Of a stretch of 42,094 nt of DNA, positions 1 to 42,094 are shown piece after piece (positions within the stretch are counted from its first letter, which is position 1; each line of letters starts with the position of its first letter). Made by a program: the position numbers and the translations under genes. Below the pieces are notes generated by a model. That model did not search any database. It was not told the origin of the DNA and was given only the letters and a program-made list of their open reading frames with translations. Source of the DNA: Bacteroidales bacterium (GTDB lineage: Bacteria > Bacteroidota > Bacteroidia > Bacteroidales > UBA7960); contig SKVW01000028.1 of NCBI GenBank assembly GCA_007129255.1, forward strand, positions 1 through 42,094. The letters run 5' to 3'.

Positions 1-1
1 C

Positions 2-79
2 GGCATAAACCCCGGTGTTTATTTCCTTAAAATTGAAAACCGTGAGTTTTCTGCGACCCGAAAACTGATCATTCAATAA
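2..79 (+). CDS. 3' end of a T9SS cargo protein (type A C-terminal sorting domain)
   Basis: Only the last 25 codons of a gene cut by the window edge are present, ending at TAA 77-79. The tail reads GVYFLKIENREF and then RKLIIQ before the stop. This is the pattern of the end of the type A T9SS C-terminal sorting domain (a G-(V/I/M)-Y-F-(L/V)-K-I strand, then a basic residue and a hydrophobic K-L-(I/V)-I strand at the extreme C terminus). In that family the tail takes the protein across the outer membrane through the type IX system and is then cleaved. The cargo is unknown because the rest of the protein is outside the window. The other two frames in this stretch give no comparable match. A bidirectional terminator follows. 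Confidence 0.75.
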   Translation, partial: GINPGVYFLKIENREFSATRKLIIQ

Positions 80-98
80 AGATACTGTGGAACCAAAC

Positions 99-134
99 AA
101 AAAAAGGGCCTGTCTGCGGATAAGCCCTTTTTTT
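99..134. terminator. Bidirectional intrinsic terminator
   Basis: A run of A, then GGGC, a 14-base loop, GCCC and a run of seven T. The A/T-rich arms pair with each other, so the structure can terminate transcription from either side. It lies just after the T9SS cargo gene and before the promoter of the next gene. Confidence 0.8.
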
Positions 135-159
135 GTTATTTGGCAGGGTAAGCAATAGG

Positions 160-192
160 TTGTATATTTAAATACAGAAAGTTTTACTTTTG
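160..192 (+). promoter_or_regulatory. Bacteroidota-type promoter candidate
   Basis: TACTTTTG at 185-192 fits the -7 consensus TAnnTTTG. TTG at 160-162 is a possible -33 element with a 22-base spacer, slightly long. The start codon of the flavoprotein gene is at 217, which would give a leader of about 20 bases. Confidence 0.5.
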
Positions 193-216
193 TAAAAACA
201 CCAAAAAGAAATTGCC

Positions 217-678
217 ATGGCCAACAGAATGACCACCGACCCCAACGATATTCGCAAGATCATCGATAAGTGTGATGCATGTTTTATCGGCATGATCGAC
301 AAGGAAGGAAAACCCTATGTATTGCCATTTAATTTCGGATATGAAGCCGGCATCATTTATTTTCATTCCGACAAAAGCGGGCAAAAAATGGAAGTATTGG
401 AAAACAATCCCAATGTTTGCGTGGCATTCAGCACCGACCACAAGCTTTTTCACCGTCATGAACCGGTTGCCTGCAGTTATGGCATGCGATACCGCAGCGT
501 GCTTGCCTATGGAAAGGTGGAGTTTATAGAGGAATACGGAGAAAAAGAGAGGATACTGAATATTTTCATGAAAAAATATGCCGGGCGGGAGTTTTCATTC
601 AATGAGCCGGCGGTAAAAAATGTGGCCATATTCAGGCTGGTACCCGATAAGATCCACGCCAGGGAATCAGGCTACTGA
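217..678 (+). CDS. Pyridoxamine 5'-phosphate oxidase-like (NimA-related) flavoprotein
   Basis: 153 residues. This is a split-barrel FMN-binding protein of the Pyridox_ox_2 / 5-nitroimidazole-reductase-like group. Recognisable elements are the N-terminal C-x-G-M-I-D segment (about residues 23-30), the PYVLPFNFGY strand (34-43), the IYFHS strand (47-51) and the N-P-x-V-C-V stretch near 65-70. Length is typical for the family. Members bind FMN and reduce or bind small aromatic ligands, but the substrate of this one cannot be read from sequence. The first ATG is used, with a promoter candidate just upstream; a second in-frame ATG four codons later is possible. The gene ends inside the end of the convergent PAP2 gene, with a 12-base overlap. 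It appears monocistronic. Confidence 0.85.
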   Translation: MANRMTTDPNDIRKIIDKCDACFIGMIDKEGKPYVLPFNFGYEAGIIYFHSDKSGQKMEVLENNPNVCVAFSTDHKLFHRHEPVACSYGMRYRSVLAYGKVEFIEEYGEKERILNIFMKKYAGREFSFNEPAVKNVAIFRLVPDKIHARESGY

Positions 679-1266
679 TCCGGATTCACTTTTTTTCCTG
701 CGCTTTTCCAGCCATAGAACTGTTTTCCGGTATAACCATATTACCAGCAAACCAACCAGGATACCTAAGATGATTCCTCCTATTACATCTCCCGGATAAT
801 GTACTCCTAAGTATATGCGACTGTAGGATTTTGCCAGGGCCCATAAGATCAGGAAAGGAGTAAGAAACTTTAAACGGTCTGCCAAAAGAAATATCATAAA
901 AACGGCAAAAGCAAAGGAGTTGGCAGCATGCCCCGAAACAAATCCGAACAATCCCCCGCAACGGTTCCTCACGGTATGCACCAGACCCTCCAGATCAGGT
1001 TCATGACATGGGCGGAAACGCATGGTGATATCTTTCAAAAACCCGCTCCCCTGGTCACTCAAAGTGATCAGCAAGGCAATAAAAACCATGATCAGCAAAG
1101 CCTTCCATCTATAACGGTGTACAATAACCCCTAAAAGCACAAGATACAGGGGCACCCAGATTTCTTTTTGGCTGATATAAAACATCGCATCATCCAGCCA
1201 GCTGCGATGCAGTCCGTTAAGAAAAAGAAAAAGGGTTTTATCGAGCTCAAGAAGAAATTCCAGCAT
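667..1266 (-). CDS. PAP2-family membrane phosphatase
   Basis: 199 residues with about five or six membrane helices. The three phosphatase motifs of the type 2 phosphatidic acid phosphatase family are intact: K78-x6-R85-P86, S111-G112-H113, and S149-R150-x5-H156-x3-D160. His156 is the expected nucleophile and His113 the acid. In this family such proteins dephosphorylate lipid phosphates (phosphatidic acid, undecaprenyl pyrophosphate or lipid A phosphate) at the outer face of the inner membrane. Which substrate is used here is not visible. The gene lies 36 bases downstream of obgE on the same strand, so it probably ends the hpt-adk-obgE transcript. Its C-terminal end is basic and cytosolic-looking, rich in K and R. 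Confidence 0.88.
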   Translation of the reverse strand: MLEFLLELDKTLFLFLNGLHRSWLDDAMFYISQKEIWVPLYLVLLGVIVHRYRWKALLIMVFIALLITLSDQGSGFLKDITMRFRPCHEPDLEGLVHTVRNRCGGLFGFVSGHAANSFAFAVFMIFLLADRLKFLTPFLILWALAKSYSRIYLGVHYPGDVIGGIILGILVGLLVIWLYRKTVLWLEKRRKKSESGSVA

Positions 1267-1302
1267 TAAATCAGCAGGTTATAAATATTCAGAAAAATTT
1301 TT

Positions 1303-2289
1303 TTATTCATTCATCATCTTCCATAAAGCATCCTTTAATTCCATAATGCCAAAGTGGGTATGGGAGGAGATGAGTACATGGGGTATATCCGGTATTTTCT
1401 TTTTTAATTTTTCTCGTTCTGTTTCATCAATAAGGTCACATTTGGTAACGGCCAGTATTCTTTTTTTGTCAAGCAATTCCGGATTGTAAAGCCTGAGTTC
1501 ATTTAATAATATGCCATATTCCTGCTTTAGATCTTCCGTATCTGCCGGGATCATAAACAGCAGCACCGCATTTCGTTCGATATGCCGCAAAAACCGGTGT
1601 CCAAGGCCTTTCCCTTTGTGGGCCCCTTCAATAATTCCCGGGATATCAGCCATCACAAAGGATTTATCGTCCCGGTAGGCGACCATCCCAAGGTTGGGCA
1701 CCAGGGTGGTAAAGGGGTAATCGGCAATTTCGGGTTTGGCTGCAGAAACAACGGAAAGCAGGGTGGATTTTCCGGCATTGGGAAAGCCAACCAGGCCAAC
1801 ATCGGCAAGTACCTTTAGCTCCAGGATCACGCTTTTTTCCTGCCCTGGTTCGCCAGGCTGTGCGTATCGGGGAGTCTGGCGGGTACTGGTTTTGAAGTGG
1901 GTATTTCCCCTGCCGCCTTTTCCACCTGGCAGAAGCACAAAAGTTTGATCATGTTCGGTAATTTCGGTAATTACCCGGCCTGTAGCCGGATCTTTGGCAA
2001 CTGTGCCCAGGGGCACCTGCACAATAACGTCTTTTCCGGAAGCCCCGGATCTTTGCTGTTTTCCTCCGGATTCGCCATTTCCGGCAAACACATGGCGGGT
2101 GTACTTCAAATGGAGCAGGGTCCACAGCTGGCTGTTTCCTTTCAGGATCACATGTCCTCCCCTGCCTCCGTCGCCCCCGTCGGGGCCGCCTTTAGGAACA
2201 AATTTTTCACGCCGGAGATGGGCAGATCCTGCTCCTCCTTTGCCGGAACGGCAGAATATCTTTATATAATCTATAAAATTTGAAGTCAT
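1303..2289 (-). CDS. obgE: Obg/CgtA GTPase
   Basis: 328 residues. An N-terminal glycine-rich Obg fold (residues 1-160, including [13 protein letters not shown]) is followed by a GTPase domain with G1 GFPNAGKS (168-175), G3 DIPG (215-218) with the Obg-specific [12 protein letters not shown] continuation, and G4 TKCD (282-285; NKxD in many GTPases). The extra C-terminal OCT domain of some Gram-positive Obg proteins is absent, as expected in this phylum. Obg binds the 50S subunit and links ribosome assembly to GTP and ppGpp levels. The ATG at 2289 was chosen because MTSNFIDY is where the family begins and AGGGAAA lies directly upstream; an in-frame ATG-independent extension to 2322 has no family support. 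The gene lies 55 bases downstream of adk in the same direction. Confidence 0.96.
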
Positions 2290-2344
2290 AATTTCCCTAT
2301 GTAAAAGGTCGGGGAAGTACATTCATAAAAAACACGAGAAAGGG

Positions 2345-2947
2345 TCATTTTATATCCGAAAGAATTTTCTTTTTTTCAAGATAGGTATCAATGGCATGCG
2401 ATATTTTGCTGAAAACTTCATCAACAGGGGCCATCCCGTTAATGGTGGCCAGTTTTCCCTGTTTAGTGTAAAAATTCAGCAAGGGCAGGGTTTGCTCCTT
2501 GTAAACCTCTATCCTTCTCCAGATAATTTCCTCGGCATCGTCACTCCTTCCGGAATCTTCTGACCTGCTCATCATTCTTTTGAACAACTCATTTTCTTCC
2601 ACCTCAACGGAAATGACCAGGTTAATGGGAATGTTCTGACGGTTGAGCATACGGTCGAGGGCTTCGGCCTGAACAATGGTACGGGGAAAGCCGTCAAAAA
2701 CAAAACCGGGCGAGTCCATATGTTCGGATGCCCGGCAATAGAATTCCCTCAGCACAATTTTATCGGGGACAAGCAGGCCCTTATCAATATACTCTTTAAC
2801 TTTTCTTCCCAGGGGGGTGTCTTTTTCAATTTCTTCCCTGAACAGGTCACCTGTGGAGAGATGGATCAGTTTATATTTTTCCACAATCTTTGCAGACTGG
2901 GTCCCCTTACCCGAACCGGGGGGGCCAAAAATGATAATATTTAGCAT
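2345..2947 (-). CDS. adk: Adenylate kinase, short-LID form
   Basis: 200 residues. It catalyses ATP + AMP to 2 ADP in the cytosol. The P-loop GPPGSGKG is at residues 8-15, the AMP-binding region includes STGDLFR near 31-37, and DGFPRT is near 83-88. The LID is the short type (a few residues around GRSDD), without the zinc-finger LID of many Gram-positive enzymes. Length is slightly above the usual 190 because of a C-terminal lysine-containing tail. The gene sits between hpt and obgE with gaps of 44 and 55 bases, consistent with one purine-salvage and GTPase transcript. Nothing unusual is seen in the catalytic residues. Confidence 0.96.
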   Translation of the reverse strand: MLNIIIFGPPGSGKGTQSAKIVEKYKLIHLSTGDLFREEIEKDTPLGRKVKEYIDKGLLVPDKIVLREFYCRASEHMDSPGFVFDGFPRTIVQAEALDRMLNRQNIPINLVISVEVEENELFKRMMSRSEDSGRSDDAEEIIWRRIEVYKEQTLPLLNFYTKQGKLATINGMAPVDEVFSKISHAIDTYLEKKKILSDIK

Positions 2948-2991
2948 AACGTGTTGGTTTATCCCCTATGCAAGGAAATTAGTTTATCAGA

Positions 2992-3531
2992 TTAATCATC
3001 AACAATTTTGTAAATATCTTTTGTATTCCTGCCCAGGCTATTGTAGTCCAGTCCAAACCCAAGAATAAAATCATTTGGAATTTCCAGTCCTACATAATCG
3101 ACTTGAATATCGGTTGTCACCGCATCAGGTTTGATGAGCATCGTTGCCACCTTAACCTGGCGCGGTTGATAGTTTTCCAGTTCTTCCACCAGGTGTTTGA
3201 TAGTAATTCCGCTGTCAATAATATCCTCTAGAATGATCACATCCCGGTTCTTTATGTCTTCATTAAGCTTAAAAAGGGTCTGAACAATTCCGGTGGTTTG
3301 GGTACCGGCATAGGAGGACACATGAATAAAGCTTATTTCAGCGGCACTCCCGTAGTTTTTAAACAGTTCGGAGGCAAACATAAAAGATCCCTTCAGCACA
3401 CACAGAAAAACAGGGACCGAATCTGCAAAGTCCCGATGGATGTCTTCGGCCATTTGTTTTATTGCGTTTTCGATCCGCTCGTAAACTATAAATTTCTCAA
3501 AGGTCTTATCATGAATTTTAATCCGTTCCAT
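2992..3531 (-). CDS. hpt: Hypoxanthine phosphoribosyltransferase
   Basis: 179 residues from the chosen start. The enzyme salvages hypoxanthine or guanine to IMP or GMP using PRPP. The PRPP-binding motif VIILEDIIDSGIT is at 98-110, preceded by the flexible-loop region with SSYAGT (72-77) and followed by the base-binding segment VDYVGLEIPNDFILGFGLDY. The frame is open 18 codons further upstream, but the family starts near MERIKIHD and the shorter protein has the standard length. First gene of the minus-strand run hpt-adk-obgE-PAP2. A possible -7 element TATTTTTG (reverse strand, 3572-3579) with TTTG at 3603-3606 gives a spacer of 23, longer than ideal. Confidence 0.95.
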   Translation of the reverse strand: MERIKIHDKTFEKFIVYERIENAIKQMAEDIHRDFADSVPVFLCVLKGSFMFASELFKNYGSAAEISFIHVSSYAGTQTTGIVQTLFKLNEDIKNRDVIILEDIIDSGITIKHLVEELENYQPRQVKVATMLIKPDAVTTDIQVDYVGLEIPNDFILGFGLDYNSLGRNTKDIYKIVDD

Positions 3532-3802
3532 ATTAAAGTCAGGTTTCAGGGCAGTGAGGCCATAGGAATTACAAAAATATACCAACGCCTTGGCTAAAAC
3601 ATCAAATAATTGTGAAAAATATTAACAAATTGTGAAATAATAAAATATTTAACCATCTTTTTCTCATTTTCAGCATATTTATGTCTGTTTTTCGGTTTTA
3701 TCTCATTGGGCATATGGTTTTTTGTAATTTAGCCGCACAAAAAAAGTCTTATCCCCACTTTGCCAAAATATACGGAATCCTGATGGTTTCTATTTGCCTG
3801 AC

Positions 3803-4303
3803 ATGAGAAAGATCGGATTGTTATCAGACACCCATGGATACTTTCACCCCGAAATTCCGCGGATTTTTAAAGACTGCGATGAAATATGGCATGCGGGAGA
3901 TTTCGGGAGCGAGGAAGTGGCTGCACAACTCAGGGAAGCAAAACCCCTGAGGGGGGTGTATGGGAATATTGACGCCCAGGACATCCGCCTGCAATATCCT
4001 GAATTCCTGCGGTTCCAATGCAAAGGGGTGGACGTGCTCATGACCCACATCGGGGGTTACCCGGGAAAGTATCCCTCGCACATTCTTGACATATTCAGGG
4101 TAAAACCACCGGATCTTTTCATCTGCGGTCATTCCCATATTTTAAAGGTAATGTCCGACAAGCGGTTCAAGCTATTGCACATTAACCCGGGAGCAGCCGG
4201 GTTAAGCGGGTTTCACAAGGTTATCACAATGCTTCGGTTTTCCATCACCGGCCCGGAAATAAAGGATTTAGAAGTGGTGGAGTTTGAAAAACCCAGGAGT
4301 TAA
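3803..4303 (+). CDS. YfcE/MJ0936-type metallophosphoesterase
   Basis: 166 residues. The calcineurin-like metal site is complete: D9-x-H11, G32-D33, G54-N55, H82 and G109-H110-x-H112. This small single-domain type includes YfcE and MJ0936, which are phosphodiesterases on model substrates; the natural substrate is unknown. The ATG at 3803 places MRKIGLLSDTHG at the N terminus as in the family; an in-frame TTG three codons earlier (3794) is less likely. The region before the gene (3532-3802) is A/T-rich; TAATTTAG near 3727-3734 is a weak -7 look-alike. The gene converges with the thioesterase gene and the two stop codons overlap in a shared TTAA at 4300-4303. Confidence 0.9.
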   Translation: MRKIGLLSDTHGYFHPEIPRIFKDCDEIWHAGDFGSEEVAAQLREAKPLRGVYGNIDAQDIRLQYPEFLRFQCKGVDVLMTHIGGYPGKYPSHILDIFRVKPPDLFICGHSHILKVMSDKRFKLLHINPGAAGLSGFHKVITMLRFSITGPEIKDLEVVEFEKPRS

Positions 4304-5055
4304 GCCTCCGGGTTTTCCCAGTAGCAGGCCATCCTGCACTTTTCATGGTCACCGGACCCGGTGATCTTATGCAGGGTCAGGTATCCGTTTTGATCCGGAT
4401 CAATTTGCACCTGGGATTTCACATCATCAGTAAATTTGGTCTCCTTTTTAAATTCTACCTGTAGGCGCTTTAAGCCATATTGCAGGTAAAGTTCTTCGGG
4501 CAGGGGTTCAAAAGCCCATTCTGCATAGCAGGCATTGTTTACATGTTTGTTAATGTCAATATCGGCATATCTTACAGAAAAAGTTTTGGATGCATCCGGC
4601 CTGATTAGCGGGGGCACGGCTGCCATATCCTGTTTTTTTTCGGGGCTGTTAAAATGGCCATAGGCTTTTTTAACCTCATCACTTACCCGCAGGGGTCGCC
4701 TGCCCGAGGTACTGATAAACAGCCAGGAAGAATTTGCCCAAATCAATTCTTCATCCCGGGAATCCAATACCTGAAAATTCCTGAAGCCCATAAAACCATA
4801 AACCGAAACCGGTTGGGTGATGATCCTGAGGATTTCATTAAACCGGGGGAATCTTTTAAAATGTATATCCAGTTTGTGAAGCACCCAGATCACCCCGTTT
4901 TTTTTGTAAAAATCCAACCCAACCCCCAATGATTCGCTTTGTAAAAGGGAAATTTCCTCGAAATAATTAAGCAGGAACCTAACCCTGAGGTTTTGCTTTC
5001 TGTCGGTTTCGTAATAATGAACCTTATATTCTCTTTCAAAAAGTTTTTCTCCCAT
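4300..5055 (-). CDS. Acyl-ACP thioesterase (FatA/FatB-like double hotdog)
   Basis: 251 residues forming two hotdog folds in tandem (about 1-135 and 155-250). The N-terminal Y-x-V-x-Y-Y-E-T-D segment and the second-hotdog signature D-I-D-I-N-K-H-V-N-N, followed by YAEW, match the acyl-ACP thioesterase family, whose catalytic Asp/Asn/His set lies in that second motif. The enzyme releases free fatty acids from acyl-carrier protein, which ends chain elongation and sets the fatty-acid pool. Length is typical of bacterial members. It stands alone on the minus strand, 132 bases from the M28 peptidase gene with a terminator between them, and overlaps the convergent phosphoesterase gene by 4 bases. 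Confidence 0.9.
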   Translation of the reverse strand: MGEKLFEREYKVHYYETDRKQNLRVRFLLNYFEEISLLQSESLGVGLDFYKKNGVIWVLHKLDIHFKRFPRFNEILRIITQPVSVYGFMGFRNFQVLDSRDEELIWANSSWLFISTSGRRPLRVSDEVKKAYGHFNSPEKKQDMAAVPPLIRPDASKTFSVRYADIDINKHVNNACYAEWAFEPLPEELYLQYGLKRLQVEFKKETKFTDDVKSQVQIDPDQNGYLTLHKITGSGDHEKCRMACYWENPEA

Positions 5056-5142
5056 AAAGGTTGTTTAAAAAAACAGGGCCTGAATGCAGGAATGCAGACA
5101 GACCCGGTAAATATAATTAAAAAACACGAAGTTTGGCATTTC

Positions 5143-5179
5143 GGGAAAAATTAAGCCCGGGTTTTGACAGAACGGGCTT
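5143..5179 (-). terminator. Intrinsic terminator after the M28 peptidase gene
   Basis: Read on the minus strand, AAGCCCG (5179-5173) pairs with CGGGCTT (5159-5153) across a loop of about 13 bases and is followed by AATTTTT. It lies 9 bases beyond the peptidase stop codon. Confidence 0.75.
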
Positions 5180-5187
5180 TTCCCTGG

Positions 5188-6864
5188 CTAATACTCTCTC
5201 AAGTGGGCACTGGCCTCACGAAGCTCTTTAAATTCGGTGCCTTCGTACCATTGGGGAAAATCGTCGGTATTGGCCAAGTCCATGCCGATATAATAAAACA
5301 GCCATAGATCCTGGTGAATGCCATCATACCTCCAGAGGTCGTGCACCACATCCGACGGATCATGATAACGTCCGTCAAGATCTTCCTGCACCATCTTGGA
5401 ATACTCTTCATCTTCTCCGATATAATCTGTGCCGGCATTGGCATAGATCATGGGCACACCCTGCCGCACAAAATTGAAATGATCGGAGCGATAGTAGTAA
5501 CCTTTTTCGGGCGACCCTTCAGGAACCAACTCCCTGTCCTGCCTGAAGGCATGCCGGCGAAGGTATTCGTCCATTTCAGAATTGCCATAACCTATTACGG
5601 TCACATCATGGGTGGCACCATACACATTCAGTGCGTCCATATTGATCCCGCCCACGGTGGTTTCCAGGGGAAAGATAGGGTTTTCGGTATAATACCGTGA
5701 TCCGAGCAACCCGGATTCTTCGGCCGTAACGGCCATGAAAACAACGGACCGCCTTGGGGCTTGATCCAGGGTGGCGAAGCGTTCGGCCAGGGCAATCAAT
5801 CCCCCGGTTCCGGTGGCATTATCCACAGCTCCATTGTATATTTTGACTCCTTCTTCCGTTTCTTCTTTACCCAGATGGTCCCAATGGGCCATATATACGA
5901 TGCTTTCCTCAGGGGCCTCAGTGCCTTCGATATAACCAACCACATTGTAAGATTCAGAATGCCGGATGCTGTTTTCAAAACTCACGGAAGCCGTAAGATC
6001 CAGGGAGCGTGGAGAAAAGTCAGGGCTCACCGCTTCTTCCATGGCTTCTTGCAGGGTCCATCCTGCTGCTTCAAATATTTTTTCAGCAACATGCTCCTGC
6101 ACCCAGCCTTCCACTTCCAGCAATGGTTCTCCATTGTTTTCGCCAAGGTGATACTGGGCCCCGGACCAGGAGTTTCTGACCACATCCCACCCATAGCCTG
6201 CCGGGGCAGTTTGGTGAACTATTATGGCTCCTGAAGCCCCTCTTCTGGCGGCTTCTTCGAACTTATAGGTCCAGCGACCGTAATAGGTCATGGCCCGTCC
6301 TGTAAAAAGTTCGTCCTGCTGCAATACAAACCCCGGATCATTGACCAGGATCACCACGGTTTTGCCTTCCAGATCAATGGCCTGGTAGTCATCCCAATCG
6401 TATTCGGGAGCCACCACCCCATATCCGACAAAAACCAACTCGCTGTCCTGAAGGTTCATTTCTTCCACTTCACGGCTGGTATTCACAATCATATCGTCCA
6501 GGTAGCTGAACGACAGGGAGTTATTTTCACCCGTGATCATCAGTTCCGAAAAGTTTCTTCCGGTAATTTCCATTAAAGGCACGGCCTGGCGGTAACTGTC
6601 TCCCACCGCAGGTTTTAACCCAATTTTGGCAAACTGGTTTTCAATATATTCAACCGTTTTTCTGCCACCAGGAGTAGCCGGGGCACGGCCTTCAAATTCA
6701 TCGGAGGCAAGGGTTTCAATATGTTCCTTTACATTTTCGCTGAAAACCGGTATATCTGCCTCATCGGGCTGAGAGCATCCCGTTGTCATGGATCCTAAGA
6801 ACAAAATCAATGCAGAAAGGAGCAAAAAACGGGAGAAATTTATTGATTTATAAAACATAACCAT
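5188..6864 (-). CDS. M28-family zinc peptidase lipoprotein with PA domain
   Basis: About 558 residues from the ATG at 6864; a second ATG at 6858 is equally possible, and the frame is open to 6891. A signal peptide ends in the lipobox GSMTTGC, so the protein is probably an envelope lipoprotein. The middle (roughly 140-290) resembles the protease-associated domain often inserted in M28 enzymes. The peptidase site is complete, numbered from 6891: H336-x-D338, D357 in NGAVDNATG, E391-E392 in TAEES, D419 in NMDAL, and H471 in RSDHFNF. These are the two-zinc ligands and the catalytic Glu of the aminopeptidase family. The likely role is extracytoplasmic peptide degradation for nutrition; the substrate is not predictable. 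Followed by a clear terminator. Confidence 0.93.
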   Translation of the reverse strand: MVMFYKSINFSRFLLLSALILFLGSMTTGCSQPDEADIPVFSENVKEHIETLASDEFEGRAPATPGGRKTVEYIENQFAKIGLKPAVGDSYRQAVPLMEITGRNFSELMITGENNSLSFSYLDDMIVNTSREVEEMNLQDSELVFVGYGVVAPEYDWDDYQAIDLEGKTVVILVNDPGFVLQQDELFTGRAMTYYGRWTYKFEEAARRGASGAIIVHQTAPAGYGWDVVRNSWSGAQYHLGENNGEPLLEVEGWVQEHVAEKIFEAAGWTLQEAMEEAVSPDFSPRSLDLTASVSFENSIRHSESYNVVGYIEGTEAPEESIVYMAHWDHLGKEETEEGVKIYNGAVDNATGTGGLIALAERFATLDQAPRRSVVFMAVTAEESGLLGSRYYTENPIFPLETTVGGINMDALNVYGATHDVTVIGYGNSEMDEYLRRHAFRQDRELVPEGSPEKGYYYRSDHFNFVRQGVPMIYANAGTDYIGEDEEYSKMVQEDLDGRYHDPSDVVHDLWRYDGIHQDLWLFYYIGMDLANTDDFPQWYEGTEFKELREASAHLREY

Positions 6865-6998
6865 AAACTTTAAAAAAAATAAAAAGTGCATAAAAAAAGC
6901 TTAAACCCATGGGTTTGGAATTATTAAAACCCATAGCAAATCGGATACAATAATATAATTAAATTAACAAAACCGGATGGCCTTTGTTTTAAAAAACG

Positions 6999-8306
6999 TT
7001 AAATTGACGAATAGGGATCGGTTTCAAGCCTGCCAAAAAGTTCAAAAGGTCCGGCATCATGAATCAGCACTTCATAAAATTCCCCGACATGAACTTCCCG
7101 GGATTTTTCAATCAGTACTTCATTGTCTACCTCTGGTGAGTCAAACTGCGTGCGGCCAACAATATACTGCGCTTCTTCCCGGTCAATGATCACCTTAAAA
7201 CGTTCCCCGATTCTATCCTGGTTGATTTCAAGGGAAATTTGTTCCTGTAGCTCCATCAGTTGGTCTGCCCGTCTTTGTTTTTCTTCCAATGGTATCGTAT
7301 CTTTCAAAGAATAAGCACCGGTGCCCTCTTCCGGAGAATAGGTGAATACGCCAAGCCGTTCGAAGCGGTACTGGCGCACAAACTCCATCAGTTCTTTGAA
7401 TTCGGTTGGGGTTTCGCCGGGATAACCCACCATTAAGGTGGTACGCAGGGCAACCCCGGGGATCTGTTCACGAAATTTATCCAGAAGCTCAAGGGTTTCT
7501 TTTTTGTTGTGTCCGCGCCGCATGGACCTGAGGATCTTGTCAGAAATATGCTGGATAGGAATATCCAGGTAGCGGCAGATTTTTGGGTTTTCAGCCATGA
7601 TACCGATCACCTCCTGTGGGAAGTTTTTCGGGTAAGCATAATGCAGTCTTATCCATTCAATTCCCTCAATTTCAGAAAGGGCATTCAGCAAGGATCCCAG
7701 CAGGGGTTTTCGTTCAAGATCGATTCCGTAATAACTCAGATCCTGTGCCACCAGCAATAACTCTCTAACTCCCTTTTTTGCAAGCTGTGTGGCTTCTTCC
7801 ACCAGGGCATCAACAGGCACTGAGCGAAATTTTCCCCTGATCAAAGGGATGGCGCAAAACGAGCAGGTGCGGTCGCAGCCTTCAGCAATCTTCAGGTAGG
7901 CATAGTGTCCGGGTGTGGTGATCATCCGGTCAGGCAAACCGGGCTGGTACCTTTGATTGAGGTATGCAAAAAGCTCATGGGGTTCCTCAACGCCAAACCA
8001 TGCCCCCGCCTCGGGAATTTCTTTGATCAGTTCCTCTTTATACCTTTGCGATAGGCATCCGGTAACCAGCAGCTCCTCAATTTGGCCTTGCTTTTTGGCA
8101 GCGGCATATTGCAGTATGGTGTCAATACTTTCTTCTTTGGCGTCATTGATAAAACCGCAGGTATTGATAATGACGATATCGGCTGCTCCATCAGCATCAT
8201 GGGAAAGCACGAAACGGTCCGGGGAGAGTTGTCCCAGGATTTTTTCCGAATCCACCAGGTTTTTGGAGCAACCCAGGGTAATGATATTGATTGATTTTTT
8301 TTTCAC
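6999..8306 (-). CDS. rimO: Ribosomal protein S12 methylthiotransferase RimO
   Basis: 435 residues. The N-terminal MTTase domain carries the auxiliary cluster cysteines C13 (TLGCSKNLVDSE), C50 (NTCGF) and C84 (TGCLSQRY). The radical SAM domain has C144-x3-C148-x2-C151 in EGCDRTCSFCAIP, followed by IRGKFRS, the RimO form rather than the MiaB form. A TRAM domain fills about 370-435. RimO adds a methylthio group to Asp of ribosomal protein S12. It starts 20 bases after the ftsY stop, and the ftsY-rimO order is common in this phylum. A 14-base perfect palindrome at 6903-6916 lies downstream but has no loop, so it is not counted as a terminator. Confidence 0.96.
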   Translation of the reverse strand: MKKKSINIITLGCSKNLVDSEKILGQLSPDRFVLSHDADGAADIVIINTCGFINDAKEESIDTILQYAAAKKQGQIEELLVTGCLSQRYKEELIKEIPEAGAWFGVEEPHELFAYLNQRYQPGLPDRMITTPGHYAYLKIAEGCDRTCSFCAIPLIRGKFRSVPVDALVEEATQLAKKGVRELLLVAQDLSYYGIDLERKPLLGSLLNALSEIEGIEWIRLHYAYPKNFPQEVIGIMAENPKICRYLDIPIQHISDKILRSMRRGHNKKETLELLDKFREQIPGVALRTTLMVGYPGETPTEFKELMEFVRQYRFERLGVFTYSPEEGTGAYSLKDTIPLEEKQRRADQLMELQEQISLEINQDRIGERFKVIIDREEAQYIVGRTQFDSPEVDNEVLIEKSREVHVGEFYEVLIHDAGPFELFGRLETDPYSSI

Positions 8307-8326
8307 AGGATTAAAAAGGAAAGGAA

Positions 8327-9280
8327 TTATTCCTTAAAGAGGGTTTGCACAAAGGCCTCACGATCGAAAATCTGCAGGTCCTCCATTTTTTCCCCCACCC
8401 CAATGTATTTAACGGGGATATTGAACTGGTCGCTTACACCTAAAACTACACCGCCTTTGGCCGTTCCATCAAGCTTGGTAATGGCCAGGGCGTTTACTTC
8501 GGTGGTGGTGGTAAATTGTTTGGCTTGTTCAAAAGCATTTTGCCCGGTGGAGCCGTCCAGGATCAGCAGGATTTCATGGGGTGCGCCGGGGATCACTTTT
8601 TGCATCACCCTTTTAATTTTTCCCAGCTCATTCATCAGGCTAACCTTGTTGTGCAGGCGGCCGGCAGTATCCACGATCACCACATCCACCTCATTTTTAA
8701 CCGCATATTCCATGGTTTCGTAAGCCACGGAAGCAGGGTCGGCGCCCATTCCCTGGGATACAATGGGAACACCTGCCCTTGTGGACCAAATGGTGATCTG
8801 GTCTACTGCAGCGGCTCGAAAAGTATCGGCAGCTCCCACAACGACTTTTTTCCCGGCAGTTTTAAATCTATGGGCCAGTTTGCCTATGGTGGTTGTTTTG
8901 CCTACACCATTAACTCCTACCACCATAATTACGTATGGACCGGAATGATCTCCCTCAATAATTTCCGAAAACTGGCTTCCCTTGTTTTCGGCAAGCAAAG
9001 CCATGATCTCTTCCTTAAGGATGCGGTTAAGGTCTTCCGTACCCATGTATTTATCCCGGGCAACGCGCTCCTCGAGTCGTTCAATAATTTTTATGGTAGT
9101 GTTTACCCCAACATCTGAACTGATCAATATCTCCTCCAGTTCATCCAACACAAGGCTGTCGACTTTGGATTTTCCGGCCACGGCTTTGGAGAGCCTGGAA
9201 AAAATGCTGGTCCTGGTTTTATCCAGGCCTTTGTCCAGGCTTTCTTTTTTGTCTTTGGAAAATATATCGAAAAGTCCCAT
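8327..9280 (-). CDS. ftsY: Signal recognition particle receptor FtsY
   Basis: 317 residues: the SRP-receptor GTPase NG domain with little or no acidic A domain, normal for this phylum. G1 GVNGVGKTTT is at 122-131, DTFRAAA near 152-158, DTAGR at 204-208, and TKLDGTAKGG at 268-277. FtsY receives SRP-bound ribosomes at the membrane and passes them to SecYEG. The short N-terminal stretch MGLFDIFSKDKKE can form the membrane-binding amphipathic helix. Upstream is a terminator hairpin (9396-9434) separating it from the rpmG-DUF4295 pair; TAACTTTA near 9303-9310 on the minus strand is a weak -7 match, so ftsY may be read by leakage or from a weak local promoter. Confidence 0.96.
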   Translation of the reverse strand: MGLFDIFSKDKKESLDKGLDKTRTSIFSRLSKAVAGKSKVDSLVLDELEEILISSDVGVNTTIKIIERLEERVARDKYMGTEDLNRILKEEIMALLAENKGSQFSEIIEGDHSGPYVIMVVGVNGVGKTTTIGKLAHRFKTAGKKVVVGAADTFRAAAVDQITIWSTRAGVPIVSQGMGADPASVAYETMEYAVKNEVDVVIVDTAGRLHNKVSLMNELGKIKRVMQKVIPGAPHEILLILDGSTGQNAFEQAKQFTTTTEVNALAITKLDGTAKGGVVLGVSDQFNIPVKYIGVGEKMEDLQIFDREAFVQTLFKE

Positions 9281-9395
9281 GTTTCTGAAAATAAAAGCAG
9301 GGTAAAGTTAATCAATAAAAAAATAAAGGATAACAGGAAAGATGCCTAAAATTAAAAGTTGGTCAAATGCTGGTATCATGCGGTGATAAGTGCAT

Positions 9396-9434
9396 AAAAT
9401 AAAAATCAGATCTGCCATGCAAAGACAGATCTGA
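9396..9434 (-). terminator. Terminator or attenuator between DUF4295 and ftsY
   Basis: On the minus strand TCAGATCTG (9434-9426), an 11-base loop and CAGATCTGA (9414-9406) form a perfect 9-base stem followed by TTTTTATTTT. Each arm contains the self-complementary CAGATCTG, so the arms also read as direct repeats. Confidence 0.75.
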
Positions 9435-9457
9435 CAAATTATTATGTAATTATGCAA

Positions 9458-9616
9458 TTACTTTTTCTGGGTGAAAAACTCTTTCACTTTATCCGAAGCA
9501 ATGATTTCTTCGTTAAAGGCGTAAGCACCGGTTTTGGAGGATTTTTCCATCCTGATCACTTTCGCAAAACCTTTTCCTGTATCTGTTTTAAGTGTTGCAA
9601 CTACTTTCTTTGCCAT
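9458..9616 (-). CDS. DUF4295 small ribosome-associated protein
   Basis: 52 residues, beginning MAKKVVATLKTDTGKGFAKV and ending KEFFTQKK. It is highly basic. This gene is a Bacteroidota hallmark, usually found directly after rpmG, and its product is thought to be ribosome-associated because of this fixed position and charge. The start ATG is at 9616, with the rpmG stop 11 bases upstream, so the two are surely co-transcribed. A terminator hairpin follows 24 bases after the stop. The recognition rests on size, N-terminal motif and neighbourhood. Confidence 0.88.
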   Translation of the reverse strand: MAKKVVATLKTDTGKGFAKVIRMEKSSKTGAYAFNEEIIASDKVKEFFTQKK

Positions 9617-9627
9617 AATTCAAGCGT

Positions 9628-9816
9628 TTATTTGATTTCTTTATGAATGGTCATTTTTCTTAAGTGGGGATTGTACTTTTTGATCTCAATCCGGTCGGGT
9701 GTATTTTTCTTGTTTTTGGTTGTAATATACCTTGATGTACCTGGCACCCCACTGTTTTTCTGCTCAGTGCACTCCAGGATTACCTGTATCCTTGCTTCTT
9801 TTGTTTTCTTTGCCAT
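9628..9816 (-). CDS. rpmG: 50S ribosomal protein L33
   Basis: 62 residues from the ATG at 9816, beginning [20 protein letters not shown] and containing [23 protein letters not shown] split over the typical L33 fold. Only one cysteine (in LECTEQK) is present, so this is the zinc-free type. The frame is open to 9864 but the promoter at 9852-9884 rules out the longer version. First gene after that promoter. In related genomes rpmB (L28) usually precedes rpmG; it is not here, and no L28-like frame is seen between 9817 and 10093. Confidence 0.95.
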
Positions 9817-9851
9817 GATAAAAAATTCTTTTTTTTGATTTTTCAGGAGCG

Positions 9852-9884
9852 CAAAATTAAGCATTTTTCTTAAAAAAACCCAAA
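9852..9884 (-). promoter_or_regulatory. Strong Bacteroidota promoter for rpmG-DUF4295
   Basis: On the minus strand TTTG (9884-9881) is followed after exactly 21 bases by TAATTTTG (9859-9852). This matches the phylum's primary sigma consensus in both elements. The predicted start of transcription is near 9845, giving a leader of about 29 bases before the rpmG ATG. Confidence 0.8.
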
Positions 9885-9979
9885 GAAAGGAAAATAAATA
9901 ATGTGGGATTTAATTCCGGAAAGCTTTTCTAAGGAATGGGTTTGAAGCTTTTGGGTCCAAAAATTAAAAAATCAGGCGG

Positions 9980-10010
9980 TTGGATATCCAAAACATAATG
10001 TTTAACTTTG
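9980..10010 (+). promoter_or_regulatory. Promoter for the SlyD-like gene
   Basis: TTG at 9980-9982, a 20-base spacer and TAACTTTG at 10003-10010. Transcription would begin near 10016, leaving a leader of about 78 bases before the ATG at 10094. This placement also shows that the open frame before 10094 is not translated. Confidence 0.7.
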
Positions 10011-10093
10011 TAGAAAATAACAAAAGTTCTCGGGATTTTCTCCGCAAATTCAGGAGATTATCCCGTATATTTTTTAAACCTAACACAAGCATT

Positions 10094-10594
10094 ATGACGC
10101 AATCAGAAGCAAAAGTTATTTCCTTAACTTATGAACTTCGCGAGGGAGGCCCTGAAGGCCAGGTATTGGAAGCTGTTAAGCAGGACAATCCTGTTGAATT
10201 TTTATTCGGGGCGGGCAGGCTAAACCAGAGCTTTGAAGAAAACGTTAAAAACCTGGATGAAGGAGAAAGTTTTGAATTTACCATAGAATCTGATAAAGCC
10301 TATGGGCCGGTTAACGAAAAAGCCATTGTTGACCTTCCAAAAAGCATTTTTGTTATTGACGGGAAATTGGCCGAAGACCTTTTGGAACCGGGCAAGATCA
10401 TCAACATGGAAGACCAGCAGGGTAACCCACATCGCGGACAGGTGGTGGAAGTAGGTGACGAAACCGTAAAAATGGACTTCAACCATCCCCTGGCGGGCAT
10501 GGACCTTCATTTTAAAGGAAAAGTTGTCAACACCCGGGAAGCCACGCCCGAAGAGTTAGATCAGGGCCAACCTCAAACCGGAAAAAACGAATAA
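10094..10594 (+). CDS. SlyD-like FKBP-type peptidyl-prolyl isomerase
   Basis: 166 residues. FKBP domain with an inserted IF (flap) domain at about 65-130. The SlyD signature FNHPLAGMDLHFKGKV lies near residues 130-145, and L-x-x-G-E-S-F-E-F and AYGP near 54-71. It catalyses cis-trans isomerisation of Xaa-Pro bonds and acts as a cytosolic folding helper. The C-terminal tail is short and polar (QGQPQTGKNE) without the metal-binding His/Cys tail of E. coli SlyD, so a nickel-chaperone role is not supported. The start at 10094 matches the family; the frame is open to 9980, but that part overlaps the promoter. A strong terminator follows. Confidence 0.92.
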   Translation: MTQSEAKVISLTYELREGGPEGQVLEAVKQDNPVEFLFGAGRLNQSFEENVKNLDEGESFEFTIESDKAYGPVNEKAIVDLPKSIFVIDGKLAEDLLEPGKIINMEDQQGNPHRGQVVEVGDETVKMDFNHPLAGMDLHFKGKVVNTREATPEELDQGQPQTGKNE

Positions 10595-10616
10595 CTTTTT
10601 AATTGAAACAAAAACC

Positions 10617-10655
10617 AAAGAGGGTGTTTCAGACTGTTGAAACACCCTCTTTTTA
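10617..10655 (+). terminator. Strong intrinsic terminator after the SlyD-like gene
   Basis: AAAGAGGGTGTTTC (10617-10630) pairs perfectly over 14 bases with GAAACACCCTCTTT (10639-10652) across an 8-base loop and is followed by more T. The A-rich left flank may let it also serve the convergent YbaN-like gene. Confidence 0.9.
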
Positions 10656-10733
10656 TTTGCTCTCCTATCCGGGAAAGTTTCCGATTATTCAATTCTCAGG
10701 AGCTTAATTTTTTATTTGATACAGCCTCTTTTT

Positions 10734-11144
10734 TTATTTGGTGAGGGTTTTGAGGGATGCAATATGGGTGGTAACCCCTACGGCAATTAAAAACAACAAT
10801 CCCCTGACCCACCAGAGATCTACCGCCCAAATGGCAGAACTGGAAATGGTGACCCAGAGCAAGGCAATGGTAAATATTTTTACTTTAAGGGTTACCCCAC
10901 CTTTTTCACGATAATTACGGATGTACTCTCCAAAATAGGGATGAAGGATCAGCCAGCGGTAAAACCTTTCAGAACTACGTGCAAAGCACCAGGCCGAAAG
11001 CAACAAAAATGGGGTGGTGGGCAATAAAGGCAATGGAATACCCAGCAAACCCAGTCCCAAAGAAATGGTTCCCGCAATAATTAAAAGATACCGTTGGATG
11101 GGATTTAACTTTTTACCAAAAGAAGGCTCCGGCGGTCTTTCCAT
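10734..11144 (-). CDS. YbaN/DUF454-family inner membrane protein
   Basis: 136 residues. The family signature is visible: LGLGLLGIPLPLLPTTPF at about 32-50 and then SAWCFARSSERFYRWL, followed by HPYFGEYIRNYREKGG. Three or four hydrophobic segments are present (about 19-38, 40-58, 87-106, 109-128). The function of the family is unknown; members are small inner membrane proteins. The gene is monocistronic. Its promoter -7 element ends 5 bases before the ATG, so its mRNA may have no leader. Confidence 0.85.
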   Translation of the reverse strand: MERPPEPSFGKKLNPIQRYLLIIAGTISLGLGLLGIPLPLLPTTPFLLLSAWCFARSSERFYRWLILHPYFGEYIRNYREKGGVTLKVKIFTIALLWVTISSSAIWAVDLWWVRGLLFLIAVGVTTHIASLKTLTK

Positions 11145-11149
11145 TAAAA

Positions 11150-11178
11150 CAAAATTACTAAATTATTCAGATTACAAA
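11150..11178 (-). promoter_or_regulatory. Promoter of the YbaN-like gene, close to its ATG
   Basis: On the minus strand TTTG (11178-11175), a 17-base spacer and TAATTTTG (11157-11150). The ATG is at 11144, only 5 bases downstream of the -7 element, so transcription should start at or next to the start codon. Confidence 0.6.
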
Positions 11179-11371
11179 TTACTCCAAAACTTGCTGTTTA
11201 TTAAGGCGAATCCTGCTGCATGAATAAAAAATGAAAAACATTCCGGTTATCAGGAATCGCTTATTAAAATTTATCATTATTAATAAGTTTAATAATTTTG
11301 AAAAAAATCTGAGATTAAAAAAAGAAGCTGGATATTTTATTCAGTGGTAAGCACCAATAATAAGGGCATAT

Positions 11372-12319
11372 ATGGCATTAAGGGAAATCAGGGAGGATTC
11401 ATTTTACTTACAAAGTTTTAAAAACCGCCGGTTTTATGTTAAGCGCTACGACCCCGCCGGGAAAAAACCGAAGGCCATTTTGCAGATCATCCATGGGATG
11501 GCCGAGCACGGGGGCCGATATCATGATTTTGCCTGCTTTCTTGCCAAAAATGGCTATGCTGTGGTGATCAACGATCATCCTGGGCATGGAAAAACGGCAG
11601 AAAATCCTGAAGAGTTAGGCGTTATTCCCAAAAAAAGGGGTTGGGAAACCCTTTTGGAAAATATCCGGTTGGTTTATTCCCAGATTAGAAAGAACCAGCC
11701 CGAGATCCCGGTTTACCTTTTTGGCCACAGCATGGGCAGCATTCTTGTCCGTCATTTCATTTCGGTTTATCCGATTTACATCCAGGGGTTAATCCTCTCG
11801 GGAACCTTTGAATCCAGCCCTTCCCTTGTAAAAACAAGCCGGGTCTTTACCAGGATCAAGTGCCTGACGGAAAGCCACCAGCATAAAAGCAAATGGTTTA
11901 ACAAGTTCTTTTACTGGCGTTTTAACCGGCATTTCAAGCCCCGTCCCACCCGCTTTGAGTGGATCTCCTCCGAACGTGATGAGGTGGATGCCTATGTAGA
12001 AGACCCCTGCTGCGGTATTGACTGCTCTAATGGGTTTTACACCAATCTTTTCAAGGGGATCAAAGAAATGAAAAGGGCCGAAGCCACCCTGAAATACCGA
12101 AAAAACCTGCCTTTGCTGATCTTAAGCGGGCAGCAGGATGCCGTTGGCAATTTTGGAAAAGATGCCCTGAATATCCACAAAAGATTTTTTAAACAGAAAT
12201 TCCAAAACCTTACCCTGAAAGTATTCCATGGCCGGCACGAATTGCTTCATGAATCAAACAAAGAAGAGGTATATTACTTTTTGTTAAACTGGTTGGAGGA
12301 ACACCTTGCAACCCGTTAA
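11372..12319 (+). CDS. Alpha/beta hydrolase, lysophospholipase / monoacylglycerol lipase-like
   Basis: 315 residues. Motifs of the serine aminopeptidase S33 / PldB group: oxyanion strand HGMAEHGGRY (41-50), NDHPGHGKT (67-75), nucleophile elbow GHSMGS with S120, a probable catalytic Asp in LSGQQDAVG, and His in FHGRHELLHE. There is no signal peptide, so it is probably cytosolic. The closest known activities are hydrolysis of lysophospholipids or monoacylglycerols; the substrate is inferred only from family. TAATTTTG at 11293-11300 is a possible -7 element, without an evident -33 partner. The next gene starts 148 bases later and is probably separately expressed. Confidence 0.88.
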   Translation: MALREIREDSFYLQSFKNRRFYVKRYDPAGKKPKAILQIIHGMAEHGGRYHDFACFLAKNGYAVVINDHPGHGKTAENPEELGVIPKKRGWETLLENIRLVYSQIRKNQPEIPVYLFGHSMGSILVRHFISVYPIYIQGLILSGTFESSPSLVKTSRVFTRIKCLTESHQHKSKWFNKFFYWRFNRHFKPRPTRFEWISSERDEVDAYVEDPCCGIDCSNGFYTNLFKGIKEMKRAEATLKYRKNLPLLILSGQQDAVGNFGKDALNIHKRFFKQKFQNLTLKVFHGRHELLHESNKEEVYYFLLNWLEEHLATR

Positions 12320-12466
12320 ATTAAAATTTCCCTTTTCGATTTACCCCAGCTGTGCCATTAAATGAAAAGTTGTAATTTCGGGGCAAAATTTTTTGAGCCG
12401 CTTTTGCCGGCAATTATTTTAACAATTTATTATCAATCAATTATCCAAAAATTAATTCATTCACGA

Positions 12467-14503
12467 ATGAAAAAGTTTAAAGCATTATCCGTTTTACTGT
12501 TATTAAGTATGGGCATTTTGTTCAATGCCTGTAATACAGGCCATCAAACCCCACCCCTAGATCGCTCCAATATGGAAAAAAGTATTGATCCGGGAGAAGA
12601 TTTTTTCCTTTTTGCCAACGGAAGCTGGCTTGAGGCCAACCCCATTCCGGATGATTACAGCCGTTACGGGGCTTTTGAAGAGTTGAGGCAGGCCAGCGAT
12701 GAACAACTCAACAGCCTGGTTGCCGATATCAGTGCCGATAAAGGGGCCGGGCAAGGCAGTAACCGCCAAAAGATCCGCGACCTGTTCAACAGTGCCATGG
12801 ACACCCTGGCTATTGAGGAACAGGGCCTCAGCCCGCTGATGCCCTTTTTAGAGAAAATTGATGCCATCTCTTCCAAAGATGAGTTGGCAGAAGCCTTTGC
12901 CTATTTTCATCTGAGGGGTACCCGGCCCTTGTTCTCGCTTCGTGCAGCACAGGACCGCAAAAACACCGAGATGAACATTGCCAATCTTGGGCAGGGCGGC
13001 CTCGGCATGTCCGACCGGGACTATTACCTGAAAACAGACAGCCGCAGCAAGGAGATAAAGGCCGCTTATGAGCACTTTATGGAAACCATTTTCATCCTTG
13101 CCGGTTACAGTGAGGAGCAGGCGGCTTCAGCCCGTAAAAAGATCATGGATCTGGAGACACGGCTAGCCGGGGCATCCATGACTCGGTTGGAAAGACGCAA
13201 CCCTCATGCCACCTACAACAAAATGAGTGAGCAGGAGTTAAAAGATCTTGCTCCCGGCTTCAACTGGGAAATCTACTTTGCCGGCCTTGGCATTGAACCG
13301 GAAGATCTGAACGTTTCTCAACCCGGCTTTTTCAGGGAAGCTTCTGCCACTCTGGAAGAATTTGATCTTGAAACCTGGAAGACCTATTTACGCTGGAATC
13401 TTTTACGTTCCAGTGCTTCATTCCTGACAGACGATTTTGACCAGGCTGCATTTGATTTTTACGGCAGGGTGATGTCGGGCAGCAAGTCGCAAAGAGAGCG
13501 TTGGAGACGGGCCCTGGGTTCTGTAAACCGTGGGATGGGAGAAGCTTTGGGACAGGAATATGTAAAGCGTCATTTCCCCCCGGAAGCCAAAGACCGGATG
13601 GAAGACCTTGTAGAACACCTTCGCAGCGCTTTTTCAGAACGTATTGACCAGCTTGCCTGGATGAGTGAAGAAACAAAACAACAAGCCCATAAAAAGCTGG
13701 CCTCCATGAATGTGAAAATTGGTTATCCGGATAAATGGACCGATTATTCAAACCTGCAAATAAATGACCAGCCTTATGTGTTGAATATGATGGAAGCCAG
13801 CCGCTTCAACACCATAAGGAACCTGGAAAAAATAGGACAACCCGTTGACCGTGACGAATGGTTTATGAACCCCCAGACTGTCAACGCCTACTACAGCCCC
13901 ACCATGAACGAGATCGTTTTTCCCGCAGGCATTTTGCAGCCCCCGTTTTTCTTTATGGATGGGGATGATGCTGTAAACTTTGGTGCCATTGGCATGGTTA
14001 TCGGTCATGAAATGACCCATGGCTTCGATGACCAGGGACGTCAGTATGCACCTGACGGGAATCTTCGCGACTGGTGGACCAAAAATGACGCAACACGTTT
14101 TGAGGAACTGGCCGAGATACTGGTGGATCAATACAACAATTATGTATTGCTGGACACCCTGACCATTAACGGTAAGCTTAGCCTTGGAGAGAACATTGCC
14201 GACCTTGGCGGGTTGACCATTGCTTACCAGGCCCTTCAAAACAAACTTGAGCAGGACGGCCGGCCCGAACTAATTGACGGGTATACCCCGGAGCAAAGGT
14301 TTTTCCTGGCTTACGCCCAGGTGTGGCGCAACAACATCCGCGACCAGGAACTTATGCGCCAGATCAATGAAGGCCCCCACTCCCCAGGGGAGGCCAGGGT
14401 AAACGGTATTGTCTATAACCTGGAGGCTTTTTACCAGGCTTTTGACATTGAGGAGACCGCAACAAGATTTATTGCCCCGGCAGACCGGGCTGAAATCTGG
14501 TAG
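12467..14503 (+). CDS. M13-family (neprilysin/PepO-like) metallopeptidase lipoprotein
   Basis: 678 residues from the ATG at 12467. A signal peptide begins MKKFKALSVLLLL and ends at a Cys in LFNAC, so this is a lipoprotein. The zinc site is complete: H514-E515-x-x-H518 in IGHEMTH and third ligand E575 in GENIADLGG, with the substrate-binding NAYYSP and the PAGILQPPFF stretch upstream. M13 enzymes are oligopeptidases with a closed chamber; bacterial ones trim peptides outside the cytoplasm. Length fits the family (about 670-700). The frame is open 35 codons further upstream, but that would hide the signal peptide. The gene converges with purL, sharing a bidirectional terminator. Confidence 0.95.
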   Translation: MKKFKALSVLLLLSMGILFNACNTGHQTPPLDRSNMEKSIDPGEDFFLFANGSWLEANPIPDDYSRYGAFEELRQASDEQLNSLVADISADKGAGQGSNRQKIRDLFNSAMDTLAIEEQGLSPLMPFLEKIDAISSKDELAEAFAYFHLRGTRPLFSLRAAQDRKNTEMNIANLGQGGLGMSDRDYYLKTDSRSKEIKAAYEHFMETIFILAGYSEEQAASARKKIMDLETRLAGASMTRLERRNPHATYNKMSEQELKDLAPGFNWEIYFAGLGIEPEDLNVSQPGFFREASATLEEFDLETWKTYLRWNLLRSSASFLTDDFDQAAFDFYGRVMSGSKSQRERWRRALGSVNRGMGEALGQEYVKRHFPPEAKDRMEDLVEHLRSAFSERIDQLAWMSEETKQQAHKKLASMNVKIGYPDKWTDYSNLQINDQPYVLNMMEASRFNTIRNLEKIGQPVDRDEWFMNPQTVNAYYSPTMNEIVFPAGILQPPFFFMDGDDAVNFGAIGMVIGHEMTHGFDDQGRQYAPDGNLRDWWTKNDATRFEELAEILVDQYNNYVLLDTLTINGKLSLGENIADLGGLTIAYQALQNKLEQDGRPELIDGYTPEQRFFLAYAQVWRNNIRDQELMRQINEGPHSPGEARVNGIVYNLEAFYQAFDIEETATRFIAPADRAEIW

Positions 14504-14521
14504 CAGGAATTTTAAACCCAT

Positions 14522-14563
14522 AAAAAAAGGAACGGCTGGCAATCGGCAACTGTTCCTTTTTTT
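14522..14563. terminator. Bidirectional terminator between the M13 peptidase gene and purL
   Basis: AAAAAAAGGAAC (14522-14533) pairs perfectly with GTTCCTTTTTTT (14552-14563) around an 18-base loop. Both convergent genes end within about 20 bases of it, and it has T runs in both directions. Confidence 0.85.
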
Positions 14564-14577
14564 ATTTTACAATGGAT

Positions 14578-16818
14578 TTACTCACCCATCATTTCAGGAA
14601 AAACCCTTTCTGATGTCTCCATCAACTCCTTTATGCTGCCGAAGCTCTCTCCGTCAACCAGGGCTTCCTTACCGCTAACTTCACCAAGCAGGGAAAAGTC
14701 TACATCTGAAAGCGCCATCAGTTCAGCAAACTCTTCTTCTTTTTCCGGACTTACACTAACCACAACACGGCTCTGGGCTTCCCCGAAAAGAAAGGCATCT
14801 TTCCGGATACCGGCATCGGATTCAATCCTGAAGCCTTTATTAAAAACCCTGGCACTTTCAAACAAGGCAGTAAACAGTCCGCCATCGGCCACATCATGCG
14901 CGGAACTCACGAGACCTTTGACAATGGCTTCATACAACACTTGTTGCACCTGTTGTTCTTCATCAAGGTCAAAATAAGGAGGCGGGGAAAGTTTCACCCC
15001 ATGATAGCTGTAAAGGTACTCTGAGCAATTGATATCATTTTTTGATGTTCCGATCAGGAAGATCTGATCTCCTTCCTTACGAAAACCTATTCCGGTTTGA
15101 TGGGATTTGTCTTTCAGTACCCCCATCATGCCGATGACCGGAGAAGGAAAAACGGGTTCGGTTTTATTTCCGGAGGATGCCTGGTTATAAAAGCTGACGT
15201 TGCCGCCTGTAACCGGAGTTTGGAACTTTTCACAAGCCTGGCTCATGCCTTTGATGGCATTTACAAACTGCCAGTAAACTTCCGGGTTGTAGGGATTTCC
15301 GAAGTTAAGGCAGTTGGTAATGGCCGAAGGCACTCCCCCGGCGCAAACAATATTTCTTGCAGCTTCAGAAACTGCAATGGCACAACCTATCATCGGGTCG
15401 GCATAAACGTAACGGGAGTTGCAATCTACCGATAAGGCCAGTGCTTTTTGCGTTCCTTTCAGGTTCACAATTCCAGCATCGGAGGGGTTGTTGGTGGTCA
15501 TATTCTTGGTCCCCACCATGGTATCGTATTGGTCTGTTACCCATTTTTTGGAAGCAATGTTGGGGTGGCCGATCAAAAAGCGGGCAACCTTTTTTAAGTC
15601 CTCAGGAATTGGCACCTGATCAATGGAGAATTTATCCTTTTCTTTAAAGTAGGTGGGTTCGCGGTATTCGCGTTCGTACACTGGTGCACCTCCGCCCAGC
15701 ACCAAAGAATCGGCCGGAACCTCTGCAACCAGTTCTCCATGAAAATAATATTTCAGGATATCACCTTCAATCACTTCGCCAATTTGTACACAATTCAGAT
15801 CCCATTTTTCAAAAATCTCCTCTACTTCTATTTCCCGGCCTTTTTCCACCACTACCAGCATTCTTTCCTGGGATTCACTCAGCAGGATTTCGAAGGGCTG
15901 CATATTTTTCTGACGCATGGGCACTTTATCCAGGTGAATGACCATACCATGTTTGCCTTTTGCCGACATCTCGCTGGTGGAGCAGGTAATTCCTGCCGCA
16001 CCCATATCCTGCATCCCGATGACGGCCCCGGTTTTAATCACTTCCAGGGTGGCTTCCAGCAAAAGTTTTTCCTGGAAGGGGTCGCCTACCTGCACGGCGG
16101 GGATCTTGTCGGCGGAAGCTTCGGTAATGTCTTCAGAGGCGAAGGTAGCGCCATGGATGCCATCTTTTCCGGTAGCGGATCCCACGATAAATACCGGATT
16201 TCCGGCTCCATAGGAAGTGGCAGAAACAGTGTTGCCGGTTTTCATTACTCCAACGGACATGGCATTGACCAGGGGATTGGTATTGAAACATTCGTCAAAG
16301 AACACCTCACCGCCCAAAACAGGCACGCCAAAAGCATTGCCGTAATCCCCTATGCCTTTTACTACTCCTTTGAGCAGCCATTTGGTACGCTCCAAATCCG
16401 GTTTTCCAAATCGCAGGGAGTTCAGCTGGGCAATGGGTCGTGCACCCATGGTGAAAATATCACGGTTGATGCCTCCAACGCCGGTTGCGGCACCCTGGTA
16501 AGGTTCAAGCGCAGAAGGATGGTTGTGTGATTCAATTTTGAAGGCGCAGGCAAGGCCGTCTCCAAGGTCCACCAGACCGGCGTTCTCCTCACCTGCTTCA
16601 GCCAAAAGGTGTGGTCCTTTTTTGGGGAGGGTTTTCAGCCATTTGATGGAATTTTTGTAAGAGCAATGTTCTGACCACATTACGGCATAAATGCTCAGTT
16701 CATTGAAGTTGGGTTCCCGCCCCAGAAAAGTTTTGATCTTTTCATATTCTTCGGGCAGTATCCCCATTTGCTTGATAACCTCATCATTTACCTGGGGGAG
16801 CGTATCCATTTTTTTCAT
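14578..16818 (-). CDS. purL: Phosphoribosylformylglycinamidine synthase subunit PurL (small type)
   Basis: 746 residues. It carries out the ATP-dependent amidation of FGAR to FGAM in purine synthesis. Two AIRS-like halves are visible. N-terminal signature: MWSEHCSYKNSIKWL near 48-62, IESHNHPSALEPYQGAATGVGG with a GGINRDIF continuation, and the glycine-rich DMGAAGITCSTSEM near 270. The second half includes NPSDAGIV and HDVADGGL near 660-670. This is the short PurL that works with separate PurS and PurQ, which are not in the window. The first ATG is at 16818; another at codon 4 is possible. A promoter lies 29-59 bases upstream of the start. No purine riboswitch-like fold is visible in the short leader. 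Confidence 0.96.
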   Translation of the reverse strand: MKKMDTLPQVNDEVIKQMGILPEEYEKIKTFLGREPNFNELSIYAVMWSEHCSYKNSIKWLKTLPKKGPHLLAEAGEENAGLVDLGDGLACAFKIESHNHPSALEPYQGAATGVGGINRDIFTMGARPIAQLNSLRFGKPDLERTKWLLKGVVKGIGDYGNAFGVPVLGGEVFFDECFNTNPLVNAMSVGVMKTGNTVSATSYGAGNPVFIVGSATGKDGIHGATFASEDITEASADKIPAVQVGDPFQEKLLLEATLEVIKTGAVIGMQDMGAAGITCSTSEMSAKGKHGMVIHLDKVPMRQKNMQPFEILLSESQERMLVVVEKGREIEVEEIFEKWDLNCVQIGEVIEGDILKYYFHGELVAEVPADSLVLGGGAPVYEREYREPTYFKEKDKFSIDQVPIPEDLKKVARFLIGHPNIASKKWVTDQYDTMVGTKNMTTNNPSDAGIVNLKGTQKALALSVDCNSRYVYADPMIGCAIAVSEAARNIVCAGGVPSAITNCLNFGNPYNPEVYWQFVNAIKGMSQACEKFQTPVTGGNVSFYNQASSGNKTEPVFPSPVIGMMGVLKDKSHQTGIGFRKEGDQIFLIGTSKNDINCSEYLYSYHGVKLSPPPYFDLDEEQQVQQVLYEAIVKGLVSSAHDVADGGLFTALFESARVFNKGFRIESDAGIRKDAFLFGEAQSRVVVSVSPEKEEEFAELMALSDVDFSLLGEVSGKEALVDGESFGSIKELMETSERVFPEMMGE

Positions 16819-16847
16819 GGGTTTCGTTTGTGTGTTGCAAAGATTTG

Positions 16848-16877
16848 CAAAAATACTTAACTATGCGCAGCCACAAA
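16848..16877 (-). promoter_or_regulatory. Promoter of purL
   Basis: On the minus strand TTTG (16877-16874), 18-base spacer, TATTTTTG (16855-16848). The ATG is 29 bases downstream. It lies back-to-back with the -7 element of the divergent membrane protein gene, so the intergenic region of 98 bases holds both. Confidence 0.7.
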
Positions 16878-16901
16878 AACATTTCTTTTGTAATTAAGAA
16901 T

Positions 16902-16909
16902 TAACTTTG
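16902..16909 (+). promoter_or_regulatory. -7 element of the membrane protein-SDR pair
   Basis: TAACTTTG fits TAnnTTTG and ends only 7 bases before the ATG at 16917. No clear TTTG at the right distance is seen. If used, the transcript would start at or next to the start codon. Confidence 0.45.
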
Positions 16910-16916
16910 AAAAATC

Positions 16917-18296
16917 ATGCTGGAGGCTGTTTATACATTATTTTGGGTCATTCTTTTTATTGGCGTTATTAAATACGGAGGTTTTTTTCGAAACACCCCC
17001 CGGGTGGGATTTCGTACCCTTGCCTGGCTTTTTCTTATCAAGTGTTTTAGCGGACTGGCTTTTATTCTGGCTTATACCTTTTATTTTGACCCGGAAACGG
17101 CAGATTTTTTAAGTTTTTTTCAACAGGGGAAATTGATGTTCTCGGCTATTCATGACAATCCCCTGGATTACCTGAGGATGCTTACCGGTATAGGATCCGG
17201 GCAGGAGCATCTTGAAGTTTATTATTCAGAAATGGGCCATTGGTATCGCCCCTGGTACAGTCCCCTTTACAATGACAACCGCCTGCTGATCCGGTTCAAC
17301 GCCCTGGTTCATTTGTTTTCATTCGGCTACCTTCATGTGCACAATGTAGTTTTAAACTTTTTTTCTTTTGCAGGCTTAGTGGGCATATACCGGTTTGCCG
17401 CCGGTTTTTATCCTAAAGAAAGAGCATCCTGGCTTTTGATGGGGATTGTCCTGATGCCTTCAGTGCTTTTCTGGGCTTCGGGCATCATCAAAGAAGGTTT
17501 GTTGATGGGGGTGTTCGGTCTGTGGTTATTCCTTGTACATCAAATTTTCTTTCAAAAGAAAACCGGCCTGATGAATATGTCCGCCCTGGTATTTTTAACC
17601 TTTGTTTTTACCCTTCTTAAACCCTATGTGCTGTTTTTATTCATCCCATGCCTGTTTGCCTTTTATTTCTCGCAGGTAAAAAAAGTCAAAACCCTTTCGT
17701 TGGTTTTTCTGTCGGTCATTTTTGTTTCCGGATTCCTTGCCCTGGGTTTTGGGAGGTTATTTCCGCAGTACGATATTATTAATCTGCTGGTCCAAAAGCA
17801 AAACGACTCCATTATTTATTCCCTGCATGTGGAGGCGGGCAGCATCATCGAAGTAAGATACCTCCAGGCAAGGTTGACAGACATTGCGGCTTTTATTCCC
17901 CGGGCATTGCTTAATGTTTTTTCGCGCCCCCACCTGTTAGACTCCCCTTCTCCCCTGGTGATCATGTCTGCCGCGGAAAATCTGCTGATCAAGTTCATTA
18001 CCCTTGTGATCCTCATTAAGGCAATAAAAAACAAAGGGCTTCCTCCTATTGCCTGGATGGGTCTTTTGTTTACCCTGATCCTGTTTACATTTGTCGGTAT
18101 TTCCACCCAGGTTTACGGTTCGCTGGTCAGGTACAAAGTCCCGGCATTGCCTTTTCTCTGGATAGCGGTCGTTTCGGTGAGTGATACAAAAAAAATAGAG
18201 CAATGGCCGGCTGTCAAACGCCTCATTCATTTTTCAGAAAAAGCAAAAAACAAGTTTCAAAAAAACATAACTCTTCGCAAAAAATCAACATCATGA
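16917..18296 (+). CDS. Polytopic membrane protein, possibly glycosyltransferase- or polymerase-like
   Basis: 459 residues with about ten to twelve hydrophobic segments spread over the whole length and a basic C-terminal tail. A long loop at about 60-105 contains the aromatic stretch MGHWYRPWYSPLYNDNRLL, and MPSVLFWASGIIKEGLL at about 180-196 resembles a motif of membrane glycan enzymes of this phylum (FW-x-SG-x-x-K-(D/E)). I do not recognise a defined family. The FWASG-x-x-KE motif and topology suggest a GT-C or polymerase-like envelope enzyme; this is inference only. Its stop overlaps the start of the SDR gene (ATGA at 18293-18296), so the two are translationally coupled. Confidence 0.7.
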   Translation: MLEAVYTLFWVILFIGVIKYGGFFRNTPRVGFRTLAWLFLIKCFSGLAFILAYTFYFDPETADFLSFFQQGKLMFSAIHDNPLDYLRMLTGIGSGQEHLEVYYSEMGHWYRPWYSPLYNDNRLLIRFNALVHLFSFGYLHVHNVVLNFFSFAGLVGIYRFAAGFYPKERASWLLMGIVLMPSVLFWASGIIKEGLLMGVFGLWLFLVHQIFFQKKTGLMNMSALVFLTFVFTLLKPYVLFLFIPCLFAFYFSQVKKVKTLSLVFLSVIFVSGFLALGFGRLFPQYDIINLLVQKQNDSIIYSLHVEAGSIIEVRYLQARLTDIAAFIPRALLNVFSRPHLLDSPSPLVIMSAAENLLIKFITLVILIKAIKNKGLPPIAWMGLLFTLILFTFVGISTQVYGSLVRYKVPALPFLWIAVVSVSDTKKIEQWPAVKRLIHFSEKAKNKFQKNITLRKKSTS

Positions 18297-19057
18297 CAAA
18301 AACCATAATGATAACCGGAGCAAGTAGCGGGATCGGTGAAGCCTGCGCCTGGCGGTTTGCTGCAGAGGGCTTCAGAATGATCCTTACCGGCCGGCGTAAA
18401 ACCCGGCTTGAAAAATTAAAATCTGCCCTCAGCGAAAAGCACCAGGTGGAAATATTGCCCCTGGCGTTTGATGTTTCCAGCAGGCAGGAGACAGAACAGG
18501 CCATCAAAGAACTACCCCGGGAATGGGAAAAAATCGACATATTGGTTAACAACGCAGGGCTCGCCCTTGGTTTTGGCGGCATTGATCAGGGAAATATTGA
18601 CGACTGGGAAAAAATGATTGACACCAACCTGAAAGGCTTGCTATATATAAGCCGTGCAATAATGCCCGGAATGGTGGAAAGAAAAAGCGGGCACATAATA
18701 AACATCGGATCTATTGCCGGCAAGGAGACCTATCCCGGGGGCAATGTATACTGTGCAACCAAAAACGCCGTGGATTCTCTGACCCGGGCCATGCGTATGG
18801 ACCTGGTCCATTATGGCATCAGGGTCAGTAATGTAAGCCCCGGTGCCACAGAAACGGAATTTTCCGAAGTAAGGTTTCACGGAGATATTCAAAAGGCCAA
18901 AAATATTTATAAAGGATACAAACCCCTTTGCGGTGACGATGTGGCGAGGGCTGTTGTGTTTGCAGCCACACTGCCCGGGCATGTTAATGTTAACGACATG
19001 CTGATCATGCCCACAGCCCAGGCCGCTGCCACTATCTTTAACAAAAAAGGAGAGTAA
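18293..19057 (+). CDS. Short-chain dehydrogenase/reductase (classical SDR)
   Basis: 254 residues. Rossmann motif TGASSGIG (8-15), NNAG at 86-89, and catalytic S140, Y153 and K157 (YCATK) are all in place; N-terminal basic residues after the glycine motif (GRRKTRLEKL) suggest NADPH. The end, with GDDVARAVVFAATLPGHVNVND, resembles YdfG-type serine/3-hydroxy acid dehydrogenases, so a reduction of a 3-hydroxy acid or similar small aldehyde/ketone is plausible. The start ATG at 18293 overlaps the previous stop and gives the standard SDR N terminus. No terminator is evident in the 166 bases that follow. Confidence 0.92.
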   Translation: MTKTIMITGASSGIGEACAWRFAAEGFRMILTGRRKTRLEKLKSALSEKHQVEILPLAFDVSSRQETEQAIKELPREWEKIDILVNNAGLALGFGGIDQGNIDDWEKMIDTNLKGLLYISRAIMPGMVERKSGHIINIGSIAGKETYPGGNVYCATKNAVDSLTRAMRMDLVHYGIRVSNVSPGATETEFSEVRFHGDIQKAKNIYKGYKPLCGDDVARAVVFAATLPGHVNVNDMLIMPTAQAAATIFNKKGE

Positions 19058-19223
19058 GGCACAGGAAATTTTATACGAATGCCTCAAAAGCTGGAATGCA
19101 AGCAGGAGTTTTAACTTTTTTTTGTATTTTTAACAAACTTGTTGTTTATTTGTACAGTATTGGATCATGTATTAAATTCGCTGATTTGAAATAATTATAA
19201 ACCGGGGTTAAAGTTCCTGCCAA

Positions 19224-19871
19224 ATGGAAAAAATAAAAGTAATCATTGTAGATGATCATAAGCTGGTAACCGACTGTATCAGTTTATTTTTAAAAAGCGC
19301 CCCTGAGATAGAGGTTGTGGGTATTGCCCACAGCGGAAAAGGAGCGCTGAAACTTTTGGGGGAAGTTGTTCCCGAAGTAATCCTGATTGATATCAGCATG
19401 CCCGAGATGTCTGGCATTGAAACCACCGAAGCCATTAAAAAGAAATATCCCGACATCAAGGTGCTGATCCTTTCCATGCACTCTGATTACGATAACATTT
19501 CGGATGCCATTGACGCAGGGGCCGACGGGTATGTTCCAAAGGATGTGGCTTCTGAGGAACTGATAGAAGCCATTTCCGCCATTCAGTCGGGCAAGAACTT
19601 TTTCCATACCACCATTTCCGATGAAATTGTAAGGAACTATTCCACCAAGCGGAAGAAAAATGTAAGTGCCCTGCCCCAACTTACCAAAAGGGAGCTGGAA
19701 GTGCTTCAGCTTTTTGCCGAAGGTTATAACAACACGGAAATAGCAGACAAGCTGTTTTTAAGTGTTCGCACCATTGAGTCGCACAAAAACCATATCCTGC
19801 AAAAAACCAACATGAAAAATTCTGTGGAGCTGATCAAGTTCAGCATAAAACACAAGATCATCGAAATTTAG
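19224..19871 (+). CDS. NarL/FixJ-type two-component response regulator
   Basis: 215 residues. Receiver domain 1-125 with acidic pair D10-D11, phosphorylation site D56, S84 at the conserved Thr/Ser position and K106; all key residues present. LuxR-type helix-turn-helix at about 148-210 (LTKRELEVLQLFAEGYNNTEIA and SVRTIESHKNHILQK in sequence). It should bind DNA when phosphorylated. No histidine kinase is in the window, so the partner and signal are unknown. It starts with ATG after CTGCCAA. A strong terminator follows, so it is probably expressed alone. The small protein encoded next is a degenerate relative of its receiver domain. Confidence 0.94.
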   Translation: MEKIKVIIVDDHKLVTDCISLFLKSAPEIEVVGIAHSGKGALKLLGEVVPEVILIDISMPEMSGIETTEAIKKKYPDIKVLILSMHSDYDNISDAIDAGADGYVPKDVASEELIEAISAIQSGKNFFHTTISDEIVRNYSTKRKKNVSALPQLTKRELEVLQLFAEGYNNTEIADKLFLSVRTIESHKNHILQKTNMKNSVELIKFSIKHKIIEI

Positions 19872-19900
19872 TTTTTCTGATAAGGAAAAAAACCTTGCAG

Positions 19901-19931
19901 AGCCGGCCATTCCAGAGGGCCGGCTTTTTTT
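19901..19931 (+). terminator. Intrinsic terminator after the response regulator gene
   Basis: AGCCGGCC (19901-19908), 9-base loop, GGCCGGCT (19918-19925) and a run of seven T. The 8-base GC-rich stem is perfect. Confidence 0.92.
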
Positions 19932-20035
19932 CTTGGAAAATTATTCGGGTCATTTGTTGGAAGTAAATCGCGTAAAAACACGGAACAACCCCTTTGGGGG
20001 AAGCCTTAATTTAGCATATCAAATCAGTTAAAGAT

Positions 20036-20353
20036 ATGCATAAAATTAAAGTGATCATAGCCGAAAGCAGCGACATTATGCTTAACGGGCTCACCGAGCT
20101 ACTGGAACATAAAAACGGCATGCAGGTGATAAAAAAAGCCGACAGTTATGATGCCTTGTGCAGGGTAATCGAAAACCAATACAAAGATGTGGTGGTGGTC
20201 GGCCCCCTTATCAACAGCAAATACCAGTGCAGGTTAGGCCGCAAAGTGCTTCAGCAATATCCCTTTATCAAGATCGTGGAAATCGAATTTCATGATGATA
20301 AAGAAACCATTGTAAAAAAAATAAAGGAAACAGCCGAAAAGCTGGCATGCTGA
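20036..20353 (+). CDS. Stand-alone degenerate receiver-domain protein
   Basis: 105 residues. The opening MHKIKVIIAESSDIMLNGL and the alternating strand/helix layout match the receiver fold of NarL-type regulators, and it resembles the start of the neighbouring regulator (MEKIKVIIVDDHKLV). The phosphorylation machinery is lost: the acidic pair is E10-S11, the aspartate position in DVVVVGP is G56, and the conserved Thr/Ser and Lys are not found. There is no output domain; the end is EKLAC. It therefore cannot be a normal phospho-switch. It could bind a partner regulator or kinase, or be a remnant of a longer gene. The frame is intact with a regular start, so I treat it as a real small gene. No clear promoter is seen. 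Confidence 0.7.
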   Translation: MHKIKVIIAESSDIMLNGLTELLEHKNGMQVIKKADSYDALCRVIENQYKDVVVVGPLINSKYQCRLGRKVLQQYPFIKIVEIEFHDDKETIVKKIKETAEKLAC

Positions 20354-20366
20354 AAATTGCCTGAAA

Positions 20367-21500
20367 TTATTCGGAAGTAAGCCTTGTGCGGGCTTCCTTT
20401 TTTTCCGGGTCATCCTTCCGTGGCAAAACACTTTCCAGGATGTGGGTTTTCATCACCTCCAGGAATTTTTCCCGCTCTTCCTTATGGGGCCTATGCGCCG
20501 ATCGTTCAAACCAAATGAGTTCTTTTCCTGCCGGAGCATCCAAAGCCTCAAAATATTCTTCTGCCAGTTTAGCCGATACAATAATATCGTGTTTGCCCAC
20601 CAGGAAAAAGACCGGCACTTCAATACGTGAAGCCTGTTTTATTAAATTAATGGCCTTGAGGTCAGGCCATAATCTCTGGGCAGAGAAGTATGGGTAGAGA
20701 ATCAGATTAAGCCGTTCTAAAACACTGTACTGCGGGGCAGCAAGAATGAGAAAAATATCGTTAAAGTTTACATAAAATCTTTCTTCCGCACCTCTTTTCA
20801 CAATTCCCCCGTAGCGGTAAACCCATTTTCGGACCAGCAGGGCATCTTCAAGGCGGTAATTGGCTTCCAGGGTATCGATCGTGGCCATTTCCCTTAAGGC
20901 GCGGCGGTTATTCTCTGCCTTGGCCTGCTCCATAACAAACTCATAGGCCAGGCGTTCATTCCTGTATGGGTTTACACTCTGTCCGGTAGATACATAAGCA
21001 TGAACCATCTCCGGATATTGAGCGGCAAAAATGGCTCCGAAATTGGTTCCCCATGAGTGAGCCCAGATAAAAACCTTTTCTACGCCCATTGTTTTCTGAA
21101 CGTAGGCCACCAATTCTTTCAGGTCGCTTACAAACTGATCCACATTCATGGTTTCAGGGGGGAGGCGCCTGCTCAGGGATTTGCCGGTTCCCCTTTGCTC
21201 CCAGTACACCATGGTAAAAGCTTTCTCCATGCGGTTCATGGTTTCTCCCATAGGAGCAAAAGGGAAAAGCGGATAACCGGGGCCTCCATGCAGGAAGAGC
21301 ATCACAGGATTATCCTTGTCATCTCCACGAATCAGCACTCCCTGTTTTATTCCCCCAAGCTCAACCATTTCAAATTGCTGGATTTTTTTTCCTTCAAACT
21401 CCGGAAAGCGATATATCGTGCAAGAGGAAAAAACCAAAAACAGGATTAAAAAAAAGAAAAACCGCCAGAACCGGCCAGTATTTATTTTTGTTATTTTCAT
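20367..21500 (-). CDS. Alpha/beta hydrolase lipoprotein, proline iminopeptidase-like (S33)
   Basis: 377 residues from the ATG at 21500 (other in-frame ATG at 21518). The signal peptide ends in LVFSSC, a lipobox, so the protein is probably membrane-anchored. Catalytic motifs: oxyanion HGGPGYP, the YWEQRGTGKS segment typical of S33 prolyl iminopeptidases, nucleophile elbow AHSWG (the first Gly of GxSxG is Ala, as in several members), Asp in GKHD, and His in SAHRPHKEE. It may cleave N-terminal proline from peptides or hydrolyse another amide or ester; the family is broad. It ends 13 bases from the convergent degenerate receiver gene and stands alone on the minus strand. Confidence 0.88.
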   Translation of the reverse strand: MKITKINTGRFWRFFFFLILFLVFSSCTIYRFPEFEGKKIQQFEMVELGGIKQGVLIRGDDKDNPVMLFLHGGPGYPLFPFAPMGETMNRMEKAFTMVYWEQRGTGKSLSRRLPPETMNVDQFVSDLKELVAYVQKTMGVEKVFIWAHSWGTNFGAIFAAQYPEMVHAYVSTGQSVNPYRNERLAYEFVMEQAKAENNRRALREMATIDTLEANYRLEDALLVRKWVYRYGGIVKRGAEERFYVNFNDIFLILAAPQYSVLERLNLILYPYFSAQRLWPDLKAINLIKQASRIEVPVFFLVGKHDIIVSAKLAEEYFEALDAPAGKELIWFERSAHRPHKEEREKFLEVMKTHILESVLPRKDDPEKKEARTRLTSE

Positions 21501-21633
21501 TAGATAATTCCGGCTCATAATACTTTTCAAAGTTAATCAAGAAAATAAAAATAAACAGGCGATGTCTTTGTTAAATAATATTAAGGGGTTGACGTTAATA
21601 ATGCAGGTTCATTAATAAACAATCAGTAATTCG

Positions 21634-21641
21634 TATCTTTG
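21634..21641 (+). promoter_or_regulatory. -7 element upstream of the LptF/G-glycosyltransferase-ribBA run
   Basis: TATCTTTG, an exact TAnnTTTG. The start codon is at 21708, giving a leader of about 60 bases. No convincing -33 TTTG at 17-23 bases upstream was found. Confidence 0.5.
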
Positions 21642-21707
21642 CAAACAGACTGTAAATAAAGATCGGGTTCCGCAGAAAAGAATACGGAATGGTTTTGTTC
21701 TCTCAAA

Positions 21708-23171
21708 ATGAAAAAACTCCACAAGCTTGTTCTTAAGTCCTATATCGGACCTTTTATAGCTACCTTTTTCATTGCGCTTTTCATACTGCTGATGCAGTTT
21801 TTATGGAAATACATTGATGATTTGGTAGGCAAAGGGTTGGAGTGGTATATTTTTGCAGAGTTGTTGTTTTACCTTATGGCCACCTTTGTGCCCATGGCAT
21901 TGCCTCTTGCTGTGCTGCTAAGCTCCATCATGACCATGGGTGCCATGGGTGAACATTATGAGTTGGTGGCTTTCAAATCGGCAGGGATCTCCCTGAATAA
22001 GATCATGTGGCCCATGGTGGTTATTTCCTCATTTCTGGCCATCACCGCATTTTACTTTTCAAACAATGTGCTGCCGGTAGCCAACCTCAAAAGCCTTTCT
22101 TTGCTTTATGATGTGCGGCATCACCGCCCTGCATTCAATATTGTGGAAGGGATCTATTACCGTGGTATCGACAATTATGTGATCCGCATTGATGATAAAG
22201 ACCCTGACGGGCAAACCCTGAGAGGGATCAAAATATACAACCACACCGAACGGCGCGGCAACATCAATCTGACTTTGGCAGAATGGGGTACCATGGCAGT
22301 AACCCCTGACAAACGACACCTGGTGTTGACTTTACATCAAGGGACCAACTACGAAGAAGCAGATCCTCAAAACCCACGCGATCCCTCCAGGCAATTTCAA
22401 CGCACCTATTTTGACAAGCAAATAAGGAAGTTTGACCTTAGCGGCTTTGACCTGACACGCACCGATGAAGAGCTTTTCAAAAGCAATTTCCGGATGCTGA
22501 ATCTTTCGCAACTGATTTACTATGAGGATTCCCTCTCTACGGAATTAAAAAAAAGAAAAGCCAACTACAAGGACACTTACAAAAACCGCTGGCGTCATTT
22601 TTCCAGGCTTGAAGCCGGCGACCTTGATAAGGTTCCTCCGGAAGAATTCAAGAGCCTGCGAATGGATATTTCTTCCGATAGGGGAGAGACTTTTGGAAAA
22701 CAACGGATCCTGACCCGTGCCATGGAATTGGTCCGGTCCAATAAAGACCATAGTAAATATTCTCACGATGAATTCCGGCAGCGAAGCAGAAATCTGGCCC
22801 GTTATCAGATTGAATTCCATCGAAAATTTACTTTATCCTTTGCCTGCGTGGTGCTTTTCCTTATTGGCGCTCCCCTTGGGGCCATCGTCCGGAAAGGGGG
22901 ATTTGGTCTGCCCATGGTTATTTCGGTATTGTTTTTTGTGGTTTTTCATGTAATGTCCATCATGGGCGAAAAATTTGTAAGGGAAGGAGTACTTGAAGCC
23001 CACCAGGGCATGTGGATATCCTCCCTGGTGTTGCTTCCTATCGGGATATTGCTAACCATAAAAGCGACCACCGACTCCTCCCTTCTGGATACTGAAAGTT
23101 ACCAGAAGAAGTTTGAAAAGATCACCGGATTTTTAAGAAGCAAAAAGAACGATTCACAAACCCAAACCTAA
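21708..23171 (+). CDS. LptF/LptG-family lipopolysaccharide export permease
   Basis: 487 residues. Three hydrophobic helices at the N terminus (about 14-35, 48-72, 98-120), a large soluble middle (about 125-365, the jellyroll region) and three more at the C terminus (about 375-460). The N-terminal YIGPFIATFFIALFILLMQF and the LVAFKSAGISLNKI and C-terminal GAPLGAIVRKGG(F)G motifs are those of the YjgP/YjgQ family. With LptB and LptC these permeases pull lipopolysaccharide from the inner membrane to the LptA bridge. Bacteroidota members often have a longer middle region than E. coli, as here. It is the first of a tight run; its stop overlaps the next start by one base (TAATG). Confidence 0.93.
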   Translation: MKKLHKLVLKSYIGPFIATFFIALFILLMQFLWKYIDDLVGKGLEWYIFAELLFYLMATFVPMALPLAVLLSSIMTMGAMGEHYELVAFKSAGISLNKIMWPMVVISSFLAITAFYFSNNVLPVANLKSLSLLYDVRHHRPAFNIVEGIYYRGIDNYVIRIDDKDPDGQTLRGIKIYNHTERRGNINLTLAEWGTMAVTPDKRHLVLTLHQGTNYEEADPQNPRDPSRQFQRTYFDKQIRKFDLSGFDLTRTDEELFKSNFRMLNLSQLIYYEDSLSTELKKRKANYKDTYKNRWRHFSRLEAGDLDKVPPEEFKSLRMDISSDRGETFGKQRILTRAMELVRSNKDHSKYSHDEFRQRSRNLARYQIEFHRKFTLSFACVVLFLIGAPLGAIVRKGGFGLPMVISVLFFVVFHVMSIMGEKFVREGVLEAHQGMWISSLVLLPIGILLTIKATTDSSLLDTESYQKKFEKITGFLRSKKNDSQTQT

Positions 23172-24373
23172 TGCGCGTACTACAACTTTGTCATAAAACC
23201 CCTTATCCTCCTTCCGACGGCGGAAGCATTGCCATGCATCAGATAACGGAAGGGTTGCTGGAAAAAGGGTTTAGTGTAAAAGTGCTGGCCCTGGATCCTT
23301 CCCGGAAAAAAAACGGGCAAAAGGTCATTCCCGACCCCTATTTTTCCAGGACCCGTTTTGAATCACATCCTGTAGACACGCGGGTTAAGCCGCTTGACGC
23401 CTTTTTAAACCTTTTCACAAAAAATTCTTACAACCTGCAAAGGTTTTATGACCGAAAGGTAGAAAAACGCCTGGAGCAAATCCTCAAAGAAGAAACCTTT
23501 GATATCATACAACTGGAAGGCCTATACCTGACGCCTTATATCCCTGTGATCCGTCAAAACTCCGGTGCTTCTCTTTTATACCGATCGCACAACATTGAGC
23601 ATTTTATCTGGGAACGCATGGCTGCTGCATGTGCCAACCCTTTAAAAAAACGCTACTTAAAACTTCTCGCAGCAAGGTTGCGCAAATTTGAAATGGAGGT
23701 AATTCACAAGGTGGACGGACTGGTAGCCATTTCACCCATTGACCTGGAATTTTTTAACCGCCATGGCTTTTCACGGCCCTCATCGGTAATTCCTGCCGGA
23801 ATGCCCCCGTTTGATCTGCCGTCTTCTTTGCCGCAAGCCGAGCCCAATACGGTTTTTCATCTTGGCAGTATGGACTGGCGCCCCAACCAGGAAGGGGTTG
23901 AATGGTTTTTAGAAAAGGTTTGGCCGCTGGTAATCCGGGAAAAGCCTGAACTGAGATTTTTTCTCGCGGGCAAAAGCATGCCGGAAAGGTTTTACCGCTA
24001 TGAATCCGATACGGTGCAAGTAGTTGGGCAGGTGCCCGATGCCCTGGAGTTTATTCTGTCAAAAAAAGTCATGGTGGTGCCCCTGCTTTCCGGGGGAGGG
24101 ATGCGCGTGAAAATTGTGGAAGGTATGGCCGCCAAAAAGGTTATCGTTTCCACCGTTATCGGGGCCGAAGGCATTGAATGCAGGCATAAAGAAAATATCC
24201 TTGTTGCAGCAAATGCCCGGGAAATGGCAGAAAACATCCTTTTGTGTTTTGATCAAGCGGAGGTGGCCGAAAAGATCGGGGAAAATGCCCGTGAATTTGC
24301 AGTGAAGAATTACGCCATGCAGCCCATCATGGACAACCTTATGAAGTTTTACAAAGGTTTTTATTCCGATTGA
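23171..24373 (+). CDS. Glycosyltransferase, GT4-like (GT-B fold)
   Basis: 400 residues with the two Rossmann-like halves of a GT-B enzyme. N-terminal P-Y-P-P-S-D-G-G-S (about 11-20) and C-terminal GSMDWRPNQEGVEWF, then VPLLSGGGMRVKIVEGMA, the E-x7-E-like donor-binding region of GT4. It likely transfers a nucleotide-sugar to a lipid- or glycan-bound acceptor; specificity is not readable. The start overlaps the stop of the LptF/G-like gene by one base, so the two are translationally coupled. This suggests the sugar is added to lipopolysaccharide or a related exported glycan (inference from neighbourhood). Confidence 0.9.
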   Translation: MRVLQLCHKTPYPPSDGGSIAMHQITEGLLEKGFSVKVLALDPSRKKNGQKVIPDPYFSRTRFESHPVDTRVKPLDAFLNLFTKNSYNLQRFYDRKVEKRLEQILKEETFDIIQLEGLYLTPYIPVIRQNSGASLLYRSHNIEHFIWERMAAACANPLKKRYLKLLAARLRKFEMEVIHKVDGLVAISPIDLEFFNRHGFSRPSSVIPAGMPPFDLPSSLPQAEPNTVFHLGSMDWRPNQEGVEWFLEKVWPLVIREKPELRFFLAGKSMPERFYRYESDTVQVVGQVPDALEFILSKKVMVVPLLSGGGMRVKIVEGMAAKKVIVSTVIGAEGIECRHKENILVAANAREMAENILLCFDQAEVAEKIGENAREFAVKNYAMQPIMDNLMKFYKGFYSD

Positions 24374-24409
24374 AAATTATAATTAATACCTTTGCCACAA
24401 AATTATAAC

Positions 24410-24440
24410 ACCCCTTTCCCCTTTGTTTTTAGGGGTTTTA
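24410..24440 (+). terminator. Weak hairpin before the second glycosyltransferase gene
   Basis: ACCCCT (24410-24415) pairs with AGGGGT (24431-24436), followed by TTTTATT. The stem is short and the loop is T-rich. A TACCTTTG -7-like element at 24387-24394 precedes it, so it could be either a weak terminator of the upstream genes or an attenuator in the leader of the next gene. Confidence 0.4.
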
Positions 24441-24461
24441 TTAATAGAAATTTTTTCAGGG

Positions 24462-25628
24462 TTGAGGAAAAAAATATTTATTCTGCTTTCCAGGGTGCCT
24501 TATCCTCTCGAAAAAGGCGACAAACTGAGGGCTTACTACCAGATAAGAGAGATGTCTGAAAATCACGACATCATTCTTTGTGCCCTGAGCGACAGGCCCA
24601 TCCCTCCGGAAGCAAAGGAGTTTTTACAACCCTATACCAAAGCACTTTATTTTTTCCGTCTTTCGCGCATAAACATTTTTTTCAGGCTGGTAAAGAACTT
24701 TTTCTCTGAAAAACCTTACCAGGTTGCCTACTTTTTCAGCAAAAACGTCAGCCGGAAGATCCAGGATCTGATCGGGATCCACCAACCAGACCACCTTTTT
24801 TTTCAGCTTATCCGAACTGCAGAATATGCCAATGGAATCGGCATTGACAAAACCCTGGACTACCAGGATGTTTTTTCCAAAGGGCTTGAGCGCCGCATCA
24901 ATATTTCCCCTTGGTATAAAAAACCTTTGTTGCGACAGGAATACCTCAGGGTAGTAAATTATGAAAAAAAAGCTTTTGAAGCTTTTGAGAAAAAAGTGAT
25001 CATTTCTCACCCCGACCGCGATCTTATCCCCCATGAAGGGAGAGATTCAATAGAAATTGTTCCCAACGGGGTCGATACGCATTTTTTTCATCCCATGGAT
25101 CAGGAAAAAAAATACGATGTGGTATTCACCGGGAATATGGGTTATCCGCCCAACGTAAATGGGGCAAAGTATCTTGTAAATGAAATTATGCCCCTTGTTT
25201 GGAAACAAAACCCTGAAGTGACCGTTTTACTGGCAGGTGCAAATCCTGCTCCGGGCGTAAAAGCCCTGGCATCTAAAAAGGTAACCGTAACCGGCTGGGT
25301 TGACGATATTCGTGATTATTATGCAGGCTCAAAGGTTTTTATAGCACCCATGCGTATAGGTACCGGGCTCCAAAACAAAGTATTGGAAGCCATGGCCATG
25401 CAGCTGCCCTGCATTACCTCCGCTCTTGCCAACCAGGCCCTTAAGGCCATGCCTGATCAAGAAGTTCTTATAGGGGAAGAACCTGCGCAATATGCCCGGC
25501 ATGTATTATCTTTGCTGAACGAACCCGGGCAAAGGGTCCGGCTTGCGGAAAGCGGCTACCGTTTTGTTTTGCGCAACTTTCACTGGCGCAACGTATGCAG
25601 CCAACTGGAGAAGATCATTATCCGATAA
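24462..25628 (+). CDS. Glycosyltransferase, GT4-like, related to the TIGR03087/Stp1 type
   Basis: 388 residues from a TTG start at 24462. The first residues [20 protein letters not shown] and [10 protein letters not shown] place it with the exosortase-associated Stp1-like group (R-x-P-Y-P-x-x-K-G-D-K-x-R). The C-terminal half has [22 protein letters not shown], and [21 protein letters not shown]. No ATG precedes the conserved N terminus; the next ATG would delete it, so TTG at 24462 is the best choice (another TTG lies at 24423). It probably acts on the same glycan as the upstream enzyme. The gap to ribBA is 25 bases. Confidence 0.85.
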
Positions 25629-25653
25629 AACCATAAAGGGACCGACATATATA

Positions 25654-26856
25654 ATGCAAAAAAAGTTTAACACCATAAAAGAGGCAATAAAGGACATCAA
25701 AGCCGGGAAGGTAGTTATTGTAGTAGACGATGAAAACCGGGAGAACGAAGGGGATTTTATTGCCGCCGCAGAGGCTATAACACCGGAGATCATCAACTTT
25801 ATGGCCACCCATGGCCGGGGCCTGATTTGTGCGCCCATAACCCGTCGTCGTTGCGAGCAACTCGACCTGGATCTGATGGTTCCTAAAAACACTTCTCTTC
25901 ACGAAACCCCTTTTACCGTTTCTGTTGATTTAAAGGGGAAGGGGTGTACAACAGGAATTTCGGCTTCGGACCGGGCTAAGACCGTACAGGCGCTCGCCGA
26001 TCCCGATACCCGTCCTGAAGAGCTGGGACGTCCCGGGCATATTTTTCCGTTACGTGCCCGTGAAGGGGGAGTATTGCAAAGGGCAGGCCATACCGAGGCA
26101 TCCATTGATCTTTCGCGCCTTGCCGGTTTGCAACCTGCCGGGGCACTGGTAGAGATCATGAACGAAGATGGCACCATGGCCAGGCTTCCCGATCTGTTTA
26201 AAATCGCCGAAAAGTTTAACCTCAAACTTATTACCATTGAGGACCTGATCGCTTACCGGATTAAAAACGAAAGCCTTATTGCCAAAGAAATTTCAGTAGA
26301 TCTTCCCACGGAATGGGGCAGCTTTGAACTTACGGCATACAAACAAACCACCAACGACAAACTTCACCTGGCCCTGACCAAAGGGCAGTGGAAGCCCGAT
26401 GAGGAAGTACTGGTAAGGGTTCATTCCTCCTGCGTTACAGGAGATATTTTTGGTTCCTGCAAATGCGATTGTGGGGGACAGCTTCATAAGGCCATGCAAA
26501 TGGTAGAAGAAGAGGGAAAAGGTATTGTGCTTTACATGAACCAGGAAGGAAGGGGAATCGGTCTTTTGAATAAGCTGAAAGCCTATCACCTGCAGGAAGG
26601 GGGACTGGATACGGTGGAAGCCAATGTGGAACTTGGATTTAAGGCCGATGAAAGAGATTACGGTATTGGGGCCCAGATACTCAGGGATCTTGGGGCACAC
26701 AAAATCAGGCTGATCACCAACAACCCCACCAAAAAGACCGGATTAACGGGATACGGGCTGGAGATAACCAAAAACATCCCCATCATTGTGCCCACTTCGG
26801 ATCACTGTAAAATATACCTGGATACCAAGCGAAAAAAAATGGGGCATATTCTTTAA
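25654..26856 (+). CDS. ribBA: Bifunctional riboflavin enzyme RibBA
   Basis: 400 residues. N-terminal DHBP synthase (about 1-205) with [11 protein letters not shown] near 25-35, [18 protein letters not shown], and the [12 protein letters not shown] and HTEASIDL stretches. C-terminal GTP cyclohydrolase II (about 215-400) with [11 protein letters not shown] and [10 protein letters not shown] giving three zinc cysteines, then [10 protein letters not shown]. It makes both precursors of riboflavin: 3,4-dihydroxy-2-butanone 4-phosphate from ribulose 5-phosphate, and the pyrimidine from GTP. The start ATG at 25654 matches the family. No FMN riboswitch fits in the 25 bases before it. Its stop shares TTAA with the convergent TamB-like gene. 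Confidence 0.96.
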
Positions 26857-29800
26857 GGCTCCTGGAAATCGATCAATTCGTCCTGAATAATCAGTAAGGG
26901 TTCTTCTTCCCGTTGTTTTCTTCTTTTCCAGAGGTCCATGAGACTGTCAAACTCCCTGCGGTAAAACACACCAATGCCTTGGGTGTAAGGTGAGTTGGTG
27001 TTTAACACATCAAAGTTATTGGATCGGTTAAAGGCCTTAACCCGGAATTTCCCTTCCGGGGTTATCTTCACCTCCACATTTACGTCTCCAATGATGTTAC
27101 TGGTTCGATGGGTAGTAGCAGGGTGATTGCCGGCAACACCCACGTTGCCGTCAATGATGACCCGGTCATCGAAAAGCTGGGTAGAAAGAGCCACCTCGAG
27201 CTCCTGGCTGCTGATCTGATCGCCCGGCCGGTAATTCACCCCGATATCAAAGTCGGAACTGATCTGTGAAAGCCAGTTGCTGAGCTGGTTGGATAAAAGT
27301 TCCGAAGAGGTGCTGCCGACCCCGTAGCCCAGGGCGGTGTTGTATTCGGCAGTAGGCATAAACCGGTTAAGTATCAAAAGGGAAAAGACCTGTCGGTTCA
27401 TTTCCTGTTCGGTGCTAATAAGCATATCGACCATTTCCCGGGTGCTTTCGTCCCCACCGGGAAATTGAATATCAAAAGAAATGGATGGATTAAAGAGCTT
27501 GTCTTCCAGGATAAGGATGGTTTCCACGGGTACCCTGCGGCGGTATACATCGGAGGTGTCCATTTCCATTACCAGGTCGTAAAGTGCCGTACGCAGGCGG
27601 TATGCTGCCCTAAGTTCAATATCGGCATCATAGGGTTCACCTGCCCAGCGGATAATCCCCCCCTGCTCTACCCTGAAGCGCTTGTTGATGATATTCTGCA
27701 GGGTAAAGAGATAATCTCCCTCTTCAATAATATAATCACCATACATGTTGAAATCCCCTTGTGAACTGATCTCAAAATTCAGATCACCGGCTCCCCTGCT
27801 GCGGATGATGTCTCCAATCTGGGAATCGAAGATAAGTTGTACCTCTGCGTCCGGCGTTATTTCCAGGTCGAAATTAAGGGTCAGTCCGGAGATTTCTGAG
27901 GGAGGGATCACTTCAGGCTCCATGGCGGCATCGGGATGAACGAAGGTGATGAAGTTATTTTCTGTAATTTCTCCGGAATAGCCTAATGGCAGAAAGATCT
28001 GGGTACCCCTGCTGGTACGTGCGGACACATCCAGGACAATGTCATTGGCAGGGCCATGAATGTGGGCAATGCCGGTAAGAAAGGCCCGTCCGTAGTACAG
28101 TTCATTTCGGGCGGCAGTGGTGTTCAACAATACCATTTGTTCGGGCTGTACAAGAATATCCAGGCTAAAATCCGAGAAATTGTCATGCATGATCCTTCCG
28201 GAGGCCATGGCACTGTTGCCAAGGGTGTCGTTAAGCATAAGTTCATCAAAGTGGAAAAAATCCTTCCCCACTTCTACCCGGTGAGCAAAAGAGTAGCTGG
28301 TATTGAGGTAATCCACCCTAAAGCCTGTTCGTGTCAGGCGAAGCTCCCCCTGAAGCTCGGGTGCGCTTAAAGGCCCGTCCATGCGCAACTTGCCGGAGGC
28401 CATCCCCCGGAAGTTGGTGGCAAACCCCTCAAGGTATCTGGAAAAAACAGACATTCTCAGGTTTTCCAGGTTGATGTCCAGGTCAAAATTATCGGTTTTC
28501 CGGTCGGGATAAATATAACCTGATGCCACTATGGGCTTATTGGAGCCAATGCTCCCCTGGTAGATGATCTCTGTATTGACTTTGAAGCCGCCAAGCTCAT
28601 TGTCCCATTGACTGGAAATTTCCAGATCGCCAAGGTGGTCGTGATTAAAGGCAAATTTCTTAACCAAAAGGTTGGCTTCTACGCCCAGGGGTTGATAAAT
28701 GGCGGTAATCGCTATGGTTCCATCCATGGTGCCGGCAAAATTCAGGTTACTGCCATGCAAAAGAACGTCGAGATAGCTCACATCAAAATTGTTAAAGCTC
28801 AGGTTCATCCGCTTGCCGGGCCGTGCACTGAGAACCCCGTCTGCCAGAATGGTCTGGTTGCTTTTGTAGATCATCAAATTGCTGACCTCCACCCTCGAAG
28901 AGTCCACAAAAATTTCGTTATCCGTGTTAACCTGCCAGAGGGAGTCATTGATGTTGGCGTAAGAAGGAAGCAATTGCATATGGATGCGCCAGGGATCCCG
29001 GAATTGCGCAAGGCCCTCTATATGCCCGTTGTTTTTTCGGGTAGTGTCCAGGTTTTCCCACTCCGTTAAAAAAAGAAGGGTATCGCTAAAGAGGTTGCCT
29101 TGCAGCTGGTACTGGTCAATCACCAAACTGTCGGAAAGCATCAAATGCCTGGAAGCGATGGCAATGGAAAGTTTTTCCTGCTGGTTTCCCACGCTCATGC
29201 CCCATTCAATTAAACGATTTCCAAATAAGGAAAGGGTATCGGCACTACCTTCCAGGTTTACCTCTTGTGCAGAGGAGTTAAAATCACCCTTTATCATTGC
29301 ACCTGCAGAGATTTCGGCTGAAGGAAAAAATAAGCCGGAAAGGGCTTGGGTATCTTTGAACCGGACCTCAAACCTTAAATCCTGGAAATTATTGTTTTCA
29401 ACAATAAGGGGCTTTTCATAAAAAATGGCCGGGACAAAAGAATGCAGCAATGAACGAAAAGACTTAAGCAAATGATCATAATAGATTTTCCCATACAGGT
29501 CTCCGTCAATAAAATCAGATCTGAGCTTCAGGTGCTTATCGCCATTATGGATAATGTTGTTGGAAATGGAGATATTTCTGGTGGTGTGGGTTTTTATGAA
29601 GTCTGTTTCATTATCAATGATCCTGAAGGGTCTTTCCTGGAAAACGATATCGGAAATATTCATTTCGCCCTCCAGGTCATCCAGGGAGCTACCCCGCGCA
29701 TTAATGGCCATATCAAGTGAAATCACGGCATGGTGCAGGGAGTCTTTTTGAAACAGGTTGAGCCTGGTAAGATTGGCCTGATCCATGCGGGCGGTAAAGT

Positions 29801-31355
29801 CAAATATGGGGATTTCCTCTTCGAAATTGACTTCACCGGTAAAGTCAAGGAAAACACCGGGATCATCCACCAGGAGGGATCCGATAAATTTCCGGTTGCT
29901 CACCTCTCCTTCAATATCCATGTTCTGGTATTGGTAATCTTTAAGGCCGAGTGAATTTACCCTTCCGGAAATGGCCACATCCATTTCCTCAAGAGAAACC
30001 CCATGGCCTTTAACGTGGGCATTCATGCTGACTTTTCCCAGCAGGTCTTCCCGGTCGAAGAACCTGCCCAGGTCAAAGCCGGCAGTGATCAGCTCTCCGT
30101 TATAGGTCAGTGGATTGCCTCCGTTTTCCAGGCTGATCATGATATCGGAAGAGATGCTTCCGATATCGGTGGTGAGGTCACCATAAGCGACCATATCGTT
30201 AACAAAACCGGTTAGCCGGCCCTGGAAGCTGATAAAGCCAAGGTTGTGAAAACTTAGGGGCAGTTCCAGGTATTGCATCTGGCTGTGAACAGGCAGTCTG
30301 ATTGCGGTGAGGTCATTCACGGAAGTACCCATATGATCAATGGCCACATTGATGAATGTTTCCTGGAAGTCGGGCAGGCCGATCAGGTGAAAGTTTCCTC
30401 TCAGGGAAGAATCCCACCCCATGGAAAAGAAAAAGTCATTTCCGCGCAGGTTTGATGGAGTTCCGGAGAGTTCACCCCTGAAAGCAACCACCTCTTCCAT
30501 GCCATATATCGGCGGAAGGAAGTGCCCGAAATCGGCAAGATTAAGTTTTTTGGCATCCACCTGCAGGGCGACCTCCACCTCATCAAAAAAGTTCTTTAAG
30601 GCCTCATAACCCTCATAGTTAAAGCCGGCGTGCATCTGCAATTCACTGAAAGGAGTTCGCAATTGCAGGTCGGAGGCCCTGGCATAGCGGTCATTCACTT
30701 CAAAGCTGCCAGACAAATAGTTTAATTGAAAGCCGCCATTTTCAGCAAAGGAAAGGTGGTCCAGTTCAAAACCCAGGGTATTGTTTTCCAGGAAAATATC
30801 ATTCATCAGCAGGTTGAAGTCATTAAACCCAAACATGGCCTGATCAAAACCGGTTTTGCGCGGATATTGATTGTGATCCCGGAGGTTAAAAGAAGATTCC
30901 CTGAATTCGAGTGATTTACAAATTACATCCCATCGTTTTTTATCTGAGGGCTTTTCAGAGGCAAAGTAATCAACAATAAACTGGTAATTGTAGGTCTCCT
31001 GTTCGGGGTATTTATTTAAGCCGAGATAAGCATCTTCCAGCAAGAGTCTGTTGATTGAAAGGTGGCGTTTTCGCGGAGATATCCTTTCAATATCGAAAAC
31101 CATTCGCCTGGAAGCAACCAATTGTTCTCCATTAAGGTCTTTAACGGAAACGTCTTCCAGCACGACATTAAAAAAGAAGGAAACATTGATGCCGCCCACC
31201 GTGATTTCGGTTTCCAGCTCATTGGAGAGGTAGGCAGCCACATGGTTTACCAGGTAGGTTTGCACCCTGGGGCTCCGCAAAACGGTATAACCGATAGCCG
31301 GCAGCAATATCAGTACAGCCAGCAGGATCAGTAATATTTTACGGGATTTTTTGAT
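26853..31355 (-). CDS. TamB-like translocation and assembly protein with non-AUG start
   Basis: About 1500 residues from an ATC at 31355 (1484 from a TTG at 31307). From ATC the N terminus would be [19 protein letters not shown], a basic start and a single membrane anchor as in TamB. From TTG most of that anchor is lost. The long middle consists of beta-rich repeats as in AsmA/TamB-like proteins; the C-terminal DUF490 domain (about 1050-1480) includes [15 protein letters not shown], a [10 protein letters not shown] motif and [15 protein letters not shown]. Members bridge inner and outer membranes and help BAM-type insertion or phospholipid transport. No ATG, GTG or other strong start precedes the anchor, and an AAGGAGG lies 8 bases before ATC. 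No TamA-like gene is in the window. Confidence 0.88.
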
Positions 31356-31362
31356 ACCTTTG
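31355..31362 (+). promoter_or_regulatory. -7 element upstream of tsaD
   Basis: TACCTTTG, an exact TAnnTTTG, 42 bases before the tsaD ATG. No obvious -33 partner. It overlaps the proposed TamB start codon on the other strand. Confidence 0.4.
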
Positions 31363-31370
31363 TCCTCCTT
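31363..31370 (-). promoter_or_regulatory. Strong Shine-Dalgarno upstream of TamB-like gene
   Basis: Minus-strand AAGGAGGA, with 8 bases between GGAGG and the ATC codon at 31355-31353. It is the best match to the anti-Shine-Dalgarno that I found in the window, in a phylum where such sites are rare, and decides the start call. Confidence 0.7.
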
Positions 31371-31404
31371 AAAAATGAAATGGTCAGCCTTTTAATAAAG
31401 CCTT

Positions 31405-32415
31405 ATGAGTGTTTACATCCTTGCAATAGAATCGTCCTGCGATGACACCTCTGCGGCTGTGATCCAGGATCGCAAAATTCTTGCCAATTTCATTGCCAAT
31501 CAGGCAATTCACAAAGATTTTGGTGGAGTTGTTCCTGAGCTGGCTTCCCGCGCTCACCAACAAAATATTATTCCGGTAATCCACAAGGCTTTAGCCAATG
31601 CAAATATAAGCAAAAAACAGCTAAACGCAGTGGCTTTTACCAATGGACCGGGTTTGCTGGGTTCATTATTGGTTGGTGCGTCCTTTGCCAAAACTTTTTC
31701 TCTTGGTCTGGGCATTCCGCTGATACCGGTAAATCATATGGAGGCACACATCCTGGCCCATTTCATTGAAGATGCCCGTCAACAGGAGCCGCCATCCTTT
31801 CCGTTTTTGTGCCTCACCGTATCGGGAGGCCACACCCAGGTGATGCTGGTAAAGGATTATTTTGACATGGAGTTGATCGGCCAAACCATTGATGACGCGG
31901 CAGGTGAAACATTTGATAAGGCGGCCAAGATCATGGGGCTGCCCTACCCCGGCGGACCGCTGATCGATCAATATGCGGCCAAAGGGGATTCCCGGGCTTT
32001 TCGCTTCCCTTACCCTTCGGTTCCCGGGCTGGATTTCAGTTTCAGCGGGCTGAAGACTTCCATTCTTTATTTTTTACGCGACCGGTTGAAAGAAGATCCT
32101 GACTTTATTGAAAAGAACAAATATGACCTTTCGGCTTCCATCCAGCATACCATTGTCGGCATTTTAATGAAACAGCTAAAGAAGGCATCCCGTGAAACAG
32201 GCATTAGGCAAATAGCCATTGCAGGGGGTGTTTCGGCCAATTCGGGTTTGAGGCAGGCCCTTTTGGATGAACAGGAAAAAGGTGATTGGAAGGTATTTAT
32301 CCCCCCCTTTGAATATTGTACCGACAATGCAGCCATGATTGCCATTACCGGCTACTTCAAATATCTGAAGAAAGATTTCAGTTCCCTGGATATAAGCCCG
32401 TTCACCCGTTACTGA
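31405..32415 (+). CDS. tsaD: tRNA N6-adenosine threonylcarbamoyltransferase TsaD
   Basis: 336 residues. It transfers the threonylcarbamoyl group to A37 of ANN-decoding tRNAs, with TsaB and TsaE. ASKHA fold with the N-terminal IESSCDDTSAAV (8-19), metal ligands H111 and H115 in NHMEAHILAH, a SGGHTQ motif near 142, the nucleotide-binding AGGVSANSGLR near 275, and the final metal Asp in CTDNAAMIA. Length is normal. The start ATG is the first in the frame and gives the standard N terminus. It is divergent from the TamB-like gene and overlaps the next convergent gene by 7 bases. Confidence 0.96.
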   Translation: MSVYILAIESSCDDTSAAVIQDRKILANFIANQAIHKDFGGVVPELASRAHQQNIIPVIHKALANANISKKQLNAVAFTNGPGLLGSLLVGASFAKTFSLGLGIPLIPVNHMEAHILAHFIEDARQQEPPSFPFLCLTVSGGHTQVMLVKDYFDMELIGQTIDDAAGETFDKAAKIMGLPYPGGPLIDQYAAKGDSRAFRFPYPSVPGLDFSFSGLKTSILYFLRDRLKEDPDFIEKNKYDLSASIQHTIVGILMKQLKKASRETGIRQIAIAGGVSANSGLRQALLDEQEKGDWKVFIPPFEYCTDNAAMIAITGYFKYLKKDFSSLDISPFTRY

Positions 32416-33254
32416 GGGCCCTGCTCATTGCGGTTTTCCCGGTTTGAAATCCGGATAAAGCGATCGTTGTAGGCAGGCCTGAGGACATGACGGTTCCGGT
32501 CGTAAGTAAAATAGCGATCGGTGTCACTGGCGATCTCTTCCCTCACATAATAATTCATCAGGTAATCAAAAATATACTGGGCATTTTGCTCACCGGCAAA
32601 ATAGGCCAGTTCAAATACATCGTCACTGGTAAGGTAATAAGGGGTATAACGGAAAGTGACTTCCCCGCTGAGTGGGTTGTAAACAAACCGGCCATCGAAA
32701 TAATCGCTGGTATACTGCATGGAGTAAAGCACCTCCATGGGTTTTTCAGGCTGGTTCAGGGTAGAGAACTCAAACCAGTGGCTTTGCATGAGGGTGGTTT
32801 GGGGAAACCGCTGAAGGTATTGAATGGTATCGATTGTTGAGGTAAAAATGGCCTCATCCAGGTATTCCATCAGTTCCATTTGTGAGAGGGAAAAGATAAA
32901 AGCGGTGGTATCCAGGCGAAAAAAGGAATCAATATTATCGGGCCCGAAAACATTCACCTGGAAAAGTTCAAGGTGATATTTCAGGGATTGCATAAAATTG
33001 TTCACCACCAGTGAGTCGTCCACCTCATCCACAAAACGGGCATCTTGAAGGTCGTAAGCATCAATGGTGTCGGGGTCGGCTTCATCGGGGTGTGTGGGAT
33101 AATATTTGACAATAAGGTCTGGGGGGGGAAGCAACAACACATTGATATTGGTTTCTTCCTGAACGAACTGTTGTGCCAGGCGACGTTCAGTAGCGCATGA
33201 AAACAGAACCAGGACCGGAAGCAAAAGAAAAAACAGACGTTTGATCCAATTCAT
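32409..33254 (-). CDS. Uncharacterised lipoprotein
   Basis: 281 residues from the ATG at 33254. Signal peptide MNWIKRLFFLLLPVLVLFSC with a lipobox Cys at residue 20, so it is a membrane lipoprotein. No catalytic motif or known domain was recognised. The mature part has many acidic and aromatic residues; the C-terminal third has YTPYYLTSDDVFELAYFAGE and then FDYLMNYYVREEI. It overlaps the end of the convergent tsaD by 7 bases. The frame is open to 33302, but the longer start would bury the signal peptide. It is probably a conserved envelope protein of this phylum of unknown role. Confidence 0.75.
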   Translation of the reverse strand: MNWIKRLFFLLLPVLVLFSCATERRLAQQFVQEETNINVLLLPPPDLIVKYYPTHPDEADPDTIDAYDLQDARFVDEVDDSLVVNNFMQSLKYHLELFQVNVFGPDNIDSFFRLDTTAFIFSLSQMELMEYLDEAIFTSTIDTIQYLQRFPQTTLMQSHWFEFSTLNQPEKPMEVLYSMQYTSDYFDGRFVYNPLSGEVTFRYTPYYLTSDDVFELAYFAGEQNAQYIFDYLMNYYVREEIASDTDRYFTYDRNRHVLRPAYNDRFIRISNRENRNEQGPQ

Positions 33255-33306
33255 AACAGGGTTACAATGGGATAAAAATACAGTTTTTTTTTGGTTACCC
33301 ATGGTT

Positions 33307-33336
33307 AAAAAAACAAAAAACCGGGCTTTTGCCCGG
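33307..33336 (-). terminator. Intrinsic terminator after the flavodiiron gene
   Basis: Minus strand: CCGGGC, AAAA loop, GCCCGG, then TTTTTTG and more T. It begins 12 bases after the stop codon. Confidence 0.9.
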
Positions 33337-33347
33337 CTTTCAGTGGT

Positions 33348-34574
33348 TTAGTTTTTATGGGCCTCCAATAGCCTGGCCCCAATCTCTTTTCCGTATTCAA
33401 AGCATTTCTGGAATTCATCTTCGTGGGGGGTAAATTTCACAAACACCCCTTCGCCCTGCACATTAAGTTTAAGGTTTTGCAGGTTGGTTTGGATGAGCTT
33501 TCCGGCTTCCCCGCTCCATCCGTAAGAGCCAAATGCCCCGCCGATCTTTCCTTTATCCCGGATGGGGCTTACCACGGCAAAAAGCTTGTAAATGGGCAGC
33601 AGGATGTTCTGGTTGATGGTCGGGCAGCCAATGATGAGGGCACTGCTTTTGGCCACCCGTTCGTCTACATCCCCAATGGGCATGGTTTCGATATCGGCTA
33701 CTTCCACGTTAAAATTCCCGGTGCTTTGTATGCCTTCGGAAATGGCTTCGGCCATTTTTCCGGTGTTGTGATAAGCCGACACATAGGGTATAAATACAAA
33801 ATCTTTTTGGGGAGTTTGCAAAGCTTCTTTTGCATATTGCTCAGAGAGGTCCACCCATTTTTTCCAGTCTTTCATCAAAAGCGGGCCATGACCGGTGAGC
33901 ACGGCATTGATCTCCAGGGGGCGGATCTTCTCTATGGCCTTAAGCATAAACTTGCTGAAAGGTTTCAGGATCACATCAAAGTAATATTTAAAGGCATCAC
34001 TGAAGTCGCCCACTTGGTCGTCATACATATCGGGGTTGGCATAATGGCAGCCAAAAGAGTCGCAGGTAAACAGCAGTTTGTCCTCTTCAAGGTAGGTGTA
34101 CATGGTGTCGGGCCAGTGCAGGTTGGGTGCCGAAATAAAGCGCAGGGTTTTGTTACCCAGGTCTATGGTTTCCCCGTCTTTCACGATCTGGTGCTTAAAG
34201 TCTTTGCCCAGGAAGTCTTTCAGGTAGCCGATGGCCAGGCGGCTGCCCACCACCGTTGCGTTGGGAGCCAGTTCCAGCAGGTTGGCAAGATTGCCGCTAT
34301 GATCGGGTTCGGTGTGGTTCAAAATGATGTATTCAATTTCCGAAGGATCGGTAACCTTTTTTAGCTTCTCAAGGTAGGTTTCCCAGAATTTTTCCTTGGA
34401 GGTTTCGATCACCGCTTTTTTGTCGGCATCAATAAAATAGGAATTATAAGTGGTGCCGTATTCGGTGGTCATCACCACATCAAAGGTTACAATGTCATAA
34501 TCCAGAATACCGATCCATTTCACGTCTTGGGTAATGTCGAGCACTTCAGTGTCTGGTCTTTGTTTGGCTTTCAT
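33348..34574 (-). CDS. FprA-type flavodiiron protein
   Basis: 408 residues. N-terminal metallo-beta-lactamase-like diiron domain with the iron-binding H-x-E-x-D-H motif (HTEPDHSG near 87-94), the later His/Asp ligands in LHWPDTM (about 153-159) and CDSFGCHY (about 171-178), and HGP near 234. The C-terminal flavodoxin domain (about 255-405) has [10 protein letters not shown] as its FMN phosphate loop. No rubredoxin or flavin-reductase extension is fused, which is class A. Such proteins reduce oxygen to water or nitric oxide to nitrous oxide and protect anaerobic metabolism. On the minus strand TATTTTTG (34587-34580) ends 5 bases before the ATG, hinting at a leaderless mRNA, and a second copy is at 34680-34673. 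Confidence 0.94.
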
Positions 34575-34977
34575 CGTTTCAAAAATATTTTTGGGTAAGG
34601 GTTTGGGTTTTTTCTGATATAAGAATAATGGCCAAACGCATGAATTGTTTAGCCATTTTCCGGAATTGGGTACAAAAATAATGATTCAGGGTAAAAACAT
34701 GTCAATTCCTGCCGGCAATTTTTTCCGAAATTAAAACCAATGCTTAAGCAGATAATTGGGAAAGAAAAAAACACCGGAGAAAATTGCCGGATAACCCTTA
34801 AGTAAATGGGCCAGGGCAGATCAGGAAAAAAGCCATTTGGCGGCAAAAAGGCCCGGATATTCTTCGGGAAGGGCTTGGATTTTTATCTTAAACCTTTTAC
34901 CGGGAGGGAATTGTTGCGCCGGGAGGCACAAAAAAAGGACCCATGTGGGCCCTTGAAAACCGGATAAAGGATTTCCC
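34575..34977. other. Intergenic region between the flavodiiron and GAPDH-like genes
   Basis: 403 bases without a convincing gene. It holds the terminator of the GAPDH-like gene (34929-34954) and two TATTTTTG -7 look-alikes on the minus strand (34680-34673 and 34587-34580) for the flavodiiron gene. A frame of about 65 codons on the minus strand has no family features, and I see nothing else in it. Confidence 0.6.
34929..34954 (-). terminator. Intrinsic terminator after the GAPDH-like gene
   Basis: Minus strand: AAGGGCCC, ACAT loop, GGGTCCTT (one G-T wobble), then a run of T. It lies 24 bases after the stop codon and ends the cluster hydE / PPDK-like / GAPDH-like. Confidence 0.85.
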
Positions 34978-36231
34978 TTATCCCAGTGATTTGTCCACGT
35001 GGGTGATGAGTTTGCCGAGGCTGGTCACGTAACTGCCGTATTCATTGTCGTACCAGCCGAAGATCTTGGCATGGGTAACAGGCAGGTGAATATCTTTTTC
35101 CACATTAACGCCCAGCGCAGCCATTGAGGATTCGGGCAGGCTGATAAATCCCGTGCGGGTATGGGTTTCGTGCCCTTCAACGACCACAGCGGCCGGGTAA
35201 CCCATCATATCGGCCGACACGTTTTGTTTTTCACTGAAGATCAGCAGGTCTTTCTGCGGGCCTTTGGCAGCCTTCTGGTAAACGCCGTTCAGGAAATCCT
35301 TGTTGATCACCGGTTCGCCTTTGTTATCCATTTGTGAGTTGAAGGTGATGTTCAGGATAATGAGGGAAACGGTGTTGGTGGGGATTCTGACCGAATCGGC
35401 CATAAAGCCGATCTCCTCGATCTGAGGCAGGATCTTTTCCAGGGCTTTGGCGGCTCCGGTAGAAGAAAGGATGATGTTGTTGAAGACCGAACGGTTTTTT
35501 CTCAGGTCGGAGGCGGCAGCCTTTGGCACGGCATCCAATACATTCTGGGAGTTGGTGGCTGCATGTACCGTTGACATGGAAGCCGTGAGAATGTTGGCGG
35601 TTTCCCGGGTTTGCAGCAAGGGGTACACCATGTGCGAAAGCCCGGTGGTGGTGCAGCTGGCGGCAGAAAGTACATGGTGATCGGATGCGCTATACTCCAG
35701 GTGGTTGATGCCAAACACCGTCATAAAACTGTCGTCGGGCATTTTTTTGGTTTTGTCCTTGATCTTGAAAGGGGCGCTGAGGATCACTTTTTGTGCGCCG
35801 GCCTCCAGGTGCCCGCGCAGGCTGCCGTTTTTCTGGTCGGGGGCGATGGTAGGATCTGCAAATACCCCGGTACAATCCACCACCACCCTCACGTGGTTTT
35901 CTTTCCATTGAATCTCGGCGGGATTGCGGTAATTACGCAACACCTTGATAAGAAAGCCATCAAACTCCAGCAGGTCTTGTTCCTCATTTACAATGGTGAA
36001 GGATTTGCCATTGCCGGAATGCCCGTAAATAAACCTGGAGAGGGAACCATAAGTGGAGTCGGTTTCCATTACCTGTATAACATCTTCCAGGGAGCGGCCC
36101 ACTTCCCTGCCCACATTAATGACTACCCCGTCGAAATAGCGGGTGGCAATCTGGTTCCACAGGGTGAGTTTTCCAATTCGTCCAAGACCGTTGATTCCAA
36201 GCAGGTTTTTGTCGTTCAGATTGGTTTCCAT
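34978..36231 (-). CDS. Divergent glyceraldehyde-3-phosphate dehydrogenase family protein
   Basis: 417 residues, against about 335 for standard GAPDH. NAD(P)-binding GINGLGRIG (12-20), catalytic C193 in SAASCTTTGLSH and H223 in TVHAATNSQN are in place, as are DLRKNRSVFNNIILSSTGAAKAL and WYDNEYGSYV. The active-site loop differs from the usual S-C-T-T-N-C: Asn is replaced by Thr196 and the next Cys by Gly197. HAYT is replaced by HAAT. The extra length is spread over insertions in the N-terminal half. It could be a true GAPDH of a second type, or a dehydrogenase for another phosphorylated sugar acid. It starts 22 bases after the PPDK-like gene and is probably coupled to it. Confidence 0.85.
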   Translation of the reverse strand: METNLNDKNLLGINGLGRIGKLTLWNQIATRYFDGVVINVGREVGRSLEDVIQVMETDSTYGSLSRFIYGHSGNGKSFTIVNEEQDLLEFDGFLIKVLRNYRNPAEIQWKENHVRVVVDCTGVFADPTIAPDQKNGSLRGHLEAGAQKVILSAPFKIKDKTKKMPDDSFMTVFGINHLEYSASDHHVLSAASCTTTGLSHMVYPLLQTRETANILTASMSTVHAATNSQNVLDAVPKAAASDLRKNRSVFNNIILSSTGAAKALEKILPQIEEIGFMADSVRIPTNTVSLIILNITFNSQMDNKGEPVINKDFLNGVYQKAAKGPQKDLLIFSEKQNVSADMMGYPAAVVVEGHETHTRTGFISLPESSMAALGVNVEKDIHLPVTHAKIFGWYDNEYGSYVTSLGKLITHVDKSLG

Positions 36232-36253
36232 ATCGGCGGTTGTTTTTTTAGGT

Positions 36254-39200
36254 TTAGTTAATTATTTCGGTTTGTTCGGTTTTGTAATGTCCTTTAAAAA
36301 TATTTCCTGCAAAGCCATCGATGGAGATTTTATCGCCGGGTTTAAGTTCCAGGCCATTGATTCGGCAGGTTTTTTCTTTTTCATCCACCAGCAGCTGCCG
36401 GCAGTTGAGCACGCAGACCTTTCCGAGGCGTGCGGCGGTAACGGCGGCATGGGAGGTTGTACCTCCCCGGGAAGCCACCAGGCCGTCGCATTCAAAGATG
36501 ATGGGAATATCATCGGGCACGGTATCGGGCCGGAGCAAAATGCAGGGGTCGTCGGGAAATTTTTTTCTCAGGGTTTTGATGTCATCCATATCGATGGCCA
36601 GGCGGCCGTTCAGGGCACCCCCTCCCCCGCCTATGCCCCTTCCAAGCAGTTCCATTTTTTTGTTTTTCTGGCTGAATACCTCCAGGCGCTGGGGCTTGAG
36701 GGTATCCTGGTCGCGAATCTGGAGGATATAAAGGTCTTCGGGATTTTCAGACTCAAAAGTAAATTCGATCTCCTGGTGGTTAAAGCCCTGGTTTTCCACC
36801 AGCTCATTGGCAATTTCATACAAACGCCGGTATATTCCTGGCAATTCTTTTTGGAGGGAAGCCTGGTTTTCACGTTTGGTGAGCTCTTTTTGCAGTTCCG
36901 AGAGGGGCAATGCATGCACCAGTCCGGCCACGATATCTTCGCCCTGGCTGCAAAGGGTAAAGTCTCCATTGAGATAGATGCCGGGCTTTTGCACCATAGG
37001 GTTGTAAGTAAAGGCCACGCCGGTGCCGGAATATTCGGCAATGTTTCCCAGCACCATTTGCTGGATCACCACGGCGGTGCCCCACTCATCGGCAATCTGC
37101 AGGTGGTTGCGGTAAACGTTGGCCCTTGGCGACTCCCAGGAGTCAAAAACGTTCATGATGGCGTGTCGCAGCTGCTTCCAGGGGTTTTCCTCAAATCTTA
37201 CCTTTGCCTCCTTCAGCACCTTTTTGTAGGCAAAGGCCATTTCGCGCATTTGCTCCGGAGTAAACTGTATTTTTTGCTCTACCTTATAGCGGTTTTTAAA
37301 ATCGATCATGATCTGGTCGAACACATCCCGGTTGATGCCGTATGTCATTCCCCAGCTTTGCAGGAAGCGGCGGTAGCAATCCCAGGAGGTCCATCCGAAA
37401 TTTGGTTGTTTGCTGAAGGATTCCACAATGCGGTCGTTCATGCCCACGTTAAGGAAGGTGTTCATGGCCCCGGGCATGGAAATGGCCGTGCCGCTTCTTA
37501 CCGAAAGCAACAGGGGATTGCGGGGGCAGCCGAAGTTTTTACCCGTAAGCTTTTCAAGCCTGCGCACATGGTCTTTAACCAGCTCATCGAGCTCTTTGGA
37601 AAGGGTGGGGTTTGACAGGATGGCCTTGCGGCGGCGAAACACCTCGGTGGTGAGCACAAAACCGGGCGGCACCGGGAATTTTCCCAGGTAAAGTTTTTTC
37701 TGGAAAAAGGCTTTGGAACCGAGAAATATCTGGTTGTCCACTTTGGGTTTTTCTTCATACAAAGGACTCACTACCAGGTCGGGGTCATAAGACATAATGT
37801 GCCGGATCACTTCCGGGGTAAGGTTGTCCACCATGTTGCGCAGGGAGTGGATCATGCGGCCGATATAATTGTCGAGCGGCTGAATAAGGAAAGAGGAATA
37901 AAGGATCTCCCGGTAAAAGGCCTCGGATTTTTTCATGATCAGCTGGGAGGTTTCTTTCTCATTCAGCTTTCCCTCCGGATCGAACAGCTGGGGGATGATC
38001 ATGCGCAGGGGCAGGTCGTAAAAGCCAAAGAAATAGGTGTTGGTGATGTCTTTGACATTTTTGGCCATGAACTGGAACAGGTTGATGAACTGGTCCAGGG
38101 AAAAGCTTTCGCTGGTAAGTCCGTAACGAAACATCTGGAGGTTGGAGTCCAGTCCCTGGCTGGTGACCCCGTCGAGTTCCAGGCCCCTGCGGAAAAGGGA
38201 AAGGATCTTATAGGCAGAGTTCAGAGACTTGGCCGTGATGTATTCGGTCTGGAACTCGTAGATGCGTTGCTCCATGAGGCGGGCGGCCAGGCGTTCCAGG
38301 CGAAAGATCAGCCCCAGGGCTTCAAACTTTTCCTCCCGGTACTGCCCGTACATGGAAGGTATCCCGAAAGCGACATGCCGTTTATGGTAAATGCTTTCCC
38401 ATCCTTCGCTGAACTCCGGGTTAAAGATCACCTGGTTGAGCCGGTCCATAAACCCGAAGATCACCTCCAGGGAAGCCTCTGGCTCTTTGTTCTTTATGTG
38501 ATTTTGCAGTTCTTTTATTTCATTTTCTTCAAAGAAGCGGTACTTTTTCAGGTTGGCAGCAATGTCGGTGGCCTCAAAAGAATATTTCTCGCTCAAAAGG
38601 AAATACAGGCGAAACAGCATGGCCACCCGTTTTTTGTCGCTTTCGCAGGAATGGTCAACCTTTTCCAACAACTTCGTAAACCCTTCATCCGAAATTTGCA
38701 ACAGCTCCTTCGGGCTGCAATGGTGTTTCTGGCACAGCTCGTTCAGCAGCTTGTTCACTCCTTTAAACCAGCGGCTGTTCTTGTCGATGGTAGCGATCAC
38801 ATCTTTGGGCAGCACTTCTTTCAGGGGCTCGGTTTTCCCGTCGTACCAGAAATGAAAGATCCTGCGGCAAAGCTCAATATGGGCATTGTTGCCTTCGATA
38901 TGCACCTGTTTGCGCAGAAAATGGATGAGTTTGTCCTGCCTGCCTGATATCTCATCCATTAAGGTGGTAACTTCCCGGAGTTCGCCTTCGGCCCCAATTT
39001 CATTGAAATAAACCGGGAAGATGCGTGTAAGCTGTTTGATCTGCTTATACAGGGGAGAGATGTCGCTGTTGAGCAGTTTGGTGATGTCGCGCTGAAACAG
39101 GTCGGTATCGAAAATGAAGATGCCGCCCAGGCGCAGGTTGACGATGAGTGCCGACAATAGTTTACGGAAAGTGTAGGGGGCGTGTTCGATCAGCTCCAGC

Positions 39201-40366
39201 CACACGCGGATGTTTTTCACATGGTTGGGGTTGACCTTTAGTTGCCAGTTGTCCTGGGTATATACCGTGCCCGGGGTTTCAAAACCCAGTTCAATGAGTT
39301 TGTTTTCGAAAAAGGTGATGATGCGCCTCTCCTTCACTTCAATCACTTCTTTCCCCAGGGTAAGCACACATTCCAGTACGGTGGACATATAGTTGTCCTT
39401 GAGCTCCTCAAACAGGAAGAAGATGTTTTCAAGGAATCCGGTAAACTGGTCTTCGGGCACTTCCTTGCGAATGTTGCGCAGGATCTTGTTAAGTTCCCAT
39501 AGGAGCTGTTTGCGCTGGGCCTCCATTCCGGGCAGGTGCAGCAAAAAGATGATATAATAAAACCGCTCAATATGCAGTTGAAAGCGGTCGATGAATTTTC
39601 GGAAGTGCGCGGTCAGTTCATTATGCAAAGGCACTTTTGCAGTGAGGGTTTTCCAGTCTTTGGCTTGTTCCAGGTTTTGCTCCAGGGTTTCAAAAAAAGG
39701 CTTGCCGATATCCCTCACCTGCTTTGCATAATCTTTTTCAAAGAGGTGTTTTTGTTTTTCAAACCATTCTTCGGTGGGGGTATTTTCTTTCCAGAAGGCC
39801 AGGGTTGCCGAGGCCACTTTTCTGGTAAAATCCAGGGTGGGTTGACCAAAGGCTTTGCTCTGGGCCAGGCGGGCAAGATGTTTTTTAAGCTGCCCCGCAT
39901 GGGTTATCAGCAGCATCATTTGCTCCCTTTCGAGATAATGAAAGATCTCAAAAAGTTTGTTTATCAGGGGTTTGTTTTTTGCGGGATCAGCATCGTTGAG
40001 TACCCCGGCAAATTCAAGGAGGGTTCCCAGGAGTAGGCCGGCTTCTTCACGGCTGAGTTCTTTTTTGAAAAGGTTGTGGGCTATGTCCAGCAGGAGCATA
40101 AAAGGTTTTTCCGGGTCCTGGTGAATTTCGTATAGCCATCGGTCGCCAAGAAGGATCTTGCGGAATTCGTCCACCACAAAGCGGTGGTTGGCATAAGGGT
40201 GGTTGAGTTCTTTCAGGAAATCTTCGGTACGTTTGAAGACCCCCCAGTATTCCCTGGATATTTCCAGGAAGTCCTTCTGCCCGGAGGGGATCACGATATT
40301 TTCCCTGCGGGTTTCGGCAAGATTAACTTCAAGGGCTCCGGAAGAGAATTTTTCTTTTTTGCTCAT
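36254..40366 (-). CDS. Large PPDK-like protein (ATP-grasp + phosphohistidine) lacking the PEP/pyruvate barrel
   Basis: 1370 residues. About 1-860 is unrecognised, largely alpha-helical, with no signal peptide or membrane segment. From about 880 it follows pyruvate phosphate dikinase: LGSKAFFQKKLYLG (ATP-grasp start), VRSGTAISMPGAMNTFLNVG, WDCYRRFLQSWG, DEWGTAVVIQQMVLGN, YSGTGVAFTYNP, QEIEFTFE, then the swivelling domain with ASRGGTTSHAAV, whose phosphohistidine is H1306. The protein ends 64 residues after that, so the C-terminal TIM barrel that binds PEP or pyruvate is absent. It may phosphorylate another substrate or hand the phosphate to a separate protein. hydE ends 110 bases upstream; the GAPDH-like gene starts 22 bases downstream. 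Confidence 0.88.
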   Translation of the reverse strand: MSKKEKFSSGALEVNLAETRRENIVIPSGQKDFLEISREYWGVFKRTEDFLKELNHPYANHRFVVDEFRKILLGDRWLYEIHQDPEKPFMLLLDIAHNLFKKELSREEAGLLLGTLLEFAGVLNDADPAKNKPLINKLFEIFHYLEREQMMLLITHAGQLKKHLARLAQSKAFGQPTLDFTRKVASATLAFWKENTPTEEWFEKQKHLFEKDYAKQVRDIGKPFFETLEQNLEQAKDWKTLTAKVPLHNELTAHFRKFIDRFQLHIERFYYIIFLLHLPGMEAQRKQLLWELNKILRNIRKEVPEDQFTGFLENIFFLFEELKDNYMSTVLECVLTLGKEVIEVKERRIITFFENKLIELGFETPGTVYTQDNWQLKVNPNHVKNIRVWLELIEHAPYTFRKLLSALIVNLRLGGIFIFDTDLFQRDITKLLNSDISPLYKQIKQLTRIFPVYFNEIGAEGELREVTTLMDEISGRQDKLIHFLRKQVHIEGNNAHIELCRRIFHFWYDGKTEPLKEVLPKDVIATIDKNSRWFKGVNKLLNELCQKHHCSPKELLQISDEGFTKLLEKVDHSCESDKKRVAMLFRLYFLLSEKYSFEATDIAANLKKYRFFEENEIKELQNHIKNKEPEASLEVIFGFMDRLNQVIFNPEFSEGWESIYHKRHVAFGIPSMYGQYREEKFEALGLIFRLERLAARLMEQRIYEFQTEYITAKSLNSAYKILSLFRRGLELDGVTSQGLDSNLQMFRYGLTSESFSLDQFINLFQFMAKNVKDITNTYFFGFYDLPLRMIIPQLFDPEGKLNEKETSQLIMKKSEAFYREILYSSFLIQPLDNYIGRMIHSLRNMVDNLTPEVIRHIMSYDPDLVVSPLYEEKPKVDNQIFLGSKAFFQKKLYLGKFPVPPGFVLTTEVFRRRKAILSNPTLSKELDELVKDHVRRLEKLTGKNFGCPRNPLLLSVRSGTAISMPGAMNTFLNVGMNDRIVESFSKQPNFGWTSWDCYRRFLQSWGMTYGINRDVFDQIMIDFKNRYKVEQKIQFTPEQMREMAFAYKKVLKEAKVRFEENPWKQLRHAIMNVFDSWESPRANVYRNHLQIADEWGTAVVIQQMVLGNIAEYSGTGVAFTYNPMVQKPGIYLNGDFTLCSQGEDIVAGLVHALPLSELQKELTKRENQASLQKELPGIYRRLYEIANELVENQGFNHQEIEFTFESENPEDLYILQIRDQDTLKPQRLEVFSQKNKKMELLGRGIGGGGGALNGRLAIDMDDIKTLRKKFPDDPCILLRPDTVPDDIPIIFECDGLVASRGGTTSHAAVTAARLGKVCVLNCRQLLVDEKEKTCRINGLELKPGDKISIDGFAGNIFKGHYKTEQTEIIN

Positions 40367-40476
40367 GCCAACGCAAAATAACCATTAAACAAAACCAAAC
40401 CTTTCGGCAAAGGGATTACCCGGGATGCTTCTCAAAGTTAGCAATAAAAAAGCATCCTTTCAACAAAGAAAAGGCT

Positions 40477-41571
40477 TTATACGTTTCCAGGATTTCTTTT
40501 TTTAAAGTGTTTGGAGTCGCCCCATTCTCCATAGCCTATCTCCCCTCCTGCCATATGAATGCGGGCTTCCAGGCAGCGCTTGCATTCTTCGGCATCTTCA
40601 TCGGTACAGGGTTTGTCTTCATAGAGCAGGTAGTCGTCGCGGTATTTGGTGGGTGTGAGGTTGGGCATGATGATATTGGCACCCACCTTAATGGCTTTTT
40701 CGCGCCCCATGGGGTCAATGGCCTGCATGGCCGTGGTAGCGGCAATGTTGATGTCTTTCATGAGGATGCGCAGGCAGGCGACCATTTTCAGGCTCAGGTT
40801 AAAGCGTTCCATTTTGGGCAGCAGGCGGTCTTTGTATTTGTACATGGGTGTGTCGGCATGTTCGATATAGGGGCCCATGCCCACCATGTCGATGTCGTGT
40901 TCCTGAAAGAAAAGGAGGTCATCGGCCAGGTCTTCCACGGATTGGAACGGCAGGCCGATCATCACCCCTGATCCGACCTGATAACCCACTTTGCGCAGCA
41001 GGTACAGGGCTTCCAGGCGTGCGTTGTAGTCGTGGGTTTTATCCACCGGATGATAGGTGGGATACAAAGCAGGATTGGACACCTCGATGCGCAGCAGGTA
41101 GCGGTGTGCCCCGGCATCGAACCAGCGGCGGTAGGTTTCTTCGGTTTGCTCGCCCAGGGACAGGGTGATGCCCAGCTCTCCTTTGCTCATGTCCTTGATT
41201 CGTGCCACCAGGCTTTCGATGCGGGCGACATAGTTTTTGCCGCTGCGTTCCCCGGCCTGTATCACCACGCTGCCAAAGCGGTTTTCCCATGCATAGCGGG
41301 CAGCTTCCAGCACCTCATCCTCAGAGGCTTCGTAGCGGTGCTGTTTTTTGTTTCCGGCTCGAATGCCGCAATAGTAGCAGTTTTTGGCGCAAAGGTTGGA
41401 AAATTCGATCAGGCCGCGGTAAAAGACTTTTTTGCCCACGAGGGCTTCTTTCACAGCCATGGCTTTTTCAAACAGCAGCTTGCGGTCCTCCTCCCCTGCC
41501 GATAAGAGTTTTACCAGATCGGGTTTTTCAAGATTTTCCTTTTCAAGAATATGTTTTATGTCGTCGGACAT
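40477..41571 (-). CDS. hydE: [FeFe]-hydrogenase maturation radical SAM enzyme HydE
   Basis: 364 residues. Radical SAM cluster C61-x3-C65-x2-C68 in NLCAKNCYYCGIRAGN, as in HydE. The second-cluster site C322-x7-C330-x2-C333 near the C terminus matches the spacing known for HydE (and not biotin synthase or PylB). SLGEQTEETYRRWFDAGAHR, VGSGVMIGLPFQSVEDLADD and MGPYIEHADTP are also typical. HydE helps make the dithiolate-bridged diiron site of [FeFe]-hydrogenase with HydF and HydG, neither of which is in the window. The ATG at 41571 follows no obvious promoter. It ends 110 bases before the PPDK-like gene and could head the same transcript. Confidence 0.92.
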   Translation of the reverse strand: MSDDIKHILEKENLEKPDLVKLLSAGEEDRKLLFEKAMAVKEALVGKKVFYRGLIEFSNLCAKNCYYCGIRAGNKKQHRYEASEDEVLEAARYAWENRFGSVVIQAGERSGKNYVARIESLVARIKDMSKGELGITLSLGEQTEETYRRWFDAGAHRYLLRIEVSNPALYPTYHPVDKTHDYNARLEALYLLRKVGYQVGSGVMIGLPFQSVEDLADDLLFFQEHDIDMVGMGPYIEHADTPMYKYKDRLLPKMERFNLSLKMVACLRILMKDINIAATTAMQAIDPMGREKAIKVGANIIMPNLTPTKYRDDYLLYEDKPCTDEDAEECKRCLEARIHMAGGEIGYGEWGDSKHFKKRNPGNV

Positions 41572-41667
41572 TGGGTTCGTTTTGTTAAGGGCGGATCAAA
41601 GCAGGAAGGATTCCATTGTAAGCCGCCATCATCAGGGCAAAGTTAATCAAAATTTACGGAGAAGGGT

Positions 41668-41699
41668 GTTGAATTGTTTAGTTGTTGAATCGCTTAGTT
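41668..41699. repeat. Two tandem imperfect 16-base repeats
   Basis: GTTGAATTGTTTAGTT (41668-41683) and GTTGAATCGCTTAGTT (41684-41699), differing at two positions, sit just before the hairpin repeats. Likely a small tandem duplication. Confidence 0.7.
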
Positions 41700-41723
41700 G
41701 TTTGTTTGTAGCTGTGGAAATTC

Positions 41724-41861
41724 CCATTGCGCTGCAAAGCCCTTTATCTCTTTTGCAAAGGAAATGCTTGCAGCGCCGAATATGGTCTTTGCCTATTACC
41801 CCGGGCTTCACCCGGGGCTATTCATATTTTACCCCTTCAGGGTAGGTTTTCTCCTGGTAGC
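41724..41861. repeat. Triple-hairpin intergenic repeat, copy A
   Basis: Similar to 41906-42041 at a fixed offset of 182 bases. It holds GCGCTGCAA (41729-41737) pairing with TTGCAGCGC (41768-41776), then CCCCGGG-CTTCA-CCCGGGG (41799-41817; arm wording varies with the loop), then ACCC-CTTCA-GGGT (41831-41843). No protein is encoded. The 41572-41667 stretch before it shows nothing else. Confidence 0.85.
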
Positions 41862-41905
41862 CATGTGCCTGTTTAACCAAAAAAACAAAAATAATCGATT
41901 TGGTG

Positions 41906-42041
41906 CCATTGCGCTGCAAATGCCTTTATCGTTTTTGCGAAGGTAATGCTTGCAGCGCCGGATAGGGTCCTTGCCATATACCCCGGGTTGAAACCCGGGG
42001 CTATAGAATTTATCCCCTCCGGGGTTTTTGTCCTGCCAGGC
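41906..42041. repeat. Triple-hairpin intergenic repeat, copy B
   Basis: Second copy, with the same order: GCGCTGCAA (41911-41919) with TTGCAGCGC (41950-41958), CCCCGGGTT-GA-AACCCGGGG (41981-42000), and CCCC-TCC-GGGG (42014-42024). The arms of the second and third hairpins differ from copy A, but each still pairs. The sequence after 42041 to the window end is not similar to copy A and shows no gene. Confidence 0.85.
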
Positions 42042-42094
42042 TGAAAGACAAATCCGGCGATATGAAAAAGAAAACAGGGTGGGCGGTTTTTGCC

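Follow-up and report, generated by a model that had tools for sequence, protein, structure and literature searches.

A barrel-less PPDK-type dikinase conserved with a long GAPDH: a candidate 3-phosphoglycerate dikinase

Glycolysis and gluconeogenesis count among the best-studied pathways, and their known dikinase bypass acts at pyruvate. In pyruvate phosphate dikinase (PPDK, EC 2.7.9.1; structure 1kbl) an ATP-grasp domain is followed by a swivelling histidine domain and, at the C-terminal, by the PEP/pyruvate barrel. The glucan, water dikinase of plants, which carries starch-binding modules, has an N-terminal acceptor-binding region and C-terminal PPDK-like domains, among which the His domain comes before the nucleotide domain. 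Rifampin phosphotransferase (RPH) and the two-component small-molecule dikinases HpeHI, CreHI and PpsAB combine the ATP-grasp and swivelling His domains with an acceptor domain that is not a barrel (PMC4844700, PMC12167813).

Here we describe a dikinase which shares with PPDK the order of the ATP-grasp and swivelling His domains and the six key residues of the donor side, but which has no C-terminal PEP/pyruvate barrel, carries about 880 additional residues before the ATP-grasp domain and has a GAPDH partner. It is encoded in a stretch of 42,094 nucleotides from a Bacteroidales bacterium (contig SKVW01000028.1), hereafter the window, in which we delimited the following features:

34978..36231, minus strand: long GAPDH, 417 aa; Cys193, His223 and the substrate- and phosphate-site residues are retained, and Arg42 replaces the NAD-type loop
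36254..40366, minus strand: barrel-less dikinase, 1370 aa (Pfam, NCBIfam, PPDK alignment; 79 homologous loci)
36266..36661, minus strand: swivelling phosphohistidine domain, residues 1236-1367 (Pfam, PPDK alignment, structural superposition)
36449..36451, minus strand: codon of the phospho-acceptor His1306, equivalent to PPDK H455 (invariant, 70 homologues)
36677..37726, minus strand: PPDK-type ATP-grasp (nucleotide-binding) domain, residues 881-1230 (NCBIfam, PPDK alignment, structural superposition)
37727..40366, minus strand: residues 1-880, helical N-terminal half matching no family (AlphaFold2 model with pLDDT 87, almost all helix)
38294..38404, minus strand: residues 655-691, candidate active-site loop KRHxAxGIPSMYG...E.K, invariant and set in a beta hairpin (conservation and model)
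38888..39286, minus strand: residues 361-493, first near-invariant cluster, candidate acceptor site (homologue conservation)

The dikinase frame is translated without interruption over its 1370 residues. The Pfam scan matched PPDK_N at residues 922-1151 and the PEP-utilizers mobile domain at residues 1272-1354 (57 bits), and returned neither a PEP barrel nor any match N-terminal of residue 922. The NCBIfam model of PPDK matches from residue 879 with 359 bits, for a full-length cut-off of 843, and the alignment to the solved PPDK begins at residue 881. Residues 881-1367 constitute an intact PPDK-type donor half, ATP-grasp plus swivelling phosphohistidine, whose model superposes on 1kbl (E of 5.7e-31, rmsd of 3.1 Å, 540 columns). 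The catalytic residues K22, R92, E323, Q335, R337 and H455 of PPDK correspond to K885, R957, E1201, Q1216, R1218 and H1306 and are identical in 70 full-length homologues, all of which present a Glu at the position of PPDK D321. The Pi-dependent PPDK model scored 359 bits on the dikinase, versus 73 bits for the water-dependent PEP synthase. These results bear out an initial annotation, which had described complete ATP-grasp and phosphohistidine signatures, a phosphohistidine (H1306) lying 64 residues before the end of the protein, and a missing TIM barrel.

Full-length homologues from at least five phyla, mostly of about 1335-1450 aa, share the same C-terminal end, and the barrel is absent in every one. 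A frame error or a truncated barrel, a caveat of the initial annotation, is ruled out since these ends coincide across phyla and the GAPDH gene begins 22 bases past the stop codon. Because the barrel is absent from the protein and from its homologues, the enzyme is not a PPDK: it is a donor half of the PPDK type which has lost the barrel and bears a new helical half instead. Two interpretations had been proposed, an acceptor other than pyruvate, perhaps recognised by the N-terminal half, or a split enzyme whose barrel sits on another polypeptide. The first is supported by the intact donor half, the barrel-less homologues and the invariant residues that the N-terminal half has of its own. In the second, the phosphohistidine would discharge in trans, for example on the full-length PPDK that the same genome indeed encodes, with PEP as the product. 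The search for a stand-alone barrel gene, extended with PEP-utilizers_C to the whole genome, gave a sole match, inside a 939-aa full-length PPDK frame on another contig, and no barrel gene recurs in the dikinase neighbourhoods of relatives. A barrel in trans would moreover leave about 880 conserved residues and the GAPDH link unexplained, and we consider the split enzyme most improbable.

The N-terminal half is predicted to be a helical solenoid, in line with the initial reading of a mostly helical segment; that reading was also right about the lack of a recognised family, but its estimate of about 860 residues falls short of the roughly 880 obtained from the PPDK alignment. The profile and structure searches that it had advised (Pfam, PDB sequence profile, Foldseek) returned nothing credible for this half: no family, no recognisable substrate-binding fold and no significant match to RPH or any solved structure. 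Weak matches to TAL-effectors, P450 and designed helices were taken as artefacts of repeats or composition, and a likeness to karyopherin/HEAT proteins was set aside (E > 1e-3, TM < 0.2). The invariant residues of this half form two clusters. The near-invariant residues of the first include H382, R387, K444, R448, R464, R485, K486 and H489; the second contains the KRHxAxGIPSMYG motif, and loop 663-668 of the AlphaFold2 model has low confidence. We infer that this half serves as the acceptor domain. The dikinase would then follow the same principle as RPH, HpeHI, CreHI and PpsAB, to which structural matches are weak. The acceptor domain lies between the ATP-grasp and His domains in RPH and is fused to the His domain in HpeH, whereas the putative one described here is N-terminal and unrelated in sequence. 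The donor halves of these enzymes are also less similar to ours, which is of the true PPDK type; the RPH model reached 22.7 bits (cut-off 999), confined to the ATP domain. From glucan, water dikinase, as usually described, our protein differs by its ATP-grasp placed before the His domain, and the Pfam scan gave no carbohydrate-binding match.

The gene after the dikinase encodes a long GAPDH, of 417 aa versus about 335 for ordinary GAPDH, with which it shares 30-35% identity. Type I GAPDH (TIGR01534) is by far its best model, with 296.7 bits, below the curated cut-off of 367.2. Like type I enzymes, it retains the catalytic C149 and H176, T179 and R231 for the substrate phosphate and T208 for the Pi site, in all 63 long GAPDHs compared. 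Since these catalytic and phosphate-site residues are kept, the enzyme could plausibly make or use an acyl phosphate. Unlike in type I enzymes, the NAD-binding Asp32 is replaced by V, I, A, T, C, L or Q, next to invariant Gly33 and Arg34 (n = 63), and Arg42 is invariant; these substitutions suggest that the cofactor is probably NADP(H).

The link between the dikinase and GAPDH is strong. In 68 of 80 loci a long GAPDH lies at most 2.5 kb downstream of the dikinase (co-directional in 27 and convergent in 41, depending on the clade), and half of the 12 other loci are contig ends. It was found in 49 of the 50 dikinase genomes tested, five times unlinked. In one order, where about a third of the sampled genomes carry the dikinase, 49 of 149 genomes have both genes and 93 have neither, which leaves 7 discordant. 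In the order of the window, all 9 genomes with a long GAPDH fall among the 13 with a dikinase; among the 4 others, an ordinary GAPDH directly adjoins the dikinase in two and lies 3.7 kb away in a third. An ordinary GAPDH is also located 9-226 bp upstream of the dikinase in four loci (L017, L023, L048, L078), and gap-pgk genes occur within 10 kb of it in Smithella-type loci, L056 and others. Counterexamples exist: three dikinase genomes from the window's order have no long GAPDH at a completeness of 97-99%, three genomes of another order have a long GAPDH without dikinase, and no GAPDH was found in the 16 kb examined in G529. The distances in the dikinase and GAPDH protein trees correlate with r = 0.98, but common ancestry could be enough to produce such a value, and we do not count it as independent evidence. 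The link could be an accident of inherited gene order, uninformative on the reaction, as two clades account for much of the sampling and almost every genome is a metagenome bin. We find this very unlikely: the pair persists in two orientations, in five phyla or more and even where the genes are unlinked, and the canonical GAPDH takes the neighbouring position in other lineages. This partner, absent from the initial annotation, is the most informative feature of the locus.

Because the GAPDH partner is conserved, we tentatively favour, at somewhat less than an even chance, a 3-phosphoglycerate dikinase (or its reverse) coupled to GAPDH, which would be to phosphoglycerate kinase (PGK) what PPDK is to pyruvate kinase. 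In this three-part dikinase, the swivelling domain would carry the phosphate to an acceptor bound in the N-terminal helical half instead of pyruvate, and the invariant basic residues and the KRHxAxGIPSMYG loop would form the second active site. The 1,3-bisphosphoglycerate would be passed to, or received from, the partner GAPDH, for a net reaction 3-phosphoglycerate + ATP + Pi <-> 1,3-bisphosphoglycerate + AMP + PPi. Since two phosphate bonds would be spent, gluconeogenesis would be the favoured direction; run in reverse, the enzyme could conserve energy from PPi. It would thus perform, next to GAPDH, the interconversion known from the PGK and GAPDH couple, but it is unrelated in sequence to PGK and would use AMP, PPi and Pi instead of ADP.

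The acceptor could instead be another small molecule (glycerate, dihydroxyacetone or glyceraldehyde, 2-phosphoglycerate, erythronate 4-phosphate), with GAPDH acting one step before or after. For other barrel-less dikinases the acceptor is an alcohol or a phenol, as with rifampin and phenols (PMC4844700, PMC12167813), and erythrose-4-phosphate dehydrogenase models score on the long GAPDH, although far below their cut-off. Such an acceptor appears unlikely without being far-fetched, given that the long GAPDH never varies at the Pi-site threonine or the substrate-phosphate arginine, as expected of a phosphorylating GAPDH, and that the GAPDH-I model dominates. Rather unlikely, too, is a protein-directed dikinase, in which the solenoid would dock GAPDH or another protein for phosphorylation by the phosphohistidine domain, as a regulatory switch at the triose-phosphate step. 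The solenoid-like model, its sole and weak likenesses being to protein-binding solenoids, and the recurrence of GAPDH of either type as a neighbour agree with docking; neighbours of two types sharing about 32% identity fit a common metabolite better than a common docking surface, and the invariant Arg, Lys, His and Tyr clusters with their glycine-rich loop resemble a small-molecule site.

As for the rest of the genomes, an ordinary PGK is also encoded in that of the window and kept in 45 of 50 dikinase carriers, nearly all of which keep an ordinary GAPDH, so the dikinase-GAPDH module is an addition and not a replacement; like the lack of a recognisable substrate-binding fold in the N-terminal half, this speaks against the favoured reading. 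The missing PGK match in 5 of 50 was not used as evidence because gap and pgk are co-located in many of these genomes and one missing contig explains both losses. A membrane pyrophosphatase is present in 134 of the 149 genomes of the order regardless of the dikinase, and is therefore uninformative. A defence system was ruled out, PADLOC giving no match. Other conserved neighbours are clade-specific and not common to the clades: HydE, HydF and a flavodiiron protein in Bacteroidales, and outside them genes for alanine racemase, a TraB-family protein and a metallophosphatase. Our literature search found no paper on a phosphoglycerate dikinase or on a dikinase-long GAPDH pair.

With textbook free energies, phosphorylation of 3-phosphoglycerate costs about +18 kJ/mol by PGK versus about +4 by a dikinase, the pull of pyrophosphatase excluded. 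The dikinase and GAPDH may together constitute an unrecognised route making or using 1,3-bisphosphoglycerate. A more ambitious reading, to which we give distinctly less credence than to its alternatives taken together, is that of a new central-carbon reaction: a 3-phosphoglycerate dikinase with a new acceptor fold, channelled with an NADP-type GAPDH, as a PPi-linked bypass of PGK in anaerobes. Because its only library matches are parts of PPDK, the protein is easily mistaken for a PPDK fragment. Even with a different acceptor, it would belong to a family of dikinases whose acceptor half had gone unrecognised. If the proposed reaction is true, organisms living near the energy limit, such as syntrophs and the anaerobes of soda lakes and sediments, would have a second dikinase bypass, at the step of phosphoglycerate kinase.

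The dikinase gene stands in a run of genes on one strand (protein domains are given in dikinase residues):

40477-41571, minus strand: HydE, a radical SAM enzyme for FeFe hydrogenase maturation (335 bits against a cut-off of 255)
36254-40366, minus strand: dikinase ORF, translated as 1370 aa
residues 881-1230: PPDK-type ATP-grasp domain (Pfam/NCBIfam profile matches and alignment to PPDK)
residues 1236-1367: swivelling phosphohistidine domain (profile matches and alignment to PPDK)
34978-36231, minus strand: long GAPDH, 417 aa, the next gene, 22 bases past the dikinase stop
33348-34574, minus strand: flavodiiron protein (ODP and flavodoxin), downstream of the long GAPDH
32409-33302, minus strand: 297-aa protein with no Pfam or NCBIfam match

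The initial annotation described the ATP-grasp and phosphohistidine signatures of PPDK in a protein missing the PEP/pyruvate barrel, and domain matches, superposition and residue identity bear this out. No part of the barrel was found in the 1370 aa. Superposing the dikinase model (residues 172-1370) on the PPDK of Clostridium symbiosum gave E 5.7e-31 and an rmsd of 3.1 Å across 540 columns. All 70 full-length homologues share the PPDK residues K22, R92, E323, Q335 and R337 as well as H455, the phospho-acceptor, and all have Glu at the D321 position.

The gene recurs at 79 loci in a search of one genome per species. They fall in Bacteroidota, Bacillota (Clostridia), Ignavibacteriota/Kapaibacteria, Cloacimonadota, one Gemmatimonadetes bin and, on the deltaproteobacterial side, Geobacteraceae, Syntrophales, Smithella and Syntrophorhabdus. 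Full-length copies, mostly of about 1335-1450 aa, align from the N-terminal half through the final residues; homologues across phyla thus share the same extent and end alike, which rules out the frame or sequencing error that might have hidden a barrel. The distribution is patchy among genomes that are nearly all metagenome bins: 1/297 in a phylum-wide sample, 13/149 in the window's order and 53/149 in the order to which one Smithella genome belongs. The suggestion that the barrel lies on another polypeptide fared no better, since the only PEP-utilizers_C match in the window's genome falls within an ordinary full-length PPDK, a reading frame of 939 aa on a different contig. This genome also carries an ordinary PGK and two further GAPDHs. 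Three GAPDH types occur in the genome of L083 (C12), where the ordinary and long forms are joined by another divergent GAPDH-like protein, with TTTSAVKA replacing TTTGAAKA. A divergent PGK-like protein (247-275 bits) accompanies ordinary PGK in genomes G301 and G305 and replaces it in G313.

The first 880 or so residues, earlier described as unrecognised and mostly helical, proved to be so by profile searches and structure prediction: they have no Pfam family match and no credible PDB sequence match. A confident model (mean pLDDT 87), based on an alignment of 62 homologues, is almost wholly helical, with a single main beta hairpin (656-663/670-677), and Foldseek returned generic helical repeats only, none with E < 1e-3. 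Near-invariant positions number 3 in residues 101-350, 44 in 351-500 and 24 in 651-700, the last stretch including invariant K662 R663 H664. A666. G668 I669 P670 S671 M672 Y673 G674. From this conservation, residues 351-500 and 651-700 are a candidate acceptor site and the variable part a putative scaffold. The hairpin tip (663-668), fully conserved yet modelled with low confidence, may be a loop that becomes ordered upon substrate binding.

In loci seeded with the dikinase alone, the long GAPDH lies within 2.5 kb downstream in 68/80, and six of the remaining 12 loci stop at a contig end. The two genes run in the same direction in 27 loci, those of the Bacteroidota-Clostridia-Geobacteraceae-Cloacimonadota clade, and converge in the 41 of the Syntrophales-type clade. 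The long GAPDH was found in 49/50 dikinase genomes, in some as contig-end fragments, five copies being unlinked to the dikinase (L012, L029, L050, L062, L069). Of 149 genomes in one order, 49 carry both genes, 93 carry neither and 7 have only one of the two (Fisher P 9e-31, relatedness ignored), the independent lineages behind such counts being fewer than the figures themselves; in the window's order, all nine long-GAPDH genomes fall among the 13 with the dikinase. The deep splits of the two protein trees are concordant, and both place Geobacteraceae with Bacteroidota and Clostridia, apart from other deltaproteobacterial lineages.

Four dikinase genomes (L089-L092) lack the long GAPDH; the three full-length dikinases without this partner keep all checked catalytic and N-terminal invariant residues. 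An ordinary NAD-type GAPDH adjoins the dikinase divergently in L091 and L092 and one of this type lies 3.7 kb off in L089, while none was found nearby in L090. L017, L023, L048 and L078 likewise have an ordinary GAPDH upstream, at a distance of 9-226 bp, and Smithella-type loci and L056 have gap-pgk no more than 10 kb from the pair. The dikinase is therefore tied to the GAPDH reaction rather than to one particular GAPDH protein.

Asp32 of GAPDH selects NAD. It is replaced in 63/63 long GAPDHs, with Gly-Arg next in sequence. All 63 keep the catalytic Cys and His, T179 and R231 at the substrate phosphate, and T208 in the phosphate site; these residues point to what is probably a phosphorylating GAPDH of the NADP type. 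Position 209, in the inorganic phosphate site, is Gly or Asn. Asn occurs in 31/63, including the inspected Syntrophales-type rows (L023-L080 loci), and may alter phosphate handling.

HydF lies immediately upstream of HydE in related Bacteroidales loci, so that the dikinase-GAPDH pair adjoins hydrogenase maturation genes in the Bacteroidales clade only. The flavodiiron gene likewise keeps its position only in Bacteroidales relatives, and that of the 297-aa protein is conserved in seven Bacteroidales loci.

Lacking the barrel, the dikinase falls outside PPDK. Other dikinases do without a barrel, namely RPH and, as two-component systems, HpeHI, CreHI and PpsAB (PMC4844700, PMC12167813); the present one would follow their principle, but its candidate acceptor half and its domain order set it apart from the RPH group; a search of the open-licence literature found no paper on a barrel-less dikinase with a GAPDH partner. 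By homology to PPDK, ATP would phosphorylate the histidine with release of AMP and PPi, and, following the general dikinase mechanism with its swivelling domain (PMC5371819, PMC4844700), the phosphohistidine domain would then swing to the N-terminal half. Judging solely from the partner, the acceptor would be 3-phosphoglycerate, and 1,3-bisphosphoglycerate would be handed to GAPDH. Membrane pyrophosphatase, with two genes in the window's genome, is also present in genomes without the dikinase and so has no discriminating value. The pair would mirror, at the phosphoglycerate kinase step, the relation of PPDK to pyruvate kinase. Since ordinary PGK (45/50 carriers) and, in most carriers, ordinary GAPDH are retained, the dikinase and its GAPDH would form a second, perhaps gluconeogenic route.
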